This document shows, piece by piece, positions 1 to 64,000 of a DNA stretch of 64,000 nucleotides. The stretch lies in NCBI GenBank assembly GCA_017305715.1, contig JAFKKG010000026.1, forward strand, positions 62,001 through 126,000, written 5' to 3'. Numbering within the stretch: the first letter of the stretch is position 1; each line of letters starts with the position of its first letter. The notes below the pieces were generated by a model. That model ran no database searches. It was given only the letters and a program-made list of their open reading frames with translations, and had not been told where the DNA came from. The stretch is from Hyphomicrobiales bacterium (GTDB lineage Bacteria > Pseudomonadota > Alphaproteobacteria > Rhizobiales > Xanthobacteraceae). The position numbers and the translations under genes were made by a program.

Positions 1-431
1 TGGGCGGCAATCTGGACAACAAGGAGTTAGGCGCCGGCGCCAAGCTCTATCTGCCGGTGTTCGTGCCCGGCGCGCTGTTTTCCTGCGGCGACGGGCACGG
101 GGTGCAAGGCGACGGCGAAGTCTGCGTCACCGCGATCGAGACCGCGTTGCAGGGCCGCTTCCGCCTGACGCTGCGCAAGGATATCAAACTGGATTATCCG
201 CGCGCGGAGACCGCAACCCATTACATGACGATGGCGATGGACCCCGACCTCGACCAGTGCGTGGTGCGCGCGCTGCGCGACATGATCGTGCTGCTCGGCG
301 AGAAACGTAATTTATCGCGCGAGGACGCCTACACCCTGTGCAGCCTTGCCGCCGATCTGCGCGTCACGCAGACCGTGAACGGCTCCAAAGGCATCCACTG
401 CATGATCGAAAAGGGCGTCGTGCACGGCTGA
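1..431 (+). CDS. Acetamidase/formamidase family protein, C-terminal part
   Basis: The gene enters from the left edge; the reading frame is already open at base 3 and stops with TGA at 429-431, leaving about 142 residues. The visible part has the family's late core (PGALFSCGDGHGVQGDGEV, then an ATHYMTMAMDPDLDQ stretch) and a C-terminal helix region with LSREDAYTLCS. Members are metal-dependent hydrolases that release ammonia from formamide, acetamide or related short amides. It converges with the minus-strand binding protein that ends 8 bases further on. Which amide is used cannot be told from this fragment. Confidence 0.88.
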   Translation, partial: GGNLDNKELGAGAKLYLPVFVPGALFSCGDGHGVQGDGEVCVTAIETALQGRFRLTLRKDIKLDYPRAETATHYMTMAMDPDLDQCVVRALRDMIVLLGEKRNLSREDAYTLCSLAADLRVTQTVNGSKGIHCMIEKGVVHG

Positions 432-438
432 TGCCGGA

Positions 439-1410
439 TCAGTTGTCGAGCTCAAATCCGGATTGCTTGACGACCGGCGCCCAGCGCGCCGTCTCTTCGC
501 CAATGCGGGCCGCCAGTTGCGCGGAACTGAGGGTGTAACTGTCGAATCCCATCTGCTCGAGGAATTCGGTGACCGGCTTCGATTTTGCGGCCGCCGTAAT
601 CGATTGCTGCAACTGGTCGATGATCGGCTGTGGCGTCTTGGCGGGCGCGAACAGCCCGTACCAGTCGACCCCGGTCACCTTGTCAAAGCCGAGTTCGGCG
701 AATGTCGGCACGCCAGGCATGAATCGCGAGCGCTGGGCGCTCGTTACCGCGAGCGCACGCAGTTTTCCGGATTCGACGTACTGCCTGATGTCGCCGGTAA
801 CCGCCATCGAGGTCGGCACCGTTCCCGACAGCAGGTCCGGCACGATCGCCGCCATGCCGCGATAGGGAACGTGCGTCATTTCAATTCCGGCCTGCTGGCC
901 GAAGACCCAGCCCTGGAAATGCATGATCGATCCGGCCGCCGGCGTCGCGTAGAACGTCTTGTTGGCTTTCGCCCAGCCGACGAAATCCTGCAAATTCTTG
1001 ACCAGCTCGGGCACCGCCGGCCCGACCACGAAGGTCTGCGCATTCGAACAGACCGGCGTGATCGGGATCAGATCGGCGACGGGATCGTAGCTCAGCTTCT
1101 TGTAGACGTGTGGAAAGATCACGATCGGCGAGGATGGCGACAGCACGAGAGTGGTGCCATCGGGGTTGGCGATCTTGGTGGCGTCGATGGCGATGCGGCC
1201 GCCCGCGCCGGTCCGTCCCTCGACAATGACCGAGTCGGCAAAATTGCCGCCGAGCTGATCGGCAATACGGCGCGCGATCACGTCGAGCGTTCCGCCGGCC
1301 GCGAACCCGACCACGATCCGGGCCAGCGCCGGCCGGGCCGCCGCGCGATTGATCCCGAGTGCCGCGGAGGCAGCAACGCCTTGCAGAAGGTGACGACGCG
1401 TCAGGGACAT
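439..1410 (-). CDS. Bug/TctC-family tripartite tricarboxylate transporter binding protein
   Basis: A 323-residue periplasmic solute-binding protein. The N-terminus has a twin-arginine-like signal (SLTRRHLLQGVAASAALG), followed by the Bug-family start IVVGFAAGGTLDVIARRIA and the VPYRGMAAIVPDLLSG loop. The ATG at 1408-1410 is chosen because AGGAGA lies 4-5 bases before it; a longer reading six codons upstream lacks a ribosome site. It lies 20 bases downstream of the RidA gene on the same strand, so the two are probably co-transcribed. No TctA/TctB membrane partners are near, as is usual for these expanded families. The ligand is unknown; carboxylates or amides are typical. Confidence 0.9.
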   Translation of the reverse strand: MSLTRRHLLQGVAASAALGINRAAARPALARIVVGFAAGGTLDVIARRIADQLGGNFADSVIVEGRTGAGGRIAIDATKIANPDGTTLVLSPSSPIVIFPHVYKKLSYDPVADLIPITPVCSNAQTFVVGPAVPELVKNLQDFVGWAKANKTFYATPAAGSIMHFQGWVFGQQAGIEMTHVPYRGMAAIVPDLLSGTVPTSMAVTGDIRQYVESGKLRALAVTSAQRSRFMPGVPTFAELGFDKVTGVDWYGLFAPAKTPQPIIDQLQQSITAAAKSKPVTEFLEQMGFDSYTLSSAQLAARIGEETARWAPVVKQSGFELDN

Positions 1411-1430
1411 GGATTCTCCTCCGGACAATT

Positions 1431-1862
1431 TCAGGCGCGGGGTTGCGGCAGATAAGCGACGGCCTTGATTTCGATCAACAGATGCGGATGCGGGAGCTGG
1501 TGCACGGCGACAGTCGTCCGCGCGGGCCCGTCGGAGCCGAAGAATTCGGCGTAGACGTCGTTGTAGCCGCCAAAATCGTTCATGTTGACGAGGAACGTGC
1601 TGACTTCCACGACGTCGGAAAGCCCGCCGCCGACTTCGCCCAATATCCTGGCGATGTTCTCGATCACCGCGCGGGTCTGCTCGCGAATGTCGACCGTCAG
1701 CGTTCCCATCGCATCCGCGCGTGCTCCGGCAATGCTGTTGTCGGATCGCCGCGCGCTCGTTCCGGAAACGAACACGAAGTCGCCGGCGCGCTTGAGGTGC
1801 GGATACCGGCCGCGCGGCGTCGCCATTCCCCGCACGACAACCGCGCCATGATCGGCCGTCAT
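1431..1862 (-). CDS. RidA/YjgF/UK114-family deaminase-like protein
   Basis: A 143-residue member of the RidA superfamily. These proteins hydrolyse reactive enamine/imine intermediates or act as pathway deaminases such as 2-aminomuconate deaminase. Seen here are the family strand [10 protein letters not shown] and the C-terminal signature [19 protein letters not shown], whose Arg is the conserved substrate-binding residue. The start ATG at 1860-1862 follows GGGGAG. The first gene of a probable two-gene unit with the Bug binding protein, divergent from the MarR regulator across about 290 bases. A role in degrading a nitrogen-containing carbon source is inferred from the neighbours (amidase, binding protein). 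Confidence 0.88.
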
Positions 1863-2150
1863 GATCTCCCCGCTCTGCCGCGTGCCCCGCGGCGCCGTTT
1901 CACGAATTGGGACGTATACGTCATTTTTCGAACGCTAACGGCCGGCCGGCGCACTGTCAAGGAACCCGCGCGCGCGCCGGCTGCGGGGCTGGCCCGGCAA
2001 CGCGATGCATTCGAAAGCAAACGCCGCTGCCACCTTGTTGGGCTTTTTCGGTAATGCTAGAGCGTATCGGGACATGCTCATTCTGCAATCGGATGTGACC
2101 GCCCACGCTGCAATCGATACGCCGCGTTCGACCGGCATGACCAGCACATC
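1863..2150. promoter_or_regulatory. Divergent intergenic region between ridA-like gene and marR-like gene
   Basis: 288 bases separate the divergently transcribed RidA and MarR genes. Such arrangements usually hold the operator of the MarR protein, but no clear palindrome was identified by eye. A short direct repeat (ATGACCAGCACA twice, 2137-2148 and 2151-2162) spans the MarR start; the upstream ATG of the pair hits a stop at once, so only the second can start the gene. Confidence 0.35.
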
Positions 2151-2717
2151 ATGACCAGCACACCTGCCAATCGCCGGCGCCGCGCTTCCGGCCCACCTCG
2201 CAAGCGAACGCCCGGCAAGAGCCGGACGCCGGCCCCGCCTCCCCGCGACGCCGCGTCCGCACTGACCCCTCAGGTGCGCTCCATCCTCGACCGCTTTCGG
2301 CTGGAAGACGTCGTTTCGCACCTGTTGCGGCGCGCCCATTTTGCCGCCGAGGAACGCTTTGCGCGCGAGTTTGCCGATGAGCAGATCACGCCGCGGCAGA
2401 AGGCAACGTTGATTGCCGTTTATCAGCGACCCGGCCTCAGCCAGAACATGCTCGCCGAGCATCTCTTCATGGATCGCAACACGGTCGCCGAGATGGTGAC
2501 ACGCCTGGTTGCGCGGCAATTGCTCGAGCGGCGGCCGTCGGCGGGAGATCGACGCGCGCACGAGTTCTTTCTCGCACCGGAAGGCGCTGCGATGCTCAAC
2601 CGCGTCCTGCCCAGAGACGCGGCGATCGAGCGCGCTATCCTGCAACGTCTGCCCAAGGACGACGAAAAGCGGTTCATGAAGTATCTGCGGCTGATCGTGC
2701 AGACGCCGCAATCGTGA
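2151..2717 (+). CDS. MarR-family transcriptional regulator
   Basis: 188 residues. A basic, Pro/Arg-rich N-terminal tail of about 45 residues precedes a MarR winged helix-turn-helix: ITPRQKATLIAVYQRPGLSQ, then NMLAEHLFMDRNTVAEMVTRL (recognition helix) and a wing with the conserved GDRRAHEFFLAPEG. MarR proteins are dimeric repressors released by small aromatic ligands. Being divergent from the RidA / binding-protein pair, it most likely controls them and itself. The long basic N-terminal extension is unusual for the family; the start could be further downstream, but no better ATG with a ribosome site was seen. Confidence 0.88.
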   Translation: MTSTPANRRRRASGPPRKRTPGKSRTPAPPPRDAASALTPQVRSILDRFRLEDVVSHLLRRAHFAAEERFAREFADEQITPRQKATLIAVYQRPGLSQNMLAEHLFMDRNTVAEMVTRLVARQLLERRPSAGDRRAHEFFLAPEGAAMLNRVLPRDAAIERAILQRLPKDDEKRFMKYLRLIVQTPQS

Positions 2718-2756
2718 TCGCGCAGCCAGCGATAACGGCCGCGACGCGGTGCGCCG

Positions 2757-3104
2757 TTACAGCGGCGACCGCAGTTCCAATCTGGAACGAATCCTGACGC
2801 TGGTCTTTCCGACCAGCGCCGCCCCCTGCACGTCAGCGCTATCGGCGGTATAGGTGCCGCTGAAGCCGGTGGTAACCTCGCGCCCGCCGAACAACGGCAG
2901 CACGCCGGCTGATCTGGTGTGCTGGTTGGTGGTCAGTTCGCCGCGCCATTTGCCGTGATCGGCGGTGTAGGACCCCGTGTAATAGAAATGCGAATCCCCG
3001 CCGACGATCCTGCCATCCAGCAGCATGATGACGCCGCTGGCGTGGCCATGCCCGCCCTCCAGCATTTCGGTCGCGATCGAGTAGAGGCCGTTGGTAATCG
3101 TCAT
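2757..3104 (-). CDS. GrlR-family regulatory-type protein
   Basis: 115 residues, with the compact beta-barrel pattern of GrlR-like proteins: MTITNGLYSIATEMLEGG at the start, then GVIMLLDGRIVGGDSHFYYTGSY and a repeat-like GFSGTYTADSADV near the end. GrlR itself is a negative regulator of type III secretion in enteric pathogens; in rhizobia the family is widespread and of unknown role. The start at 3102-3104 follows AAGGGCGG; the open frame continues upstream for 76 codons without family similarity, so that part is not included. It stands alone between the MarR and GcrA genes. Confidence 0.72.
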   Translation of the reverse strand: MTITNGLYSIATEMLEGGHGHASGVIMLLDGRIVGGDSHFYYTGSYTADHGKWRGELTTNQHTRSAGVLPLFGGREVTTGFSGTYTADSADVQGAALVGKTSVRIRSRLELRSPL

Positions 3105-3394
3105 CACGCGCCGCCCTTTGCGGGACCAGCATCGTCCGTGCAAACGCCCCGATGCAAATGAGAAATGGGCCGGCAACTGGATCGTTTCGCCGCGGTCGCA
3201 TCGGCACTCCCCGCCCTGCCCCGGGGGCCGCGCCGCCGCATCCAGCCGCAAATCTGATCCGGCGCGCCGGTTTTCAGATGCCTTTACAAGGAGATAGGCC
3301 GGTTTCTGCCGGCGCGATTGACTTATCCCCACGAAACTTAATAGAGTCTAAATAGATACTTTTCAGTACAGCGATTAAAAGTTAGCGTTCTTGC

Positions 3395-3595
3395 ATGGCT
3401 ACAGAAAAAGCCGAAACCGACCGCGTTCCCGTCACCTTGGCGCTCTCGACCATCAGCTATCTCGAAAAACTGGTGAGACAGGGCACCCACGGTACCAGCG
3501 TTCCCGGCGTTGCGAAGACCCTGATCGAGGAAGGCATTCGGCTCGCCATCAAGGACGGGCTGCTTGCGATCCGCGACAATGGCAGGCCGTCCTGA
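3395..3595 (+). CDS. Small hypothetical protein, possible ribbon-helix-helix type
   Basis: 66 residues, starting at ATG 3395. The sequence has an early beta-like stretch (VPVTLALSTISYLEKLV) followed by two helices (SVPGVAKTLIEEGIRLAI), the layout of small ribbon-helix-helix DNA-binding proteins, though the match is only by shape. It precedes the gcrA-like gene by about 65 bases on the same strand and could share its transcript. No clear function. Confidence 0.6.
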   Translation: MATEKAETDRVPVTLALSTISYLEKLVRQGTHGTSVPGVAKTLIEEGIRLAIKDGLLAIRDNGRPS

Positions 3596-3659
3596 CGGGG
3601 AAGATTCGCTGACGGGAAGCAGGAGCGCGGCGGTTCCTCAAAGAATTTGGGACCGCAGC

Positions 3660-4130
3660 ATGTTCGCCACCATTCCGACCTGGACCACCGAGCGCCTCGA
3701 ACTCCTCAGGCAACATTTCGAATCCGGCCTCTCCTGCCGCGAGATCGCCGCCCAGATCGGCGTCAGCCGCAACGCCGTGATCGGCAAATTGACACGGCTC
3801 GGCCTGACGCGCGGCCCGACCAACATCGAAAAGCAGTTGCAAGCGAGCACACGAGAACGCAGCCCGAAATCGGTCCCCCGCGCGCAGTACCGGATGTTGC
3901 AGGCGGTCTACGAGAACGGCCAACCGGTGATCGACGCACCGATCGCCAGCGAGCGGCCGTGCTCGCTGCTCGAACTCAGCCACGAACGCTGCCGTTGGCC
4001 GATCTCAACGCCCGGCGAGGAAGATTTTTGTTTTTGCGGCAACACGCCGCTCAAGGGCATGCCCTATTGCGCCGGGCATACCCGCCTCGCCTACAAGCCC
4101 GGCTCGCGGCAGCGAATGGCGAGGGCCTGA
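3660..4130 (+). CDS. gcrA: GcrA-type cell-cycle regulator
   Basis: 156 residues. GcrA is an alphaproteobacterial regulator that binds sigma-70 RNA polymerase and CcrM-methylated promoters. The start TWTTERLELLRQHFESGLSC and the helix-turn-helix EIAAQIGVSRNAVIGKLTRL are diagnostic, as is the Cys-rich C-terminus (CRWPISTPGEEDFCFCGN, then GMPYCAGHTRLAY). The start at 3660 is the Met just before the conserved domain; the open frame extends 32 codons upstream without similarity. The linker between the domains is shorter than in Caulobacter GcrA, as usual for the shorter rhizobial paralogs, so it may be a paralog rather than the main GcrA. Confidence 0.85.
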   Translation: MFATIPTWTTERLELLRQHFESGLSCREIAAQIGVSRNAVIGKLTRLGLTRGPTNIEKQLQASTRERSPKSVPRAQYRMLQAVYENGQPVIDAPIASERPCSLLELSHERCRWPISTPGEEDFCFCGNTPLKGMPYCAGHTRLAYKPGSRQRMARA

Positions 4131-4146
4131 CGCGTCGCTTCTGCGG

Positions 4147-6577
4147 TCATCGCCTGATCACCTTGAGCGCGACGCCCTCGCCCATGTGCGGCAGGGGAAA
4201 TTCGAGGCCGCGTCTGCTGCCTGTCGCATGCGTGAGGTAGCGGAAGCCGGCGATATCGGCCGGCTTCCCGACCAGATAACCCTGCGCCTGATCGCACAGT
4301 TCGGTGGCCAGAAAACCCAGCTCATCGCGGGTTTCGACGCCTTCCGCCAGCACCGGCAATTTCAGCCCGCGCCCGATGCCGAGCACCGCCCGAACGATGG
4401 TCGCGGCCTGTTCATTGGAATCGACCGCCTTGATGAAGGAACCGTCGATCTTGATCTTGTCGAACGGAAAGGCCCGCAAGTTCGACAGCGACGAGTAGCC
4501 TGTTCCGAAGTCGTCCATCGCGATCCGCACGCCGAGCGCCTTGAGCTGGCGCAGGGTCGCCAGCGCGCGGTTGAAATCGCGGATCAGCGCGGTTTCGGTG
4601 ATCTCCAGTTCGAGCCGTTCGGGCTTCAGTCCGGTTTGAACGAGGATTTCGTGAACGAGCTGCGTAAACTGCGGATTATGCAGTTGCATCGCCGATACGT
4701 TCACGGCGATGCCGAGCGGATTGGTCCAGCTACAGGCTTCCTCGCATGCCCGTCTCAGCACCCATTCGCCGATCTGCTGGATCGTCCCGCTTTCCTCGGC
4801 CACGGGAATGAACAGGGCGGGCGGAACCATGCCACGCTGCGGATGACGCCAGCGCAACAAGACCTCGAAGCCGGTGATCTCGCGTGTGTCGAGCTGGGCC
4901 TGCGGCTGATAGGCCAGTTCGAACTCGTTGCGCGCGATCGCGCTGCGAAGGTCGTGCTCCAGCATGCGCCGGTCCCGCACTTCGATGCCCATCTCCACTT
5001 CAAAGAAGCGATAGACGCCGCGACCGTCGGTCTTGGCGCGATAGAGTGCGGTATCTGCGTGGGTGAGAAGTCCCCGCCCATCCTGGGCATCGTTCGGGAA
5101 GATCGCCACGCCGATGCTGGTGGAGACGAACGAGGACGTGGTCGACGCCTCGTTTTCAACCCGCAACGCCTCGATGATGTGCTCGGCGATGCGACCGGCC
5201 GCCAATGGGCTGGAGAGATTCGTTGCGATGATGGCAAATTCATCGCCCCCGAGCCGCGCCATCATCTGATTTCGGTCGAGCACCGCCGTCATGCACTTCG
5301 CAACCCGCTTCAACAATGCGTCACCGGCACCATGCCCGAACAGGTCGTTGACCTCCTTGAAGCGATCGAGGTCGAGGCAGAGCACGGCAAAGGACCGGCC
5401 CGAGGCTCGATGCGTCTCGATTTCATGATCGAGCCGGGCATTGAAGCTGTTTCGGTTCGGCAAGCCCGTCAACGCATCGTGGTGCGCCAGGAAATGAATA
5501 TGCTCCTCGGCCTTCTTCCGGTCGCGCAGATCGCGCACGGCGATGGCATGGTGCGGCTGTCCGGCGAAATCGATCGTTCGAAGAATGAACTCGGCCGGGA
5601 TGAACTGGCCGTTGGAATCGCGCAACTCCGCCTCGATGCGCTCCCGCGGCTTCGCGACCAGCTTGTGCCGGACCGCCTCCTCGGGCAGGCAGATCGCCAG
5701 AGACTGTCCGATGACGTCATCGGGGACGTAGCCCGTCAGTTCCGTCAGGCTTGAATTGATCGAAACGATCTTGTCGCCATAGCAGACCAGCAACCCCTCG
5801 GCCGACGCGTCGGCAAGGCCGCGCATGCGATCGACTTCCAGTTCGGCGCGATGGCGTTCACGGATATCGATCGCCAGACCGGCGCAGGCGAGGAACAGGA
5901 TCGTGAGCGAGGCGAGCGCGACGCCGAGCGCAAGCCAGCCGGCGGGAAGCGCCAGTTCCGACACCACAACCATCGGATCGGGGATGATCGAAACCGCGCC
6001 CATGGCGGTGAAATGATGGCTGCAGATCGCCAGCGTGAGCAGCACCGCCGATGGCCTTCCACTTCATCGACCCGTCGCGCAAACCGGCAGGCAGCGCGAT
6101 CGCGCCGATCGCCGCGCCGAGCACGATCGAGACGGCGACCAGGACGGGATCCCACTGGATCCGTCCCGCGATCTCGAAGGCGGCCATGCCGGTGTAGTGC
6201 ATCGCCGCGATGCCGCCGCCAACCACCGCTCCGCCAATCCAGCGCCCGGCAGGGACTCTGTTTCCCGACGCGATCGAAAGGCCGACACCGGTCAGCAGGA
6301 TGGCCGCCAGAAGCGACACGATGGTGAGGACAATGTTGTACCCGCTCGGGATGCCCGGCGAGTAGGCCAGCATGGCGACGAAATGGGTCGCCCAGATGCC
6401 GAAGCCGCTTGCGGTGGCGGCGACGCACAGCCAGACATCGCGCATATGGCCCGTGGTCTTGCGGACGTGATTGAGGAAGTTGATCGCTGCGAAAGCTGCC
6501 AGCGCACAGACGATGGCCGCCAACACCACCAGTCGCAGGTCATGCTCGTAGGCGATGCAATTGTATATGGTGAACAT
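4147..6577 (-). pseudogene. MHYT-PAS-GGDEF-EAL cyclic-di-GMP protein, interrupted by a frameshift
   Basis: The first frame (6577 down to about 6048) encodes an integral membrane MHYT sensor domain, with repeats WATHFVAML and AAMHYTGMAAF and a start typical of the family (MFTIYNCIAYEHDLRLVV). The second frame (6045 down to 4147, 632 residues) begins inside the third MHYT repeat (ICSHHFTAMGA) and continues with a PAS domain, GGDEF (motif GGDEF intact) and EAL domain (EVL variant at the signature, then DDFGTGYSSL and LAEGVET). The frame changes by one base near 6045-6050, within the sequence coding for KAIGG/VLLTL. Such proteins make or break cyclic-di-GMP in response to gases or redox. Either the gene is recently inactivated, the shift is a sequencing error, or the 632-residue part is made from the internal GTG. 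Confidence 0.85.
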
Positions 6578-6832
6578 CCGGGTAACAGCCGCTTTTGAAT
6601 ATTTTATAGGGCTAGAACTTGGGATCGAACATGCAGCCGGCAGCCTTGCACAATCCTGAATCGTGCCGACGCAGATGACGCCATGGTTTATTTTCGGTGA
6701 TGCGCCGCCGGGTCGGCCTGTTGCCCCCGCCACAACGCCAACAACGCCGGCGGCCGCAACCATCGGGCGTTGATGCGGGCTACGTGCTCACCCCCGGATC
6801 ACGTCCGAGGGCCTGCTTCGCCGGGTACGCTG

Positions 6833-7801
6833 TTAGCCCAGCTTCCAGCCGACCGCGTCGCGATAGCTCTCGAAGAAGCTGGGGGTGTACGCCTCTTCCG
6901 GCGTCGCGCGCACGCGCTCGTCGATCTCGCGGGCGTCGTCGCCGACCAGGATGCGCCAGCGCCCGGCCTTGACGCCGTCGAGGATGATTTTCGCGGCCGC
7001 GGCCGCCGTGGTCGGCGCCTCGTCGCGGAACGAACGCGCGCGGTCGAGCGCACGTTCCTGGATGGCTTCGTCCGACATGGCCGCGGTGTCGACGCCCATG
7101 CCTTTCATCCGTTCGCGGGCTACCGCGAGCTCAGCGTCACTCAGACGCTCGGACTCGTTGCCGCTCTGGATCTTGCGCGAATTGGCCACGATCGAGGTGC
7201 CGATATGGCCGGGCATCACGACCGAGCATTTGACGTGCGGCGCGTTGAGCCGCAGATCCGTCATCAGTGCCTCGGAAAATCCCTTCACCGCGAACTTGGC
7301 GGCGCAGTATGCGGTATGCGAGACGCCGGGACCGACCGACGCCCAGAAGCCATTGATGCTCGACGTATTGACGATGTGCCCCTCATCGGCCTTCAGCAAC
7401 AGCGGCAGGAAGGTGCGGACGCCGAGATAGACGCCGCCCCAGCAGATGTTGAAGGTGCGTTCCCATTGCTCGCGCGAATTGGTGAACAGACTGCCGCCGC
7501 CGCCGATGCCGGCATTGTTGAACAGCAGATGGATCCTGTCGGTCGCCTGCTGCTCGATCAGTTCGTCGCGAAAGCGCTGCAACTGGCCTTCGATCGAGAC
7601 GTCGGCGACATGCGTGGTGATGCGCAGGCCCTGCGGCAGTTTCTGTGCCTCGCAGAGCGCTTTGGTCTCGGCCATCGCCTCGGCGGAGATATCACACATC
7701 GCGACGTTGCAGCCCTCGGCCACCAATTGGCGCGCCAGCTCGCGGCCCATGCCCGTGCCGCCCCCGGTGATCACGGCAAATTTCCCGGCGAAGTCTTTCA
7801 T
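6833..7801 (-). CDS. SDR-family NAD(P)-dependent oxidoreductase
   Basis: 322 residues, classical short-chain dehydrogenase: cofactor motif TGGGTGMGRE near residue 12, NNAG at about 90, active-site serine in NTSSINGF, and the catalytic YCAAK (Tyr-x-x-x-Lys). The acidic residue after strand 2 (MCDIS) favours NAD(H), although this cannot be settled by eye. The C-terminus is about 60 residues longer than the minimal SDR fold, as in many rhizobial members. Start at 7799-7801 with GAGGAAA upstream. It stands alone, with the FRG-domain gene upstream on the same strand. Substrate unknown. Confidence 0.9.
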   Translation of the reverse strand: MKDFAGKFAVITGGGTGMGRELARQLVAEGCNVAMCDISAEAMAETKALCEAQKLPQGLRITTHVADVSIEGQLQRFRDELIEQQATDRIHLLFNNAGIGGGGSLFTNSREQWERTFNICWGGVYLGVRTFLPLLLKADEGHIVNTSSINGFWASVGPGVSHTAYCAAKFAVKGFSEALMTDLRLNAPHVKCSVVMPGHIGTSIVANSRKIQSGNESERLSDAELAVARERMKGMGVDTAAMSDEAIQERALDRARSFRDEAPTTAAAAAKIILDGVKAGRWRILVGDDAREIDERVRATPEEAYTPSFFESYRDAVGWKLG

Positions 7802-7951
7802 GGAGATGTTTCCTCGATTGTCTTTTTCTTGGCCGTCATGAGCAACGCACGGGGCCGCTCTCGAAATGTAGCAGCTGCGTCCTGTCCGCAAAGTGTTGCA
7901 TCAATGCGGTTAAGGTATCGCGTCCCTACCGAGCTATGCTCATTACTACAA

Positions 7952-9070
7952 TTAGGTTTCGAAGAATCTTTCCCTTAGTTCTTCACACGCTCCGTCCAAG
8001 CCAGGAAACAAAGAACCCGCAGTCACTCCCATGATCGCCAGTTCGCGCATCACCCGCGGACGCTCGATTACCGGCAAATCGAAAACCTGAAGGTACGTCG
8101 TGCCTCTAGCTCGTTCCATGTGATCGATGTAACGCTCAATATCGTCAACGTTAGTGATGCTTGAAATTCCTTGCTGCGGGATCATTCGAGGATTTTCGAT
8201 TGCGAGGGCATCCAACACAGAAAAATGCGGATACATCGGAGCAAGCTTGATAATTTGGCCTTGATCGTTCAACCATCGGGCTTTCGAGAACATGAATATG
8301 CGAACCTTATCATTGTTTGAAGCTTCTCTAGCGACCTTATTGCTGACGGCTCTGTAAGCGAAATAAGCGGCAACGAACGGAGAATGAGTCCAATCAAGGA
8401 GCGGCGTGGGATAACCGTGATGCTGAATAAGGCTTACGAAGGCTCCATATTGTAGCGGCTCTGCCAGGAAAAAGAAATTACGCGTCCGCGCGCTTAAATG
8501 CTTTTGAACCGTCGGCATATCTTGAGTAGAATATCTAATCAGATCGCACCGTCCAGTTCTGTGGAATGATGTTCTCAAGCGCCACGTATTATTGGTCTGG
8601 CCGCGAAACATAAAGTCATAGGGCGAAAGACCTCGTACATACTGCGAAAACGAACTCCAGTCTGTTACCTCTGGCATGGCAACGTATGTGGAAGGCGATG
8701 ACGCATGACTGGGTCCGATAAGCGATGCCCCGGCAACTCCTAAACTAGTATTCCAGTTTATCGCTAGAGAGCCACGTTCGTGCCTAACATTCACTTCTGC
8801 GCTGTCAGGAAATGAAACACCCGGAAAGTCTTGCCGAACAGCCGACCACGGATGCGGATCGTAGCTCCGATTAAAGGCCATAGGCGTTACATTCAACGTA
8901 GCAGCATCGGATTTATCCGGGGTACGAATTCCGACGTAAACAATAGGCAATTGCGGATCTACGGGCCTCAGCACGGCATATCCACCATAGTACGTGCCGT
9001 AATCGTCTATATCGACAAGGATGTTTCCCTCAGTGTCAGAGCTGAATGTACCGATCCATTGCCCCAGCAT
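7952..9070 (-). CDS. FRG-domain-containing protein
   Basis: 372 residues. An N-terminal beta-rich region of about 130 residues (GQWIGTFSSDTEGNILVDI) is followed by an FRG domain, named for its FRGQ motif (FMFRGQTNNTWRL, near residue 155) and with the typical second signature HHGYPTPLLDWTHSPFVAAY near residue 217. The biochemical role of FRG domains is unsettled; they recur in accessory and prophage genes. Base composition is visibly more AT-rich than both neighbours and codon use is different, so recent transfer is likely. Start at 9068-9070 follows GGAGATACTA. It sits between two unrelated metabolic genes. Confidence 0.85.
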   Translation of the reverse strand: MLGQWIGTFSSDTEGNILVDIDDYGTYYGGYAVLRPVDPQLPIVYVGIRTPDKSDAATLNVTPMAFNRSYDPHPWSAVRQDFPGVSFPDSAEVNVRHERGSLAINWNTSLGVAGASLIGPSHASSPSTYVAMPEVTDWSSFSQYVRGLSPYDFMFRGQTNNTWRLRTSFHRTGRCDLIRYSTQDMPTVQKHLSARTRNFFFLAEPLQYGAFVSLIQHHGYPTPLLDWTHSPFVAAYFAYRAVSNKVAREASNNDKVRIFMFSKARWLNDQGQIIKLAPMYPHFSVLDALAIENPRMIPQQGISSITNVDDIERYIDHMERARGTTYLQVFDLPVIERPRVMRELAIMGVTAGSLFPGLDGACEELRERFFET

Positions 9071-9146
9071 TAGTATCTCCAGCGCCTCTACGAACTTCGA
9101 TTAATCCCCAGCAGCGAGGCGCCAGCTAGAATTGCAGTGCGACGCC

Positions 9147-10055
9147 CTACTCCGCCGCCTCGACGCGTTGGCCTGACGTTGCGACCAATCCATCGAGCGC
9201 CTTCCTGATCGCGGCCTGTTGCGCCGGCGACGCTTCCGGCATCGGCGCGCGCGAAAACGTCTTCGGCAAGCCCTGCAGCGATTGGGCATGGCGCGTGCAG
9301 GCCGGCAGGTTGTCGGAGACAATGGCGTTCCACAGCGTCAATAGCTTCTTGTGCAGGTCGAGCGCGCGGACGTGATCGCCGGCCTTGACCGCATCCCACA
9401 ATGCTACCGACGCATGCGGCGCGGCCGAGAGGATCGCGGCGATCGAGCCGTGCGCGCCGAGCGTATAGGACGGATACATCAGGGCGTCGACGGCGCTGTA
9501 GATCAGTTTGTCCGGCGCCATCATCATGAGGTCGGCAAACAGCTTCAAATCGCCGGCGCTCTGCTTGACGCCGACCACCAGCGGCACCTCGTTCATGATC
9601 CGCGTCAGCAGCGCCGGCGACAGATACGACCACGGCACCACATTGTAGATGATGATGGGCATGCCGGTTTCATCCGCCATGCGGCGGAAATGATCGACCA
9701 TCGCCTGCTCGTCCGGCTTGAACAAATAATGCACCGGCGTGACCTGGAGGGCGGCGACATCCATGTCGCGCACCAGTTTGCCGCGCCGGACCGCGTCCCG
9801 CGTCGAATCGACGATGATGCCGGCGATGACAGGTGCGCGGCCCTTGGCGGCTTCGACGGTCGCGGCCACCAGGTCGCGATATTCCTCGTGGTCGAGCGTG
9901 TGCCCCTCGCCGGTCGAGCCGCCCGCCGCCATGCCGTGGCTACCGGCGCCGATCAGCCAGTCGACCTGCGCGGCGACCTGCTTGAAATCAATCTCGCCGT
10001 CTTTCCGGAACGGCGTTGTCATCGGCGGTATCACGCCCGTCGGACGCATCTTCAT
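9147..10055 (-). CDS. Dihydrodipicolinate synthase (DapA)-family aldolase/lyase
   Basis: 302 residues, (beta/alpha)8 class I aldolase family that forms a Schiff base with pyruvate or related keto acids. Visible are GGSTGEGHTL (the usual G-T-T-G-E motif with Ser in place of the first Thr), the catalytic Tyr in PIIIYNVVPW and the Schiff-base Lys in VVGVKQSAGD. The ATG at 10053-10055 follows AAGGGG; an upstream in-frame Met is not preceded by a ribosome site. The Ser replacement and the genomic setting suggest a catabolic member rather than lysine-biosynthetic DapA. Confidence 0.88.
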   Translation of the reverse strand: MKMRPTGVIPPMTTPFRKDGEIDFKQVAAQVDWLIGAGSHGMAAGGSTGEGHTLDHEEYRDLVAATVEAAKGRAPVIAGIIVDSTRDAVRRGKLVRDMDVAALQVTPVHYLFKPDEQAMVDHFRRMADETGMPIIIYNVVPWSYLSPALLTRIMNEVPLVVGVKQSAGDLKLFADLMMMAPDKLIYSAVDALMYPSYTLGAHGSIAAILSAAPHASVALWDAVKAGDHVRALDLHKKLLTLWNAIVSDNLPACTRHAQSLQGLPKTFSRAPMPEASPAQQAAIRKALDGLVATSGQRVEAAE

Positions 10056-10454
10056 TGATCGACCCCTTGCGTTTCCGTTTCCCAATATCCGATCCCGCTC
10101 TCCGGCGGTCATTATCGATCGGTTGAAGCAAGCCTAACGGCTGCCGGCGCGGCAATCCAGTTCAGACATTGGGAGGCTGGGATGGGCATGGCGAAGGGCT
10201 TCCCGGCATCCTGCAATTTGCGCCACTGCGCCAGGAACTTTTGCAATTCCGGGGAGTCGAATCCCTGCTTCCGGTCCCAGCCCCCCAAGGCCCACCGGAA
10301 GAAAACCTCCCACTAGGTTGGCGGTCCTGGCGCTCCTATCCCGCGCTGGGGCCGTTTGCGATTTGGACGATGTGGCCGGCAGGCTCTCTTGTCGGCTGCG
10401 CTTCACGAGGAACCGGATCGCAAGCCCAACATTATCTGGGCAAAGGAGGCCCCC
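10056..10454. other. Intergenic region with a possible decayed gene end
   Basis: About 400 bases without a confident gene. On the minus strand from about 10310 to 10130 one frame reads as protein-like sequence (pieces such as GFDSPELQKFLAQWRKLQD and KPFAMPIPASQC) but has no start and follows a stop, so it may be the worn end of a lost gene. A T-arm-like GGGAGTCGAATCCC at about 10249-10262 is not accompanied by the rest of a tRNA. Confidence 0.3.
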
Positions 10455-10661
10455 ATGGGACAAGCAATCTACGAAATTATCGGCACTAGCGGTGAATGGC
10501 GGGTACGGCACGACGGCCAGGCCGCGAACGTCTACGAGACAAAAGAATCGGCTTTTGAGGCTGCCGTAGCCGCCGCGTCGCTCGCGCTTCGACAGGGGCA
10601 CGAGGTTCGGGTGTCCGCTCCCGGCTCTGAAACTGCGACGGGGGCGGCAAACACAGGCTAA
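10455..10661 (+). CDS. Small conserved hypothetical protein (DUF2188-like)
   Basis: 68 residues with an excellent ribosome site (AAAGGAGG) six bases before ATG 10455. The sequence alternates short strands and a helix (EIIGTSGEWRVRHDGQ, then ETKESAFEAAVAAASLAL), a layout like the small DUF2188 family, in which a strand pair is followed by a helix starting with a conserved Ala. It precedes the DUF6328-type gene by 7 bases and probably heads the same operon with the PAP2 phosphatase. Function unknown. Confidence 0.72.
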   Translation: MGQAIYEIIGTSGEWRVRHDGQAANVYETKESAFEAAVAAASLALRQGHEVRVSAPGSETATGAANTG

Positions 10662-10668
10662 CGCACAC

Positions 10669-11610
10669 GTGAATCTGGATCGAAAGGTAAAGACGGCGCT
10701 CAACGAAACGCGACTCCTGCTCCTGGGGGCGCAGGTTCTGCTCGGATTTCAGTTTCAGGCGTTTTTCCAGGACGGGTTTTCCGAACTTTCGGCCATTTCG
10801 CGTCATCTCTGCCTGACGGGCCTGGTGCTGGTGCTGCTCTCGGTGACGCTGCTGGTGATGCCTTCGATGCAGCACCGGCTGGTCGAGATGGGGCAATCGT
10901 CCGAGCGACTGGTGTCCGCCACGAGTGCCCTGACCGGCCTTGGACTTGTGCCGCTGGCTTTCAGCCTTGCTCTCGGCGTCCATGTCGTGGTCGACCGTCA
11001 CTTCGGCATGCTGGCCGGCATTGTCGCCGGCGTCGCTCTGGGAGCCGCCTGCGGGCTGGCCTGGTTTGGCATCGAATACCTGATCGATGCTCCCGCGAGG
11101 AGGAACATCATGCCGCAATCGGCCACTCCGCTCGGTACACGGATCGAGCAGCTGCTGACGGAGGCGCGCGTCATCATTCCGGGCGCGCAGGCATTGTTCG
11201 GATTTCAGATATTGGCCATGCTGACCAGCGGCTTCGATCGCTTGCCGCAGGCTTCAAAGGTGGTTCACCTCACCGCGCTGATCCTGGTGGCGACGAACAT
11301 GGTGCTGTTGATGATGCCCGCGGCATTGCACCGGCTGACGTTTGGCGGCGACGACTCCACCAGGTTTCTGCGGATCGGATCCGGCATCGTCATCGTCGCA
11401 CCCATTTTCCTCGCCGCCGGCATCTCGGCGGAAAGCTACGTCGTCTTCCAAAGGGTGATCGGCAGCGAGGGCCGCAGCGCCATCGGCGCCGCCGCAACAT
11501 TTTTCGTGATCGCGGCCTGCTGGTACGCGGTACCGTTATTGATACGAAGCCTGCATCCGGCGAAACGTCCGCCTCAAGAGGCCGCAACAGCGCAAACCCG
11601 ATCGGCGTGA
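10669..11610 (+). CDS. DUF6328-type integral membrane protein, internally duplicated
   Basis: 313 residues, apparently starting with GTG at 10669. Two similar halves, about residues 1-150 and 155-300, each begin with an amphipathic segment followed by four predicted membrane helices: compare ETRLLLLGAQVLLGFQFQAF with EARVIIPGAQALFGFQILAM, then SVTLLVMPSMQHRL with NMVLLMMPAALHRL. DUF6328 proteins are normally a single such unit, so this is a tandem duplication within one chain. The stop overlaps the start of the PAP2 gene (GTGA), implying translational coupling. Function unknown. Confidence 0.75.
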   Translation: MNLDRKVKTALNETRLLLLGAQVLLGFQFQAFFQDGFSELSAISRHLCLTGLVLVLLSVTLLVMPSMQHRLVEMGQSSERLVSATSALTGLGLVPLAFSLALGVHVVVDRHFGMLAGIVAGVALGAACGLAWFGIEYLIDAPARRNIMPQSATPLGTRIEQLLTEARVIIPGAQALFGFQILAMLTSGFDRLPQASKVVHLTALILVATNMVLLMMPAALHRLTFGGDDSTRFLRIGSGIVIVAPIFLAAGISAESYVVFQRVIGSEGRSAIGAAATFFVIAACWYAVPLLIRSLHPAKRPPQEAATAQTRSA

Positions 11611-12224
11611 GTTCGTCCATGGCCCTGTTCACGGTGCGTCCGACCAGATTGGATCAGTTGACGGCAGACTTTGTCGCCGAGCACACCAATCGCACGATCG
11701 AGCACGCCGCGGGTGCCCTGACCTGGGCGGGGGACGAGCACGTGCTCACCGTGCTGGCGCTCGGCTGGTGGATTGCCTGTCGCAACAAGGACGCTGTTGC
11801 CCGCCGCCGAAGCGACCACATTCTGTTGACGGCGGTCGCCGCCGCTGTTCTCCCCCATATCGTCAAAAAGCTCGTCAACCAGGAGCGCCCCGACCGGCGG
11901 ACCGTTTACGGTCATCTGCATGGTGTGCCGTTCTCCGGAAACAAGTACGATGCGTTCCCGTCCGGCCATGCCCTGCATGCCGGCGCCCTTGCCTCCGCCG
12001 CCACGACACTTGCTCCGCCGCAGCGCAATTCCGTGTGGGCTGCAACCGCCCTTCTCCTCGCCACGCGTGTCGTGCTGCTCGCGCATTGGACGAGCGACGT
12101 CGCCGCCGGGTTTGCGATGGGCGTGGTGCTCGAGCGGCTGATGCGGTTTGTGACCGGATACGGTCGGGCGCCTGCGAAGCGTGTCAGCGCGCGCGCCATA
12201 CGGTCGAAAGCTCGCGCGAATTGA
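11607..12224 (+). CDS. PAP2-family membrane phosphatase
   Basis: 205 residues with the three-part active site of the PAP2/lipid phosphatase family: KKLVNQERPD, then PSGHALHAG and finally LLAHWTSDVAAG. These enzymes remove phosphate from lipid phosphates such as undecaprenyl pyrophosphate or phosphatidate at the membrane. Start GTG at 11607 overlaps the previous stop; an internal ATG four codons later is an alternative. The last 41 bases overlap the end of the converging isochorismatase remnant. Confidence 0.85.
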   Translation: MSSSMALFTVRPTRLDQLTADFVAEHTNRTIEHAAGALTWAGDEHVLTVLALGWWIACRNKDAVARRRSDHILLTAVAAAVLPHIVKKLVNQERPDRRTVYGHLHGVPFSGNKYDAFPSGHALHAGALASAATTLAPPQRNSVWAATALLLATRVVLLAHWTSDVAAGFAMGVVLERLMRFVTGYGRAPAKRVSARAIRSKARAN

Positions 12225-12549
12225 TCAGGTCGATCTGCGCCTGCATGCGGGTGCGATAGATTGTCATCAGGGCCTCGTGGCCGGCGCCCGAGGAACTGCA
12301 GAGCGCATCCTCGACAATCACGACCCGAAAACCGCGATCGATCGCGTCGAGCACCGTGGAAAGAACGCAAACGTCCGTTTCGGCCCCGGTCACGACCAGA
12401 CACCGCACGCCCTTCTCCTGCAGAGAGACATCAAGTCCCGAAAGGTAGAACGCCGAATAAGCCGGCTTGTCGATGACATGCGCCGGCGGCACGAAACGCG
12501 CGAGTTCGGGAACGAGGTCGAGTTGATCTGCGCTTGCTCCGGCGCCGTC
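12184..12549 (-). pseudogene. Isochorismatase-like cysteine hydrolase, N-terminal half missing
   Basis: About 121 in-frame codons match the C-terminal half of the cysteine-hydrolase family: VPPAHVIDKPAYSAFYLSGL, then the catalytic-Cys segment VTGAETDVCVLSTVLDAIDR and a VVIVEDALCSSS strand. Full-length members have about 200 residues, with the catalytic Asp and Lys in the part lost here. The frame abuts the stop codon of the neighbouring oxidoreductase (12550-12552), with no start codon or ribosome site at the expected place. This looks like a deletion that joined the oxidoreductase end to the middle of this gene. A GTG at 12492 could start a short product but would lack the active site. Confidence 0.75.
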
Positions 12550-13473
12550 TCAGCGCACCTTGAAGACCAGCTTGCCGCGGAAGTGGCGGGATTCGCTGAG
12601 GCGATGCGCGGCGACGGCGTCGCTGAGCTGATACAGCGTCACCTCCGGTGGCCGGACGGCGCCGCCCGCGACCAGTTCGACGATGCGTTCGAGATGCGGC
12701 CGGTCGCGTCCGACGGCCGGCCGCAAGGCTGTGACATCGCCGCGGTCCGGCTTTGGCGCCTGGGGGCCGGAGGCGATGAAGGCCGCCCGGCCGCCCGGCT
12801 TCAGCACCGCGAACGATCGCTGCGCGACATCGCCGCCGACGGTGTCGAACACGGCATCGCAGCCTGTCACGGCCTTGGTAAAATCCACCGCATTGTAATC
12901 GATGATTTCGTCGGCGCCGATGGAGCGCAGATAGTCATGGTTCGACGCACTCGCGGTGGTGATCACGCGCGCGCCGAGGTGTTTTGCCAATTGGATGGCA
13001 AAGCCGGCGACGCCACCCGCGCCGCCCTGGATCAGGATCGTCTCGCCCGCTTGCAGCTTGAGCGCGCCTTCGATGGTGCGGATCGCGGTCAACCCGGCCA
13101 GCGCCAGGGCCGCGGCATCGACGTGGGACAGTTGATCGGTCTTTTTGGCGACGATGGCCGCCTTGATCGCAATCCGCTCGGCATAGGCGCCCTCCTGGCC
13201 GACGTCGCAGACGGCAAAGACCTCGTCGCCTACGCGTAAATCGCCGACCCCGTCGCCGACAGCGGAAACCACGCCCGAAAAATCGCGGCCGAGAATATAG
13301 GGAAATCGCGAAATCTGGCCCGACTTGCCCTCGCGCACCTTCCAGTCCGCGCCATTGACGCTGGCCGCGGCGATATCGACCAAGACCTCGCCGGATGCGG
13401 CCACGGGATCCGGCATCTCGCCGAATTTGAGAACCTCGGGTCCGCCGTGTCGGTCGATGAAAGCGGCTTTCAT
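12550..13473 (-). CDS. Zinc-independent quinone oxidoreductase-type MDR protein
   Basis: 307 residues, medium-chain dehydrogenase/reductase family. Seen are the start MKAAFIDRHGGPEVLKFG, the ILGRDFSGVVSAVGDGV strand, and the nucleotide-binding loop IQGGAGGVAGFAIQLAKHLG; catalytic zinc ligands are absent. Members reduce quinones or enones with NADPH. The ATG at 13471-13473 has GAGGA six bases upstream; a Met two codons earlier would touch the ribosome site. The stop codon is immediately followed by the isochorismatase remnant. Confidence 0.9.
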   Translation of the reverse strand: MKAAFIDRHGGPEVLKFGEMPDPVAASGEVLVDIAAASVNGADWKVREGKSGQISRFPYILGRDFSGVVSAVGDGVGDLRVGDEVFAVCDVGQEGAYAERIAIKAAIVAKKTDQLSHVDAAALALAGLTAIRTIEGALKLQAGETILIQGGAGGVAGFAIQLAKHLGARVITTASASNHDYLRSIGADEIIDYNAVDFTKAVTGCDAVFDTVGGDVAQRSFAVLKPGGRAAFIASGPQAPKPDRGDVTALRPAVGRDRPHLERIVELVAGGAVRPPEVTLYQLSDAVAAHRLSESRHFRGKLVFKVR

Positions 13474-13761
13474 GGGCATTCCTCGCTTTGCGCAACTCAA
13501 GGCTCGAGAAGACTCGTTTTGTTCACGGAGAACGAACGGAGTTCGGATTTTTGCGATCAGCCAATCGTAAATAATTGCAAAACAAAAGGCCACGCGGGCG
13601 TTACGCCGCATGGCCTCCTGCGAGACTGTCCCCGAGCCCTCCAGAGATTCCGTCCCGGCACCCATCATGTGGGGCCGACGCCGGCTGTCCAGCCCGCCCG
13701 GGGATTACCCACAGTTCAAACCGGCGGGGTCGCCAAAAGCGCCAGCGTCATCGACGGCCCG
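13474..13761. other. Intergenic region
   Basis: 288 bases between the oxidoreductase start and the DUF2171 gene end. It must hold the oxidoreductase promoter; no clear motif, repeat or small gene was seen. Confidence 0.4.
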
Positions 13762-13998
13762 TCAGCCTTTCTCCTCCTCGAACGTCACGGCCACGGCGCC
13801 GGTCGCCGAGAGCCGCACCTTGTTGCCTTCGACGCCGGCGACGAGGCCGCGGTCGATGTAATGGTGGTGTCCCTTGTGGGAGCCCTCGCCGCTGTCCTTT
13901 TTGGTCAGCTTGATGCGGTTGCCTTCCACCTTGTCGACCGTGCCGACGTGAACGCCATCGGCGCCGATCACTTCCATGTGCTCTTTGATTTCGGTCAT
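13762..13998 (-). CDS. DUF2171 (PRC-barrel-like) protein
   Basis: 78 residues: IKEHMEVIGADGVHVGTVDK and the following GNRIKLTKKDSGEGSHKGHH are the hallmark of DUF2171, a PRC-barrel-like domain common and often stress-related in rhizobia. A His-rich centre (HKGHHHYID) is conserved in the family. Start ATG at 13996-13998 follows AGAGGAA. Single gene, function unknown. Confidence 0.82.
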   Translation of the reverse strand: MTEIKEHMEVIGADGVHVGTVDKVEGNRIKLTKKDSGEGSHKGHHHYIDRGLVAGVEGNKVRLSATGAVAVTFEEEKG

Positions 13999-14172
13999 TG
14001 CGGGTTCCTCTGTGAACGGGAACAACGCGCATCGAGGGCAAATGTTCACCTGACGACACGTTTGTGCCCTGGCGGCGGGCTTTGGCACTTAACCATATGA
14101 AAACTCGGGGCGACGGCGCGAGCGCACCCGTAGTAAGGTGGTGCATATTGGATTTGTTGATTTTGGTGCATC

Positions 14173-14385
14173 ATGAACGACGCTTATTTCAAGGAGCAAT
14201 CCCAGCGCGTCCGCGCGATTGCCGACAAGGCCGATCCCTTCACCAAAAAACGTCTGCTGGCGCTGGCGGAGACCTACGACGCGCGGATCGGACGGCCTTC
14301 GCGGGCAACGCGGCAGCTTCCCCTCGTCTCGATCGACAACGGCAAGCCTGCCGACAATCCCGACGAGGGCAAGACCGCACGCTGA
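14173..14385 (+). CDS. Small conserved hypothetical protein
   Basis: 70 residues from ATG 14173. An N-terminal helical half (EQSQRVRAIADKADPFTKKR) is followed by a polar tail. Small proteins of this type (R-x-x-A-x-x-A-D-P-x-x-K) recur in Bradyrhizobium genomes without known function. No good ribosome site is visible, so the exact start is less certain. Confidence 0.6.
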   Translation: MNDAYFKEQSQRVRAIADKADPFTKKRLLALAETYDARIGRPSRATRQLPLVSIDNGKPADNPDEGKTAR

Positions 14386-14577
14386 TCGTGACGTCCCCGG
14401 CATAGCGATCGCCACGCGCAAATTCCGCAACAAGGCATTATACCGGAAACGCGACACGGGAGCGCAGGCCGAAACGGTTCGGCAAAATGGGCGTGACGCC
14501 GCGCGCGGTGCATGCCAGTATCGCCGAACAATGAAAGCGCGCGCAGATCGGACGAAGCGCCGCTGCCAGGGAGGGGA

Positions 14578-14628
14578 CTGCAAAGCGTTTGCGTAAGCGG
14601 ACGCACTGCAAACCGTTCGCGTGAGCGG
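14578..14628. repeat. Tandem 23-base repeat upstream of the ABC importer operon
   Basis: Two copies with 3 mismatches in 23 positions and a 28-base period: CTGCAAAGCGTTTGCGTAAG (from 14578) and CTGCAAACCGTTCGCGTGAG (from 14606), each followed by CGG. They end 38 bases before the first permease ATG, a position that fits an operator. The binding protein is unknown. Confidence 0.5.
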
Positions 14629-14666
14629 CGGCGCCTTTCGTTGGCCTAACGGTCCGTTGGCGCCGC

Positions 14667-15605
14667 ATGGGACAACAGATTGTCCATCGTCTGCTGATTT
14701 CGTTCCCCGCCTTGCTCGGGGTTCTGTTCCTCTGTTTCTGTCTGTTGCAGGTGGTGCCGGCCGACCCTGCGATGATCATCGCCGGTCCCGACGCCAAGGC
14801 CGAGACCATCGCCGCGATCCGACTCGAGCTCGGCCTCGACCGCTCGATCCCGGTGCAGTTCTTCGAATACATCATGCGCGTGTTGCGCGGCGATCTCGGC
14901 CGCTCGATCATCTCGAACCGCATGGTCAGCGAGGAACTCGCCATGACGATCGGTCCGACGGTGGAACTGATGCTCGGCGCGATGCTGATCGCGGTGCCGA
15001 GCGGGCTCGCGTTCGGAACGCTGGCCGCGGTCAATCGCGGCCACCTCAGTGACCGCGTCATCATGGCCTGCTCGGTGGCGGGCGTTTCGATGCCGGTGTT
15101 CTTCATCGGCCTGATCCTGATCCAGTATGTCGGCTTCAAATGGGCCTTGCTGCCGTTCACCGGCCGCACCGGCCCGATCTGGGACGGCGGATTGCCGAGC
15201 CTGATCCTGCCCGCCGCCACGCTCGGCCTCGTGCTGATCGGACCGATCGCGCGGCTGACGCGCACCGCGGTGCTCGAAGTGCTGGGCGCCGATTTCGTGC
15301 GCACCGCGCGCGCCAAGGGGCTGCGCGAGACGGTCGTGATCGTGCATCACGCCCTGCGCAACGCTATGATCCCCGTCGTCACGCTGATCGGCCTGCAGGC
15401 CGCCTTCCTGCTCGGCGGCGCCGTGGTCACCGAGACGATGTTTTCCTGGCCCGGCGTCGGACGGCTGGCGGTCGGCGCCATCGTCTCCAGCGATTTTCCG
15501 ACCGCGCAAGGCGCGATCATGATCCTCGCCATCGCGTTCCTGTCGATCAACCTCATCGTCGACGTGCTCTATGTCTATCTCGATCCCCGGGTGGCGCGCC
15601 GATGA
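14667..15605 (+). CDS. Peptide/nickel-type ABC transporter permease (DppB/OppB family)
   Basis: 312 residues, first gene of a six-gene importer. The first helix region (RLLISFPALLGVLFLCFCLL) and following VVPADP are typical of DppB; the cytoplasmic EAA loop reads FVRTARAKGLRE, which contacts the ATPases. About six membrane helices are predicted. It ends with ATGA overlapping the next permease. Substrates of the family range from peptides to opines, nickel and oligosaccharides; the ligand here is not evident. Confidence 0.93.
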   Translation: MGQQIVHRLLISFPALLGVLFLCFCLLQVVPADPAMIIAGPDAKAETIAAIRLELGLDRSIPVQFFEYIMRVLRGDLGRSIISNRMVSEELAMTIGPTVELMLGAMLIAVPSGLAFGTLAAVNRGHLSDRVIMACSVAGVSMPVFFIGLILIQYVGFKWALLPFTGRTGPIWDGGLPSLILPAATLGLVLIGPIARLTRTAVLEVLGADFVRTARAKGLRETVVIVHHALRNAMIPVVTLIGLQAAFLLGGAVVTETMFSWPGVGRLAVGAIVSSDFPTAQGAIMILAIAFLSINLIVDVLYVYLDPRVARR

Positions 15606-16489
15606 GCGTCGAAGCCCTCGACACTTCCCTTGTCGCCGAGCCCGGGACCGGCGCATTCGCCCGCGCCGGCGTGCTGCGCCGCCTCGCGCGCGACCGGGTG
15701 GCGGCGGGAGCTGCCCTCACCCTCAGCACGATCGTGCTGGCGGCGCTGTTCGCGCCATGGATCGCGCCCTGCGACCCCTATTTCACCGACCTTACCAAGG
15801 CGATGCAGCCGCCCAGCGCGCAGCATTGGTTCGGCACCGACAATACGGGCCGCGACGTCTTGAGCCGCGTCATCTTCGGCACCCGCTCGACCCTGATGCT
15901 TGGCCTCGTCGGGGTCTTCGTCGGCGGACTCGTCGGAGGCACGCTCGGCATCCTCGCCGCCTACTACCGCAAGCTCGACGGCTGGATCATGCGCCTCGTC
16001 GACGTGATGCTGGCCTTCCCCGCGATCCTGATTGGCCTGGCGGTCGCGGCGATTTTCGGCGCGGGCCTCACCGCCGTGGTGATTGCGCTGGTCGTCGCCA
16101 CCGTGCCCGACGTCGCGCGGGTGGCGCGCGGTGCCGCGGTTGGCGTGATGGGCCAGGAATTCATGGAAGCCGGCCGCGCCGTCGGCGTCACCGACGGGGC
16201 GCTGATCTGGCGGTATCTCACGCTCAACTGCGTCTCGACCATCTTCGTGTTCCTGACGCTTCGCTTTGGCCAGATCATCCTGATCGGCTCGGCGCTCGGC
16301 TTCCTCGGCATGGGTGCGCAGCCGCCGACCGCGGAACTCGGCATGATGGCGGCGCAAGGCCGCGACTTCCTGTTCATGGCGCCGCACATCGCCACGATTC
16401 CGAGCTGCGCGATCTTCGTGATCGTGCTGGCCGCCAACCTGCTGGGCGACGCCTTCCGCGACGTGCTCGATCCGAGGCTGCAGACATGA
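15602..16489 (+). CDS. Peptide-type ABC transporter permease (DppC/OppC family)
   Basis: 295 residues. It has the DppC N-terminal extension (RLARDRVAAGAALTLSTIVL), the periplasmic signature HWFGTDNTGRDVLSRVIFGT and an EAA loop MGQEFMEAGRAVGVTDG. It pairs with the preceding permease to form the membrane channel. Start ATG overlaps the upstream stop (ATGA) and its own stop overlaps the next gene the same way. Confidence 0.93.
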   Translation: MSVEALDTSLVAEPGTGAFARAGVLRRLARDRVAAGAALTLSTIVLAALFAPWIAPCDPYFTDLTKAMQPPSAQHWFGTDNTGRDVLSRVIFGTRSTLMLGLVGVFVGGLVGGTLGILAAYYRKLDGWIMRLVDVMLAFPAILIGLAVAAIFGAGLTAVVIALVVATVPDVARVARGAAVGVMGQEFMEAGRAVGVTDGALIWRYLTLNCVSTIFVFLTLRFGQIILIGSALGFLGMGAQPPTAELGMMAAQGRDFLFMAPHIATIPSCAIFVIVLAANLLGDAFRDVLDPRLQT

Positions 16490-18048
16490 TCCGAGCCGTT
16501 CTGGGCGTGGCATTGGCGGTCTGGTTCGGCGACGCGGCATCGGCGCAGACGCTGACCATGATGAAGGGCATCGACGCCCCGCATTATGACGCGCAGCGCA
16601 CCACCTGGGGGCCGACATCCGATATCGTCAACATGTTCCAGGACACCCTGGTGGCGCTCGACTGGGACGGCAAGACGCCGATCCCCTATCTGGCCAAGTC
16701 CTGGACCGCCAGCGAGGACGGCCGGACCTACATTTTCAAGCTGCGCGACGACGTGACGTTCTGCAGCGGCAAGAAGTTCACCGCCGATGACGTCGTCTAC
16801 AGCTTCAAGCGGCTGAAGGATCCCGCGATCAAGGGACCGTTCGCCTGGCGCGCCGGCCCCATCAAGGAGCTGCGCGCGCCCGATCCCTATACGGTCGAGT
16901 ACGAACTCGAAGAGCCGTTCTCCGAACTGTTGTTGCAGCTCACCATGTTCACCAACGTGATCCACAACAGGGAAAGCGTGGAGGCGCTGGGCAAGGATTA
17001 CGGCATCAAGGGCGCCGACGGCACCGGGCCGTGGTGCTTCGTCTCATGGCAGCCGCGCACCGAGATCGTGCTGAAGCGCCACGACGCCTACAAATGGGGC
17101 CCGTCGATGTACAAGAACAAGGGTCCGGTGAAATTCGAAAAACTGGTCGTCAAGATCGTGCCGGAGGATTCCAGCCGGGTGGCGGCGATGATGTCCGGCC
17201 AGTTCGACATCACCCACCAGTTTCCGACGCAGTTCATCGCCCAGGCCAAGGCTTTTCCGAACCTCGTGGTGACCGAAGCCAGGCCGAACTTCCAACTGCT
17301 GTATTATGGTTTCAAGACGACGCGCCCGATGGTCGCCGACCGGCGCGTGCGCGAAGCGATGAGCATCGCCATCAACCGGGCCGAAATCGGCAAGGCCATC
17401 CTGCAGGGCAATGCCGATCCGGCCTACACCTTCGTCGACCCTGATGCCCTCGACTTCGACCGCAACACCCCTGGCATCATCAAGGAAGATATCGAGCGGG
17501 CCAGGAAACTGCTCGACGAAGCCGGCTGGAAGGTCGGCGCCGACGGCATCCGCGAGAAGGATAGCGAGCGGCTGGCGCCGAAAGTCTATTATACCGCCGG
17601 CGGCAACTCGTCCCGGGTGGCCGAGGCGATCCAGGGCTACTTGCGAAAAGTCGGCATCGACTGGCGGCTCAACCCATGGGACTCGACCATCTCGTCGGTC
17701 AAGATGGCCGAGCAGGATTACGAGATCTGGTCGGTGGTGGTGCCCTATTTGTCGGCCGGCGACCTCATGAACATCTATTTCGATTCCCACAACATCCCGA
17801 CGCCGAACCGGATGAACTGGAAGGACGCCGAGACCGATGAATGGCTGAAACGCGGCCGCGCGGCGCTGACGGAGACCGACCGCGCCAAATATTACGCGCT
17901 GGTGCAGCAGAAGGTGACGCGGGAGCATCTGTGGATGCCGGTCCTCAACATCAACATGCACCAGGTCACCAACAGGAAGATCAAGGGCGCGCGGCCGCAC
18001 ATGATCTACCAGAACACGTTCTACAAGGGACTGGACGCATCGCTTTAA
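16486..18048 (+). CDS. Family 5 extracellular solute-binding protein (first copy)
   Basis: 520 residues with a signal peptide (cleavage probably after ASA in GDAASAQ). The mature protein has the family 5 pattern: LAKSWTASEDGRTYIFKLRD, the FTADDVVYSFKRL helix, and the VREAMSIAINRAEI segment. It delivers substrate to the two permeases. The next gene is a close paralog, with long identical stretches (for example IPYLAKSWT and FCSGKKFTA). Start ATG overlaps the DppC stop. Confidence 0.92.
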   Translation: MIRAVLGVALAVWFGDAASAQTLTMMKGIDAPHYDAQRTTWGPTSDIVNMFQDTLVALDWDGKTPIPYLAKSWTASEDGRTYIFKLRDDVTFCSGKKFTADDVVYSFKRLKDPAIKGPFAWRAGPIKELRAPDPYTVEYELEEPFSELLLQLTMFTNVIHNRESVEALGKDYGIKGADGTGPWCFVSWQPRTEIVLKRHDAYKWGPSMYKNKGPVKFEKLVVKIVPEDSSRVAAMMSGQFDITHQFPTQFIAQAKAFPNLVVTEARPNFQLLYYGFKTTRPMVADRRVREAMSIAINRAEIGKAILQGNADPAYTFVDPDALDFDRNTPGIIKEDIERARKLLDEAGWKVGADGIREKDSERLAPKVYYTAGGNSSRVAEAIQGYLRKVGIDWRLNPWDSTISSVKMAEQDYEIWSVVVPYLSAGDLMNIYFDSHNIPTPNRMNWKDAETDEWLKRGRAALTETDRAKYYALVQQKVTREHLWMPVLNINMHQVTNRKIKGARPHMIYQNTFYKGLDASL

Positions 18049-18067
18049 GCAACGACAGGAGCAAACA

Positions 18068-19636
18068 ATGCGCGGTATCCTGGTTACGGCGGCAGTGCTG
18101 CTCGGGATGGCAGGGGCGTCCCCGCTCGAGGCCCAGACCCTGAGGATGATGAAGGCGCTGGACGCGCCGCATTATGACGGCCAGCGCACCACCTGGTCAC
18201 CCTCCTCCGACATCGTCAACATGTTCCAGGACACGCTGGTGGCGATGGACTGGGACGGCAAGACGCCGATCCCCTATCTCGCCAAATCCTGGACGATCAG
18301 CGAGGACGGCAAGACCTACGTCTTCAAGCTGCGCGACGACGTGCAATTCTGCAGCGGCAAGAAATTCACCGCCGCCGACGTGATCTATTCCTTCAAGCGG
18401 CTGACCAGCGCCGAATTGAAAGCGCCGCTGGCCTGGCGGGCCGGCAACATCAAGGAATTGCGCGCACCCGATCCCTACACCGTCGAATACGAGCTGAACG
18501 AGCCGTTCGCCGATTTGCTGCTCCAGCTCACGATGTTCACCACCGCGATCCACAACCAGGAGAGCGTGGAGGCGCTCGGCAAGGATTACGGCACCAAGGC
18601 GATCGACGGCACCGGGCCGTGGTGCTTCGAGAGCTGGCAGCCGCGCACCGAAATCGTGCTCAAGCGCCACGACGCCTACAAATGGGGGCCCTCGATGTAC
18701 CAGAACAAGGGCCCGGTGAAATTCGAAAAGCTGGTCATCAAGATCGTGCCGGAGGATTCCAGCCGCGTCGCCGCGATGCTGGGCGGGCAGTTCGACATCA
18801 CCCACCAGATCCCGCTGCAATTCATCCAGCAGGTCAAGGCCGCGCCCACCCTGAACGTGCAGGAGGCGCAGCCGAACTTCCAGTTGATGTATTACGGCTA
18901 CAAGACCACGCGGCCGATGGTAGCCGACAAGCGCGTGCGCGAGGCGATGAACATCGCGATCAACCGCGCCGACATCGTCAAGGGCATCATGCTCGGCAAC
19001 GCCGAACCGGCCTACACCTTCATCGACGACAAGGCGCTCGATTTCGCCGCATCCACCAAGGGCATCATCAAGGAAGACGTCGAACGGGCCAAGCAGTTGC
19101 TCGACGAGGCCGGCTGGAAGGTCGGCGCCGACGGCATCCGCGAGAAGGACGGCGTCAAGCTCGCGCCAAGGGTGCTGTACACGCAGGTTGCCTATTTCGG
19201 GCGCGTCTCCGAAGCGATCCAGGGTTTCATGCGCAAAATTGGAGTCGACTGGAAGATCGTCGGTTATGATTCCACGATCGCGCCGGCCGAAATGGGCAAG
19301 CAGGATTACGAGTTGTGGACGGTGACATTCCCCTACATCTCCGCGGGCGACCTCCTCAACTTCTATTTCGATTCGAAGAACATGCCGGCGCCGAACCGGA
19401 TGAACTGGAACGATGCCAAGACCGATGAGTATCTGAAGATGGGCCGCGCGTCGCTGACCGATGCCGATCGCGCCAAATACTACGCGCTGGCGCAGGAGCG
19501 GGTCACCGCGGAGCACCTGTGGATGCCGGTCATGAACATCGCGATGTACACCACCAGCCAGAAGAAGCTGAAGGGCGTGCGGCCGCACATGCTTTACCAG
19601 AACACGTTCTACAAGGGCCTGGATTACTCCTTCTGA
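18068..19636 (+). CDS. Family 5 extracellular solute-binding protein (second copy)
   Basis: 522 residues, paralog of the preceding gene and clearly the product of a tandem duplication; similarity runs along the whole length and includes shared unusual words such as KALDAPHYDGQRTTW / KGIDAPHYDAQRTTW. Signal peptide with cleavage after LEAQ or nearby. Start ATG 18068 has AGGAG upstream, 19 bases after the previous stop. Differences cluster in the region that lines the pocket of this fold, so the two copies may bind related but different ligands; this is inference. Confidence 0.92.
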   Translation: MRGILVTAAVLLGMAGASPLEAQTLRMMKALDAPHYDGQRTTWSPSSDIVNMFQDTLVAMDWDGKTPIPYLAKSWTISEDGKTYVFKLRDDVQFCSGKKFTAADVIYSFKRLTSAELKAPLAWRAGNIKELRAPDPYTVEYELNEPFADLLLQLTMFTTAIHNQESVEALGKDYGTKAIDGTGPWCFESWQPRTEIVLKRHDAYKWGPSMYQNKGPVKFEKLVIKIVPEDSSRVAAMLGGQFDITHQIPLQFIQQVKAAPTLNVQEAQPNFQLMYYGYKTTRPMVADKRVREAMNIAINRADIVKGIMLGNAEPAYTFIDDKALDFAASTKGIIKEDVERAKQLLDEAGWKVGADGIREKDGVKLAPRVLYTQVAYFGRVSEAIQGFMRKIGVDWKIVGYDSTIAPAEMGKQDYELWTVTFPYISAGDLLNFYFDSKNMPAPNRMNWNDAKTDEYLKMGRASLTDADRAKYYALAQERVTAEHLWMPVMNIAMYTTSQKKLKGVRPHMLYQNTFYKGLDYSF

Positions 19637-20609
19637 TGGAAAACCTGCTCGAGGTCCGCGGCCTCAAGGCCCATTTCGCCACCGACCGTGGCCTGTTTCG
19701 CGCGGTCGACGGCATCAGTTTCGACGTGCCGCGCGGCCGCACCGTCGGCCTGGTCGGCGAATCCGGCTGCGGCAAGAGCGTGACCTCGCTTTCCGTGATG
19801 GGCCTCGTGGCGAGCCCGGGCAAGGTCGAGGCCGAGGCGGTCAGATTCGGCAACCGCGATGTGCTGACGCTGTCGGCCGACGAGCGCCGCCGGCTGCGCG
19901 GCGGCAAGATGTCGATGATCTTCCAGGAGCCGATGACCTCGCTCAACCCGGTCCATACGATCGGCCAGCAGATTGTCGAGGCGATTTTGGCGCATACCCA
20001 GATGTCGCCGCAGGCCGCCAAAGCGCGCGCCATCGAGATGCTGGAACTGGTGCGGATCCCCTCGGCCAAGCAGCGCATCGACGATTTTCCGCACAATCTG
20101 TCCGGCGGCATGCGCCAGCGCGTCATGATCGCGATGGCGCTGTCCTGCGAGCCGGCGCTCCTGATCGCGGACGAGCCGACCACCGCGCTCGACGTCACCA
20201 TCCAGGCCCAGATCCTCGATCTGCTCGGCGAGTTGCAGCGCCGGCTCGGCATGGCGATCCTGATCATCACGCATGATCTCGGCGTGATCGCAGAAGTGGC
20301 CGACCAGGTGCTGGTGATGTATGCCGGGCAGATCGTCGAAAGCGCCGATGTCGCCGATCTCTTCGCCGACCCGCAGCACCCCTACACGATCGGCCTGCTC
20401 GGCTCGATCCCGCGCCTCGACGTCGACCGTGTCAGGCTCGCCACCATCGAGGGCACGGTGCCGAGCCCCAACAACCAGCCGAAGGGCTGCCGCTTCGCGC
20501 CGCGCTGCCCGTTCGCCGACCGGCGTTGCCGTGAGGCGCCGCCTCCCCTGCGCGAGCTCGCGCCGGGTCACCTCGTCGCCTGCTGGAAAGCTCCGGTCGA
20601 GGTGGCGTC

Positions 20610-20613
<4 letters not shown>
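19636..20613 (+). CDS. ABC transporter ATP-binding protein (DppD/OppD family)
   Basis: 325 residues with Walker [10 protein letters not shown]-loop in [14 protein letters not shown], signature LSGGMRQR, Walker [13 protein letters not shown] and switch His in IITHD. The C-terminal extension has the oligopeptide-importer motif [11 protein letters not shown], which in DppD proteins carries Cys residues for an iron-sulfur cluster. The start ATG overlaps the stop of the binding protein (TGATG); its end overlaps the next ATPase (ATGA). Confidence 0.93.
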
Positions 20614-21689
<1,076 letters not shown>

Positions 21690-21695
21690 AAATCC

Positions 21696-21860
21696 TCAGA
21701 TCAATACCGGCGATGCCTTGTCGTACTGCTTCACCACCACGAGCGGACGGGGCTCGAGTTTCCCCTTGCCGCCGGAGACGTTGGCGAGTTCTCGGTCGGA
21801 CAGCCGTTCTGTCGGGTGGTCCGGTTCGCCGGATTCAGCAGGATTGACGATGGTGCGCAT
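21696..21860 (-). CDS. Small double-glycine-motif peptide, bacteriocin-leader-like
   Basis: 54 residues, ATG at 21858-21860, stop at 21696-21698. The centre reads ERLSDRELANVSGGKGK, the pattern L-S-x-x-E-L-x-x-V-x-G-G of double-glycine leaders that C39 peptidase transporters cut. The 23-residue part after GG (KGKLEPRPL...) is basic and short. AGGGAG lies about 8 bases before the start. No transporter or modifying enzyme is nearby. In rhizobia many orphan peptides carry this motif, and their role is not known. The gene converges with the end of the ABC importer. Confidence 0.7.
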   Translation of the reverse strand: MRTIVNPAESGEPDHPTERLSDRELANVSGGKGKLEPRPLVVVKQYDKASPVLI

Positions 21861-21934
21861 GGTGACGGCTCCCTTCGATCAGGATTGGATCATTGCTGAG
21901 GGGAGGAGTTCTGCCGTCCGGGCATCCGCACCGC

Positions 21935-21950
21935 TGTGACGATCATCACA
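21935..21950. promoter_or_regulatory. CRP-type palindrome
   Basis: TGTGACGATCATCACA matches the TGTGA-N6-TCACA consensus of CRP-family regulators at every conserved position, extended by one base pair (C...G) on each side. It lies 75 bases upstream of the double-glycine peptide start, suitable for controlling that gene; the rightward gene starts almost 300 bases away. Confidence 0.55.
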
Positions 21951-21958
21951 GTAAAAGA

Positions 21959-21991
21959 GCGGCCCCAGCACGGGGGAAGGACTGGGGCCGC
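21959..21991. other. Stem-loop with 10-bp perfect stem
   Basis: GCGGCCCCAG (21959-21968) pairs with CTGGGGCCGC (21982-21991) around a 13-base loop. On the minus strand the stem is followed by TCTTTTAC, which is terminator-like, but no minus-strand gene ends just before it. It may be an mRNA leader structure of the double-glycine peptide gene or part of a small RNA. Confidence 0.5.
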
Positions 21992-22238
21992 CTTCATCGA
22001 ATGCGACGGGGCCTTCGCATCCGGTACGTGCCCAACTACGCCCCGGGAACCGATTTGTTCCAAAGGAGCCAGTCCAGATGGGCCGCCAGGGGGAAAAATT
22101 GCTGGCGCGGCCGGAACCAACGGCAATGCCGCGAATTATGACCTGCGTGTTGGGATGCACACAATCACCTGCGGCTTCAGCAAGTCTCCCCGAGAGTGCT
22201 GGGGCCGCTTTTATGTGAGCAAGAGGGCTCGACGACAG

Positions 22239-22505
22239 ATGGATGCTCCCGACAATTCGATCAGGTTCGACGTTCCTGCCGTGGTCCGCAAATGGCCCTC
22301 CCTCAACAATGCCCGCCGCGCCGACACCACCCCCTATCTGGTGATCGAGGGCACGCTGGACGAATGCATCCGGGAATTCATGGCCAAGCCGGCATCAACC
22401 CGGCATTTGTACGAAATTCGGACAGAACCGCAGCCGCCTTGGGTCACCGACACCCTGTCGGCCGAACACGTCGCCGAATTGGCGCGGCTGCGCGAGTTTC
22501 TCTAA
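22239..22505 (+). CDS. Conserved small hypothetical protein
   Basis: 88 residues starting at ATG 22239. The region NSIRFDVPAVVRKWPSLNNA and the end ELARLREFL form a compact mixed fold; the type is common in Bradyrhizobium and unassigned. The frame is open further upstream to 22155 and beyond, but the upstream part looks unlike protein, so the shorter start is preferred. The family function is unknown. Confidence 0.6.
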   Translation: MDAPDNSIRFDVPAVVRKWPSLNNARRADTTPYLVIEGTLDECIREFMAKPASTRHLYEIRTEPQPPWVTDTLSAEHVAELARLREFL

Positions 22506-22515
22506 TGGCGGCGCG

Positions 22516-22827
22516 TTAATGGGAATGGGGCGCCCCCGCGGCTCCAGCCTTCCTCCGGCTGGACGTCCCCGGCTTCATCATCGACATTTTCTTGTCTTGC
22601 ATCATGGCCATCATCGTCATCTTGCATCCCTGCGTTCCATCCTTGGCCATCGCAGCATTCACCATCGCCAAATGGCGGTTCATCTCCCACTTCTCGGCAC
22701 TGTCAGGCATAGCGCTCATCATCGATGTCATTTTCGACATGTCGTCGCACATCTGCATATGTGCCGAAGCGGGGCTCAACGCCAAAACGGCGGCGACGAG
22801 ACCTATCGGGAATACGGCGTATTTCAT
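22516..22827 (-). CDS. Methionine-rich secreted protein
   Basis: 103 residues with a signal peptide (FPIGLVAAVLALSPASAHMQ, cleavage after ASA). The mature part is Met-rich (DDMSKMTSMMSAMPD, then KMTMMAMMQDKKMSMMK) with two Cys and ends basic with HSH. Clusters of Met, Cys and His suggest binding of copper(I) or another soft metal in the periplasm, but this is inference. Start ATG at 22825-22827 follows AAGGAG. No copper-export gene is next to it. Confidence 0.78.
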   Translation of the reverse strand: MKYAVFPIGLVAAVLALSPASAHMQMCDDMSKMTSMMSAMPDSAEKWEMNRHLAMVNAAMAKDGTQGCKMTMMAMMQDKKMSMMKPGTSSRRKAGAAGAPHSH

Positions 22828-23019
22828 GTTGAACTCCTTGCGGGACGGTCTGGATACCGATGCACCTCGAAGCATAGCTCTTGATGGCCCTCGCCTGGCT
22901 TGATCTGGCGCAACACGATGGTGCCCCTCAGCGGCAAGAGGGTTCCTTAACCATCGCCCGCTATGTTCGGCTCAATCGTGGATCGCCGATAAGGCTCCGC
23001 GAGAAGTAATGCGTAGGGA

Positions 23020-23050
23020 AACCCACCGCCTCAACCCGGTGGGTTTTTCC
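23020..23050 (+). terminator. Rho-independent terminator-like hairpin
   Basis: AACCCACCG (23020-23028) pairs with CGGTGGGTT (23038-23046) and is followed by TTTCC, so the stem runs straight into five T. No gene ends shortly before it on the plus strand, which leaves room for a small RNA transcribed across about 22900-23050; the nearest downstream start is 20 bases away. Confidence 0.55.
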
Positions 23051-23070
23051 GTGGGAGGGGTTGTGTCACC

Positions 23071-23229
23071 ATGTCACTGTCATCAGCCAAGAACTATGCG
23101 CTGCGCGCCGAACGCTGCCAGGACGCCAAGGAAGCCGCCGACCTCCTGGCAAAAGCGATCCTCGAATTGGCGGCGGCGATCGAGGCTACCGACGCAAAAG
23201 TGAAGAAGATCAACAAGTCAGCCGGATGA
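23071..23229 (+). CDS. Small helical hypothetical protein
   Basis: 52 residues, ATG 23071 with GGGAGGGG upstream. The sequence is almost entirely helical (SAKNYALRAERCQDAKEAAD, then LLAKAILELAAAIEATDAK) and soluble, with one Cys. The type is frequent in Bradyrhizobium; function unknown. Confidence 0.6.
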   Translation: MSLSSAKNYALRAERCQDAKEAADLLAKAILELAAAIEATDAKVKKINKSAG

Positions 23230-23390
23230 TCGGTTCTTGTGCCGATCGGCACGGGATCCCGGCAAACCGCCGATCCGAACGGCGTTCGGAGGTCACATGC
23301 GGTTTCGCGAAGTTTCCCGTTAGCCTTAAGACCACATCATCGACCCCGGCCCGCCGGCCCGATGCTAAGTGACTTCCGCAAGGAAGGACC

Positions 23391-23543
23391 ATGTTCAACG
23401 GGCGAAAAAACACCGTCATCGGACTGACCGCGATCTTCACCTTCGTGCTGGTCGAGCTGGCCGCGATCGCCTGCACGGTCGCCCTGGTGCTTCAGTTCGC
23501 CTTCGACGTGGACATACCGCTTTTGTCGTCCAGCGACGAGTGA
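23391..23543 (+). CDS. Small single-pass membrane protein
   Basis: 50 residues, ATG 23391 preceded by AAGGAAGGACC. A basic start (MFNGRKNT) is followed by one hydrophobic helix (IFTFVLVELAAIACTVALVL) and an acidic end. Probably an inner-membrane small protein; function unknown. Confidence 0.6.
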   Translation: MFNGRKNTVIGLTAIFTFVLVELAAIACTVALVLQFAFDVDIPLLSSSDE

Positions 23544-23826
23544 GCCCATGCCGATCGCCACCCGTTCATGCCCCCTGATTGCTGCCCAGCCCCCGCAGGG
23601 ATGACACGGCTTTCGACACGCACGGCCGGGTCCAGACCTTGCCGCTGAACCGTGCTATTCGCCGGCATCGCACGGTGATGATCCAAGCTACGTGGAATGT
23701 CAGGCTTCCCGTACCGTCCTGCGATCCGGTCAGTACCTGATCGTGATGCCTCGAAAGAATCTGCGACGTGCGGGCATTCGTGATGAGATGCGATAAAATC
23801 ACGTGGTGGCATGACCACAGGGGCCG

Positions 23827-24732
23827 ATGATGGAATTGCGTCGCTTGAAATATATGTCCGTCCTGGCGGAAGAACTGCACTTCGGAAGGGCCGCCGAGCG
23901 GCTCGGTATCGCCCAGCCCGCACTTACGCAACAGATTCAGGCCCTCGAGCGCGAGCTTGGCGTCGAGCTTTTCCACCGGACGAAAAGGTCGGTCAAACTT
24001 ACCGTCGCCGGCCGCGTCACCCTGAACGAGGCGATCAGGACGCTTCTGCAAGCTGAAAAGACCGCGCTGGTGGCACGGCAGGCCGGCCGCGGCGAACTGG
24101 GACACATCGAAATAGGATACGTGGGCTCGGCGATCTTTACCGGCGTTCTGTCGAAGGCAATTTCCCGATTTCGCGAAGCCAATCCCCTCGTGGAGTTTCG
24201 CCTGAGCGAGATCGGCATCGTCCAACAATTGGATGACGTCGGCAGTGGGCGGCTGGATCTCGGAATCCTCCGCCTTCCGGTGAAATCGCTGCCGTCCGGC
24301 GTCGCGATCGTATCGCTGCACCGTGAGCCGATTATTTTGGCGATCCCCCGCGGACACCGGCTCGCGCGGCTGAATACGGTGCCGCTGGAGGCGTTGAAGT
24401 CCGAGCCGTTCGTCGCCGTCCAGATCCAGGAGGGAAGCGGCTTCAACGCGCAGGTCGCCCAAATGTGTGCCGCGGGCCGATTGTCGCCGCAAATTGTGCA
24501 ACGCGCGGGGCAATTCACGGCGCTCGCCGGCATGGTCGCCGGCGGCCTCGGCGTGGCATTCGTGCCGGATTCGCTGCGGCACCTGCAGATAGCCGATGTG
24601 GTCTATCGACCATTGGCAAAGATCAATCAGCAGTCCGACCTGGCGATGGTCTACCGCAAATCGGAGCGGGCGCCGGCCGTCATCGCGTTTGTCGACCAGT
24701 TGAAGAGGTCGGCACGCCCGGCACAGGCGTGA
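23827..24732 (+). CDS. LysR-family transcriptional regulator
   Basis: 301 residues. The N-terminal helix-turn-helix is typical (MELRRLKYMSVLAEELHFGR, then AAERLGIAQPALTQQIQALE), and a LysR substrate-binding domain follows from about residue 90 (HIEIGYVGSAIFTGVL). LysR proteins respond to an aromatic or acidic inducer. It lies 120 bases upstream of, and in the same direction as, the ring-hydroxylating oxygenase genes and is their likely activator; LysR genes are more often divergent from their targets, so this is an inference from position. Confidence 0.9.
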   Translation: MMELRRLKYMSVLAEELHFGRAAERLGIAQPALTQQIQALERELGVELFHRTKRSVKLTVAGRVTLNEAIRTLLQAEKTALVARQAGRGELGHIEIGYVGSAIFTGVLSKAISRFREANPLVEFRLSEIGIVQQLDDVGSGRLDLGILRLPVKSLPSGVAIVSLHREPIILAIPRGHRLARLNTVPLEALKSEPFVAVQIQEGSGFNAQVAQMCAAGRLSPQIVQRAGQFTALAGMVAGGLGVAFVPDSLRHLQIADVVYRPLAKINQQSDLAMVYRKSERAPAVIAFVDQLKRSARPAQA

Positions 24733-24852
24733 ACGGCAGTGATACGATCTACTTATTTATTTAGCCCAAACCATTATTGGCCACGGCCTCGCCCGGCTCG
24801 GTAGTCTCTTTTGAATGCCTCTAAAATCGGCAAGACAAGGGAGAATGACGAG

Positions 24853-26124
24853 ATGCAGGCGACGCCCCACCCGAGCACCCACGCCGCCGGCAAGCCGGCA
24901 TTGGATTTCACGTGGCCCGTTGAAGGCATCGCGCGCGCCCCCTATCGCCTCTTTACCGATCCGGAAATCTACCGGCTGGAGCAAGAGCGGATTTTCAGAG
25001 GCCGCTGCTGGAATTATCTCTGTCTTGACGTCGAAATCCCGAAGGCTGGCGACTATCGCACGACGGTGATCGGCGAGACGCCCGTCATCGTCACCAGGGA
25101 TCATGACGGCAAGATCCACGCGATGGTCAACCGCTGCGCCCACAAGGGCGCGCTGGTATGCCTCAAGAAGCAGGACAATGTCGCGAGCCTTACCTGCGTC
25201 TATCATGCCTGGAATTACGAACTGGACGGAAAACTGAAGGGCGTCGCATTTCGCAACGGGGTTCGCGGGCAAGGCGGGATGCCGAGCGATTTTGACGTCG
25301 CCAAGCATCGTCTTCAGCCGATCCGCATCGAAAACTTCTGCGGAATCATATTCGGGACATTCTCGGAGGAGGTCGAGGGCGTCGAAAGCTATCTCGGCCC
25401 CGACATGGCGCAGTTCATCAAGAGAAACCTTGACCGTCCGCTTCGCGTCCTCGGCACGCACAGCCAGACGATTCACAATAACTGGAAGCTCTACGCCGAA
25501 AATCTGCGGGATTCCTACCACGCGACCCTGTTGCATACGTTCTACACGACCTTCAAAGTGAACCGCCTGGACATGGATGGAGGCATCATCCTGTCCGACG
25601 AGAAGTGGCATCATCTGAGCTTCGCGCGCCGTGCCAAAATGGAGGAAGCCGCCGAATATTCCGAAGCCAAGGTCCATTCGGCCAGCTACGACTCCGCCCT
25701 CGAGGGGCCCGGGCTGCTGGAGGCGTGGGAGGAATTCGACGACGGCATCACGCACAGCATCCAGACTGTCTTCCCCAACATGTGCATTCAGTTCACGCTG
25801 AATTCGCTCGCCATCCGCTTCTTTGCGCCGAAGGGGGTCGACAAGACCGAACTGTTCTGGATTTACCTCGGCTACGACCGCGATACCGAGCAGCAATCGC
25901 AGATGCGCATCATGCAGAGCAATCTGACAGGCGCGGCAGGTCTGGTCTCGCTCGAGGACGGCTGTATCAACGAATTCGTCCAGCGCGGCACCCGCAACGA
26001 TCCGCAATGCTCATCTTTCATGGAAATGGGGGGGCGGGTCGCCGAATCCGAGAAGAACTCCCGCGCGACAGAAGCCGCCGTTCGCGGTTTCTGGCAGGGT
26101 TATCGCGGCATCATGGGATTCTGA
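24853..26124 (+). CDS. Rieske ring-hydroxylating oxygenase, large (alpha) subunit
   Basis: 423 residues. The Rieske [2Fe-2S] ligands are C95-x-H97 (NRCAHKGA) and C115-x2-H118 (CVYHAW); the mononuclear iron ligands are in ENLRDSYHATLLH (H223 and H228, with the bridging Asp220). The layout resembles anthranilate- or salicylate-type dioxygenases. The start ATG 24853 follows GGGAGAA. The small subunit follows after 10 bases; ferredoxin and reductase genes are not in the neighbourhood and must be supplied from elsewhere. The aromatic substrate cannot be read from sequence. Confidence 0.9.
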   Translation: MQATPHPSTHAAGKPALDFTWPVEGIARAPYRLFTDPEIYRLEQERIFRGRCWNYLCLDVEIPKAGDYRTTVIGETPVIVTRDHDGKIHAMVNRCAHKGALVCLKKQDNVASLTCVYHAWNYELDGKLKGVAFRNGVRGQGGMPSDFDVAKHRLQPIRIENFCGIIFGTFSEEVEGVESYLGPDMAQFIKRNLDRPLRVLGTHSQTIHNNWKLYAENLRDSYHATLLHTFYTTFKVNRLDMDGGIILSDEKWHHLSFARRAKMEEAAEYSEAKVHSASYDSALEGPGLLEAWEEFDDGITHSIQTVFPNMCIQFTLNSLAIRFFAPKGVDKTELFWIYLGYDRDTEQQSQMRIMQSNLTGAAGLVSLEDGCINEFVQRGTRNDPQCSSFMEMGGRVAESEKNSRATEAAVRGFWQGYRGIMGF

Positions 26125-26134
26125 GGAGCAAGCC

Positions 26135-26641
26135 ATGCCCAGCGTCATCGAAAAGCCGGCCGCGCAATCCAGCGGCGACCCATGCCGCGAAGCTGCGGAA
26201 CTGATCGCATCATACGGCCACGCCATGGACGATGGCGAGATCGATCTTTGGCCGCAGTTCTTCACGTCGAACGGCATCTACCACATCACGACCAGGGAAA
26301 ATCACGAGGCTGGCCTGCCGATCGGAATCATGCGTTGTGTCGGCCGCGGAATGATGATCGATCGGGTCAAGGCGTTCCATACCGCCAATATCTTCGAACC
26401 GCATACGTACAACCACATCGTCGGCTATCCGACCATGTCATACGACAAGGCGAGCGGTTGCGTGACGGCGCGTTCGAACTTCCAGGTCGTTCGCATCATG
26501 GAGACCGGCCGGATGGAGCTGTATGCAACCGGAAAATATCTCGATGTGATTCAGCAAGAAGGCGGTTCGCTCAAGTTCAGGGAACGTGTCGTCGTGATGG
26601 ATTCGCGAAATGTCGATATCCTGCTCGTTGTCCCGCTCTAG
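26135..26641 (+). CDS. Ring-hydroxylating oxygenase, small (beta) subunit
   Basis: 168 residues of the cystatin-like (SnoaL/NTF2) fold found in dioxygenase beta subunits: AAELIASYGHAMDDGEIDLW, WPQFFTSNGIYHITTREN, and the end GGSLKFRERVVVMDSRNVDI. It stabilises the alpha3-beta3 oxygenase and has no metal. The gene is 10 bases after the large subunit and ends 100 bases before the Bug-type binding protein. Confidence 0.87.
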   Translation: MPSVIEKPAAQSSGDPCREAAELIASYGHAMDDGEIDLWPQFFTSNGIYHITTRENHEAGLPIGIMRCVGRGMMIDRVKAFHTANIFEPHTYNHIVGYPTMSYDKASGCVTARSNFQVVRIMETGRMELYATGKYLDVIQQEGGSLKFRERVVVMDSRNVDILLVVPL

Positions 26642-26741
26642 GCAGTGCTGTCGTGGCGATGCTCCGGGGAAATAAAGCGCGTTTCCGGAATGAGCGGGCG
26701 CGCCCAACTCTCGAATCAGATCGAGTTGGTAAACGGGAGAA

Positions 26742-27719
26742 ATGTTCGTGAGAAAATTAGTTCTGGGTTTGCTTGCCGTCGCACCGGTGTTTCTGGTGGG
26801 CGTCGCCCGGGCCGAGACTTTCCCCACGCGGAGCGTTCGATTCATTGTCCCGAATCCTGCGGGCGGTTCAAACGACGCGGCCGCACGCATCCTGGCACAG
26901 GCGCTCGGTGAGATATGGCAACAACCCGTCGTCATCGAGAACAAGCCTGGCGGGGGCGGAAATATCGGAACCCAGGCGGCAGCCACCGCACCGGCCGATG
27001 GGTACACCTATCTGGTCAGTTCACCCGGTCCAATCACCATCAATCCATCGCTCTACAGGAAGTTGCCGTTTGACCCGGCCAAGGATTTCGTCCCGGTGGC
27101 GCTGCTGGCGACCGTCCCGATCGTTTTGATCGTCAATCCGAAAGTCCCGGCTTCAACCCTCCGGGAGCTGTTGGAGCTGACGAAAAACACAGCGGAAGAG
27201 CCCAATTACGCTTCCTCCGGAATCGGATCGACGCATCATCTGTCGGCCGAACTATTCAAGAAAATGACCGGCGCCCGCCTGAGACATGTGCCCTATCGCG
27301 GCGCCGCGCCGGCAATGAATGATCTGATCGCAGGCCACGTCCCTGTTCTCTTCGATAATTTGCCGACCGTGATCCCCCAGGTTCAGGCCGGTACCGTGCG
27401 TGCTTTGGCCGTTGCGAGCCCCAAGCGGTTAAGCTCACTCCCCGATGTGCCGACATTTGACGAGGCGGGATTGCCGGGCTTCGAGGCATCTTCCTGGTTC
27501 GGGGTGCTGGCGCCGGCGAATACGCCAGCCGATATCGTCACCAAAATGACCGCGGACATTGAGCGGGTCATGTCGAACCCGGGCTTCCGAAAGAGCTTCG
27601 AAGCGACGGGCGCGGAAGTAGGTACGCTTTTTGGTCCGGATTTCGGACAATTCATGAAACGAGAAAATGAAAAATGGGGAGACGTTATCAAGAGCTCCGG
27701 CGCCCCCATCATCGAATAG
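26742..27719 (+). CDS. Bug/TctC-family binding protein
   Basis: 325 residues with a Sec signal peptide (VLGLLAVAPVFLVGVARAE) and the Bug-family start VRFIVPNPAGGSNDAAARIL, then VVIENKPGGGGNIGTQAAA and VPYRGAAPAMNDLIAG. It lies directly after the oxygenase genes on the same strand, so it may capture the aromatic acid that the oxygenase attacks. As with the first Bug gene there is no TctA/TctB partner nearby. It is the last backbone gene before the tRNA attachment site. Confidence 0.9.
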   Translation: MFVRKLVLGLLAVAPVFLVGVARAETFPTRSVRFIVPNPAGGSNDAAARILAQALGEIWQQPVVIENKPGGGGNIGTQAAATAPADGYTYLVSSPGPITINPSLYRKLPFDPAKDFVPVALLATVPIVLIVNPKVPASTLRELLELTKNTAEEPNYASSGIGSTHHLSAELFKKMTGARLRHVPYRGAAPAMNDLIAGHVPVLFDNLPTVIPQVQAGTVRALAVASPKRLSSLPDVPTFDEAGLPGFEASSWFGVLAPANTPADIVTKMTADIERVMSNPGFRKSFEATGAEVGTLFGPDFGQFMKRENEKWGDVIKSSGAPIIE

Positions 27720-27897
27720 GCCGCCGGCGCCCGGCGAAGGACGGCTGGATGGACCGCGGGCGGTGCATAGCGGAAGCGGGCGCGCGGGTGGCGGCGTCCA
27801 CAGCGCCCCGATCAGGGCGTCGTCATTCCCGGCGGCAAGGCGCCGCGTTTTCGTCAACAGACGAGCGGGAATGTTTAAGTAAAGCAGAGGGATAAAA
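27720..27897. other. Spacer between last backbone gene and att site
   Basis: 178 bases with no gene. It turns AT-rich over the last 30 bases, as often seen downstream of a tRNA 3' end. Nothing else recognisable. Confidence 0.4.
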
Positions 27898-27942
27898 TGG
27901 TCGGAGCGAGAGGATTTGAACCTCCGACCCCTAGTCTCCCAG
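27898..27942 (-). other. Attachment site: 3' half of tRNA-Pro (anticodon GGG)
   Basis: Read on the minus strand this is the second half of a tRNA: anticodon loop CTGGGAG (anticodon GGG), the 3' side of its stem ACTAG, a variable region, a T-arm GGAGG-TTCAAAT-CCTCT, the acceptor strand CGCTCCGA and an encoded CCA (27898-27900). The 5' half is missing: to the right of about 27942 the sequence no longer pairs (no CTAGT for the anticodon stem, no D-arm). This is the duplicated target left by site-specific integration, and it faces the integrase that begins 126 bases later. The complete tRNA should be at the far junction. Confidence 0.85.
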
Positions 27943-28067
27943 TGATGCAAAATGGGCGTCTCGCTGGTGCTCACTAGATCTCTTTCGTTCTCAGTAATGC
28001 CTGTGGTACAGGGGTTTCTCTCATCTCTCCTTGTGCCAGAGTGTCTCGGCGCGTATCCTCCGTTCCT

Positions 28068-29366
28068 ATGCGAAAGTTTCCCAGAGTTTCCCAGAGGGTC
28101 GCTTTGACCGACCGCTTCTTGCGGGCGCTTAAGGCCTCAAATGGCCGGATCGAGGTGGGCGACGCTGTCTGTCGGGGCCTCTCGATCCGATGCACCCCCG
28201 CCGGCGTGAAGACTTGGACGTTCGCGTACAAGCTTAACGGTCGCATGCGCCGGATAACCCTTGGCGAATATGGCGAGCACCCTGCCCTGGGCCTCAGCGA
28301 AGCCCGTACGCAGGCGGACGCGCGGCGCGCGCAACGGCGCAACGGGGACGATCCTCGCGCTCTTCAGGATGCCGAACGAGCCACAAAGGCGCAAACAACG
28401 CTCACCTTCGCCGAATTGTGCGAGCTCTACATTGAGCACGTCAAAGCCAGCGGGAAGCTTAGTTGGAAGACTGACGAGGGCTATCTAAAGCGGCCCAAAG
28501 CCAAATTCGGCTCCAAGCCAGCCGCGTCGTTAACGAAGCGGGAGCTGCTCGACTTCCTCAAAGGGATAGCCCGAAAATCAAAGTCCAGCGCCAATCGAAC
28601 GCAGTCGACGGTCAGAACAATGTGGGGCTGGGCCGTTGAAGGCGACCATGTCCCGGTCAACTTCCTCGCCGGGCTCAAAAAGGTTGGTGGCAAAGAAAGG
28701 GAGAAGGACCGGGTTCTCACGACCGACGAGATCCAGGAATTCCTAACGACACTGGTAGCCTCTGACTTCGAGATCACAGAGACGGTTGGGCTGGCACTGA
28801 AAGGCATCCTATTAACCGCACAGCGCCCTGGCGAGGTGGCGGGCATGATGCTGTCCGAACTGCACGATCTGGACGGCGCCCTACCCCACTGGATCATCCC
28901 GCGAATTCGGACGAAGAATAAAAAGACGGAGCACACGGTGCCCCTGTCGCCCGCGGCGGTGCGTCTCATCCGTGAAGCTCTCGAGGCCAGTAAAGATTAT
29001 GCAAAAGGCAAGAACGACCGGCCGGTGTTCGCTAGCCGCTTCGAGGATATCACCAGCCTTGCCCGGCATTCCCTAAGTCAGGCGGTGCGGCGCCTGGTCA
29101 AAGACCAGAGATTTGCCGGGAAGTTTACCAAGTTCACTCCACATGATCTCCGACGTACGGCTGCCACCCTGGCGCAATCGATGCGCGTTCCGAAAGATCA
29201 CGTGAAGGCACTCCTGAACCACAACGACGGGGACGTTACTTCGATTTATGCGCGGTGGCACATGTTCGATGAGAAGCGCGAGGCTTCGCTCGCGATCGAG
29301 GCCGCGGTATTGCCGTTGATGCCGGCGCCGGCGGCGCACGCTGCTTTAGGCCTGCAATTTGCCTGA
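28068..29366 (+). CDS. Tyrosine-type site-specific integrase
   Basis: 432 residues. An N-terminal arm-binding (DUF4102-like) domain is seen in VCRGLSIRCTPAGVKTWTFA and RRITLGEYGEHPALGLSEAR, then a core-binding SAM-like domain and a catalytic domain with Arg in LTAQRPGEVAGM, His-x-x-Arg in TPHDLRRTAATLAQ and the nucleophile Tyr in DVTSIYARWHMFD. The family integrates islands into tRNA genes. ATG 28068 is preferred by comparison with the usual domain start; an in-frame GTG at 28041 is possible. Its position right beside the tRNA half-site indicates that it drives integration and excision of this element. Confidence 0.92.
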   Translation: MRKFPRVSQRVALTDRFLRALKASNGRIEVGDAVCRGLSIRCTPAGVKTWTFAYKLNGRMRRITLGEYGEHPALGLSEARTQADARRAQRRNGDDPRALQDAERATKAQTTLTFAELCELYIEHVKASGKLSWKTDEGYLKRPKAKFGSKPAASLTKRELLDFLKGIARKSKSSANRTQSTVRTMWGWAVEGDHVPVNFLAGLKKVGGKEREKDRVLTTDEIQEFLTTLVASDFEITETVGLALKGILLTAQRPGEVAGMMLSELHDLDGALPHWIIPRIRTKNKKTEHTVPLSPAAVRLIREALEASKDYAKGKNDRPVFASRFEDITSLARHSLSQAVRRLVKDQRFAGKFTKFTPHDLRRTAATLAQSMRVPKDHVKALLNHNDGDVTSIYARWHMFDEKREASLAIEAAVLPLMPAPAAHAALGLQFA

Positions 29367-29383
29367 TCAAATCGCGACAAAAG

Positions 29384-29432
29384 AAATCCCGAGCGGGCCC
29401 TTGCATACTCGGACGATCCGTGGGATTTTTAT
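29384..29432 (+). terminator. Possible terminator after the integrase
   Basis: AAATCCC (29384-29390) pairs with GGGATTT (29422-29428), followed by TTATT. The inner part pairs only partly, so the structure is weak. It lies 18 bases after the integrase stop. Confidence 0.4.
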
Positions 29433-29626
29433 TAGGCAAGCGGTGCGCAACGGAGACGCGCGCATCGCGGAGCGAGGGATTCTCTCCCCGGCTGCGTAGC
29501 GGTGAACAGCCGCAGGTATGACCGCAAGGTCGGCCGTCTGCCTTGGCAGACCCCACAACGCGCTTTAAACAATTCGATCCGACCGCGCACTCGGGCTCCA
29601 AGACGTTGACAGTTTGGAGCACACAC

Positions 29627-29905
29627 ATGCCTAAATTCCAGAGCCGTATACCGCCAGGATTTCCGCAAGAGCACCGCCTGGGCGATGCACTTCTATTCCG
29701 CGAATTGCTCGGCAACCTTGGTCGCAGCACGTTCGCGCGTCACCTCCAGCTGGGCCTCATTCCCAAAGCTGACAAAAGGATCGGACCTTTGTCGCGCTGG
29801 TTCGAGACCACCATGGCGGCGACCATTGCGGCGCTGCCGAGCGAGCGCTCAAGCAAGCTTCGGCCGGCCAAGAGCTTGCAGGATGAAGAACGGGCGGTGG
29901 CATGA
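29627..29905 (+). CDS. Small AlpA/excisionase-like DNA-binding protein
   Basis: 92 residues, ATG 29627 with GGAG about 9 bases upstream. The segment LGRSTFARHLQLGLIPKADK followed by RIGPLSRWFETTMAATIAAL resembles the MerR-like helix-turn-helix of AlpA and excisionases (x-R-S-T-x-x-R-x-x-x-x-G-x-x-P). AlpA proteins activate integrase or excision genes in prophages and satellites. It lies between the integrase and the replication gene, the usual place for such a regulator. Its stop overlaps the next gene (ATGA). The match is by pattern only. Confidence 0.55.
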   Translation: MPKFQSRIPPGFPQEHRLGDALLFRELLGNLGRSTFARHLQLGLIPKADKRIGPLSRWFETTMAATIAALPSERSSKLRPAKSLQDEERAVA

Positions 29906-30414
29906 TGACGCCCCACCCAGTACAGGACGCCCGCCCGGCAAACGCATTGTCGATCGACGAAGGCGTTGCCGCACTCGTTGTAGAGCCATTCACACGCGAA
30001 CTGACGGAAGCGGAAAAGGCTGCGATCCGCGGTGCAAAGCGCGTTCGGATCTTCGTCGACAATCGCGTGGCGGCCAACCTTTCACGAACGGTAAAGGCCC
30101 CGATTAAAATCGTAGACTATCCGCCGGATACTTTGCGGTGGTGCGTCTCGATTGCGACTAGCATTCTGGTCGGGGTCTTTGATTGTCGAAAACCTTCCCG
30201 GGAAGACGATGTAGAGGCCTTGCTCCGAAAATTCGACACACCTGAAATCGAAGACGAGTTCTGCGTGATGCGCGTCCTCACCGACGCGCCGTTCGACGTT
30301 GGGGACTATGTAGCAATGCACCGCCCGTATGTCCCTTTCAAAGTCGTGACGTCCCCAACCGCGGCGAACGAAACGACTGATCAAATCATGGGAGATATCG
30401 CCAGGTCGAACTGA
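29902..30414 (+). CDS. Hypothetical protein, coupled to the AlpA-like gene
   Basis: 170 residues, start ATG overlapping the upstream stop. It is mostly mixed alpha/beta, with strands VRIFVDNRVAANL and LRWCVSIATSILVGVFDCRK, and an acidic C-terminal half. No known domain recognised. Gene coupling and location suggest a role in regulation or replication of the element. Confidence 0.65.
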   Translation: MMTPHPVQDARPANALSIDEGVAALVVEPFTRELTEAEKAAIRGAKRVRIFVDNRVAANLSRTVKAPIKIVDYPPDTLRWCVSIATSILVGVFDCRKPSREDDVEALLRKFDTPEIEDEFCVMRVLTDAPFDVGDYVAMHRPYVPFKVVTSPTAANETTDQIMGDIARSN

Positions 30415-30750
30415 ACGTTTCGGTCCCGACGCGACGTGATGCGACGTGACTTGCTGCCACTGGCCTTCGGGTCGTGGGGAGGGTTCGCAACCTCGAGAGT
30501 GCTCAATCTCAATTGAGCGATTGAAAGAACCACCCCTGGTTCGCCAGCTTTTTGCTTCACCAGCCAACGCGCTGAACAGCAAAAAGCCTGGCAGGAGCGA
30601 CCAACTCCAAACCAGGCCCAATTCGTTGCAGGTCTACATGCTACTAAATTTCCGCGGATTCCGCAAGGTTGCGGCCGCCATGTCGCGCTCTTGTCCAATC
30701 CCCTATAGGTACTCTTCGCCGTGTGAGTATCGCGTCGGGGGACGTTGCTG
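30415..30750 (+). promoter_or_regulatory. Control region of the replication gene with palindrome and hairpin
   Basis: 336 bases before the primase-helicase. Two structures are clear. GCTCAAT (30501-30507) and ATTGAGC (30512-30518) form a perfect 7-bp dyad around CTCA, like an operator half-site pair. GCCAGCTTTTTGCT (30543-30556) pairs with AGCAAAAAGCCTGGC (30578-30592) around a 21-base loop with one bulged base, a strong hairpin. A short direct repeat GCGACGTGA occurs twice near 30430-30450. These may serve as regulator sites, a transcription attenuator, or part of an origin. Confidence 0.5.
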
Positions 30751-33525
30751 ATGACTGCGCCCCTCCCCGCTACGGATACTTCCATCTCCAAACTGGATTA
30801 CGCGCTAGACGCGCGGCGCCGCGGCATGCGCATCTTTCCCATGTTGCCGGACAGTTCTGTCACAGCCTCGGCAGAAGCATACTGCAATCCAACCGACGAT
30901 GAAGCCAAAATACGCGAATGGTGGGCGGCCGATCCGACTCACAACATTGGCATCGCAACGGTGGAGCTTCTAGTCCTGCGCACCAGCACGGCGAAGGCGT
31001 CCGCGGAGCTGGGCCAATTGATTTCTGTCATGCTAGGCGACACACCGAAAACTACGCGGATTATTCATTTTGTCGGCCGCAAGTCCCCCGGGTTTTTGAT
31101 CTTCTCATTGCCGTCGGGCGCCCGCGTAGCTGAACGTGAAATCCTCCCTGGCGTTCGCGTGCTCTCAGATGATGACGCGATCCTTGGGCCCGGCTCGGAG
31201 ATCAACGAGCTGGAATCCATCTTCGCCAACGAGCGCTCCGTTGCACCCGCCCCGTCCTGGCTGATCGAAATGTGCGGCGTGACGCTGCCGGAAAGCAATC
31301 TAATGAACACTAATGTCGTCTCGATGCCGCGGCAGACCGCGGCCGAAATCGCCTCAAAAACGCAAGTCGAACGGGCTAAAGATGCAGCTGCACGACTGCA
31401 CATGAGCGTTTTTCCCGTGCACGCTTATGAAGACCCCGGCCCTGACGCCACGCCTGAACAGCGCCTTGTGGCTGCCAAGAAGGCAAAAACACCGCTCATC
31501 AAAGACTGGCAAAACCAAGCATCGCAAGACCCTGCTAAAATTGAAGAGATGTGGCGGCAATATCCGAACGCCAATATTGGCGGCGTGACGCGGGACCACA
31601 TCGTCGTTGATCTCGACCCACGCAATGGCGGCGAAGAAACGATGGCAGCCCTCCTAGCCGTCGAACACTTCCCCGACACCGCGGCAACCCGCACACAGAG
31701 CGGCGGCCGACATTTGATTTACGTGGCACCGAATGGTCCCGTAAAGGGCGGAACAGGCAAGCTCGGCCCCGGCGTCGATATCAAGGCGCGCGGCGGTTAT
31801 GTCCTGTTACCAGGATCGACGATCGAGGGTCGACCGTACGAATTCGAGATCTCGCGACCGCCGGCGTTCGCGCCACAATGGATCGTCGACCGGTGCGCTG
31901 CCGCCAAAGATAGGACCGATACGGCTGGAAAGCGCGTCGTAGAGGAAGACGATACCGCGCGCGAGATGTTTGTGGCTTGGATCCGCGAGCATGCCCCGTG
32001 CGCCGAACTTGGCGAAATCGACGACCGGACATTCCTAGTTTCCGCAAGGGGGTACGACTTTGGGTGTTCAGAATCCACGGTGCTTGAGCTCGTGCACGAA
32101 TGGAACGACACCCACTGCAACGGACTCGGCGATTTGGAACGCCTGCCCGTGGTAGTCGAATCTGCGGGCCGGAACCGGGACAAGGCAATCGGATCTAGCC
32201 ATCCTCTCGCGCCAGGGTTCGAGGCAGTAGAGATCGACCAAACGATGCGGCCGGGCCCTGTCGCGCGCAACGCCGCTCCGGCGCCGCCGGCGACGGGGCT
32301 CGCCACACCGCTGCTGCAATTCGATCCCGTCGGACTTGAGCTCCGCCCTTGGGTCATTCCTGGTTTTGCTTGTCGAGGGCGTGTCACGCTCCTCGCCGGA
32401 CCCGGCGGTGTGGCCAAGTCGACCTATTATCTCATGGTGGCCGTCGCGACCGTCTCCGGCCGCAGTGACATCTGCGGCTTTCCAATCTTGAAGCGCGAAC
32501 GCGTGTGGGTCTGGAATCAAGAAGATGACATTGCGGAGATGCAACGCCGCGTCGCCGCGATAATGAAAGAGTTCAATGTCTCCTGGGACGACCTCAAGGA
32601 CGAGGACGGCTCGCCCATGTTGTATCTCGACTCCGGCGTCGACAAACCGTTAATGCTGGCCAATCGTTCCGCCGAGCATTCAATTGTCCCAGGCAAGCAG
32701 GTAGCCGACGTCATCGCCACCGCAAAGGCGAACCGGATCGCGGTGCTGATCCTGGACCCGTTGGTAGAATTCCACGAGGCTTCGGAGAACGATAACGTCC
32801 AGATGAGGGCTGTAGTTGGCCAGGTGCGTCGGATAGCGGTGGAGGCGGACTGCGCCACGATGCTCTCGACCCACACCCGGAAGCCACCGGTTGCCTCCTC
32901 AGACGGCTTTGCGGGCGAGATGGACGCCGCCCGCGGCGCCAGCGCTCAGCTTGGCGTCGTCCGGATCGGGGCGACCATCTTCAGCATGTCTCCGAAGCAA
33001 GCCAAGGACCATCGGCTTGCCGAGGGGACGACGCATCTCGATTACGTCCGGATCGATATCGCCAAGAATAACCTGGCACCGGTGTTACCGGATCCGATCT
33101 GGTTCAGGCGTGTGGGTGTGCGCGTGGGCGGCGGGTTTGAGCAGAACGGCGAAAGTGTGGGGGTGCTCCGGCCGGTGACCCTCGATAAGAAGGTAGCCAC
33201 GTCTTCATCGATGCACCTTCCCAGCCTGCTGGCAGAAATCATCGCCACCAAGTTGAGCTGGGAGAAACATTTCAAGGTGTCCGAGGTGCTGGCGTGCGCG
33301 ACGCCGGCGCAGCAGGCCTTGTTTGGGGACAAGAAGAACCGCGCCAGATGCATCGCGGACGCGTTTGACGGCGCCGACGCGTGCCCGACGGAGGCTGGAA
33401 TTCTCACGAAGACATCAGCCCGGGGCAAGGAAATGACCCTGCATCTACGGCGGACTTCCTCACTTCCTCAGCCGCCGAAAAAGGGAGGAAGAGGTTCTGA
33501 AAATGACGACGACACAGAGACTTAA
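30751..33525 (+). CDS. PrimPol / RepA-like helicase fusion replication protein
   Basis: 924 residues. Residues 210-390 form a primase-polymerase domain of the bifunctional prim-pol family: RLHMSVFPVHAYED, the catalytic acids in VVDLDPRNGG (about 285-294) and GGRHLIYVAPNG (about 318). Residues 15-160 resemble the same fold (RRRGMRIFPMLPDSS, GRKSPGFLIFSLPSG) but the acidic pair is replaced by LVLRTST (about 74-80), so this copy is probably inactive. Residues 535-760 are a RecA-like hexameric helicase: Walker A LLAGPGGVAKSTYY, Walker B IAVLILDPLVEF, then MLSTHTRK. The C-terminus is low complexity with Pro/Lys/Gly. Such fusions replicate phages, satellites and plasmids. The ATG at 30751 is used; GGGGG lies 10 bases upstream. 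Confidence 0.85.
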   Translation: MTAPLPATDTSISKLDYALDARRRGMRIFPMLPDSSVTASAEAYCNPTDDEAKIREWWAADPTHNIGIATVELLVLRTSTAKASAELGQLISVMLGDTPKTTRIIHFVGRKSPGFLIFSLPSGARVAEREILPGVRVLSDDDAILGPGSEINELESIFANERSVAPAPSWLIEMCGVTLPESNLMNTNVVSMPRQTAAEIASKTQVERAKDAAARLHMSVFPVHAYEDPGPDATPEQRLVAAKKAKTPLIKDWQNQASQDPAKIEEMWRQYPNANIGGVTRDHIVVDLDPRNGGEETMAALLAVEHFPDTAATRTQSGGRHLIYVAPNGPVKGGTGKLGPGVDIKARGGYVLLPGSTIEGRPYEFEISRPPAFAPQWIVDRCAAAKDRTDTAGKRVVEEDDTAREMFVAWIREHAPCAELGEIDDRTFLVSARGYDFGCSESTVLELVHEWNDTHCNGLGDLERLPVVVESAGRNRDKAIGSSHPLAPGFEAVEIDQTMRPGPVARNAAPAPPATGLATPLLQFDPVGLELRPWVIPGFACRGRVTLLAGPGGVAKSTYYLMVAVATVSGRSDICGFPILKRERVWVWNQEDDIAEMQRRVAAIMKEFNVSWDDLKDEDGSPMLYLDSGVDKPLMLANRSAEHSIVPGKQVADVIATAKANRIAVLILDPLVEFHEASENDNVQMRAVVGQVRRIAVEADCATMLSTHTRKPPVASSDGFAGEMDAARGASAQLGVVRIGATIFSMSPKQAKDHRLAEGTTHLDYVRIDIAKNNLAPVLPDPIWFRRVGVRVGGGFEQNGESVGVLRPVTLDKKVATSSSMHLPSLLAEIIATKLSWEKHFKVSEVLACATPAQQALFGDKKNRARCIADAFDGADACPTEAGILTKTSARGKEMTLHLRRTSSLPQPPKKGGRGSENDDDTET

Positions 33526-33617
33526 CCCTCGACTTCCTCACGTGAGGAAGTTGGGTTGAGGAAGTCGGGGTCCAACTAGCTGAAAACAAAGGATTTCCCA
33601 ACTTCCTCACTTCCTCT
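33454..33617. repeat. Iteron-like repeat array, candidate replication origin
   Basis: The 9-mer ACTTCCTCA occurs four times forward (33454, 33462, 33532, 33601), once with one mismatch (33609), and twice inverted as TGAGGAAGT (33543, 33557), seven copies in 164 bases. The copies at 33532 and 33543 form the palindrome ACTTCCTCACGTGAGGAAGT. A further partial inverted copy is at 33485. The array straddles the end of the replication gene and the following spacer. Repeats of this length and number next to a replication protein are the usual sign of an iteron origin or of autorepression. No DnaA box or AT-rich block was recognised. Confidence 0.6.
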
Positions 33618-33745
33618 CCCTACGGGAGTTCGTCTCTGATGAAGACGAGAACAAACACCACGCAGGACACTGGCCGATTCCAGAAAAGGAAAGCCGCTTC
33701 GCCGCCGGCGCCCACCAGACCGATCCACCATTGAGTTTCTCAAAC

Positions 33746-34249
33746 ATGCGACGACCAAACCCCTCGCCCACTGGCAGCAGATTCAAAGTCCGCGGCCAGA
33801 TCTACATTCAGACCGGCGCCTTCTTCCACCCCATGAGTAATGACCGCGAGGTTCGCGTCCTCGAGCTCGCCACGACCTGCGCGGATTGCGAACAGCCTTT
33901 CTAGGCCACCGCCTCGATGCGCCAGATCAAAACCCGGCAGTTGGTCAGGCGCTGCCCCGAGTGCCGGAAGGTGAATACCGGACCCGTGCCGATCGTTGAG
34001 CCGGCGAAGCGCAAGCCGGTCAAAAAGAGGCCCGCTGGCCGCAAAGCTGTAGGGGTGCTGCGGGCGCCCACCGGGGCGCGCGCGAGGCCACCAGAGCGAG
34101 TCACTTTGTTGGAAGTCCGGGCTGTCGACCTGCAACCGGGTGAAGCGCCAGCGACTGCGCTGCACCGGGTGTCGTCGGTGCCGAACGAGCCGGCCGGACC
34201 ACCCCAGCCAACAGCCGGCTACCGCAACATGTTGGCCATGCTGGATTGA
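33746..34249 (+). pseudogene. Zinc-ribbon protein interrupted by an in-frame amber codon
   Basis: One continuous frame of 168 codons with a TAG at codon 53 (33902-33904). The first part (52 residues) ends with TTCADCEQPF, and the frame resumes with ATASMRQIKTRQLVRRCPEC, so the two CxxC pairs of one zinc ribbon lie on either side of the TAG. The second part is Pro/Arg/Lys-rich (KRKPVKKRPAGRK) and ends YRNMLAMLD. Either a recent nonsense mutation, an amber suppressed in this element, or two separate proteins (restart at ATG 33917). No frame loss elsewhere argues for recent change. Confidence 0.6.
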
Positions 34250-34424
34250 GCGACCGCCGCGCGACACCGTAGAGTCCCCCCGCGGAAGGCACGGGTGCCG
34301 TAATGGGCGAACCCGGCGGGTCGTGTCTAATGTTTGCGTGCTATCTAAATTGTAGCGCTGACGCGTCATGCGTCCGCGCCACGGGTTCGCTCCACAAAAT
34401 TGCAACGCAGGATTTCTAAACGAA

Positions 34425-34949
34425 ATGCCACATTTCGAGCTCGACCCGACGTCGATTTGGGACGCAATCGCCCGGCTCGCGGACGAGCGAGACCACAGCT
34501 GGCGGTATACAAAGAAAGGCGACAAACGGCTTCTTTGCGACATTGCGGCGTCGGTAGCGGCCAGGAAGCGCAACAGGGCGGCAAGACAACAGGTCGCGAC
34601 TGACCGCACCCTGGCGGCCGCTCGCGCGCGCAATCTTGACCGCGCCCTGCCCGGCCAATCGATCGCCGACCGCATGTTACGCGCGATGCAGCCCGGCGAA
34701 TGGTACGGCCAAGGGGATATAGCTCGCCTGGCCGGTGTCAGCGCGAGCGCGCGAAGCAAGGTGCATCAGGTGCTGATGCGCCGCGGTTGGGTCGAGAAGG
34801 CCCGCAATCCCGCTTTTGCAGGGATCCTCGATCCGTGGTCGATTATGGCCGGCGCCGAGCCCGAACCACTGCACCTGTTTCGACTGACGGAATCGGGATT
34901 GAAGGTGAAAGCGGCGTTGCCGGCAGACGAGTGTCAGTCTTCGCCCTGA
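34425..34949 (+). CDS. Winged-helix-type DNA-binding protein
   Basis: 174 residues, ATG 34425 (an in-frame ATG at 34368 is an alternative). The centre has a basic helix (AARKRNRAARQQ) followed by a winged-helix-like domain: MQPGEWYGQGDIARLAGVSA, then ARSKVHQVLMRRGWVEKARN. Such modules appear as regulators in mobile elements. The last bases overlap the end of a small minus-strand gene. Confidence 0.6.
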   Translation: MPHFELDPTSIWDAIARLADERDHSWRYTKKGDKRLLCDIAASVAARKRNRAARQQVATDRTLAAARARNLDRALPGQSIADRMLRAMQPGEWYGQGDIARLAGVSASARSKVHQVLMRRGWVEKARNPAFAGILDPWSIMAGAEPEPLHLFRLTESGLKVKAALPADECQSSP

Positions 34950-35104
34950 CGAACGAGGCGCCATATCGCGCCAAACACAAACAAGAAGCCGAAGAAAACC
35001 CCGTGGCCGTAACCGCTCACAGACCCGTCGTCGCGCCAAAGGTGCGGCACGTTGTATATCAGCATCGTTAGGCCGAGCGCGGCCAATGCGGCGGCTAACT
35101 TCAT
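34934..35104 (-). CDS. Small membrane protein
   Basis: 56 residues, ATG at 35102-35104 after TTGGAG. Two hydrophobic segments (LAAALAALGLTMLIYNV and GVFFGFLFVFGAIWRLV) separated by a polar loop HLWRDDGSVSGYGHG. The last gene of a possible three-gene minus-strand group with the 57- and 115-residue genes. Function unknown; the end overlaps the converging winged-helix gene by 16 bases. Confidence 0.55.
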   Translation of the reverse strand: MKLAAALAALGLTMLIYNVPHLWRDDGSVSGYGHGVFFGFLFVFGAIWRLVRQGED

Positions 35105-35187
35105 TGTTCTGCTCCAAGCGCAAGGTGAAGCGATTCAGTTCTCTGCCGGCTGCCACGAGGGACCTCCCCCCGTGGCGCGGTTTCCTT

Positions 35188-35361
35188 TTAGACCGGCGTT
35201 TTGCTTGTTCGTTTTGCCGCTGCTTTTCTTCGAGCAGATGGCCGCATGGCTTCATCAGCCGTTAGCAGCTCAAAGATTTTTAGACCGACCGCAGTGGTCA
35301 CGTCCGCGTCCAAGCTCATATGAACGTCCCCAGATGGAAGAAAGTCTACCGAATATTTCAT
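35188..35361 (-). CDS. Small basic hypothetical protein
   Basis: 57 residues, ATG at 35359-35361 with a good AGGAG site 9 bases upstream. A first half with an amphipathic pattern (KYSVDFLPSGDVHMSLDADV) and a strongly basic end (ARRKAAAKRTSKTPV). It may bind nucleic acid; nothing more can be said. Confidence 0.55.
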   Translation of the reverse strand: MKYSVDFLPSGDVHMSLDADVTTAVGLKIFELLTADEAMRPSARRKAAAKRTSKTPV

Positions 35362-35467
35362 TTGGGCATCTCCTGGATGAACCCGGCGCGCCCAAAGTGA
35401 GAGTGGGAATCAAAGGTTGTCAAAGCGGGATTGTGGATACACGAAGAGAACTGAGAGATACGAAGAT

Positions 35468-35491
35468 CCCGCCGCGAGAAATCGCGGCGGG
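35468..35491 (-). terminator. Perfect 10-bp hairpin
   Basis: CCCGCCGCGA pairs with TCGCGGCGGG around a 4-base loop, just downstream of the 115-residue minus-strand gene, which ends 15 bases before it. On the minus strand it is followed by ATCTTCG without a proper T-run, so it may stop RNA decay or slow transcription rather than terminate fully. Confidence 0.55.
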
Positions 35492-35505
35492 CCAGCTCGG
35501 GATTG

Positions 35506-35853
35506 TTAGGCCGCTTGAATAGCTACCCTCGCTCGCAAGTCCCGGAATTCAAGCGCAAGCGCCTGTGGGACACAGGCATCAATCAGCCAGTTGCCGCCCT
35601 GAACTGGCTCGGCGATATCGAAGCTAAATTCCGGTCGATCGTGGCAGCGCACGGGTGCGTGCGGACACGCCGGCGTTTTCAGTTCGTTGTACTTTGTGAT
35701 CAACTGCATGAACTCCGCGGCCAGGGTCACCGACACACACGCGTCGACCAGTACAAAGCCTCGTTTGTCCGGGGCAGAAACGTCGAAACCGTAGTCGAGG
35801 TTCATGTCGGATAAAGAGGACCTGAGCGGAAACTGCAGGATGGTGGCAGACAT
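35506..35853 (-). CDS. Hypothetical protein
   Basis: 115 residues (start MSATILQFPLRSSLSDMNLD). Two similar small blocks are noticeable: GFVLVDACVSVTLAAEFMQL and NWLIDACVPQALALEFRDLR, which suggests an internal duplication of a strand-helix unit with the common core D-A-C-V. No known domain. The first gene of the minus-strand group. Confidence 0.6.
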   Translation of the reverse strand: MSATILQFPLRSSLSDMNLDYGFDVSAPDKRGFVLVDACVSVTLAAEFMQLITKYNELKTPACPHAPVRCHDRPEFSFDIAEPVQGGNWLIDACVPQALALEFRDLRARVAIQAA

Positions 35854-36339
35854 ATTTTACACCTATCTCCGCCTTGAGAGCGGATTGCGTCCCGGTGCTC
35901 AAAGACCGGTGTAGCTGGTCTACGGGCGTCTTTGGGCTTTCACCTTGGACATGCACGCGCGTCACCGGGACACTGATTTGAGGAACTACACGACAGGGCT
36001 TGAGACCCATGCTCGCCAGTAACTCGTACTTTTCTATTCGTCAACTAAGCCATTGATTTAAAATGACTTTTTCTCTCAGTTCTCTACAAAATTTGCGAGC
36101 CAGATCGACCACAAGTGATTGAATCGAAACCGAGAAAGCAACGCGAAAATTTATTTCCGCAATCTCAACAAACTCGACATCGCGCGTTCGTAAGCCATAC
36201 GGAAAACCCCGGTGCACGTCGGATGAGTGCGCCGTTGTAAACGCTCACTTTCTTCGTGGCCGAATTGGTATCCGTAAATCAGTTGTTTTCCGTATAAGGC
36301 GGACGTATGAATGGGGAGAGGCTTATTTGGAGCACGGGC
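35854..36339. promoter_or_regulatory. AT-rich intergenic region with inverted repeats before the serine recombinase
   Basis: About 485 bases between the divergent hypothetical and recombinase genes, more AT-rich than its surroundings from 36030 to 36180. ATACGGAAAAC (36197-36207) and GTTTTCCGTAT (36285-36295) are exact 11-base inverted repeats, 77 bases apart, the second ending 12 bases before the ATG at 36307. The spacing suggests a recombination site bound by the recombinase, or an operator pair. Confidence 0.5.
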
Positions 36340-36927
36340 ATGAAGCGAGTAGCGCTGTATTTGCGGGTCAGCACCGATAGTCAGACAACTGAAAACCAGC
36401 GGCGCGAGCTACGGGCGGTTGCGAAACGCTCCGATTGGCAAATCGTCAAGGTCTATGAGGATGCCGGTATCAGCGGTGCCAAGGGACGCGATAGGCGCCC
36501 CGGCCTGGATGCGATGATGAAGGCGGTCAACGCGAAAGAATTTGACATGGTCGCGGCGTGGTCAGTCGACCGACTTGGCCGTTCGCTCACGGATCTGCTG
36601 GCAATTTTACAGGCGCTCCGCGACAAAGGCGTCGACCTCTTCCTGCATCAGCAGGGTTTGGACACCTCCACCTCCGCCGGCCGTGCCATGTTCCAGATGC
36701 TCGGCGTGTTCGCCGAATTCGAACGGGGCATCATTCGAGAGCGCGTCAACGCTGGCCTGGCGCGAGCTCGAGACAGAGGCACGAAGTTGGGTCGCCCGCG
36801 TACCACGCCGGCAGTTGAGAAGAAAATTCAACGACTGCGCGACAAGGACATGGGTATCCTGAAAATCGCACGCACTCTTGGCATCGGGACGAGCGTAGTG
36901 CAGCGCGTTGTCGACGGCCTAAGCTAA
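36340..36927 (+). CDS. Serine recombinase (resolvase/invertase type)
   Basis: 195 residues. The catalytic domain begins MKRVALYLRVSTDSQTTENQ with the nucleophile Ser in RVSTDSQ, then DAGISGAKGRDRRPGLDAMM, and SVDRLGRSLTDLL with the conserved D-R-L-G-R; the C-terminal helix-turn-helix starts at IQRLRDKDMGILKIARTLGI. Length matches simple resolvases and invertases. GGAG nine bases before ATG 36340 supports this start; an upstream ATG at 36307 would add 11 residues. It could resolve dimers of the element or invert a segment. Confidence 0.92.
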   Translation: MKRVALYLRVSTDSQTTENQRRELRAVAKRSDWQIVKVYEDAGISGAKGRDRRPGLDAMMKAVNAKEFDMVAAWSVDRLGRSLTDLLAILQALRDKGVDLFLHQQGLDTSTSAGRAMFQMLGVFAEFERGIIRERVNAGLARARDRGTKLGRPRTTPAVEKKIQRLRDKDMGILKIARTLGIGTSVVQRVVDGLS

Positions 36928-37391
36928 ACCAGCGTCAACGTCGGTGTGCCCCACAGCTCGACGCCGACCGGCGCCGCGTCATCGTTCGCCCGCCCTACCC
37001 CCTGGCACCCCCACCCCGGCCCCCGGTCGCTCCAGCTAAAGACGCCGTATCACCGCTCCGCTAGTGCAAGATTTTTTGAAAATTCCGGCCCAGGTGGCGC
37101 GTCGCTGAAGCAGACGCCCGCCGAGGACACCGCCCTACCCCGCCGGCAGGGGGCGGATCAGTGAGGAGACAACGTCGCAATGTCTTCCGACTAGTGCGCA
37201 AAAATTTGAGTTTTCTGGACACAGCTCTGCGTCGCCGGTGGTGCGCGCACTAGGCGGTCCTGCGAGGCCACAACGGTAATCCCCACTTTGAACATGACTG
37301 CATCGAGCAATCGTGCTAGATTTTGAACTTGCGCTGCTGCCTTCCGGAATTCGCGACACCGGCCTCTCAACTTCATTTTTGAGGCGTCTGG
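36928..37391. other. Intergenic region
   Basis: About 460 bases with no convincing gene. Two loosely similar stretches starting CTAGTGC (37061 and 37191, about 18 of 28 positions alike) are the only notable content. Confidence 0.35.
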
Positions 37392-39038
37392 ATGCCCCGA
37401 ATTGTTAATGCCTACGAAGGAAACTCCGCGATTGGAAAATCGCTCGCCGACCTTGGCGAGGCCATATTCGGCAATCAAGCCAGAGACGAAGTCTATCGTC
37501 AGACCGCTTTCCGCAAGAAGCGGGAAAACGACAACGCGGAGCCCCTCGCCGCGGCCGTCCGCGACGGCAACCGCAACAGCATTGGCTATTACGGCGTGCT
37601 CGCAGGCAAGACTGGCCAAGACGCCGGCGATTACGGCCGCTTCTCCGCTGCGAACCACGCGACGAATTTCGACGACCCCCGACTGGCCATCTCGATGTTG
37701 GGCGCCGGCGGCGCCGCGGCGAATACGCCAATTGGCCAGCGCCGATCGCTCGACAACACCATCGCCACCACCGGCATGAACAATGCGACGACGCTGGAAA
37801 GTCAGCGGATAGCCTCGGACCGGGCGCGAGAAACGCAGCTAGCGATTGATGGTCGCACGCTCACCCCCATCATCGACGAAAACGGCGTTGCGCGCTACGC
37901 GCCAAAGTCGCAGGCCGTAGGCGGCGAAGCGCCGATGTCGACGGACAGTGTGGTTGCAGGCATGCTGCGCCGCCAAGCGGTGGCCGCGCAGCCGGCCGCG
38001 CCTGGAGTAGACCCGCTCGGCACCATTGATCTTCGAATCTTGAAAAAGGCCGGCCTCGACTTGCCGGAACAGTCACTCGTGCACCCGACCACCGGTCAAA
38101 CCGCGATCTCGAGAGACGGCGGCCGCACCGCGATCCTTCCAGACGGCCGAACCATCCCCGCCTTGGGCTTCCAGCCGGTTGGCCAAGACGCAGCCCTGGC
38201 CCAGGCACGCGACAATGGCGTCCGCGAGAGCGCCGCGCGGCCGCTGGTGATCGGAGATCCCACCAAGAGCCAGGCTGCGGCGGATGCCGCCAAGACGTCC
38301 GGAGTTGGTCCTGCATTCACGACCGAGCTAAACCGCACCCTGGGCTCGATTCCGGGCGCGACGGCGGCCATCAAGGGCCTCAGCGGTTCTCCGGAGATCG
38401 CTCCGGAGACGCAACACGCGCGCTCCTCGCAGGATATCCGCAACAACCAGGCGCGAGCGGTCCTGCTCGGCGGCCCAGGTCGGCAAACGGTTCAGGCTCA
38501 GAAGTGGGTCAACGATCTCATCCCGCAGGGGAATGCGCTCGCCAATCCGGCGACCGAGGCGGCCAAGATTCCGACGATTGTCAGCGCGCTCAAAGGCGAC
38601 CACGATCAGATCCGTCAGCTTGTCGCGGATCCGAACACGTTGCCGGCCGAGCGCATCAAACTGGTGCAGCAACTCCACCAGATCGAGAACACGATCCGCA
38701 TGTACACCGAGCCCCAGCAGCCCGCTGTGCAGTCGCAAGCCGCCGCTGCCCCGGCTGCTCCCAATGGTGCGCCCCCTGCGGCCGCCAGCGCGCAGCCGAC
38801 ACAGACCGCCACCAACCCCCAGACTGGCCAGAAGATGGGGCTCATCAACGGACAATGGGTGCCGATGTCGAGCGCCGACACCGCCGTTGGGAAGGCGCCG
38901 GCGCCGCCGCTGAATGGCACCAAGTCCGCCGGTGATCCACTGTCACAGGCTCGAGACGCCATCGCCCGTGGTGCGGATCCCGCAGCCGTCAGACAGCGGC
39001 TCCAGCAGAACGGGATCGATCCGGCACGGCTCAACTGA
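37392..39038 (+). CDS. Phage virion-associated protein (internal/tail-region type)
   Basis: 548 residues, start MPRIVNAYEGNSAIGKSLAD. The sequence is rich in Ala, Gln, Asn and Pro with long helical and disordered parts, including APAAPNGAPPAAASAQPT, the phrase GQKMGLINGQWVPMSSADT and a C-terminal SQARDAIARGADPAAVRQRL. This style is found in structural or ejection proteins of podovirus-like phages from rhizobia. No other virion genes surround it, so it is an orphan, probably the remnant of a prophage. Its exact role cannot be told. Confidence 0.6.
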   Translation: MPRIVNAYEGNSAIGKSLADLGEAIFGNQARDEVYRQTAFRKKRENDNAEPLAAAVRDGNRNSIGYYGVLAGKTGQDAGDYGRFSAANHATNFDDPRLAISMLGAGGAAANTPIGQRRSLDNTIATTGMNNATTLESQRIASDRARETQLAIDGRTLTPIIDENGVARYAPKSQAVGGEAPMSTDSVVAGMLRRQAVAAQPAAPGVDPLGTIDLRILKKAGLDLPEQSLVHPTTGQTAISRDGGRTAILPDGRTIPALGFQPVGQDAALAQARDNGVRESAARPLVIGDPTKSQAAADAAKTSGVGPAFTTELNRTLGSIPGATAAIKGLSGSPEIAPETQHARSSQDIRNNQARAVLLGGPGRQTVQAQKWVNDLIPQGNALANPATEAAKIPTIVSALKGDHDQIRQLVADPNTLPAERIKLVQQLHQIENTIRMYTEPQQPAVQSQAAAAPAAPNGAPPAAASAQPTQTATNPQTGQKMGLINGQWVPMSSADTAVGKAPAPPLNGTKSAGDPLSQARDAIARGADPAAVRQRLQQNGIDPARLN

Positions 39039-40038
39039 CCGCCGACGGTGATCCAGAACGGGCACAAGTACATCAGCCTGACGGGGGCTACCAGTGAGGC
39101 TTACCGATCTGACGTGAGACGATCATACGTGCGGCGGCTAACCTCGGCATCTTGCGTGGGGTCTTCAAGAGAAGCGCGATTTCCCTGCCAATACGAGTGC
39201 ACTTCAATCACAAAATCCGAAGGACCGGCCGCGCAGGCCGGCGTTGCCGCCGCTCATGAAAACCTGCGGCAAGAGCCGAAATGCCTTTCCAAACGGGTGA
39301 CGCTAGGCGAGAGCGACCGAACCGGGAGCATTATGGTGAAACAACTTCTAGCTGGCGCCCTGCTCTGCGCGGCATCTAATTCGCCGACGGCGCAAACGAA
39401 CGCCGCTAGACAATTGCTCAAATCCCGCGTCGGGGTGACTTTGAAAGTGGTTGTGCAGGACATCGTTAGCACGATAATGCAGTTGAGCCGGTCTCCACTC
39501 GTTCGGCCCACATCGTTTCGGGCGCAGCAATCACCAAGCCGCTTTTTTTTGTCGCCAAACATCCGTCGGCCCCCCATGGCGCGCCGTTGTCTTTGCCGAT
39601 CGCATGGGCGCGACGGCCTTCGTTGAATTGAATGTCGACGCCCCTCCCCCCATCGGCCTGCTTAGGGTTCAGAAGGATATGCGCGTGATCAGATCAACGC
39701 ACTCGATAAATCCCCTGGGCAGGTTCTGGCGGCATCCCCGAGTGCAGTTGTGTGCACTAGGACGCGCTGAGATAAAACGCCACACTCAACAACCCCGCCC
39801 GCTGCCGGGGAGATGTACCACTTGGTCGCATCAACGCGATGTTACGAATCGCCACGGGTCGAACCGGTTGCCACCCCGAATATTGGTAAATCCGAATTGT
39901 TTCGGCGTTGCCGTCTTGAAACCTGCTTGCGCCGCGCGCCCGGTTGTTCCAAACAGGTTAGGCAACCATTCGACTCACAACGTGTCCCACGCCACGCCGG
40001 CAAGAGATCGGCGACGTGGGAGCCTTCGGAGAAGCTCA
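39039..40038. other. One kilobase without a confident gene; possible decayed phage or secreted-protein gene
   Basis: Directly after the virion-like gene one frame reads VIQNGHKYISLTGATSEAY, which looks like the worn start of a following phage gene. At 39334 an ATG after GGGAGC begins a signal-peptide-like piece (MVKQLLAGALLCAASNSPTA), but the frame soon loses protein-like composition. No intact gene, repeat or RNA was identified. Confidence 0.35.
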
Positions 40039-40830
40039 TTGCTTTCGTTGGTCTCACCGGTCTCGTATCTCAAACCAACAACCAGGGGAAAAACCGAACC
40101 GTTGATGGTGCTGTGCGAGCGGCAAGACGGCTCAGAAGTCGAACTCGTCGCCAAATTCTCCGGCGCGTGCGAGGAGAAAGAAGTCAACTTGGCACGCGAA
40201 GTGATCGCGGCTTGCCTTGCCGGCGACCTGGGGCTGCCGGTCGCCGAGCCAATGATTGTGGCCTCGTCGCCGCAATGGATCAGCAGCATTCCCGACCCGG
40301 CGGTGCGTGCCAAGGTCGCCGCCAGTTGCCCGGTAGCTTTCGGGTCAAAGCTTTGGACTGGGCAGTTTTCTGTCTGGAACTCCGGCACCCAGATAACCGA
40401 ATCGATGCTCCAGACAGCAGCCGCCATCTTCACTTTTGATGCCATCATCCAGAATTTCGATCGCCGGGACGAAAACCCAAACTGCTTAATTAATGGCGAA
40501 AGAATGCTGATATTCGACCACGAACAGGCCTTCATGCACGGGCTCGTGCTGTTCTGGACGCCACCTTGGACGCTGGGCGGACTACAAAATTTTGAAGTAC
40601 CGGCGCGGCACATTTTCCGCCCAAACCTGTTCGGCCGTGCTATCGATTTTCCGAGCATTAAGACTTCCTGGACCAATATCTCGGACCAACGGGTGACAGA
40701 GTACCTGGCGGCCGTCCCGCCGGAGTGGCGCGGCAACCAGGGTCCGCTCGATGCCGCACTCGCCCTGATCAGGGATGCCAGGGACAATATCGACGGCTGC
40801 TTACAAGAGATATCGCGGGTGCTGACATGA
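40039..40830 (+). CDS. HipA-like kinase (HipA_2 type), TTG start
   Basis: 263 residues. The catalytic-like segments are AIFTFDAIIQNFDRRDENPN (with the H/N-x-D-R motif of HipA-type kinases) and GERMLIFDHEQAFMHGL (D-H-E for the metal-binding Asp). The N-terminus LVSPVSYLKPTTRGKTEPLM matches the family start; reading it needs TTG at 40039, which has GGAG 7 bases upstream, while the first ATG (40105) would cut into the domain. The family is usually paired with the next gene's family, DUF3037, as here. Biological role not established; toxin-antitoxin-like function is suspected for relatives. Confidence 0.78.
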   Translation: MLSLVSPVSYLKPTTRGKTEPLMVLCERQDGSEVELVAKFSGACEEKEVNLAREVIAACLAGDLGLPVAEPMIVASSPQWISSIPDPAVRAKVAASCPVAFGSKLWTGQFSVWNSGTQITESMLQTAAAIFTFDAIIQNFDRRDENPNCLINGERMLIFDHEQAFMHGLVLFWTPPWTLGGLQNFEVPARHIFRPNLFGRAIDFPSIKTSWTNISDQRVTEYLAAVPPEWRGNQGPLDAALALIRDARDNIDGCLQEISRVLT

Positions 40831-41690
40831 AAAAAACGACTTACGGCTACGTCGTTCTTCGGTACGTGCACGATGTCATCACGGGTGAATTCGTGAACGT
40901 CGGGCTGGTCATGCATGCGCCTGAAACCGACCAGGTGAAAAGCAAAACTCGTACCTCGATGGGCAGGCTGAAGGCGACGTTCCCCGATCTGGATCGAGCG
41001 GCGTTCGTGGCTGCGATGAAGTCGGTGACCAGTGCGCTCCATAGGGTCGAGAAGCAATTCCGCTCTGACGGCATGATCAAGCAGTTTTCCGACGCGAAGT
41101 CGTTCGCTCATCTCGCGGTGCCGATCGACGACAGTTCGCTGCAATGGTCGCCGGTATCGACCGGCTTGACCGACGATTTCGATAGAACGTTCGATCGTGT
41201 GTACCAGCGAATGGTGACCCGCTACGACCACCCATCGTTGGTTCGTCGCTCCGATGAAGATGTCTGGCGGCCGATCCGTGAGAAGATCGCCGAGCGCAGG
41301 ATCACAGTGCGGTTCGAGGAAAAGACGATCGTCGGCGCGACCGATCAGATCGAGTTCAAGCACACCTGGAAGAATGGTGCTTGGCACGCTTATGAAGCGC
41401 TGTCGCTCGATCTGGCCGATGCCGACGGGATCAAGGACAAGGCCCGCCGCTGGCGTGGGCATCTCGACGCGGTATTCGAGGGCAAGAGCGATCCCAATCT
41501 GAAACTGAATTTCATCTTGGGTGCGCCAACCGATCCGAAGCTGCTGCCGGCCTATGAGAACGCGGTCAAGATACTTGGCCACTCGCCGTCGCAGCCGAAA
41601 ATATATCGGGAAGGCCAGATCGACGACCTTGTTTCCGAGATCGAGGATGAGGTGCGGGCGCACGCTGCCGAGCACAGGCGGCTGTTCTAA
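40827..41690 (+). CDS. DUF3037-containing protein
   Basis: 287 residues. The N-terminal DUF3037 is seen in KKTTYGYVVLRYVHDVITGE followed by FVNVGLVMHAPETDQV; a helical C-terminal region continues to AHAAEHRRLF. Start ATG overlaps the kinase stop (ATGA), so the two are translated together. DUF3037 genes commonly follow HipA-like kinase genes; the function of the pair is unknown. Confidence 0.82.
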   Translation: MKKTTYGYVVLRYVHDVITGEFVNVGLVMHAPETDQVKSKTRTSMGRLKATFPDLDRAAFVAAMKSVTSALHRVEKQFRSDGMIKQFSDAKSFAHLAVPIDDSSLQWSPVSTGLTDDFDRTFDRVYQRMVTRYDHPSLVRRSDEDVWRPIREKIAERRITVRFEEKTIVGATDQIEFKHTWKNGAWHAYEALSLDLADADGIKDKARRWRGHLDAVFEGKSDPNLKLNFILGAPTDPKLLPAYENAVKILGHSPSQPKIYREGQIDDLVSEIEDEVRAHAAEHRRLF

Positions 41691-42061
41691 ACATCGCGAT
41701 GCTTGAGCAGGGCCGGCACTACTTTAGCGCGCAGCGGGCGCGGCACCCCACTCGTGGAGGTCACGACCTCGCCGCCCGCGATCGTCGCGCCGGCTGCAGC
41801 GTTTGCGATATCGCCGTCACGCGGCAGCGGATGACCCTGCCACTCGCTCAGACTCGCCCGGCGCGCGTCGATCCTCTCTCTCTCTCCTTGATCGGAGTTG
41901 ACCCTGCCCGCCCCGTGGATCGCTAACCACCTCACTCTTGTGGTCCGGGGCCCTCGCTTCCGCACTGGCGGTGCGGCCTGCTTCCCGTTTCGACATGCCG
42001 GCCTGCCCCCCATGCTTGCCCCCTTGGTCTTGCCGCCTTCGAGATCGTTTTCTTTGGGCAT
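41687..42061 (-). CDS. Hypothetical protein, low confidence
   Basis: 124 residues, overlapping the end of the DUF3037 gene by 4 bases. The C-terminal half reads naturally (NAAAGATIAGGEVVTSTSGV, then PRPLRAKVVPALLKH) while the N-terminal part is Gly/Arg-rich. No ribosome site was seen. May be a real small gene or a fragment. Confidence 0.35.
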   Translation of the reverse strand: MPKENDLEGGKTKGASMGGRPACRNGKQAAPPVRKRGPRTTRVRWLAIHGAGRVNSDQGERERIDARRASLSEWQGHPLPRDGDIANAAAGATIAGGEVVTSTSGVPRPLRAKVVPALLKHRDV

Positions 42062-42225
42062 GGGGGTTCTTGATACAGGATCAACCTTCCAAGCCCCTCA
42101 GATCGTTCCTGCAGGCCGCCAAGCCGCCGACCACGGCAGCCGACCGCAAGAATACGGACGTATGGCCTATTGATCTCGCCTCCCGGTTGCGCTTGGATGG
42201 TCGCGGGGTCGGGGGAAATTAGTAA

Positions 42226-42963
42226 ATGCGTAATCTGGGAATCGTGGCGATTTGCGCCGCGTTAGGTGGCTGCGTCTCGACAAACGAGACCGTGTCCTTC
42301 AAGGCGTCTAATCCACAACAACAGGCAATGATGCGCGATGGGCAACCTGCCCTTGTGTCGCGCCAAAAGAGTTCGCTGGTGCTCGTGCGGCCGGCGGCCC
42401 GGCAACTGCAGGCCAACGGCCGACCTGTCTACGTGGTAGGCATCAACAACTTCGGTCGGCAGCCGATCGAGTTCCGAGTTGCCCAGGTGGAGGCTGTCCA
42501 GCACGTAGGCGCTTCCGATTTCGGTATGCAGGTCGTCACCTTCGAAATGCTCGCGCAAGAGGAGAAGAACCGCCAGGTGGCCGCGGCGATCTTTACGGGA
42601 CTGGCTGTTGCCGGAAACGCATATAGCGCCGCTAACGCCGGCCGCGGCACCTACACCACGCCAAGCGGGCGCACCGGTACATTTTACAGTCCGACGGCCG
42701 CCGCCATAGCGCAGAACAACGCCGCCTTTCAAAACGAAGCGATGATCGCAGCCACGGTCGAAACTGGCCAACGCAACATGGCCGCGCTCGAGCAGACGGT
42801 GATCAAGGACAACACACTGTTGCCGGGCGAGTGGTATGGCGGGCAGCTCCATTTGGCACCGCCCACCGACCAAGCTGGTGGCCTGAAGACTTACACCATC
42901 GTCATCACCGTCGGAACGGATCGGCACGTCGTCGACATTGCGCAGGGGCCCGCTGGAACGTGA
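42226..42963 (+). CDS. Outer-surface lipoprotein, hypothetical
   Basis: 245 residues. Lipobox ALGGC at residue 16 gives a short lipoprotein signal. The body has a strand-rich part (SLVLVRPAARQLQANGRPVY) and a helical Ala-rich middle (VAAAIFTGLAVAGNAYSAA), with YTTPSGRTGTFYSPTAAA and a C-terminal strand domain. No family recognised. It is followed by a secreted protein gene whose GTG overlaps its stop, so they form an operon with the KTSC gene. Confidence 0.75.
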   Translation: MRNLGIVAICAALGGCVSTNETVSFKASNPQQQAMMRDGQPALVSRQKSSLVLVRPAARQLQANGRPVYVVGINNFGRQPIEFRVAQVEAVQHVGASDFGMQVVTFEMLAQEEKNRQVAAAIFTGLAVAGNAYSAANAGRGTYTTPSGRTGTFYSPTAAAIAQNNAAFQNEAMIAATVETGQRNMAALEQTVIKDNTLLPGEWYGGQLHLAPPTDQAGGLKTYTIVITVGTDRHVVDIAQGPAGT

Positions 42964-43271
42964 TCAGTGTGTGGAAAAGGTTTGCGTTGCTTGCGGCCAT
43001 GATTTTCTGCACTTCAGAGACCGCCCTTGCCTACTGCTCGACGCCTACTGCTCCGTTCTGCGCCACACGATACGGAGCCTTCGAAGATGAAAGCGAGTTT
43101 CGTCGGTGCAAATCCGAACTGGAATTTTACAAGAGCGAGGCCGAGAGTTTCTTAGGGTGCCAAAAGCGCGAATCTGACGATTTTCTCTTGAGCCTCAAGC
43201 GAAAATCTGACGGTATAATCCAGGAGTACAACGACGCGGTCGAAAGCTTCAATCGTCGCGCACGAGGTTGA
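42960..43271 (+). CDS. Secreted helical protein, hypothetical
   Basis: 103 residues, starting with GTG 42960 (overlapping the previous TGA) or with GTG 42969. Signal peptide KRFALLAAMIFCTSETALAY, then a Cys-containing start (CSTPTAPFCATRYGAF) and a coiled helical rest (KSELEFYKSEAESFLGCQKR). Envelope protein of unknown role. Confidence 0.68.
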   Translation: MISVWKRFALLAAMIFCTSETALAYCSTPTAPFCATRYGAFEDESEFRRCKSELEFYKSEAESFLGCQKRESDDFLLSLKRKSDGIIQEYNDAVESFNRRARG

Positions 43272-43273
43272 GC

Positions 43274-43615
43274 ATGATCCGATTTGCCTTTGCGACGCTG
43301 GTCCTGTTGGCCGCCACCCCCGTTCGCGCAGAGACGGTCGACGTAAAATACCGAGGTATCGTGGATCTCAAGCCGTTTGCGTGCACGGACACGCCCCGGA
43401 GCAGCTTCATCCAGCGGGTCTGCTACGACAAAGCTCAGAGCTACATGCTGATCAGTCTAAAAGGCACCTACTACCACTACTGTGAGCTCCCCACGGCGAC
43501 ATTTGATGCATTTGTTGCAGCGCCGTCGATGGGGCAGTTTTTCAACCAAAAGATCAAAGGGGCGGGCTCAGACGGTCCGTTCGATTGTCGAACACATCGG
43601 GTGCCGACCTACTAA
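43274..43615 (+). CDS. KTSC-domain secreted protein
   Basis: 113 residues, ATG 43274 with GAGG 8 bases upstream, two bases after the previous stop. Signal peptide FAFATLVLLAATPVRAE, then a KTSC-like domain recognisable by SYMLISLKGTYYHYCELPTA and AAPSMGQFFNQKIKG. KTSC is a small domain near lysyl-tRNA synthetase-like fusions with unclear function; here it is periplasmic and has four Cys. Confidence 0.72.
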   Translation: MIRFAFATLVLLAATPVRAETVDVKYRGIVDLKPFACTDTPRSSFIQRVCYDKAQSYMLISLKGTYYHYCELPTATFDAFVAAPSMGQFFNQKIKGAGSDGPFDCRTHRVPTY

Positions 43616-43676
43616 CTCCAAGCACCCACCCCGAGAACTCTGCTCCCGGCGCGCTCCAAACGGCCCGCCCAGACAT

Positions 43677-44018
43677 CTAGGCCGACCACTTTTCTTCTTC
43701 GCGCCGCGCCTCATCACCATTAAGGCGCTCGGCAACATCCGACGCAACCCCAGGGTCTGACGCTTCCGCAATGGAAGTGCCATCCTGCTTTTTGATTTTC
43801 TTGCCGTCGGCATTCAATGGAAAATCATCTGGTTCAAGCTGTTTGTCACGAGCCAACTCTTTTCTAACAGCCGCTGCCGAGTTGCCGACCTTTTCAATGG
43901 CCGCGAGCACTTCGTCTTTCGACGCCTCGAGCGCCTTCGTCCAATATTTTAGTTCAGTGGGATTGTCCGCATCGATCTTGCTTCGATCAGGCTTCAGCTT
44001 TTTCGTCAAGCCGGTCAT
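43677..44018 (-). CDS. DUF3606-type protein
   Basis: 113 residues. The DUF3606 core is DRSKIDADNPTELKYWTKAL, then KVGNSAAAVRKELAR. A charged tail follows (KADGKK-like and EEEKWSA). DUF3606 proteins are short, widespread in alphaproteobacteria and often linked to general stress; function unknown. Converges with the secreted-protein operon. Confidence 0.8.
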   Translation of the reverse strand: MTGLTKKLKPDRSKIDADNPTELKYWTKALEASKDEVLAAIEKVGNSAAAVRKELARDKQLEPDDFPLNADGKKIKKQDGTSIAEASDPGVASDVAERLNGDEARREEEKWSA

Positions 44019-44098
44019 CGGTAGCTCCTATCCCGCTTCCAATCAGGCACTGCTTCAAACTAAAGTGGGACGGCTGTTGAAAGTTCCATGCATCCCTG

Positions 44099-44323
44099 CT
44101 ACGCGGCGCCGTCCCGACACTCGCTTGTCAGAGCCTCACCGGGAGTCCGTGCCCTCAACGCCTCGTCACCGGCCGGAGTTCTGCAATAAGGTCGACCGTC
44201 GGGCTGCTTCTTGATCCAGCCTTTCGCGACCACGTTGGCGATAAGAACCTTGCCGCTGGGCAGAGGTGTTCTGGCGCGCGGCCTTGGGTAAGCACCCTCT
44301 TCGCCGGCAACGTCTTTGAGCAA
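44099..44323 (-). CDS. Hypothetical protein, possible fragment
   Basis: About 74 residues from a TTG at 44321-44323; the frame is open further upstream (reading RKAALYRL). The segment PSGKVLIANVVAKGWIKKQP followed by DGRPYCRTPAGDEAL looks like the end of a winged-helix domain. Start and extent are uncertain, and the frames around it are ambiguous. Confidence 0.3.
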   Translation of the reverse strand: MLKDVAGEEGAYPRPRARTPLPSGKVLIANVVAKGWIKKQPDGRPYCRTPAGDEALRARTPGEALTSECRDGAA

Positions 44324-44482
44324 GCGATAAAGAGCAGCTTTCCTTCGCTCCCGCCAGCGCCACCTTTTTGGCGGTCCCTGGCGCGAGTCGAAAGACGGTT
44401 CCGCTCAGCACGAAACGGAAGACCGTTGTCGTCGCCCGGCTTCCGTGCAAAGATTGAGGACCGAAGTAAACGGGGTGAAGAC

Positions 44483-44920
44483 ATGGCCCGACCAATTGGC
44501 ACGAGCCACATGCCCAAGCCGTTGCACCCGTTTTTCGTTGCGCTGGGTGGCGCGTTGCTCATGGCCGCCCTGTTCACCGATTATATGTACTCGAGCAACT
44601 CGCTGATGCAGTGGGCCAACTTCTCGGTTTGGCTGATCACGGGGGGCCTTGTGATGGCGCTTATCGCCACGATCTCCCTTGTAACTGACTTCGCGCTCGG
44701 GAGGGCAGGCCCGATCCGCTGGCTCGATTTTGGGTTAATAGCGGCTGCCGCGTTTCTCTCCCTCGTCAACGTGTTCGTGCATACGCGTGATGCGTGGACT
44801 TCCGTTGTGCCAACTGGCATCACCCTATCCACCATCGTCACGATCCTACTCCTTGTGGCCGGTCTCCGCGGCTGGTGCGTTACCGCCGTAAAGACTGCGG
44901 GCCGGGGAGAAAGCGCATGA
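44483..44920 (+). CDS. DUF2231-like membrane protein
   Basis: 145 residues with four predicted membrane helices: HPFFVALGGALLMAALFTDY, SVWLITGGLVMALIATISLV, RWLDFGLIAAAAFLSLVNVF and TLSTIVTILLLVAGLRGW. The start MPKPLHPFFVALGG fits DUF2231-type proteins (H-P-x-x-V). The stop overlaps the sugar-dehydrogenase gene (ATGA), so it may be its membrane partner, perhaps for electron transfer; this is inference. Confidence 0.72.
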   Translation: MARPIGTSHMPKPLHPFFVALGGALLMAALFTDYMYSSNSLMQWANFSVWLITGGLVMALIATISLVTDFALGRAGPIRWLDFGLIAAAAFLSLVNVFVHTRDAWTSVVPTGITLSTIVTILLLVAGLRGWCVTAVKTAGRGESA

Positions 44921-46239
44921 TCGCGAATCGGGTTCGAGCGACTTCGGGACTGATAATCCTCGTATTGGCCGCCGGCTGTAGTGACAAAGGCGGCGATCCA
45001 TCAAAACAATATGGACCGAATCCTGACCTTCCTGAAGCTCACCAGTATCTGGTGCCTCCCATGAGCGTACCGGAGGCGGTTGGCTGGAAGGACGGGGAAA
45101 CGCCCACTGTCCCTGCTGGCATGCGCATCCAGGCGATGGCGACGGGATTAATGCATCCGCGCATCGTTTATCCATTGCCTAACGGCGATATCCTCGTCGT
45201 TGAAGCTAACGGTCCTGGCACCAAGCCATTCCGGCCGAAGGATTACATCTCGGGCAAGGTGAAGGCACGGGCCGGTGCGTCGGACAAGGGCGGCAACCGC
45301 ATTACTTTGTTGCGGGACGCCGACGGCGACGGCGTTCCAGAGATGAAGACGGTTCTGCTCGACCATCTGCACTCGCCATACGGCGTCGCATGGGTGGCGG
45401 ACACTTTGTACGTCGCCAACACCGACGCGATTATCGCCTTCCCGTTCACGCCGGGCCAGACGAAAATCGCGGTGCCCGGAACAAAGCTTGCCGATTTGCC
45501 CGCAGGCCCGATCAACCACCACTGGACTAAGTCGATGGCTGCGAGTTCTGACGGGTCGAAGCTCTATGTTGGGGTTGGGTCCAACAGCAACATCACCGAG
45601 AATGGGATAGACGTCGAAGAAGGGCGCGCAGCGATCTACGAGGTCGATCGTCTGACGGGCGCAAAGCGTCTCTACGCGACAGGAACGCGCAATCCGACGA
45701 ACCTCGCCATCCAACCCGGAACGGGGCAATTATTCGCTGTGGTCAATGAACGAGACGAGATCGGGCCGGATCTGGTTCCGGATTATCTCACATCCATCAA
45801 GGACGGCGGCTTCTATGGCTGGCCCTATAGCTATTGGGGACAGCATGTGGACATACGCGTCCATCCGCAGGACCCCGCGATGGTTGCGAAGGCGATCAAG
45901 CCGGACTACGGCCTTAGTTCCCATGTTGCGGCACTCGGCGTTGTATTCAGTCAAGGAGAAACTCTGTCACCGAAATTCGCTAACGGTGCGTTCGTAGGTG
46001 AACATGGCAGCTGGAATCGCGACCCACTGAACGGCTACCAGGTGATCTTCGTCCCCTTCGTCAATGGAAAGCCGAGCGGGATGCCGACCCCGGTGCTGAC
46101 GGACTTCCTTGCGCCGGATAAAAAAACGGTTCACGGGCGGCCGGTCGGCGTAGCACTTGACCGGGCGGGGGCACTCGTCGTGGCGGACGATGTCGGTAAC
46201 ACGGTGTGGCGAGTCAGCCACTCTGTTGATGGTAAATGA
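44917..46239 (+). CDS. PQQ-dependent sugar dehydrogenase-like lipoprotein
   Basis: 440 residues. Lipobox LAAGC at about residue 21. The beta-propeller shows the soluble glucose/sorbosone dehydrogenase pattern: LPNGDILVVEANGPGTKPF, NRITLLRDADGDGVPEMKTV, HSPYGVAWVADTLYVANTDA, the GTRNPTNLAIQPGTG repeat, the KDGGFYGWPYSYWGQH motif and GEHGSWNRDPLNGYQV. Such enzymes oxidise sugars in the periplasm with PQQ or a related cofactor. It is translationally coupled to the preceding membrane gene. Substrate unknown. Confidence 0.87.
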   Translation: MIANRVRATSGLIILVLAAGCSDKGGDPSKQYGPNPDLPEAHQYLVPPMSVPEAVGWKDGETPTVPAGMRIQAMATGLMHPRIVYPLPNGDILVVEANGPGTKPFRPKDYISGKVKARAGASDKGGNRITLLRDADGDGVPEMKTVLLDHLHSPYGVAWVADTLYVANTDAIIAFPFTPGQTKIAVPGTKLADLPAGPINHHWTKSMAASSDGSKLYVGVGSNSNITENGIDVEEGRAAIYEVDRLTGAKRLYATGTRNPTNLAIQPGTGQLFAVVNERDEIGPDLVPDYLTSIKDGGFYGWPYSYWGQHVDIRVHPQDPAMVAKAIKPDYGLSSHVAALGVVFSQGETLSPKFANGAFVGEHGSWNRDPLNGYQVIFVPFVNGKPSGMPTPVLTDFLAPDKKTVHGRPVGVALDRAGALVVADDVGNTVWRVSHSVDGK

Positions 46240-46483
46240 GCGTGCAATGACGCATTGATCCGGCCGTGGCTCGATCGTCGCAAGACAATTTGCAAATTCA
46301 GGCCGGCGCATTTCGCGGCCAGTTAGCGGCCGGATCATTGCGTACACAGAGGTCGAGCCGTAGCTGGGCACGCCGGTCGTGGTCGACGAGGCGGAAACCG
46401 TGTCCCCCTGCGTGGTGTAGCTGCGGTGAGCACCGCGTTCGCCGGACGAGCCGGCTTGAGCATGAATCCCGCAGCGATGCAGC
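46240..46483. other. Intergenic region with a possible gene remnant
   Basis: About 245 bases. On the minus strand near 46330-46430 one frame reads SYTTQGDTVSASSTTTGVPS and then YGSTSVYAMIRPLTG, natural-looking but without start or continuity. Likely the worn remnant of a small secreted protein. Confidence 0.3.
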
Positions 46484-47143
46484 CTAGCGCCTCCCTGCGG
46501 TCTTCGGGTCCTCCTTGCCGGGATCCTGTCGTTCGGCTCCTTTCGCGACCGGAAGATGCCAACCGCGCCTGATGGCCATAAGACGAAGCAGGAAGCATGA
46601 AATCAGCGCCACCGCCGTCACGGGACCGACGGGCAGCGACAGCACATGACCGATCACGACGATGGCGGCCGCCACGAGCGCCGCGACCGCATAGAGGTCG
46701 GCACGGAGCACGGTAGGAATTTCGGCGAGCAGAAGGTCGCGCGCCATGCCCCCGCCGATCCCGGTAACCACCCCGAGCACCGTTGCCATCACCGGATTGA
46801 GCCCGAACGACAGCGCCTTCGACGAGCCTGCGACGGCGAAGAGCGCGAGTCCCGCCGCATCGAACACCAGCACCGCATTGGACACCCGCACGATCAAGGG
46901 GGAGAAGTAGAAGGTGACGAGGCCGGCGAGCAGCGAAACGCCGAGATAGCGCCAGTCGCCGACCGCCCCGGGCGGCACCGAGCCGATCAGGAGATCGCGG
47001 GTAATGCCTCCCGAATTGCCCGCCGCGAAGGACAAGACTAGGACGCCAAAGAGGTCCAGCTCGCGCTTGGTTCCCGCCAGCGCCCCACTGAGCGCGAACA
47101 CGAAGGTGCCGGCCAGATCGAGTGCGATAGGCAGCTTGTCCAT
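46484..47143 (-). CDS. TRIC-type trimeric cation channel protein (UPF0126)
   Basis: 219 residues with about seven membrane helices in two inverted-repeat halves, each with a conserved glycine-rich motif: FAAGNSGGITRDLLIG and TGIGGGMARDLLLAE. Bacterial TRIC homologs form trimeric potassium/cation channels. The tail after helix 7 is short and charged. A decayed copy of the same gene lies beyond the M20 gene on the other strand (48561-48745). The gene is 18 bases downstream of the M20 gene. Confidence 0.9.
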   Translation of the reverse strand: MDKLPIALDLAGTFVFALSGALAGTKRELDLFGVLVLSFAAGNSGGITRDLLIGSVPPGAVGDWRYLGVSLLAGLVTFYFSPLIVRVSNAVLVFDAAGLALFAVAGSSKALSFGLNPVMATVLGVVTGIGGGMARDLLLAEIPTVLRADLYAVAALVAAAIVVIGHVLSLPVGPVTAVALISCFLLRLMAIRRGWHLPVAKGAERQDPGKEDPKTAGRR

Positions 47144-47161
47144 GACTCGGCTTCCTTGCCC

Positions 47162-48424
47162 CTAGGCCGGCAACCAGCCGCGGGCCGCCACCACCAGCGC
47201 TTCAACCCCGGTCTCCAGTGTCGGATGGAGAACAGGCGCGAACTTCGGGCTGTGGTTAACCGGCAGCTCGTTGAGCCTGTTGGCCGCTTTGGCCTTCGCA
47301 TAGATATCTGGATCGGTGCCCCCGACGAACCAGAACACGGAAGGAACGTGCCATTCGACCCCGAACGATCCGAAGTCCTCGCTGGCCGGAGCCGGCCCCG
47401 TCGCCCGCACACGCTCGGCGCCAAAGTGCCCTCGGAACGCGTCCACGACCCGGCTGGTAGCCTCCTGATTGTTCACGTTCAGAGGGTAGTGGTCGAGGGT
47501 CGTGATCTCCGGCGGTCGCGGTGCTCCCGAAGCGGCCGCTTCGGCGTTGGCGATCCGTTCGATCGCGGCCAGGACGCGCGTGCGCACTCCGGCGTCGAAG
47601 GTCCGGACGTTCAGCTTGATGATCGCTTCATCCGGAATGACGTTTTCCTTCGTTCCGGCCTGTAGGACCCCCACGGTCAGAACGGCGGCTTCGGCGGCAG
47701 CGACTTCGCGCGAGATGATGGTCTGCAACCGCAGCACGGTCGAAGCGGCCATGACGACGGGGTCGATACTGGCTTGCGGCATCGAACCATGCGCACCGCG
47801 TCCGAACAGACGGATCTGCAGACTGTCCGCCGCCGAAGTGATCGCGCCGGCGCGACCTGCAACGGTTCCCGCTGGTCCCACCATGACGTGCTGACCGAGT
47901 ATGACGTCGGGTTTGGGAAAGCGCTTGAACAGACCGTCATCGATCATCGCCTGTGCGCCTTCGGCCGTCTCTTCCGCCGGCTGAAAGACCGCCATGAGCG
48001 TGCCACGCCATGAGCTCTTGGCGTCCGCCATCAGCTTGGCGGCTCCCGCAAGCCAGGTGACGTGCATGTCGTGGCCGCACATGTGCGACACGGGGACTGT
48101 ATTGCCGTCGCGATCGGTGGCGGTCGCCTTGCTCGCGTAGGTGAGCCCGGTAGCTTCCTGAACGGGCAACGCGTCCATGTCGGCGCGCAGCATGACGGTC
48201 GGCCCTTCGCCGTTGCGAAGGAGCCCAACCACCCCCGTCTTGCCGACTCCGGACGTCACTTCGAAGCCAGCCGAGATAAGCCGATCGGCCGCCAACTTCG
48301 CAGTACGCGTCTCCTGCATCGATAGTTCGGGATGGGAGTGCACATCCTTGTACAGGTTGGCGAGTTCGGGAAGTAGGGCGCCGAGATTGCGTAGCGCTGG
48401 ATCAGACGAGCTGTTGGCATTCAT
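47162..48424 (-). CDS. M20-family amidohydrolase
   Basis: 420 residues. The metallopeptidase core shows LYKDVHSHPELSMQETRTAK, the RADMDALPVQEATGL strand, metal ligands SHMCGHDMHVTWLAGAAKLM and VFQPAEETAEGAQAMI, a dimerisation domain containing GRGAHGSMPQASIDPV, and the late ligand in GPAPASEDFGSF. Members hydrolyse N-acyl amino acids, hippurate or IAA-conjugates. ATG at 48422-48424 follows GGAGACTTCC; an ATG four codons earlier has no ribosome site. Probably co-transcribed with the TRIC gene. Confidence 0.92.
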   Translation of the reverse strand: MNANSSSDPALRNLGALLPELANLYKDVHSHPELSMQETRTAKLAADRLISAGFEVTSGVGKTGVVGLLRNGEGPTVMLRADMDALPVQEATGLTYASKATATDRDGNTVPVSHMCGHDMHVTWLAGAAKLMADAKSSWRGTLMAVFQPAEETAEGAQAMIDDGLFKRFPKPDVILGQHVMVGPAGTVAGRAGAITSAADSLQIRLFGRGAHGSMPQASIDPVVMAASTVLRLQTIISREVAAAEAAVLTVGVLQAGTKENVIPDEAIIKLNVRTFDAGVRTRVLAAIERIANAEAAASGAPRPPEITTLDHYPLNVNNQEATSRVVDAFRGHFGAERVRATGPAPASEDFGSFGVEWHVPSVFWFVGGTDPDIYAKAKAANRLNELPVNHSPKFAPVLHPTLETGVEALVVAARGWLPA

Positions 48425-48560
48425 GGAAGTCTCCATCGCAAGGATTTTGAGCTCCGGTTCGCCATGTCGGTCGAGGTCCTCTTGTACACGACGGATAGTT
48501 AGATGTCAGGTCAACTGATGCATCCTGGACGGCCGAACTACGCGCCAGGCACTGGTTGGG

Positions 48561-48745
48561 TACGCCCGAGGAAAGGCTCTCGCGCACGGGCTGAACCCGG
48601 TCATGTCAGTGGTGCTCGGCATGGTGACCGGGATCGGGGGCGGCACGGTGCGGGACGCGCTATTGGCCGAAATGCTGACCGCGCTGCGTACCCAAACTCT
48701 ATGCCGTAGCGGCGCTCGCCGCGGCGGGGCGTCGCTTTCCAGAGA
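48561..48745 (+). pseudogene. Remnant of a second TRIC channel gene
   Basis: One frame reads GKALAHGLNPVMSVVLGMVT followed by GIGGGTVRDALLAEMLTALR, closely matching the centre of the intact TRIC protein at 46484 (KALSFGLNPVMATVLGVVTG). After LRT a one-base shift leads into YAVAALAAA, again TRIC sequence. Start and the other half are missing. Because this copy is on the opposite strand, the M20 gene lies between an intact and a broken, inverted TRIC copy. Confidence 0.75.
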
Positions 48746-48774
48746 GCGGCCCCGCCCAAACGCCGGTTCCAGAT

Positions 48775-48820
48775 TTAACCCGCAGCATCAGTATCAAGCT
48801 TAATACGTGAGTTTCGTTGC
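48775..48820 (+). repeat. Dispersed repeat, copy A
   Basis: 46 bases beginning TTAACCCGCAGC and containing ATCAAGCTTAAT and GAGTTTCGTTGC. One of four related copies (others at 51766, 58130, 58905), all in the same orientation, with the core TCAAGCTTAA and a GTTGC end about 17 bases later. It precedes a small gene that starts at 48884. Confidence 0.65.
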
Positions 48821-48883
48821 TAGTAGCTCTTCACGCGGTAACGATTGTGCACTCGGCGTGACCAGCGAACGCTTCGGTGCTTC

Positions 48884-49153
48884 ATGACAAACCGTTCCAA
48901 AGACCCGCGGGGATCGCCGCGCCAGCCAAAACGGACCGTCGGCGCGCCCAACGACCTGGCGGCGAAGTTTCGAGAGTGGCAGCGGTTGAAGAAGCAGGTC
49001 CGCGATTTTGAGCGGGCTGCGGCGCACAACACTAAAACCATAGAGCGTCACGAACGAGAGATCGAAAACATCGGAAATGAACCAGACGATGGTCCAGAAA
49101 ATTCTGCAACATCGGGATACCGAGCGGCGCTCTTTGGGCCGAACGCGGATTAA
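48884..49153 (+). CDS. Small coiled hypothetical protein
   Basis: 89 residues from ATG 48884. After a basic, Pro-rich start (SPRQPKRTVGAPN), the centre is a coiled helix (LAAKFREWQRLKKQVRDFER). The end overlaps the PilZ gene in another frame by 77 bases, which is unusual and weakens confidence in the C-terminus. No known domain. Confidence 0.5.
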   Translation: MTNRSKDPRGSPRQPKRTVGAPNDLAAKFREWQRLKKQVRDFERAAAHNTKTIERHEREIENIGNEPDDGPENSATSGYRAALFGPNAD

Positions 49154-49364
49154 TCGGAATGCGATGCTATTTTACCCCGGGCGATCCGGCGTCCTTTCCT
49201 GCTGCGTCCGCGATGTAACGAACTCCGGCGCAGGCGTACTTTTGGGAACACTCGATCTCATCCCCGTCGAGTTCGATTTGTCGTTCGACAATTTCCGAAC
49301 GGTTCGGCGATGCCGTTTGATTTGGCGGGACGGCGACTTCCTCGGCCTGTCGTTCGAAAGCTGA
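49077..49364 (+). CDS. PilZ-domain protein
   Basis: 95 residues; ATG 49077 (alternative 49089). The PilZ-like pattern is ERRSLGRTRINRNAMLFYPG, then RDVTNSGAGVLLGTLDLIPV and RLIWRDGDFLGLSFE. The canonical c-di-GMP motif RxxxR with D/N-x-S-x-x-G is present as R-x-x-x-R and VTNSGAG. Stand-alone PilZ domains are abundant in Bradyrhizobium and act as cyclic-di-GMP receptors. Confidence 0.8.
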   Translation: MNQTMVQKILQHRDTERRSLGRTRINRNAMLFYPGRSGVLSCCVRDVTNSGAGVLLGTLDLIPVEFDLSFDNFRTVRRCRLIWRDGDFLGLSFES

Positions 49365-49369
49365 TCACC

Positions 49370-49462
49370 ATGACAAAGCGCGAGCGTGACGACTTAATCT
49401 ATTCCGTCTTTGCGAGCGCGACCGTGATCGCCTTCATCACCTTTATGGTTTTTGTTCGCTAA
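49370..49462 (+). CDS. Very small single-pass membrane protein
   Basis: 30 residues from ATG 49370, six bases after the PilZ stop: a charged start (MTKRERDDLIYS) followed by one hydrophobic helix (VFASATVIAFITFMVFV) and a final Arg. Likely co-transcribed with the PilZ gene. The size and helix are typical of small inner-membrane proteins; no function known. Confidence 0.45.
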   Translation: MTKRERDDLIYSVFASATVIAFITFMVFVR

Positions 49463-49474
49463 CGACGTATTTCT

Positions 49475-49876
49475 TCAGGCCGCACGGCGGCGGCGAGCTC
49501 GGTGTTCCGCGATTCGAATGACATTCGGAGCGACATCCGACAGCGTACCCTGCTCAGGTTGAACAGCTTGGGCACGTACAGCCACGGGCTGCTGCATTTC
49601 GGGCTCGACGAGATCCGGCTCGGTGGCCGGCGCCTCGATCATCTTCAGAAATGCGCGGCCGGCGTCAGTGATGTGCCAACCGGCGGCCTCTCGTAGCACA
49701 TAACCGCTGGAGAAAATGTCTAGATCCGGTGCGCGCGCAGCAAGACGCTTCATGCGCTGAGACCAATCCGCCCCGCTGCAGGAAAGCACCGCGACGTAGT
49801 GTTTTAGGTCGACAAGCGAGGCGTGCCCCTCGGGATGACCGGCTAAGACCTTCAAGACGGTGATCTGAAAACTCAC
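49475..49876 (-). CDS. Conserved hypothetical protein of rhizobia
   Basis: 133 residues, GTG start at 49874-49876. The N-terminal 80 residues form a winged-helix-like domain: FQITVLKVLAGHPEGHASLV, DWSQRMKRLAARAPDLDIFS, then AAGWHITDAGRAFLKMIEA. The rest is a Pro/Glu/Gln linker and a basic end (EHRARRRRAA). The type is common in Bradyrhizobium. A broken 5' end of the same family is found at 51318-51376. Confidence 0.7.
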   Translation of the reverse strand: MSFQITVLKVLAGHPEGHASLVDLKHYVAVLSCSGADWSQRMKRLAARAPDLDIFSSGYVLREAAGWHITDAGRAFLKMIEAPATEPDLVEPEMQQPVAVRAQAVQPEQGTLSDVAPNVIRIAEHRARRRRAA

Positions 49877-50582
49877 GACGCGTCCGCCACGTGACTAAAA
49901 TATGACGACTAGGCTATCGTCAGGGTGGCGACGATGTCCATCGGCAAAGACGCAAGGTTGAAAAGCTATACCGAGTTTTCCCGAATGCGACAAATCGGCA
50001 ACAATCGACTAATGCCGAGATAGCCGAGCGCGCGCGTTTTTTTCAGACTATGAGGGCCGCCTCAGCGAAGCGGCCAACCTTCTAAAAATCTTCGGTGCAC
50101 AAAGTAACACAAGATCACGGAAGCCCCTCCCCTTTGCGGATGACTTTCCGCCAATCAGGTTGAGATTGCATAGTGGAGGCAGAAGAGCCGAAGCGGGCTT
50201 AGTCTGTAGTCGCTTGTTCCTAAAGGAACGGCCCCAGCGCCTTGGGGACGGTGCGCTGAGGCCGAACTTCATGTGTCCGATGTCGCTTTGAGACCCCCCG
50301 CCTCCGAACTCCTGCCGCTGCCGCTGCACGCGCAAGGGATTGCCGAGCCGCTGCGCTTGTGAAGACCGGTCTCAATTCTTCATCAGGTCGACGGTTGCAT
50401 CATTCTGTAGGAAACCGTTGGCATCGAGGCACCGGGCAGGCGATCGTGAAGCTCTCCGCACAAGTACTAGTGAGAGAAGCGGCACAGCCAAGTCCTCGAT
50501 GCGGCGCGCCCTGGCTAATGGTCCAACAGTGTACACAGCAACCAATCAAGCCCCTGTCGTCTTCTTCAGGCGGAGAGATTTT
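49877..50582. other. Intergenic region with an RNA-like hairpin
   Basis: About 700 bases without a confident gene. A short ATG frame at 49933 (29 residues) was not judged real. At 50229-50264 CGGCCCCAGCGCC can pair with GGTGCGCTGAGGCCG around a short loop, giving a long imperfect hairpin like those in leaders or small RNAs; its stem sequence resembles the hairpin at 21959. The remaining sequence shows nothing recognisable. Confidence 0.35.
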
Positions 50583-50900
50583 ATGCCGGTTGCCATAGCC
50601 CTAATCATCGGTGTGGTCGTGCTTGCCGTGGCGCTGGTCGGGCTCGTTTGGGCTGTGATCGTCTTGCTACCGTTCTACGCCTACGTCGCAATCGTTGTTT
50701 ATCTGATTTGGCGGAGCAACCGAAAACATGCCGACCTAGCAGCATCCGTCAAGCGAGAAGCTGATTTGCAACGCCATTTCAATGAACAAGAAATGCGCGC
50801 TTGGCGCCGGTCGCTCGAAGAAGACAAAAGCCGGACTGCGTCGCGACGAGAGAGGATTTTACGGCGGTTCGATGAAGCTCGCGACCCGCCCAAGAAGTGA
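50583..50900 (+). CDS. Membrane protein with coiled tail
   Basis: 105 residues, ATG 50583 after GGAGAG. Two hydrophobic helices (ALIIGVVVLAVALVGLVWAV and LPFYAYVAIVVYLIW) precede a charged helical tail (LQRHFNEQEMRAWRRSLEED). Unknown function. Confidence 0.6.
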   Translation: MPVAIALIIGVVVLAVALVGLVWAVIVLLPFYAYVAIVVYLIWRSNRKHADLAASVKREADLQRHFNEQEMRAWRRSLEEDKSRTASRRERILRRFDEARDPPKK

Positions 50901-51045
50901 TCCGAATGCAGGTAAGCAGGTTCCAGCGTTGACGTTGTTCATGGCCACCGCACATTGCCCTCGTTCCGCCTCGCAAAGGCGGGGCCGAGCGTGCCAAGGC
51001 ACCAACTGAGGTCGTCCTGTAGCGGATCAGCCAGGAAAACTCCGT

Positions 51046-51249
51046 CTACCCTACCCTCAGGTTCTCCGCCGACTCTTTGCCGCGGTTTGCAACGACCTCG
51101 TAGCTGACCTTTGCACCTTCAGCGAGGCCGCTGAGCCCGGCTTTCTCGACCGCTGAGATGTGCACGAACACATCCTTGCCGCCGCCGTCCGGCTGGATAA
51201 ACCCATAGCCCTTCGTTGCGTTGAACCACTTCACTGTACCTGTCGCCAC
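51046..51249 (-). CDS. Cold-shock (CspA) family protein
   Basis: 67 residues with both RNA-binding motifs of the cold-shock domain: [20 protein letters not shown] (RNP1 region KGYGFI) and [14 protein letters not shown] (RNP2 VFVHI). It binds single-stranded nucleic acid and acts as an RNA chaperone. The start is GTG at 51247-51249 preceded by GAGAGG; the frame is open upstream without similarity. Confidence 0.92.
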
Positions 51250-51317
51250 GTCCAACCTCTCCGGTTCGAAACAATAGCGCCAACCTAACCGGACGGTCCG
51301 GCCGTATGCAAGAAAAA

Positions 51318-51376
51318 CCACTGGTGGACTGACGGTTGGCCGACGAGACCTTCAAAATTGTGATCTGTAAACTCAC
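51318..51376 (-). pseudogene. 5' fragment related to the 133-residue gene at 49475
   Basis: The minus-strand sequence reads GTG AGT TTA CAG then ITILKV, i.e. a start [10 protein letters not shown] that matches the beginning of the neighbouring protein (SFQITVLKVL). After about 11 codons the similarity stops abruptly. The rest of the gene has been lost, so this is the stub of a duplicated copy. Confidence 0.6.
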
Positions 51377-51594
51377 AACGCCACGCGGTTTACCCTGCGC
51401 TCAACCGCCGCGCGACGATTACCAGAGGCGGCCAACCGCGTTAACGGAATGGGAGGGTTTTGCCTGCCAACAAATTGATGAGTTCAGTCTGTCGTCGAAC
51501 TCCTGTCTTGGCCATCACGGCCTTGAGCCGCTTGCGTACTGTGTCGCGCGCACTACCCATCCCAGAACGCGGCAACGTTCAAACCGGGTCCGCG
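51377..51594. other. Intergenic region
   Basis: About 220 bases leading into the PEP-CTERM remnant; no intact gene. The open frame from 51460 runs into that remnant and is not considered a separate gene. Confidence 0.35.
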
Positions 51595-51701
51595 GTGGTC
51601 GCAGCCGTCCTGAAGCCATCGACCTGGGCTAGGTTGGCGTTGCTGGCGTGGGCTTCACGGCTTATCTCCGTCGTAACCAGACTCCAGCACTCGGAGCCTG
51701 A
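51595..51701 (+). pseudogene. Remnant of a PEP-CTERM-type protein (C-terminal signal only)
   Basis: One frame reads AVLKPSTWARLALL, corresponding to the sorting signal VP-E[10 protein letters not shown] of the intact protein at 57501. A frame change leads to VGVAGVGFTAYLRRNQTPAL and a stop at 51699-51701, matching [13 protein letters not shown]. So the signal, stop and downstream hairpin survive, but the body of the gene is gone. Confidence 0.7.
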
Positions 51702-51723
51702 TCAAATCCAATTTTGAGAATGC

Positions 51724-51754
51724 AAAGAGACCGCCGTTGCCGGTGGTCTTCTTT
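51724..51754 (+). terminator. Terminator of the PEP-CTERM remnant
   Basis: AGACCGCC (51728-51735) pairs with GGTGGTCT (51742-51749) with one G-T pair, preceded by AAA and followed by TCTTT. The same kind of hairpin ends the intact PEP-CTERM gene. Confidence 0.6.
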
Positions 51755-51765
51755 GCGGCTCAAAA

Positions 51766-51811
51766 TTAATCCGAAGTGGTGATATTCAGCTTAATAGGCG
51801 AGTCTTGTTGC
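51766..51811 (+). repeat. Dispersed repeat, copy B
   Basis: 46 bases starting TTAATCCGAAG and containing TTCAGCTTAATAGGCGAGTC then TTGTTGC. The most diverged of the four copies; the core AGCTTAAT and the GTTGC end are kept. It lies directly after the terminator of the PEP-CTERM remnant, as copy C does after the intact gene. Confidence 0.6.
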
Positions 51812-52089
51812 GTGTTGCTCGCGCGCCGGTACTGTTCAACAGATGGGCAAAAGGTAACGTCGACTCCCGAACGATCCGCCGCCGTCATTCGCGGAACTAT
51901 GTCCCATGTACGAAGAGCTTCTCACAATGCGAGGCGAGGTCGGGACAGAGTAAGCCAGAGAACCCGCCGCCTCCTCATAAATCGCGACCGCTCGCATTAG
52001 CCGAGTGATGTCCGTTTCGCCCCGACGCGCGGCGGAAAAGCGAGCGTACTGGGAGGTCTGAGTCGGGCCACAACCCAACTTACTGACGT
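51812..52089. other. Intergenic region
   Basis: About 280 bases with open frames on both strands but none with a ribosome site or recognisable protein. Nothing else seen. Confidence 0.3.
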
Positions 52090-52602
52090 TCATTTCGCCC
52101 GCTTGAACACCAGCTCCAATGTGATACCGGCCGGCGTCCTTGGATTTGTAAACTTCAATTCATCGTCGGTGATGGATGTCACGATCCGGCGCTGATTTGC
52201 TGCTCCAACCAAGTTGGGGAATGAACTTGTCTCGATACTGACGTGGATGGTCTTTGTACTCTCGTCAACGGTGTACGTTCCGGTATAAGCAACAACACCT
52301 GACGCGATAACCATTGCCTCCTCAGGGGAAGGACGCGCAGAGTCGCCTGACGCATATTTGGGCGCATCAGAGCGCACGGTGATGAAATGGAAGCGGCCTT
52401 CGGCAGTATAGGTGGCGGCCCCTTGTAACTTCGGGCGCTCAACAGCACTACCATCCTCTCGCGTGGCCTTGCTGGACTCGTAAATCCAGGTGCCAATCAA
52501 TCTCTCTTTGAGAGATTTTGCTTGAGAAAAGCTCCTGTTCGGAAAGGCGACAACCAAAATCATCGCGGTCGCGGAAAGCCCGAGTGCATAGCGCCTGTTC
52601 AT
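52090..52602 (-). CDS. Lipocalin-like secreted protein
   Basis: 170 residues. A signal peptide (LGLSATAMILVVAFPNRSFS) precedes a domain of the lipocalin-like type: LKERLIGTWIYESSKATRED, GAATYTAEGRFHFITVRSD, then VVAYTGTYTVDESTKTIHVS and FTNPRTPAGITLELVFKR. Members are bacterial secreted beta-barrels of unknown ligand. Start ATG at 52600-52602 without a strong ribosome site. It stands alone. Confidence 0.8.
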   Translation of the reverse strand: MNRRYALGLSATAMILVVAFPNRSFSQAKSLKERLIGTWIYESSKATREDGSAVERPKLQGAATYTAEGRFHFITVRSDAPKYASGDSARPSPEEAMVIASGVVAYTGTYTVDESTKTIHVSIETSSFPNLVGAANQRRIVTSITDDELKFTNPRTPAGITLELVFKRAK

Positions 52603-52920
52603 GGGGAGACCCCTGTCTTTGCCAATAGGGCAAGCCTACTGGGGGATCCAATGATCAGCAACGGCTAGTGGACCTCCGCGTCGGGTCAAAGCCGGTGATA
52701 CTCTGATCGAGCATACGATTTCCGCTTAGGCTCTCGAAGCTGATATCTGGACCTTTATGAGTACACGCCCCCAGTATAACGTGCGCACATTTGCGCAGCA
52801 TGCGAAGTAAAACTTGCCTTCCGCGACCCCTACAGCAAAAAGCCGCCCAGAGGGCGGTTGCTAGGGTCACCTTGGTCTTCTGCCCCCGGAAGCGAAATGA
52901 CGCCAACATGAGTTTTGGCG
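52603..52920. other. Intergenic region
   Basis: About 320 bases between the lipocalin-like gene and the next minus-strand gene, holding the latter's terminator (52836-52857) and presumably the lipocalin promoter. No gene seen. Confidence 0.4.
52836..52857 (-). terminator. Rho-independent terminator on the minus strand
   Basis: Read on the minus strand, CCGCCC pairs with GGGCGG around a 3-base loop and is followed by CTTTTTGC. It lies about 65 bases after the stop of the 69-residue gene at 52921 and is a clear terminator for it. Confidence 0.65.
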
Positions 52921-53130
52921 TTATCGACGCGCGACCAGCACGCCAATCAGAAATGCAATCGCCAGGGATTGAATGGGCGCCTCGCGCGTCAGAGCGCTGA
53001 GGCGGGTGGCCCAGGTCGGCCTCGGCGCAACTTCGTCTGCGAGATCCTGCGACATGCTGCGGATTGCATGTGTCGCGTGCTCGATCCGGCGCTCGGCGCT
53101 TGCGGTCACGGAAGGGTCGACGTCTGTCAT
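52921..53130 (-). CDS. Small tail-anchored membrane protein, ElaB/DUF883-like
   Basis: 69 residues. A charged helical start (ASAERRIEHATHAIRSMSQD) and one C-terminal hydrophobic segment (APIQSLAIAFLIGVLVARR), an arrangement like ElaB/YqjD proteins, which sit on the inner membrane and bind ribosomes in stationary phase. Short for the family, so the match is only suggestive. A terminator follows. Confidence 0.6.
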   Translation of the reverse strand: MTDVDPSVTASAERRIEHATHAIRSMSQDLADEVAPRPTWATRLSALTREAPIQSLAIAFLIGVLVARR

Positions 53131-53283
53131 GTCGCCTCAACTCGTTGTTGCCCGCGCAAATTCCCTCCGCTGTAAACGCGTCTCATTCCCTGGTTTTATC
53201 CACACCCACGACGGCCAGTGGCGTCCGGGCCGTCTCGTCCCCCATACCTTGACAATTTGCGGCCAGCGCCAAACCGCGCTTTC

Positions 53284-53709
53284 ATGAGGGTGATGGGCAC
53301 CAAATCGCGAGAGACCATCTATGGCGCGTCAGTCCGGGCGGCGGCGGAGGAAGCCGTCCGCGTGCGGAAGGTTGCGGATGAGACCTCCTGCCAAGCCTGG
53401 AACAAGCGCATGCTGGCCTTTCAGGGCCCCGCGCAGCCATCCCCAGCGCTGGGTGACGCCCTTAACGCCGGCTACCTCTACCTCGAAGTCAAATGCCTTG
53501 GCTGCAACACGCATCAGACGGTCGCGCTGAACGTCGTGCGACGACCGAAATGGACGCCGGTCCATGAACTCGAGCGGTACATGCGCTGCCGGGATTGCTC
53601 CGAAGTCCGCCGCTATCCGTACAAGCGCAGCCATCTGGTCGCGCTGCGACGCAACAAGATTTCCGCCAGCGATCCGCCGTCGGCGTGGTGGCCAGGCGAA
53701 CGGGATTAG
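53284..53709 (+). CDS. Zinc-ribbon hypothetical protein
   Basis: 141 residues (ATG 53284; alternative 53293). Two Cys pairs, CLGC ([18 protein letters not shown]) and CRDC ([18 protein letters not shown]), make a zinc ribbon with about 36 residues between them. The N-terminal third is helical ([20 protein letters not shown]). The type recurs in Bradyrhizobium next to the HMCES gene, which follows after 5 bases; the two probably form one unit. Confidence 0.7.
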
Positions 53710-53714
53710 GAACG

Positions 53715-54380
53715 ATGTGCAACCTCTATTCGATTACGACCAACCAGGAAGCGATCATCAGACTCTTCCGCGTCATCAACCGTTATGTGGGCAATCTACC
53801 GCCGATGCCTGGCGTGTTTCCCGACTATCCTGCGCCCGTCGTGCGCAATACCGGTCCCGATCGCGAAATGGTCATGATGCGCTGGGGCATGCCGCCGCCG
53901 CCGCGCACCGGCGGACCGCCGGTCACGAACATCCGGAACACGTCGTCACCGCACTGGCGCGGCTGGCTGAAGCCCGAGAACCGCTGTCTCATCCCGTTCA
54001 ATAGTTTCGCTGAATATGCGCCGGAACCGAACCCCGAGACCAAGAAAAAAGACGTCGTCTGGTTCGCTTTGCACGATGATCGACCGCTGACGGCTTTCGC
54101 CGCGATCTGGACTGAGTTCACGGGCGACCGCGGCACCAAGTCCAAGCCGGTCCCCGGCCCTCACCCCGTGTATGGTCTCCTGACGACGGCGCCGAACGCG
54201 GTCGTCGAGCCCATCCACCCGAAAGCGATGCCTGTGATCCTGACGACTGAGGAGGAACGCGACGTCTGGATGCGCGCGCCATGGGATCAGGCAAAGGCGC
54301 TACAACGACCATTAGCCGACACTGCGCTAAAAATAGTCGCGCGAGGGGCCGATAAGGAAGACAAGCCCTCAGCCGCTTAA
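53715..54380 (+). CDS. SOS response-associated (HMCES/YedK) family protein
   Basis: 221 residues. The catalytic Cys2 is exposed as [14 protein letters not shown] after Met removal. Other marks are [55 protein letters not shown] (the conserved Glu), and [11 protein letters not shown], where the His of the family H-x-R-M-P motif is kept but Arg-Met is replaced by Lys-Ala-Met. The family crosslinks to abasic sites in single-stranded DNA and protects them. AGGAACG precedes the ATG. Confidence 0.9.
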
Positions 54381-54448
54381 CAAACGCCCCTTTTCCTACC
54401 CCAGCGCGTGTGCCATTCTTGCGAGCAAAAGAGATCGGGAAGCAACCA

Positions 54449-54796
54449 ATGAATGTGCACGGATTGTGTGTTCTTCTTACGCTGCCGCTGGTCGGCTGCT
54501 TGGGCCTTGAATCAGAAGCACAGATTGCCGCGAGGAAAGCCGAACTTGCGGCGAAAGACGACGAGGTTTGTAAGAGCTACGGTGCGAAACCTGGGTCAGA
54601 CATTTACGTCCAATGCCGGATGGCGCAGGCAAAGCGGCGTGACGACGCCGACAATGCGGCGGCATCAGCACCAGTGATAGTCAACAACAACACCTCCTCT
54701 GAACCAAGCTATCCCAAACTTCAGCCAATTCAGCAGCCGGTTCGATGCCAATCGATGGGTGTTGGGCTGGGACAGGTGCAGACCGTCTGCCGTTAG
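54449..54796 (+). CDS. Small lipoprotein
   Basis: 115 residues from ATG 54449 (GGAAG upstream). Lipobox LVGC near residue 17 after LCVLLTLPLVGC. The helical centre AQIAARKAELAAKDDEVCKS is followed by GSDIYVQCRMAQAKRRDDAD and an Asn/Pro-rich tail. The pattern C-x-x-x-G-x-x-P-G-x-x-x-Y-x-x-C resembles small outer-membrane lipoproteins of rhizobia. Function unknown. Confidence 0.75.
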   Translation: MNVHGLCVLLTLPLVGCLGLESEAQIAARKAELAAKDDEVCKSYGAKPGSDIYVQCRMAQAKRRDDADNAAASAPVIVNNNTSSEPSYPKLQPIQQPVRCQSMGVGLGQVQTVCR

Positions 54797-54961
54797 GCTC
54801 CGGTTCTTCTGGAAATTAGAGCTTGCCCCGTCGGGCAAATCACCGGCAGATTATTTCAATGCCGCTTCTCTGAGTTCGCCACGCGCGACCCTGGCGGCGC
54901 TTTCACCCAGTCTATCAATCTGTATCGCGGCCCTGCAATAGCTTGTGCCGGAGGAGAAGCC

Positions 54962-55162
54962 ATGTCTGATCAATCCGAATTGGGTATCGTGCTCGCCAAT
55001 GCCCCGCGACTGGAGCGCGCATTTGGTCGCAAACTGGCGGCGGTCATCACTTTGATCAGTCTGTATTTCGCGAGGCGCCCGTCTGGCATCGCCGGCTTGA
55101 TTACGTCGCTACTTTTCATTGTGGCCCTGGCCGTCCAGGCTTGGCTAAAGCTTCGTGTCTAA
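54962..55162 (+). CDS. Small membrane protein
   Basis: 66 residues, ATG 54962 after a strong GGAGGAGAAG. A polar start with a basic helix (LANAPRLERAFGRKLAAVIT) leads to one or two hydrophobic segments (GLITSLLFIVALAVQAWLKL). It ends just before, and in another frame slightly overlaps, the upstream part of the large recombinase frame. Unknown function. Confidence 0.6.
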   Translation: MSDQSELGIVLANAPRLERAFGRKLAAVITLISLYFARRPSGIAGLITSLLFIVALAVQAWLKLRV

Positions 55163-55220
55163 AACGTTGTTCTCGCGTCGGCACTTTGGTAAAACATCCT
55201 TGCCAACTGGACGTCGGCCC

Positions 55221-56819
55221 ATGGCCAATTCGCTTGTCGTGCGCAAGGGAACGGATCTGGCGAAGCGCATCAAGGCGCTTCGGGCAGCGCAATATGTGCG
55301 AATGTCCACCGATTTTCAGCGGTACTCAATTGAGAACCAGGCCGCTGCGATTGCGACCTACGCGCAGCAAAAGCACTTCACGATCGTCCGGACGTATATG
55401 GACGAGGGCCGAAGCGGCCTTCGGATCAAGGGGCGCGCCGGCCTGACCAAACTGATCGACGATGTCCAGTCGGGCCGCACCGACTTCGACCACATCCTGG
55501 TCTACGACATCAGCCGCTGGGGGCGCTTCCAGGATGTAGACGAAAGCGCCCACTACGAGTTCATCTGCAAACAGAACGGTATCCGCGTCGCATATTGCGC
55601 CGAGCAGTTCGACAATGACGGCAGTCTGCTATCGAGCATCATCAAGAACATCAAGCGCGTGATGGCCGCTGAATACAGCCGGGAGCTTTCTGTCAAGGTT
55701 CACACCGGCCAATGCCGGATCGCTGGGCTCGGCTACCGCGTCGGCGGCCCGTTGAATTTCGGCCTCCGCCGCGAACTGATCGGCGAAGACCAGAACTCTA
55801 AGGGGCAGCTTTCCAGGGGGCAACGTAAGGCGCTGCAGACGGACCGCGTGCGTCTGCAGCCCGGTTCCGAAAAAGAAGCCGACACCGTCAGGCGCATCTT
55901 TCATAAGTACGTGGTCGACCGGCAATCGGCCGCCGCAATCGCGCGCCAGCTCAACCGACAGAAAATCCCTAATCACCACGGCCGCCGCTGGACCGACGGA
56001 ATGATCTACACGGTCCTGCGGAACGAGAACTACATCGGCAACATTGTCCATAACCGAACGTCCAGGCGGCTCGGACAAAAGCAAATTCACAACCCGGATC
56101 ACCTCTGGGTCCGGCGCGAAGGCGCCATAGCCCCAATCGTCGATCGGCAACTGTTTGGGCGCGCCCGGAAAATCATGGCGGATCAATATATCTCGATCGC
56201 TGACGAGCAGATGCTGGTACGGCTTCGCGTCACACTTTCAAAAAGGGGCAAGCTGAACTCCACCATCATCAACACCACGCCCGGACTGCCGTGCGTGTCC
56301 AGCTATTGCAAGCATTTTGGCTCGCTTAGAAAAGCGTTTGATCTAATCGGCTACACCTCGCCGCGCGACTGCGACTGGATTGATACGCGCCAGCACTGGT
56401 TCGACGTCTTAGAGGAACACGCAACACGAATCGCCGACGCGATAGAAGTAGGCCCGCCGCAAAATGATGGCACCAACAGCGTAAGCCTGCCCCTTGATCG
56501 GAAAATGACCCTGACGCTTATGGTTGTGCGGCAATCGCGAAGGGGACCGCATCATACTGAGCAATGGAGGATATATCGAACGCGGCCAATACAACCCGGA
56601 TTGCTGGCTGTCATTCGCCTGGACCGAGCCAACAAGACGATCAAGGACTATGTTCTTATGCCGGCGGCACAGATCAGCGGCTCTTGCCGTTGGCTTTCCG
56701 ACGGTTCCCTCAATCGCCTCGATGCCGTGCTCCTCCGCAGCGCCGATGAGCTTGCCAACGAAATCAAGGCCAGCTGCCGAAAACAGCCCCGGAGACGATA
56801 CCCGGTGTTTGCGAATTGA
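55221..56819 (+). CDS. Large serine recombinase
   Basis: 532 residues. The resolvase domain has RAAQYVRMSTDFQRYSIENQ with the nucleophile Ser, then MDEGRSGLRIKGRAGLTKLI and VYDISRWGRFQDVDESAHYE. A recombinase domain follows (EADTVRRIFHKYVVDRQSAA, AIARQLNRQKIPNHHGRRWT, then YTVLRNENYIGNIVHNRTSR). There is no long coiled-coil/zinc-ribbon end as in phage integrases; instead a distinct C-terminal region of about 180 residues is present. ATG 55221 is chosen; an in-frame GTG at 55155 would overlap the previous gene. Probably an integrase of a second, nested element. Confidence 0.88.
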   Translation: MANSLVVRKGTDLAKRIKALRAAQYVRMSTDFQRYSIENQAAAIATYAQQKHFTIVRTYMDEGRSGLRIKGRAGLTKLIDDVQSGRTDFDHILVYDISRWGRFQDVDESAHYEFICKQNGIRVAYCAEQFDNDGSLLSSIIKNIKRVMAAEYSRELSVKVHTGQCRIAGLGYRVGGPLNFGLRRELIGEDQNSKGQLSRGQRKALQTDRVRLQPGSEKEADTVRRIFHKYVVDRQSAAAIARQLNRQKIPNHHGRRWTDGMIYTVLRNENYIGNIVHNRTSRRLGQKQIHNPDHLWVRREGAIAPIVDRQLFGRARKIMADQYISIADEQMLVRLRVTLSKRGKLNSTIINTTPGLPCVSSYCKHFGSLRKAFDLIGYTSPRDCDWIDTRQHWFDVLEEHATRIADAIEVGPPQNDGTNSVSLPLDRKMTLTLMVVRQSRRGPHHTEQWRIYRTRPIQPGLLAVIRLDRANKTIKDYVLMPAAQISGSCRWLSDGSLNRLDAVLLRSADELANEIKASCRKQPRRRYPVFAN

Positions 56820-56852
56820 TGGTAAGCTGGCCCGGTATCGGAGACGCCAACG

Positions 56853-57053
56853 ATGTCAGACCGCGCGGTTGAACTTCTCATCACCAACGCCATTCATACC
56901 GCCTTCATCAAGTATCCCGAAGGCGACGGCGGTCCGAACCTCGACTATGAGTGGATTGCACCGGACCAAAGTAAGCACATCGCCAAGGCCATTCTTCAGG
57001 ACTTGGCCGCCAATGGGTATCAAATTGTGAAAAAAAGTGCCGGTGGTAGCTGA
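56853..57053 (+). CDS. Small hypothetical protein
   Basis: 66 residues from ATG 56853, 33 bases after the recombinase. Two helices (AVELLITNAIHTAFIKYPEG and HIAKAILQDLAANGYQIVKK) separated by GGPNLDYEWIAPDQS. Similar small proteins occur in Bradyrhizobium; function unknown. Confidence 0.6.
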   Translation: MSDRAVELLITNAIHTAFIKYPEGDGGPNLDYEWIAPDQSKHIAKAILQDLAANGYQIVKKSAGGS

Positions 57054-57198
57054 CGAGCCTCTAATTTAGAGTGGCCTATTTCTGATTGCCTGATCTGCCA
57101 TACGATGGTACCCATTATTGCCCGCGCATTTCGGGTACATCGACGTATTTTTCCGGTCACATCCACGTCGCTCGGCGACACATCAGGGAGAGAGGCCA

Positions 57199-57432
57199 AT
57201 GAACGACGAAAATTCGAACAAAGAAAATTCAATTAAAGAGAATGCAGTCTTGGACGATGCAGCATTGGATGAAGTCAACGGCGGGTTCAATTTTGGGGCG
57301 GCTTTTGGCATCCCATCCTTGCCCCACCTCCATCACGCACCTACGGCCAAGTCGATTACCCACGAAATCGCAAAATCCGTGATTTCCAGCAATCCGATCG
57401 CGGCGATAGGTCATAAGCTTAAATTTTGGTGA
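57199..57432 (+). CDS. Double-glycine leader-type peptide
   Basis: 77 residues, ATG 57199 after GGGAGAGAGG. The leader is acidic and Asn/Lys-rich ([20 protein letters not shown]) and ends LDEVNGG, the double-glycine cut site of bacteriocin-type leaders (L-x-x-x-x-L-x-x-V-x-G-G). The mature part would be about 41 residues: [20 protein letters not shown] then [20 protein letters not shown], without Cys. No C39 transporter is nearby. The gene lies 69 bases before the PEP-CTERM-type gene on the same strand, and lower GC suggests acquisition. Confidence 0.72.
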
Positions 57433-57500
57433 TCCAGGGAAGCCGCCCCTCTAACGTTGTAGTGCACCGTCATCTGGTCCTTCGTAAACGGAAACAGAAA

Positions 57501-58064
57501 ATGAAAATTAAGTCTCTGATTTCGGCATTATTTCTGAGCATTCCGATCTTCAGCGCTAGCCCTGCTCTTGCCGAAACTATTACGGCAAGTTTCACGACGC
57601 CAGATGGCGGTGTGACAACCGGACTATATAGTGGCGTCGTACACATAACTGTTTCGGGTTTCGGTATGTCATTAGGACCTGACCTCAACGACGCCTTTTA
57701 TCTTTTTAACCCGCAAAATCCTGCAGTGCACGCTACGGACTACTATCAGCTAACATTCGGAACCTCGCCATTGCTGCCTTTCAATCCGGCGCAGGATGCA
57801 TTCCTCTTCATTCCCGGTGGCGTGGTACCCGCCTACAATTCATCGCACGTCTACTCGTTCGATCTTGACACGGGATCCGTGGTGCCGACGCAGCTTCATT
57901 TCGGTGTGAGCGACGGCAACTTCACTGACAACTCGGGTGCCTTCACGATTACTGTAACCGCCGTTCCCGAGCTCTCTACCTGGGCAATGCTGATCCTCGG
58001 TTTTGCTGGCGTGGGCTTTATGACATATCACCGACGCAATCAGGTCGCAGCGCTCGCAGCCTGA
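57501..58064 (+). CDS. PEP-CTERM-type secreted protein
   Basis: 187 residues. Signal peptide [20 protein letters not shown]; a strand-rich body ([37 protein letters not shown] and [20 protein letters not shown]); and a C-terminal signal [20 protein letters not shown] followed by TYHRRNQ, which is the PEP-CTERM plan (motif, helix, basic end), with Leu in place of the second Pro. PEP-CTERM proteins are processed by an exosortase and exported to the cell surface or matrix; no exosortase is in this window. ATG 57501 has GGAAAC upstream. A terminator follows. Confidence 0.85.
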
Positions 58065-58089
58065 TCAAACCCGAAATCGAAAATACAAA

Positions 58090-58114
58090 GGCCGCCTTCG
58101 GGCGGTCTTTTTTG
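58090..58114 (+). terminator. Terminator of the PEP-CTERM gene
   Basis: GGCCGCC, loop TTCG, GGCGGTC, followed by seven T (58107-58113), starting 25 bases after the stop codon. A clear rho-independent terminator with a stable UUCG loop. Confidence 0.85.
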
Positions 58115-58129
58115 TTTGCGGTTCCAGAA

Positions 58130-58175
58130 TTAACCCGCAGCGGCGACATCAAGCTTAATCTGCGACTCTGGTTGC
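58130..58175 (+). repeat. Dispersed repeat, copy C
   Basis: 46 bases beginning TTAACCCGCAGC and containing ACATCAAGCTTAAT and GCGACTCTGGTTGC. It is the copy closest to copy A and lies directly after the PEP-CTERM terminator. Confidence 0.65.
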
Positions 58176-58709
58176 GGCACCGTTCAGATCGACTATTGAT
58201 CGCGCACCGGACGATTTTTCCCCGCAGCGTCCGGGCCCACACCAGCGAAGCCGTCAGGCGATCATATTCCGCTTGGCGGCTTTGTTCGCTCCGCGCGCCA
58301 ACGAGTATTGGCTCAGTGCCTCGAATGTGGATGAGAGCGAACTACCCTATTGCGATTTGCCTGGCTACGCGTGGGTAGATTTACTTCGTCGTCTGGCTAA
58401 GGACCCTTTTCTAATCGGCGTACTTGCGTCGTATTGGAATCAGCAAGACGGTCAGCACGAGGCCACGGCCCCAGACGGTCTCTACCCAGAACCGCAAATC
58501 CATCGCGCCCATGCTCATCTCGGTGATGACCGATGATTTGGGTGTGCCGCCGTGATTCCCTCAATTACCGAGGCGATCCTCCGGGATCTAGTGGTCAACG
58601 CGTGTCAACGTGTGAACTTCAATCTAGGCTCGCTCCGCTTCACCCATATGGGTACCTCCGCAGTCGATTGCTCGTGCAACATTTCCCGCCCACATGAGTT
58701 AACGCCACA
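58176..58709. other. Intergenic region with an uncertain open frame
   Basis: About 530 bases. A plus-strand frame from TTG 58273 to 58536 reads protein-like in its middle (NVDESELPYCDLPGYAWVDL, then LRRLAKDPFLIGVLASYWNQ), but has no ribosome site and a poor end, so it may be a decayed gene. Nothing else recognised. Confidence 0.3.
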
Positions 58710-58883
58710 ATGACAGAATCCAAAGATCAGCGCCAAGTATCGCAGAGCAACCTGGCCGACTTAATGTCGAAAGTAATCTCACTACGCGAAAAAGTCGCGC
58801 AAGCTGAGCTGGCCGCGCATCTGTACCGCATCACTGTTGCAGAAAGCGGCGCGGGAGCCAACTCATCGCCACGCGCTGACTAA
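58710..58883 (+). CDS. Small helical hypothetical protein
   Basis: 57 residues from ATG 58710 to TAA 58883. Mostly one long helix (SQSNLADLMSKVISLREKVA, then QAELAAHLYRITVA) with a Ser/Ala-rich end. No ribosome site of strength was seen. Copy D of the dispersed repeat begins 22 bases after the stop. Confidence 0.5.
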   Translation: MTESKDQRQVSQSNLADLMSKVISLREKVAQAELAAHLYRITVAESGAGANSSPRAD

Positions 58884-58904
58884 CCTCTCCTAGTTTCGCT
58901 AGCG

Positions 58905-58949
58905 AATGACCCCAAGCTGACGTCAAGCTTAACCCGCGAACCTCGTTGC
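58905..58949 (+). repeat. Dispersed repeat, copy D
   Basis: 45 bases with the core CGTCAAGCTTAACCCGCGAA and end CTCGTTGC; the front part (CCCCAAGCTGA) is more diverged. The fourth copy in the same orientation. Confidence 0.6.
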
Positions 58950-59057
58950 ACGACGATTTAGAGACAGGATACTGATCTGACGAAGAAGGGACGGATGTTG
59001 GAACTCAAGTTAGCCCCAAACTGTTAGAAGATGAGATATCTCAGCGGGAGCGATTCT

Positions 59058-59243
59058 ATGCCCGATTTTCTCCGTAAGTCTTTGACAGATTTTGTTAGTG
59101 AAATCATCGATGTGACACCTGCGCCGACTTTGAGTGATGCTCCCAACCGTTATGCATTGCAGGTCGAAACCGCCCTTCACAGATGCCAAAACGATCGAAG
59201 GGATATTCCATCCGGATCCGCCGAACGCTCCTCCCTCCGATAA
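59058..59243 (+). CDS. Small hypothetical protein, uncertain
   Basis: 61 residues from ATG 59058 with GGGAGCG upstream; first half natural (PDFLRKSLTDFVSEIIDVTP). The end looks unnatural and may be past a frameshift; a minus-strand frame over the same region also looks partly protein-like. Strand is therefore not certain. Confidence 0.3.
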   Translation: MPDFLRKSLTDFVSEIIDVTPAPTLSDAPNRYALQVETALHRCQNDRRDIPSGSAERSSLR

Positions 59244-59393
59244 ACTTCCTACAGCCCGCTCAAGACCGCCGTCGGGCAGCACCTGCGTATAGTTGTCGTT
59301 CGTGGCACCGACGTTTCCTTGACGGCCGACGAGGAACGCTCGATCGGCCCCAGGCGTTGATGGGACGTGAAATACAGCAAGGAAGGAAGCACG
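59244..59393. other. Intergenic region
   Basis: 150 bases in front of the secreted Gly/Asn-rich gene; protein-like words appear in a minus-strand frame (NVGATNDNYTQVLPDGG) without a clear gene around them. Confidence 0.3.
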
Positions 59394-59684
59394 ATGAAGA
59401 AAATACTCATTGTCAGCGCCGTCACGATCATGTGCAGCACCGCGTTTGCCCAGAGTCTGACGGCCCAAGGCGATAACATGAATAAGCCGGGCATGACGAA
59501 TGGCGGGCGCTCGGGTACCGCTTCCACTCGCCACGAGCAGATGCCCAGCACCACCGGCCAGGCCCGCCGTGACCCAAATGGTGGAAATCCAAACGGCACA
59601 GCAGGAGGTCCGACTTCGCTCAGTGGTACCGGATCATCTCAATACGGAGGCAACGGAACGGCTGGCACCTCAAATGGTCGATAG
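59394..59684 (+). CDS. Secreted Gly/Asn/Thr-rich small protein
   Basis: 96 residues, ATG 59394 after GGAAGGAAG. A signal peptide (KKILIVSAVTIMCSTAFAQS, cleavage after AFA) is followed by a disordered region rich in Gly, Asn, Ser and Thr (KPGMTNGGRSGTASTRHEQM, NGGNPNGTAGGPTSLSGTGS). Similar short secreted low-complexity proteins occur in rhizobia; unknown function. Confidence 0.72.
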   Translation: MKKILIVSAVTIMCSTAFAQSLTAQGDNMNKPGMTNGGRSGTASTRHEQMPSTTGQARRDPNGGNPNGTAGGPTSLSGTGSSQYGGNGTAGTSNGR

Positions 59685-59930
59685 GAACCGTTGAGGCGGG
59701 ACCGGCGCCCTGATGAAATCTGTGCGCCGAGGTGCTCCCGGTGCAAATCTCCGAGACGACGACTCCAGCGCGCGGGCGTGCTGGGTCGTCTCTCGACGTG
59801 ACCGTTTGAAGCGGTGCTGGCGTGACCAGATTTTCGACGAATAGAACCGTCTGACTCACAGACGCGGCACATGCGCACTGGGACGGTTCTCTCGTGCCAA
59901 ACGGCATTGCAAGATATTCACAGTAGAATT

Positions 59931-60659
59931 ATGACAGATCAGCTTGCATCAACATTAATCACCAAACTTTGCGTCTCGAACGATCTTAATGAGCGCGACC
60001 TCCAGGCGCTCCGTCGCTTGCCAATTCAGCGTCGGGAATACGGGGCGAGAGAGGCTATCGTATCTGATCGGCAGCGACCCCATGTGTGTTGCTTGGTTAC
60101 GGAAGGCTTCGCCTTTCGATCAAAAACAACTTTTGAAGGCCAGCGACAGGTACTTTCTCTCCACCTCCCTGGCGAAATCCCGGACCTGCAAAGTCTCCAT
60201 TTACACGTTATGGACCATGACCTGACTACACTGACGCCTTGCGTCCTCGGCTTCATTGCTCACGAAGCAATATTAGCTTTGAATAAAGAGCGCCCCAGTG
60301 TGGCTGCTGCCCTCTGGAGAGAAACGTTAATTGACGCCGCGATATTCAGGGAATGGCTTCTAAACCTAGGGCGTAGACCAGCAGACGCCCGCATGGCCCA
60401 TCTGCTGATTGAACTGTACTATCGGCTAAAGGCCTTAGGCCGCGAGCGCAACGGTGAATTTGAGCTTCCATTGACGCAAGCAGATTTGGGGGATTGCCTC
60501 GGTCTTTCGACAGTGCATGTCAACCGCGTACTGCAACAGCTCCGAGGAGATGGATTGATCGAGGTTGAACGAACCCGTTTTCGTCTAGTCAACATTCCCA
60601 AAATAGAGAAATTCTCCGAATTTGACCCGACTTATCTTCATCTAGATCCGAAGAACTAG
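59931..60659 (+). CDS. Crp/Fnr-family transcriptional regulator
   Basis: 242 residues. An N-terminal cyclic-nucleotide-binding-like barrel (GQRQVLSLHLPGEIPDLQSL) and long dimerisation helix are followed by a helix-turn-helix FELPLTQADLGDCLGLSTVH, then VNRVLQQLRGDGLIEVERTR. There are no Cys ligands for an iron-sulfur cluster at the N-terminus, so it is not FNR itself; the ligand is unknown. The gene carries its own promoter region of about 250 bases upstream. It overlaps the converging DUF6894-like gene by 4 bases. Confidence 0.88.
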   Translation: MTDQLASTLITKLCVSNDLNERDLQALRRLPIQRREYGAREAIVSDRQRPHVCCLVTEGFAFRSKTTFEGQRQVLSLHLPGEIPDLQSLHLHVMDHDLTTLTPCVLGFIAHEAILALNKERPSVAAALWRETLIDAAIFREWLLNLGRRPADARMAHLLIELYYRLKALGRERNGEFELPLTQADLGDCLGLSTVHVNRVLQQLRGDGLIEVERTRFRLVNIPKIEKFSEFDPTYLHLDPKN

Positions 60660-60871
60660 GATTTTACTTTCCTCGCAGATACATTGATCCTGTAGAGGGG
60701 TACGTCTCCACGTTTCACTTCAAGTAACCATTCGCCCCCGTTTGCGGTGAGCGACGATTCGATGTCTCTTACGGTGAGGACCGCTTCATGCCAAGCGGCA
60801 TCGTCGCTCGGAAGATCTTCCGTACATGTGAATTTCTCGCCGTTTGTTATCTGAAACGAATAGCAGGTCAT
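60656..60871 (-). CDS. DUF6894-like small protein
   Basis: 71 residues (ATG at 60869-60871; an upstream in-frame ATG exists at 60913). The order YSFQITNGEKFTCTEDLPSD, then AAWHEAVLTVRDIE and a strand GEWLLEVKRGDVPLYRINV fits the DUF6894 plan. Many copies are found in Bradyrhizobium; function unknown. Confidence 0.65.
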   Translation of the reverse strand: MTCYSFQITNGEKFTCTEDLPSDDAAWHEAVLTVRDIESSLTANGGEWLLEVKRGDVPLYRINVSARKVKS

Positions 60872-61038
60872 CAAATCGGAACGGACTGGTGAGAACGTTG
60901 TTCCCAAAAACAATTTCTCAAAATTAACGAATGTTATAGAGTTCGAGATTGCAGGGTTTAGGCTGTCCGAAGGCGTGGGCTAACGCTCGGCGAGGAGCAC
61001 GCACGCATGCTCCCGCCGATTTGCAACGGAGGAAGCCT

Positions 61039-61239
61039 TTGAGCAAGCGGCGGCGGGTTAAACACACCAAAACATTCGAGGAGCGCCTAGCTGAAGAGGC
61101 TGATCAGCTTAGGCAAGCCGCACAGGCCCTTCCGCCCGGGACTGAGCGTGAGTTGTTGATGCGCCGGGCTCGCGAAGCCGAGTCGGCATCTCTTATGAGC
61201 GAATGGTTGCGCTCTCCCGGCCTGCAGTCGCCGACATGA
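61039..61239 (+). CDS. Conserved small protein with TTG start
   Basis: 66 residues, beginning with TTG 61039 preceded by GGAGGAAG. The sequence SKRRRVKHTKTFEERLAEEA, then TERELLMRRAREAESASLMS and the end WLRSPGLQSP belong to a very common small rhizobial family. The conserved R-R-R-V-K-H start begins right after the TTG, supporting this unusual start. Function unknown. Confidence 0.72.
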   Translation: MSKRRRVKHTKTFEERLAEEADQLRQAAQALPPGTERELLMRRAREAESASLMSEWLRSPGLQSPT

Positions 61240-61377
61240 TGATTCGCTTGTAGGCCGATGCGCACCGCGGAGGCTGTCTGAAATCCCTGAGTGAAACACT
61301 GGCGGCCGCCTGCGCGACACGGACGATTGTTGGACGGTCGGTCTCCAGATTCGCGGTCTGAGTTCTGGGTCTGGGAA

Positions 61378-61560
61378 ATGCAAGAATACCGTGCCTATAT
61401 GATAGACCAGGACGGAAACATTCAACGCCGCTTCGATCTGATTTGCGCGGACGAAGAAGACGCCGAAAACCAAGCAAAGCAGCTAGTGGACGGCCATGAC
61501 GTTGAACTGTGGCGGGGCGACAAGAGGCTGGCGGTGTTCACTCACAAGCCCAGCACATAG
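61378..61560 (+). CDS. Conserved small protein
   Basis: 60 residues, ATG 61378. Reads QEYRAYMIDQDGNIQRRFDL, then ADEEDAENQAKQLVDGHDVE and LWRGDKRLAVF, a two-strand, helix, two-strand pattern common in Bradyrhizobium (Y-x-D-G-H-x...-A-x-x-L-x-x-G-x-x-V-x-x-W). A long upstream extension of the frame is not included. Unknown function, related in plan to DUF6894-type proteins. Confidence 0.68.
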   Translation: MQEYRAYMIDQDGNIQRRFDLICADEEDAENQAKQLVDGHDVELWRGDKRLAVFTHKPST

Positions 61561-61761
61561 TCGGCGCACCGATGCCGACCATAGCCTGGTGCTTCCGGCA
61601 GTGGAATATTGGATCCGAAGTGTCTACGGCCGCGAAATCGTGCGATGCAATCGAGACTAGGCCACTAGGCCTTCAGGCGCGGTCGTTTCCTCGGGGACTA
61701 GCTGTCCTTCGATGGGTCGATTATCATAGTCGCGCCAAGTAGATCGCGTCGAGGCAGGGAT

Positions 61762-61962
61762 CTATTTTAGAATATTCGCTGACGGATGGGCCGAGCGCGG
61801 ATGATGGTCATGTAGATGGACAGCAAGCTTATGTCGAAATTGCTCGTCACCGCCAACCGCATCCTCGAAAATGCGTTCCTGAATCTCTCGCGGAAGTTCC
61901 GGCCAGAGCTTCAGCGCCGCCCGCCCCACCTTATGCTCAAAACGCAATATCAGCTCGGTCAT
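61762..61962 (-). CDS. Small hypothetical protein
   Basis: 66 residues, ATG at 61960-61962. Reads RFEHKVGRAALKLWPELPRE, then IQERIFEDAVGGDEQFRHKL and a His-rich AVHLHDHHPRSAH. Resembles short rhizobial proteins of unknown role. Moderate confidence because of size. Confidence 0.55.
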   Translation of the reverse strand: MTELILRFEHKVGRAALKLWPELPREIQERIFEDAVGGDEQFRHKLAVHLHDHHPRSAHPSANILK

Positions 61963-62732
61963 TTCATCATCCGTTGTTAGAGTCAGCCAATCGGTCCGTA
62001 TTCTTTGAAGCGGGAGCTCCGCTTACATTGCTATTCGACGAGAGCTTGATCCGACTTCCCTAGCGTTTTTTTCCCAACTCACTCCCCAGCCCGAAACCGG
62101 AAGTCGTCTTCGCGGCCATCCGTCTTGCCGTTGTCTTCCAGATCTTATAGGCCCGGCTGAGTAACCGCTAATCGCGGGGCTCAGCAGATCACGCCCGTCA
62201 ACGCCCCGCCGCAAAACCGGTTCCTTTCGGCACTTATTCTCGAAGGCTCGCATTGCTGTCACAGCGACCCGGGCCCCGTTGGGAAATTTTAGGCGATCAT
62301 TGGAGTTTTCAGCGCCCTCGCCTTACCTGTTGCGATTGTAGACGGACGCCATTGGATGATCTCTGACCGCGGCAATGCCACGATCCTTTACGCTTGCGGC
62401 ACATCACCATAAGCTGTGGTCGCGCATTGGCCGACGGCTCGTATAGATCGACCGCGCCACGCCCGGCACCGTCAACATCGCTCGGGACTGGCCTGACCGG
62501 ATAGGAAAAGCCCTTCAGCAAAGGTTGGCGGAATGTCTGACGGCTGGTTGCGTGAGTTCGACGACCGATAAGGAGCACCGACGGCATCAGCGCGGAATGC
62601 GCGGGGCTGAGCCGAACGGACGGGAAGCGCGCATCCGCGACACCTTCGCGCTAGTCACCAGTCTGGATACAAGGCACAATATCCGGACTTGTAGCATGGG
62701 GCTGAATGCAGAAACTACGTGATGGCAGCGTG
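61963..62732. other. Intergenic region without a confident gene
   Basis: About 770 bases. Several open frames exist, among them a minus-strand one ending near 62309 (with a natural-looking VPSDVDGAGRGAVDLYEPSA), but none has both a start site and protein-like composition throughout. No repeat, hairpin or RNA gene was identified. Confidence 0.3.
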
Positions 62733-62948
62733 ATGCCTTGGTCATTCAAAGAGCAGCGGCGCTTCATTGAGATGGCCGCGTCAGCGAAGTCATTTGATGA
62801 ATTGGTGAAGCGCACTGGCCGCCAGCCAAAGCACGTTCGCGCTGCAGCACTCCGGCTTGGGGTCAAGCTGGGCAAACAGATTGCGCCGGACAATCAGCTA
62901 GCGACCGAGCTAAGGGCGAAAGCGAAACGAGCGAAGATACCGCACTGA
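62733..62948 (+). CDS. Small DNA-binding-like protein
   Basis: 71 residues from ATG 62733; an in-frame ATG at 62706 would add nine residues. WSFKEQRRFIEMAASAKSFD followed by ELVKRTGRQPKHVRAAALRL reads as a helix-turn-helix (Q-P-K-H-V-R-A-A-A as recognition helix), of a type common in Bradyrhizobium. A basic C-terminus (LRAKAKRAKIPH). Likely DNA-binding, target unknown. Confidence 0.62.
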   Translation: MPWSFKEQRRFIEMAASAKSFDELVKRTGRQPKHVRAAALRLGVKLGKQIAPDNQLATELRAKAKRAKIPH

Positions 62949-62989
62949 TCCTAGATGGGATGCGGGTCTCTCGGGGCGCTTCGGCGCAT

Positions 62990-63502
62990 TCAGAAGGGGC
63001 GCTTGAATGGATTTTTTGGTTCCGGCAGTCTAGGCTTCGGAATATCCGGAACGTGTGGCGGATCCGGCAACTTGGGCACAGGAATATCCGGTATTTTTGG
63101 AAGGTCCGGCGCTTTCGGAATTATCCCAGCGCTGTCACCACCTATGCCGAGCCATTTCCCCACTTGCGCCATACCCTGTTCGGAAATGCCCGCGCCAACC
63201 TCTACCGCTATCGCGGCAGCTCCGACCCAATTGCCGGCAGCGATGGCTTCCCCGAATTGCTGAACTTGCGCGGCCGTCATTGTGATTTCGAAGACATCTT
63301 CATCACGAATTGGGCCGCAATTATTGACGTTGTAGTCTTCTACGTGAACGTTGGTGGTATTAGCCTGCTGCAGTTTCGCAGCGATTAGTACGCGAGCAGC
63401 TTCTTTTCCTCCGTCTATTGCTTTAAAGCGATACTCGGCTCCAAACTTCTCAAGCTTCGCATCTGATTTTCGCGTCACGCAAAACTTATAGGTTGCCGGC
63501 AT
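62990..63502 (-). CDS. Hypothetical protein with Pro-rich repeat tail
   Basis: 170 residues, ATG at 63500-63502 after GGGGGAACG. The N-terminal 60 residues hold strands (ATYKFCVTRKSDAKLEKFGA), the middle is helical (AAQVQQFGEAIAAGNWVGAA). The last 45 residues are a repeat of the pattern P-x-L/I-P: KAPDLPKIPDIPVPKLPDPP, then HVPDIPKPRLPEPKNP. No family known. Single gene on the minus strand. Confidence 0.68.
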   Translation of the reverse strand: MPATYKFCVTRKSDAKLEKFGAEYRFKAIDGGKEAARVLIAAKLQQANTTNVHVEDYNVNNCGPIRDEDVFEITMTAAQVQQFGEAIAAGNWVGAAAIAVEVGAGISEQGMAQVGKWLGIGGDSAGIIPKAPDLPKIPDIPVPKLPDPPHVPDIPKPRLPEPKNPFKRPF

Positions 63503-63674
63503 CGTTCCCCCACACACCGTTAGGTCAATTTGCCGCTAAACCAACAATCTGCGCTTGTCCTTTAAGTTTGCCAAGCCCCTCTGGGGGCGGCTTTCACGCG
63601 TGTCCAAGGACTGGAAGCTCTTTTTCCTGATGGCTCTATGCCTATTATAGCTTGATCAAACCGGGATAGGCGAC

Positions 63675-63875
63675 ATGAAAGGAATGTTCCAGAACGCGGA
63701 CGCCAAGATCGAGGTGCTCGCCCACGCAATCGCCAAGCATGGAGAGAGGTTTACCGATGAATTCGCTCTCATCACCATATATGAGGGTGACAAGCAAGCC
63801 GCAGAGGCTCTTTTCAATCAGGTAGTGGCAGAGTTCACTGACCAACCGATACAGAACTGGCTTGGGCATCGCTAA
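63675..63875 (+). CDS. Small hypothetical protein
   Basis: 66 residues from ATG 63675, GGGATAGG upstream. It is helical (KIEVLAHAIAKHGERFTDEF, then GDKQAAEALFNQVVAEFTDQ). Function unknown. Confidence 0.6.
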   Translation: MKGMFQNADAKIEVLAHAIAKHGERFTDEFALITIYEGDKQAAEALFNQVVAEFTDQPIQNWLGHR

Positions 63876-63916
63876 GCGCCCGCAACCACGACGCACTGTA
63901 GTCCGCGGGCGTTCCA

Positions 63917-64000
63917 ATGCCCAAGGGATTGATAATTTGGCCGGACGGCACGCCCACCACCGCGAGGGCGGCCGGCTATAAGACCATCTTGGTCTATTGC
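63917..64000 (+). CDS. Possible gene start running off the right edge
   Basis: An ATG at 63917 opens a frame of 28 codons to the end of the window (starting MPKGLIIWPDGTPTTARAAG). There is no strong ribosome site, and the sequence is too short to judge. Confidence 0.25.
   Translation, partial: MPKGLIIWPDGTPTTARAAGYKTILVYC

What the first reader, a model, noticed from the sequence alone, without database searches (positions are those of the whole stretch)
33454..33617. Iteron-like array of ACTTCCTCA at the end of the replication gene
Seven copies of a 9-mer in 164 bases, four exact forward, one near-exact forward, two exact inverted, including a perfect 20-base palindrome. Some lie inside the last codons of the gene, so the repeat also shapes the protein tail. 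Location right after a replication protein fits an origin or autorepression site.
Basis: partly seen in the sequence, partly recalled or inferred. Interest (0 to 1): 0.75.

Follow-up and report, generated by a model that had tools for sequence, protein, structure and literature searches.

The report
Password-like replication origin of mobile element
The repeated nine-letter word is very probably the docking array (replication origin) for the element's own DNA-copying protein, and related bacterial viruses, plasmids and islands carry other words that track a few amino acids in that protein, as if each element had its own password.

Summary
The array is real: six exact and one near-exact ACTTCCTCA in 164 nt; the 7.45 Mb genome has 73 exact copies. 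It overlaps the 3' end of a PrimPol–AAA_25 helicase gene in a 45.9 kb element at tRNA-Pro.

The word is not conserved, the arrangement is: 140 of 204 non-redundant homologues have some 7-mer at least four times after the stop codon. Of 132 words scored, 113 fit one 9-bp frame, [AG][GCA]TGNNGCA; 94 complete ones include 46 distinct words. A C-rich hairpin is often adjacent (125 of 204; controls 85 of 2762).

Word letters covary with single residues of the protein's C-terminal winged helix: Arg at column 368 goes with C at position 8 in 95 of 95 loci, other residues with A in 12 of 18; column 319 tracks positions 1–2, column 369 positions 5–6. Relatedness does not explain 368 and 319; 369 failed the branch test.

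Best reading: iterons of an origin read by the helicase's own C-terminal domain, as in SaPI/PICI modules, with another helicase family. Binding and replication were not tested.

The parts
30745..33525 (+). PrimPol (PF09250) - AAA_25/RepA-type helicase (PF13481) - C-terminal winged-helix-like domain, 926 aa
   Evidence: ORF; Pfam (Prim-Pol 4.5e-50, best stretch aa 212-379; AAA_25 2.8e-30, aa 530-714); the family profile's best PDB sequence match is 1g8y, 'regulatory protein RepA' (2e-29; that it is RSF1010 RepA is recalled)
33109..33489 (+). C-terminal DNA-binding domain; predicted wing tip A892-R893-G894-K895-E896, K844 at the column-319 equivalent
   Evidence: AlphaFold model me1c7269cd58a, mean pLDDT 62.6; residues 41-70 of the model 74-81, wing region only 43-57, so the wing placement is tentative; alignment
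33454..33470 (+). tandem pair of the word ACTTCCTCA (8-bp period), inside the last codons
33532..33551 (.). 20-bp palindrome made of one forward and one inverted copy
   Evidence: I12
33557..33565 (-). inverted copy of the word
33601..33617 (+). second tandem pair (one exact, one 1-mismatch copy)
33616..33628 (.). C-rich hairpin CTCCC-TAC-GGGAG, counterpart of the hairpin found beside many homologous arrays
28041..29366 (+). tyrosine integrase of the element
   Evidence: Pfam, PHROGs
27897..27942 (.). left 46-bp direct repeat, identical to part of the tRNA-Pro(GGG) region at contig position 135766-135811 (window-relative 73766-73811): probable att site

Best explanation
The array is an iteron-type replication origin of an integrated mobile element. 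The C-terminal winged-helix domain of the PrimPol-helicase encoded just upstream binds the 9-bp words (S1-H2 loop contacting positions 1-2, wing tip contacting positions 5-6 and 8), gathers helicase hexamers on the array and loads them; the adjacent C-rich hairpin is probably exposed and used for priming or strand opening. Related prophages, phage-like plasmids and islands keep the same layout with varying words, so that an initiator reads mainly origins with its own word. Shown here: conserved layout and residue-to-base covariation. Inferred: physical contacts and binding, helicase loading, role of the hairpin, origin activity.
For: Array statistics: best 7-mer has >=4 copies in 300 nt around the stop in 75 of 104 homologues with score >=300, versus 46 of 1485 control windows from the same loci; >=5 copies 56 of 104 vs 6 of 1485. 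After the stop codon only: >=4 in 140 of 204. Covariation: of 383 protein columns, 319 has the top MI with word positions 1 and 2 (excess 0.69, 0.81; runners-up 0.21, 0.46), 369 with 5 and 6 (0.49, 0.83; runner-up column 367 with 0.29, 0.38), 368 with 8 (0.59; runner-up 0.15) (115 loci); same top columns with words read only after the stop (113 loci). Tables: R368 -> C 95/95, other 368 -> A 12/18; Q319 -> GG 52/57; R319 -> AC 35/41. Relatedness controls: leave-one-out ignoring proteins >60% identical in the body (115-locus reading): 319 predicts 89/110 (nearest neighbour 44, majority 53), 369 61/112 (26, 23), 368 106/112 (87, 96). Tree: 368 and position 8 change on the same branch 13 times (expected 1.1), 319 and positions 1-2 20 times (expected 4.4). 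Natural pairs: L294/L321, 90% body identity, of four determinant columns only R368->S differs, ACTGGAGCA -> ACTGGAGAA; L294/L287, only R369->H, ACTGGAGCA -> ACTGACGCA. Model: covarying columns sit in the S1-H2 loop and the wing tip of a winged helix.
Against: No binding or replication data. Column 369 versus positions 5-6 fails the branch co-change test (17 observed, 12.5 expected, p 0.07). Of 26 pairs at least 70% identical in the body with no difference in the four columns, 10 still differ in word. 64 of 204 homologues do not reach four copies, and phage RHph_X2_26 has no such array. No AT-rich melting region stands out (mean maximum AT per 24 nt 0.61 versus 0.57 and 0.59 in controls). On four plasmid-class records the array is not at a GC-skew extremum. 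The window's own C-terminal domain is divergent, its model is weak, and its word falls below the frame cut-off (similarity 2.53, cut-off 3), so it is not in the 113-locus tables.
Confidence: 0.85

Rival explanations
1. The array is an operator: the protein binds it to control the genes downstream (or its own transcript end), with no origin role.
For: Covariation shows only that the protein reads the DNA; in 14 of 15 loci listed the first downstream ORF of at least 90 aa runs in the same direction and starts 40-484 nt after the stop.
Confidence: 0.1
2. The array is a packaging, partition or recombination site read by the same or another protein.
For: Some homologues occur on phage-type sequences with terminase genes nearby (L053; Rhodoplanes record).
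Against: The covarying residues are in the helicase protein; the module also occurs on plasmid records (one of the three has a tape-measure gene) and in the window element, where no phage structural gene was found among the proteins scanned.
Confidence: 0.03
3. Simple-sequence slippage or shared ancestry made a chance repeat, and the covariation is phylogenetic.
For: Words are short, some are low in complexity, and many loci are related; column 369 fails the branch test.
Against: Controls; close pairs differing in one determinant differ in the matching letter.
Confidence: 0.02

Closest known systems
SaPI / PICI rep-ori module (Rep helicase with C-terminal origin-binding domain, iterons directly 3' of rep)
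   Same: Initiator helicase uses its C-terminal domain on short repeats just downstream of its gene, next to a primase function (PMC7581432, PMC6092414: passages read)
   Different: Helicase here is AAA_25/RepA type rather than DUF927 or Primase_Cterm/D5-like; no AT-rich stretch between two iteron sets was found; a C-rich hairpin is present; residue-level covariation with the word was measured here. The PICI iteron sequences are in a figure I could not see
RSF1010/IncQ RepA-RepB'-RepC with oriV iterons and ssi hairpins
   Same: RepA-type helicase (1g8y, a RepA, is the top PDB sequence match), a primase, iterons and hairpins
   Different: Iteron reading appears fused to the helicase instead of in a separate RepC; word is 9 bp. 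RSF1010 details are recalled, apart from a short mention in passages of PMC4234260
pRN1 ORF904 and its downstream stem-loop origin
   Same: PrimPol-helicase-winged helix protein with an essential ~100-nt origin starting 54 bp after its gene (PMC4234260, abstract and passages read)
   Different: SF3 helicase; a large stem-loop and no iterons; the authors saw no specific binding in vitro
PLE RepA_N and its origin in Vibrio cholerae satellites
   Same: Origin-binding domain and origin covary and are swapped as a module; the authors think an origin-cutting phage nuclease likely selected for this (PMC8263062, passages read)
   Different: RepA_N family, three ~30-bp semi-palindromic iterons, two replicon groups
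PrimPol-PV1 primases fused to RepA-type helicases and winged-helix domains
   Same: Same domain logic; the winged helix was suggested to recognise origins (PMC5862659, passages read)
   Different: Suggestion only; the term iteron does not occur in the held text. Whether the window PrimPol belongs to that supergroup was not tested

Membership tests
SaPI/PICI | Iterons immediately 3' of the initiator helicase gene | tested here: met
   (repeats at that place; binding not shown)
SaPI/PICI | Two iteron sets flanking an AT-rich region | tested here: not met
   Sites flank a C-rich hairpin in 71 of 75 loci with a hairpin, of 113; no AT enrichment
SaPI/PICI | Initiator helicase of DUF927 or Primase_Cterm/D5 type | tested here: not met
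   Pfam: Prim-Pol and AAA_25 only
SaPI/PICI | Induced and packaged by a helper phage | not testable with these tools
   needs experiment
Iteron origins in general | Multiple short repeats bound by the cognate initiator | tested here: inconclusive
   Repeats shown; binding supported only by covariation
Iteron origins in general | Origin activity in cis with the initiator | not testable with these tools
   GC skew gave no support
RSF1010/IncQ replicon | RepA-family hexameric helicase | tested here: met
   1g8y at E 2e-29, by sequence only; hexamer not tested
RSF1010/IncQ replicon | 20-bp iterons | tested here: not met
   Words are about 9 bp; the 20-bp figure is recalled
RSF1010/IncQ replicon | Separate RepC iteron-binding protein | not tested
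   A RepC gene was not searched for; covariation points to the helicase's own C-terminal domain
pRN1-type PrimPol-SF3 replicon | SF3 helicase and ~100-nt stem-loop without iterons | tested here: not met
   AAA_25 helicase; iteron array present
Prophage (window element) | Capsid, portal, terminase or tail genes in the element | tested here: inconclusive
   None in 10 proteins scanned with PHROGs or in 25 distinct proteins scanned with Pfam, all within the element; other ORFs were not scanned

The most novel reading that the evidence does not exclude
A large family of mobile elements, mostly of Alphaproteobacteria as sampled here, carries a readable protein-DNA code for origin recognition: one residue in the S1-H2 loop and two or three at the wing tip of a winged-helix domain (no coherent Pfam match, no PDB sequence match) set the 9-bp origin word, giving many mutually exclusive origins in nature; the winged helix plus array can be exchanged as a cassette (L087 and L088 have near-identical helicase bodies but different C-terminal domains and words), driven by incompatibility or by origin-targeting rivals.
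Probability: 0.55. Interest if true: 0.88.

Novelty: new variant of a known kind. Interest (0 to 1): 0.78.

Why it matters
It would make origin incompatibility, usually worked out element by element, predictable from sequence: a few residues would tell which word, and so which origins, an element's initiator uses. It offers a natural series of dozens of matched protein-DNA pairs in one winged-helix family for testing how a wing tip, rather than the usual third helix, sets base specificity, and a way to find origins and replication modules in unannotated prophages and islands.

Tried and rejected
Exact-word conservation: ACTTCCT does not recur as an array beside the 29 genus homologues first checked. 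In a search of 296 family genomes three held the 16-mer ACTTCCTCACTTCCTC: the window's own, and two with it beside an ORF that I read as a TonB-type receptor (my reading of the translation); taken as unrelated. GC skew on four plasmid-class records to locate the origin: no support. AT-rich unwinding region: not found. Rfam at gathering thresholds: no match in the window. Pfam on 68 members of the domain: nothing coherent. A possible artefact, words partly read from DNA that encodes the wing, was tested by re-reading words only after the stop codon; the result held.

Rows dropped before counts: of 392 loci 371 had a family ORF, 318 passed score >=200 and >=250 nt downstream, 204 were non-redundant. 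Of these 140 had >=4 copies after the stop; 132 of the 140 have score >=300 and 113 of these fit the frame. Among lower-scoring homologues (score <300, first collection) 16 of 40 reach four copies, against 2 of 427 control windows.

Full report
Observation. The genome (7.45 Mb, 51 contigs) has 73 exact copies, 6 of them here, and 45 copies of the reversed control word.

Setting. The gene 30745-33525 encodes PrimPol (PF09250) and an AAA_25 helicase (PF13481). A tyrosine integrase gene lies at 28041-29366. A 46-bp stretch at 27897-27942 recurs at contig position 135766-135811, overlapping an intact tRNA-Pro(GGG) gene, so the element is about 45.9 kb and extends beyond the window. No phage structural gene was recognised among the proteins scanned (10 with PHROGs; 25 distinct with Pfam), so it is best called an integrative element; prophage or satellite status is open. 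No call names the organism; Bradyrhizobium is my inference.

The word changes, the layout stays. The first 29 homologue loci (L015-L043) lacked an array of this word, but 27 of 29 had some 8-mer at least three times near the end of the gene, with different words. After adding viral contigs and more genomes there were 392 loci and 204 non-redundant homologues. In 300-nt windows, 75 of 104 homologues of the first collection with score >=300 have a 7-mer present at least four times, against 46 of 1485 control windows from the same loci. Restricted to DNA after the stop, 140 of 204 reach four copies. Of the 132 with score >=300, 113 words fit one 9-bp frame, [AG][GCA]T-G-NN-G-CA; 94 have a complete consensus, with 46 distinct words. 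The frame fit used DNA only, but its starting shape was chosen by eye from the first loci and its cut-off drops words that do not resemble it.

Geometry. Arrays hold a median of seven sites (<=1 mismatch); 238 of 712 neighbouring sites are 8-11 bp apart and 228 of these 238 point the same way. A C-rich hairpin with TA near its centre occurs in 125 of 204 loci and in 85 of 2762 control windows, at a median of 78 nt after the stop; by a differently coded rule it is found in 75 of 113 loci, in 71 of which sites lie on both sides. In the window the hairpin CTCCCTACGGGAG lies at 33616-33628, at the end of the array, not within it. No AT-rich region stands out.

Residue-to-base covariation. Mutual information between all 383 profile columns and word positions (115 loci; 113 loci after the stop only) picks single columns of the C-terminal domain: 319 for positions 1 and 2, 369 (then 367) for 5 and 6, 368 for 8. 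In one search, R368 goes with C in 95 of 95 loci; the 18 others give A in 12, G 2, T 1 and undetermined 3. Q319 gives GG in 52 of 57, R319 AC in 35 of 41. At 369, R gives GA in 19 of 24, K GC in 24 of 40, H has C at position 6 in 13 of 13, E gives CG in 6 of 7; M is mixed. Positions 3, 4 and 9 showed no comparable column.

Controls for relatedness (the 115-locus reading). Among pairs at least 75% identical in the helicase body, pairs sharing residue 368 share the letter in 84 of 84 and pairs differing in it in 0 of 20. Leave-one-out prediction that ignores proteins over 60% identical is right in 89 of 110 (319), 61 of 112 (369) and 106 of 112 (368); the nearest remaining neighbour scores 44, 26 and 87, the majority letter 53, 23 and 96. 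On a tree of the helicase body (113 loci), 368 (as R or not) and position 8 (as C or not) change together 13 times with 1.1 expected, 319 and positions 1-2 20 times with 4.4 expected; among 329 columns tested these two rank first. Column 369 and positions 5-6 change together 17 times with 12.5 expected, p 0.07: not significant by this test, and 369 is not among its six top columns. Close natural pairs show single steps: L294 and L321 (90% body identity; of the four determinant columns only R368 to S differs) have ACTGGAGCA and ACTGGAGAA; L294 and L287 (only R369 to H) ACTGGAGCA and ACTGACGCA. L087 and L088 have a near-identical body (1.00 after rounding) but different C-terminal domains and words. 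Against: of 26 pairs at least 70% identical with no difference in the four columns, 16 have equal words and 10 do not, so other residues or word-calling noise matter too.

Structure. The model of the domain of L246 (mean pLDDT 81.5) has the winged-helix order of helices and strands; column 319 is residue 38 in the loop before the second helix, and columns 366-369 are residues 85-88 in the wing loop, residues 84-88 (with the sequence). The domain has no PDB sequence match up to E 1 and no coherent Pfam match. The window domain's model is weak (62.6; wing region 43-57) but shows two strands joined by A892-R893-G894-K895-E896. Non-Arg at the 368 equivalent fits the A at position 8 of the window word read as TGAGGAAGT; L113 and L283, with wings QGRE and QGKP, have GGTGAGGAA and GGTGAGGA. 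For the window this is an extrapolation, because the profile alignment places its wing differently.

Independent replicons. Homologues lie on circular plasmid records of Microvirga (two) and Methylobacterium and on a circular Rhodoplanes record with capsid, portal and terminase genes. After the gene the best 7-mer occurs 6, 9 and 8 times in three of these and only 3 times in the fourth, Microvirga terrae pR24_3. In the three Microvirga and Methylobacterium records a toprim-domain gene precedes the helicase, so the primase part is exchangeable. One of them also has repB and repC genes, so the module is not always the only replicon. GC skew did not place the origin. Rhizobium phage RHph_X2_26 encodes a relative without an array.

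Mechanism. Shown: array, hairpin, recurrent place, and covariation with the C-terminal domain. Inferred: the domain binds the words, helicases gather on the array and are loaded, and priming or opening occurs at the hairpin. Iterons just downstream of rep, recognised by the helicase's C-terminal domain, are reported for SaPIs (PMC7581432) and origins 3' of rep for PICIs (PMC6092414; passages read). Selection for different words could come from incompatibility or from rivals that target origins, as proposed for PLE and the Odn nuclease (PMC8263062; passages read).

Novelty. In ten searches of the open library none of the papers listed is, by title and start of abstract, about iterons beside AAA_25/RepA-type helicase genes of such prophages or about a residue code for origin words; only the listed part of each result was seen, and subscription journals are mostly not covered. 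The closest printed idea found is the suggestion that winged-helix domains fused to such primase-helicases recognise origins (PMC5862659; passages read).

Noticed in passing
window 51640-51727 and 58003-58090: 88-nt direct repeat, 76% identical, inside the element, 6.4 kb apart; function unknown.
   Followed up: no
window 39604-40830: HipA-like kinase (PF20613) in the element, perhaps part of a toxin-antitoxin or defence locus.
   Followed up: no
L331, -110 to +330 around the stop codon after position 4143: Array with 17 copies of the 7-mer CTTTCCA, the highest count found.
   Followed up: no
L394 (Microvirga lotononidis plasmid) 4201-6610 and 10672-11910: Plasmid carrying repB and repC genes as well as this helicase module with an array: two replication systems on one replicon.
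   Followed up: no
L229, L230, L231: More distant helicases (score 186-211) share a quite different word, ATTGACC, in their arrays: another frame of the same design.
   Followed up: no
L009-L013: Five viral contigs hold the exact tandem ACTTCCTCACTTCCTCA; their genes were not looked at one by one.
   Followed up: no
L087 and L088: Nearly identical helicase bodies with different C-terminal domains and words, suggesting cassette exchange of reader and array.
   Followed up: partly
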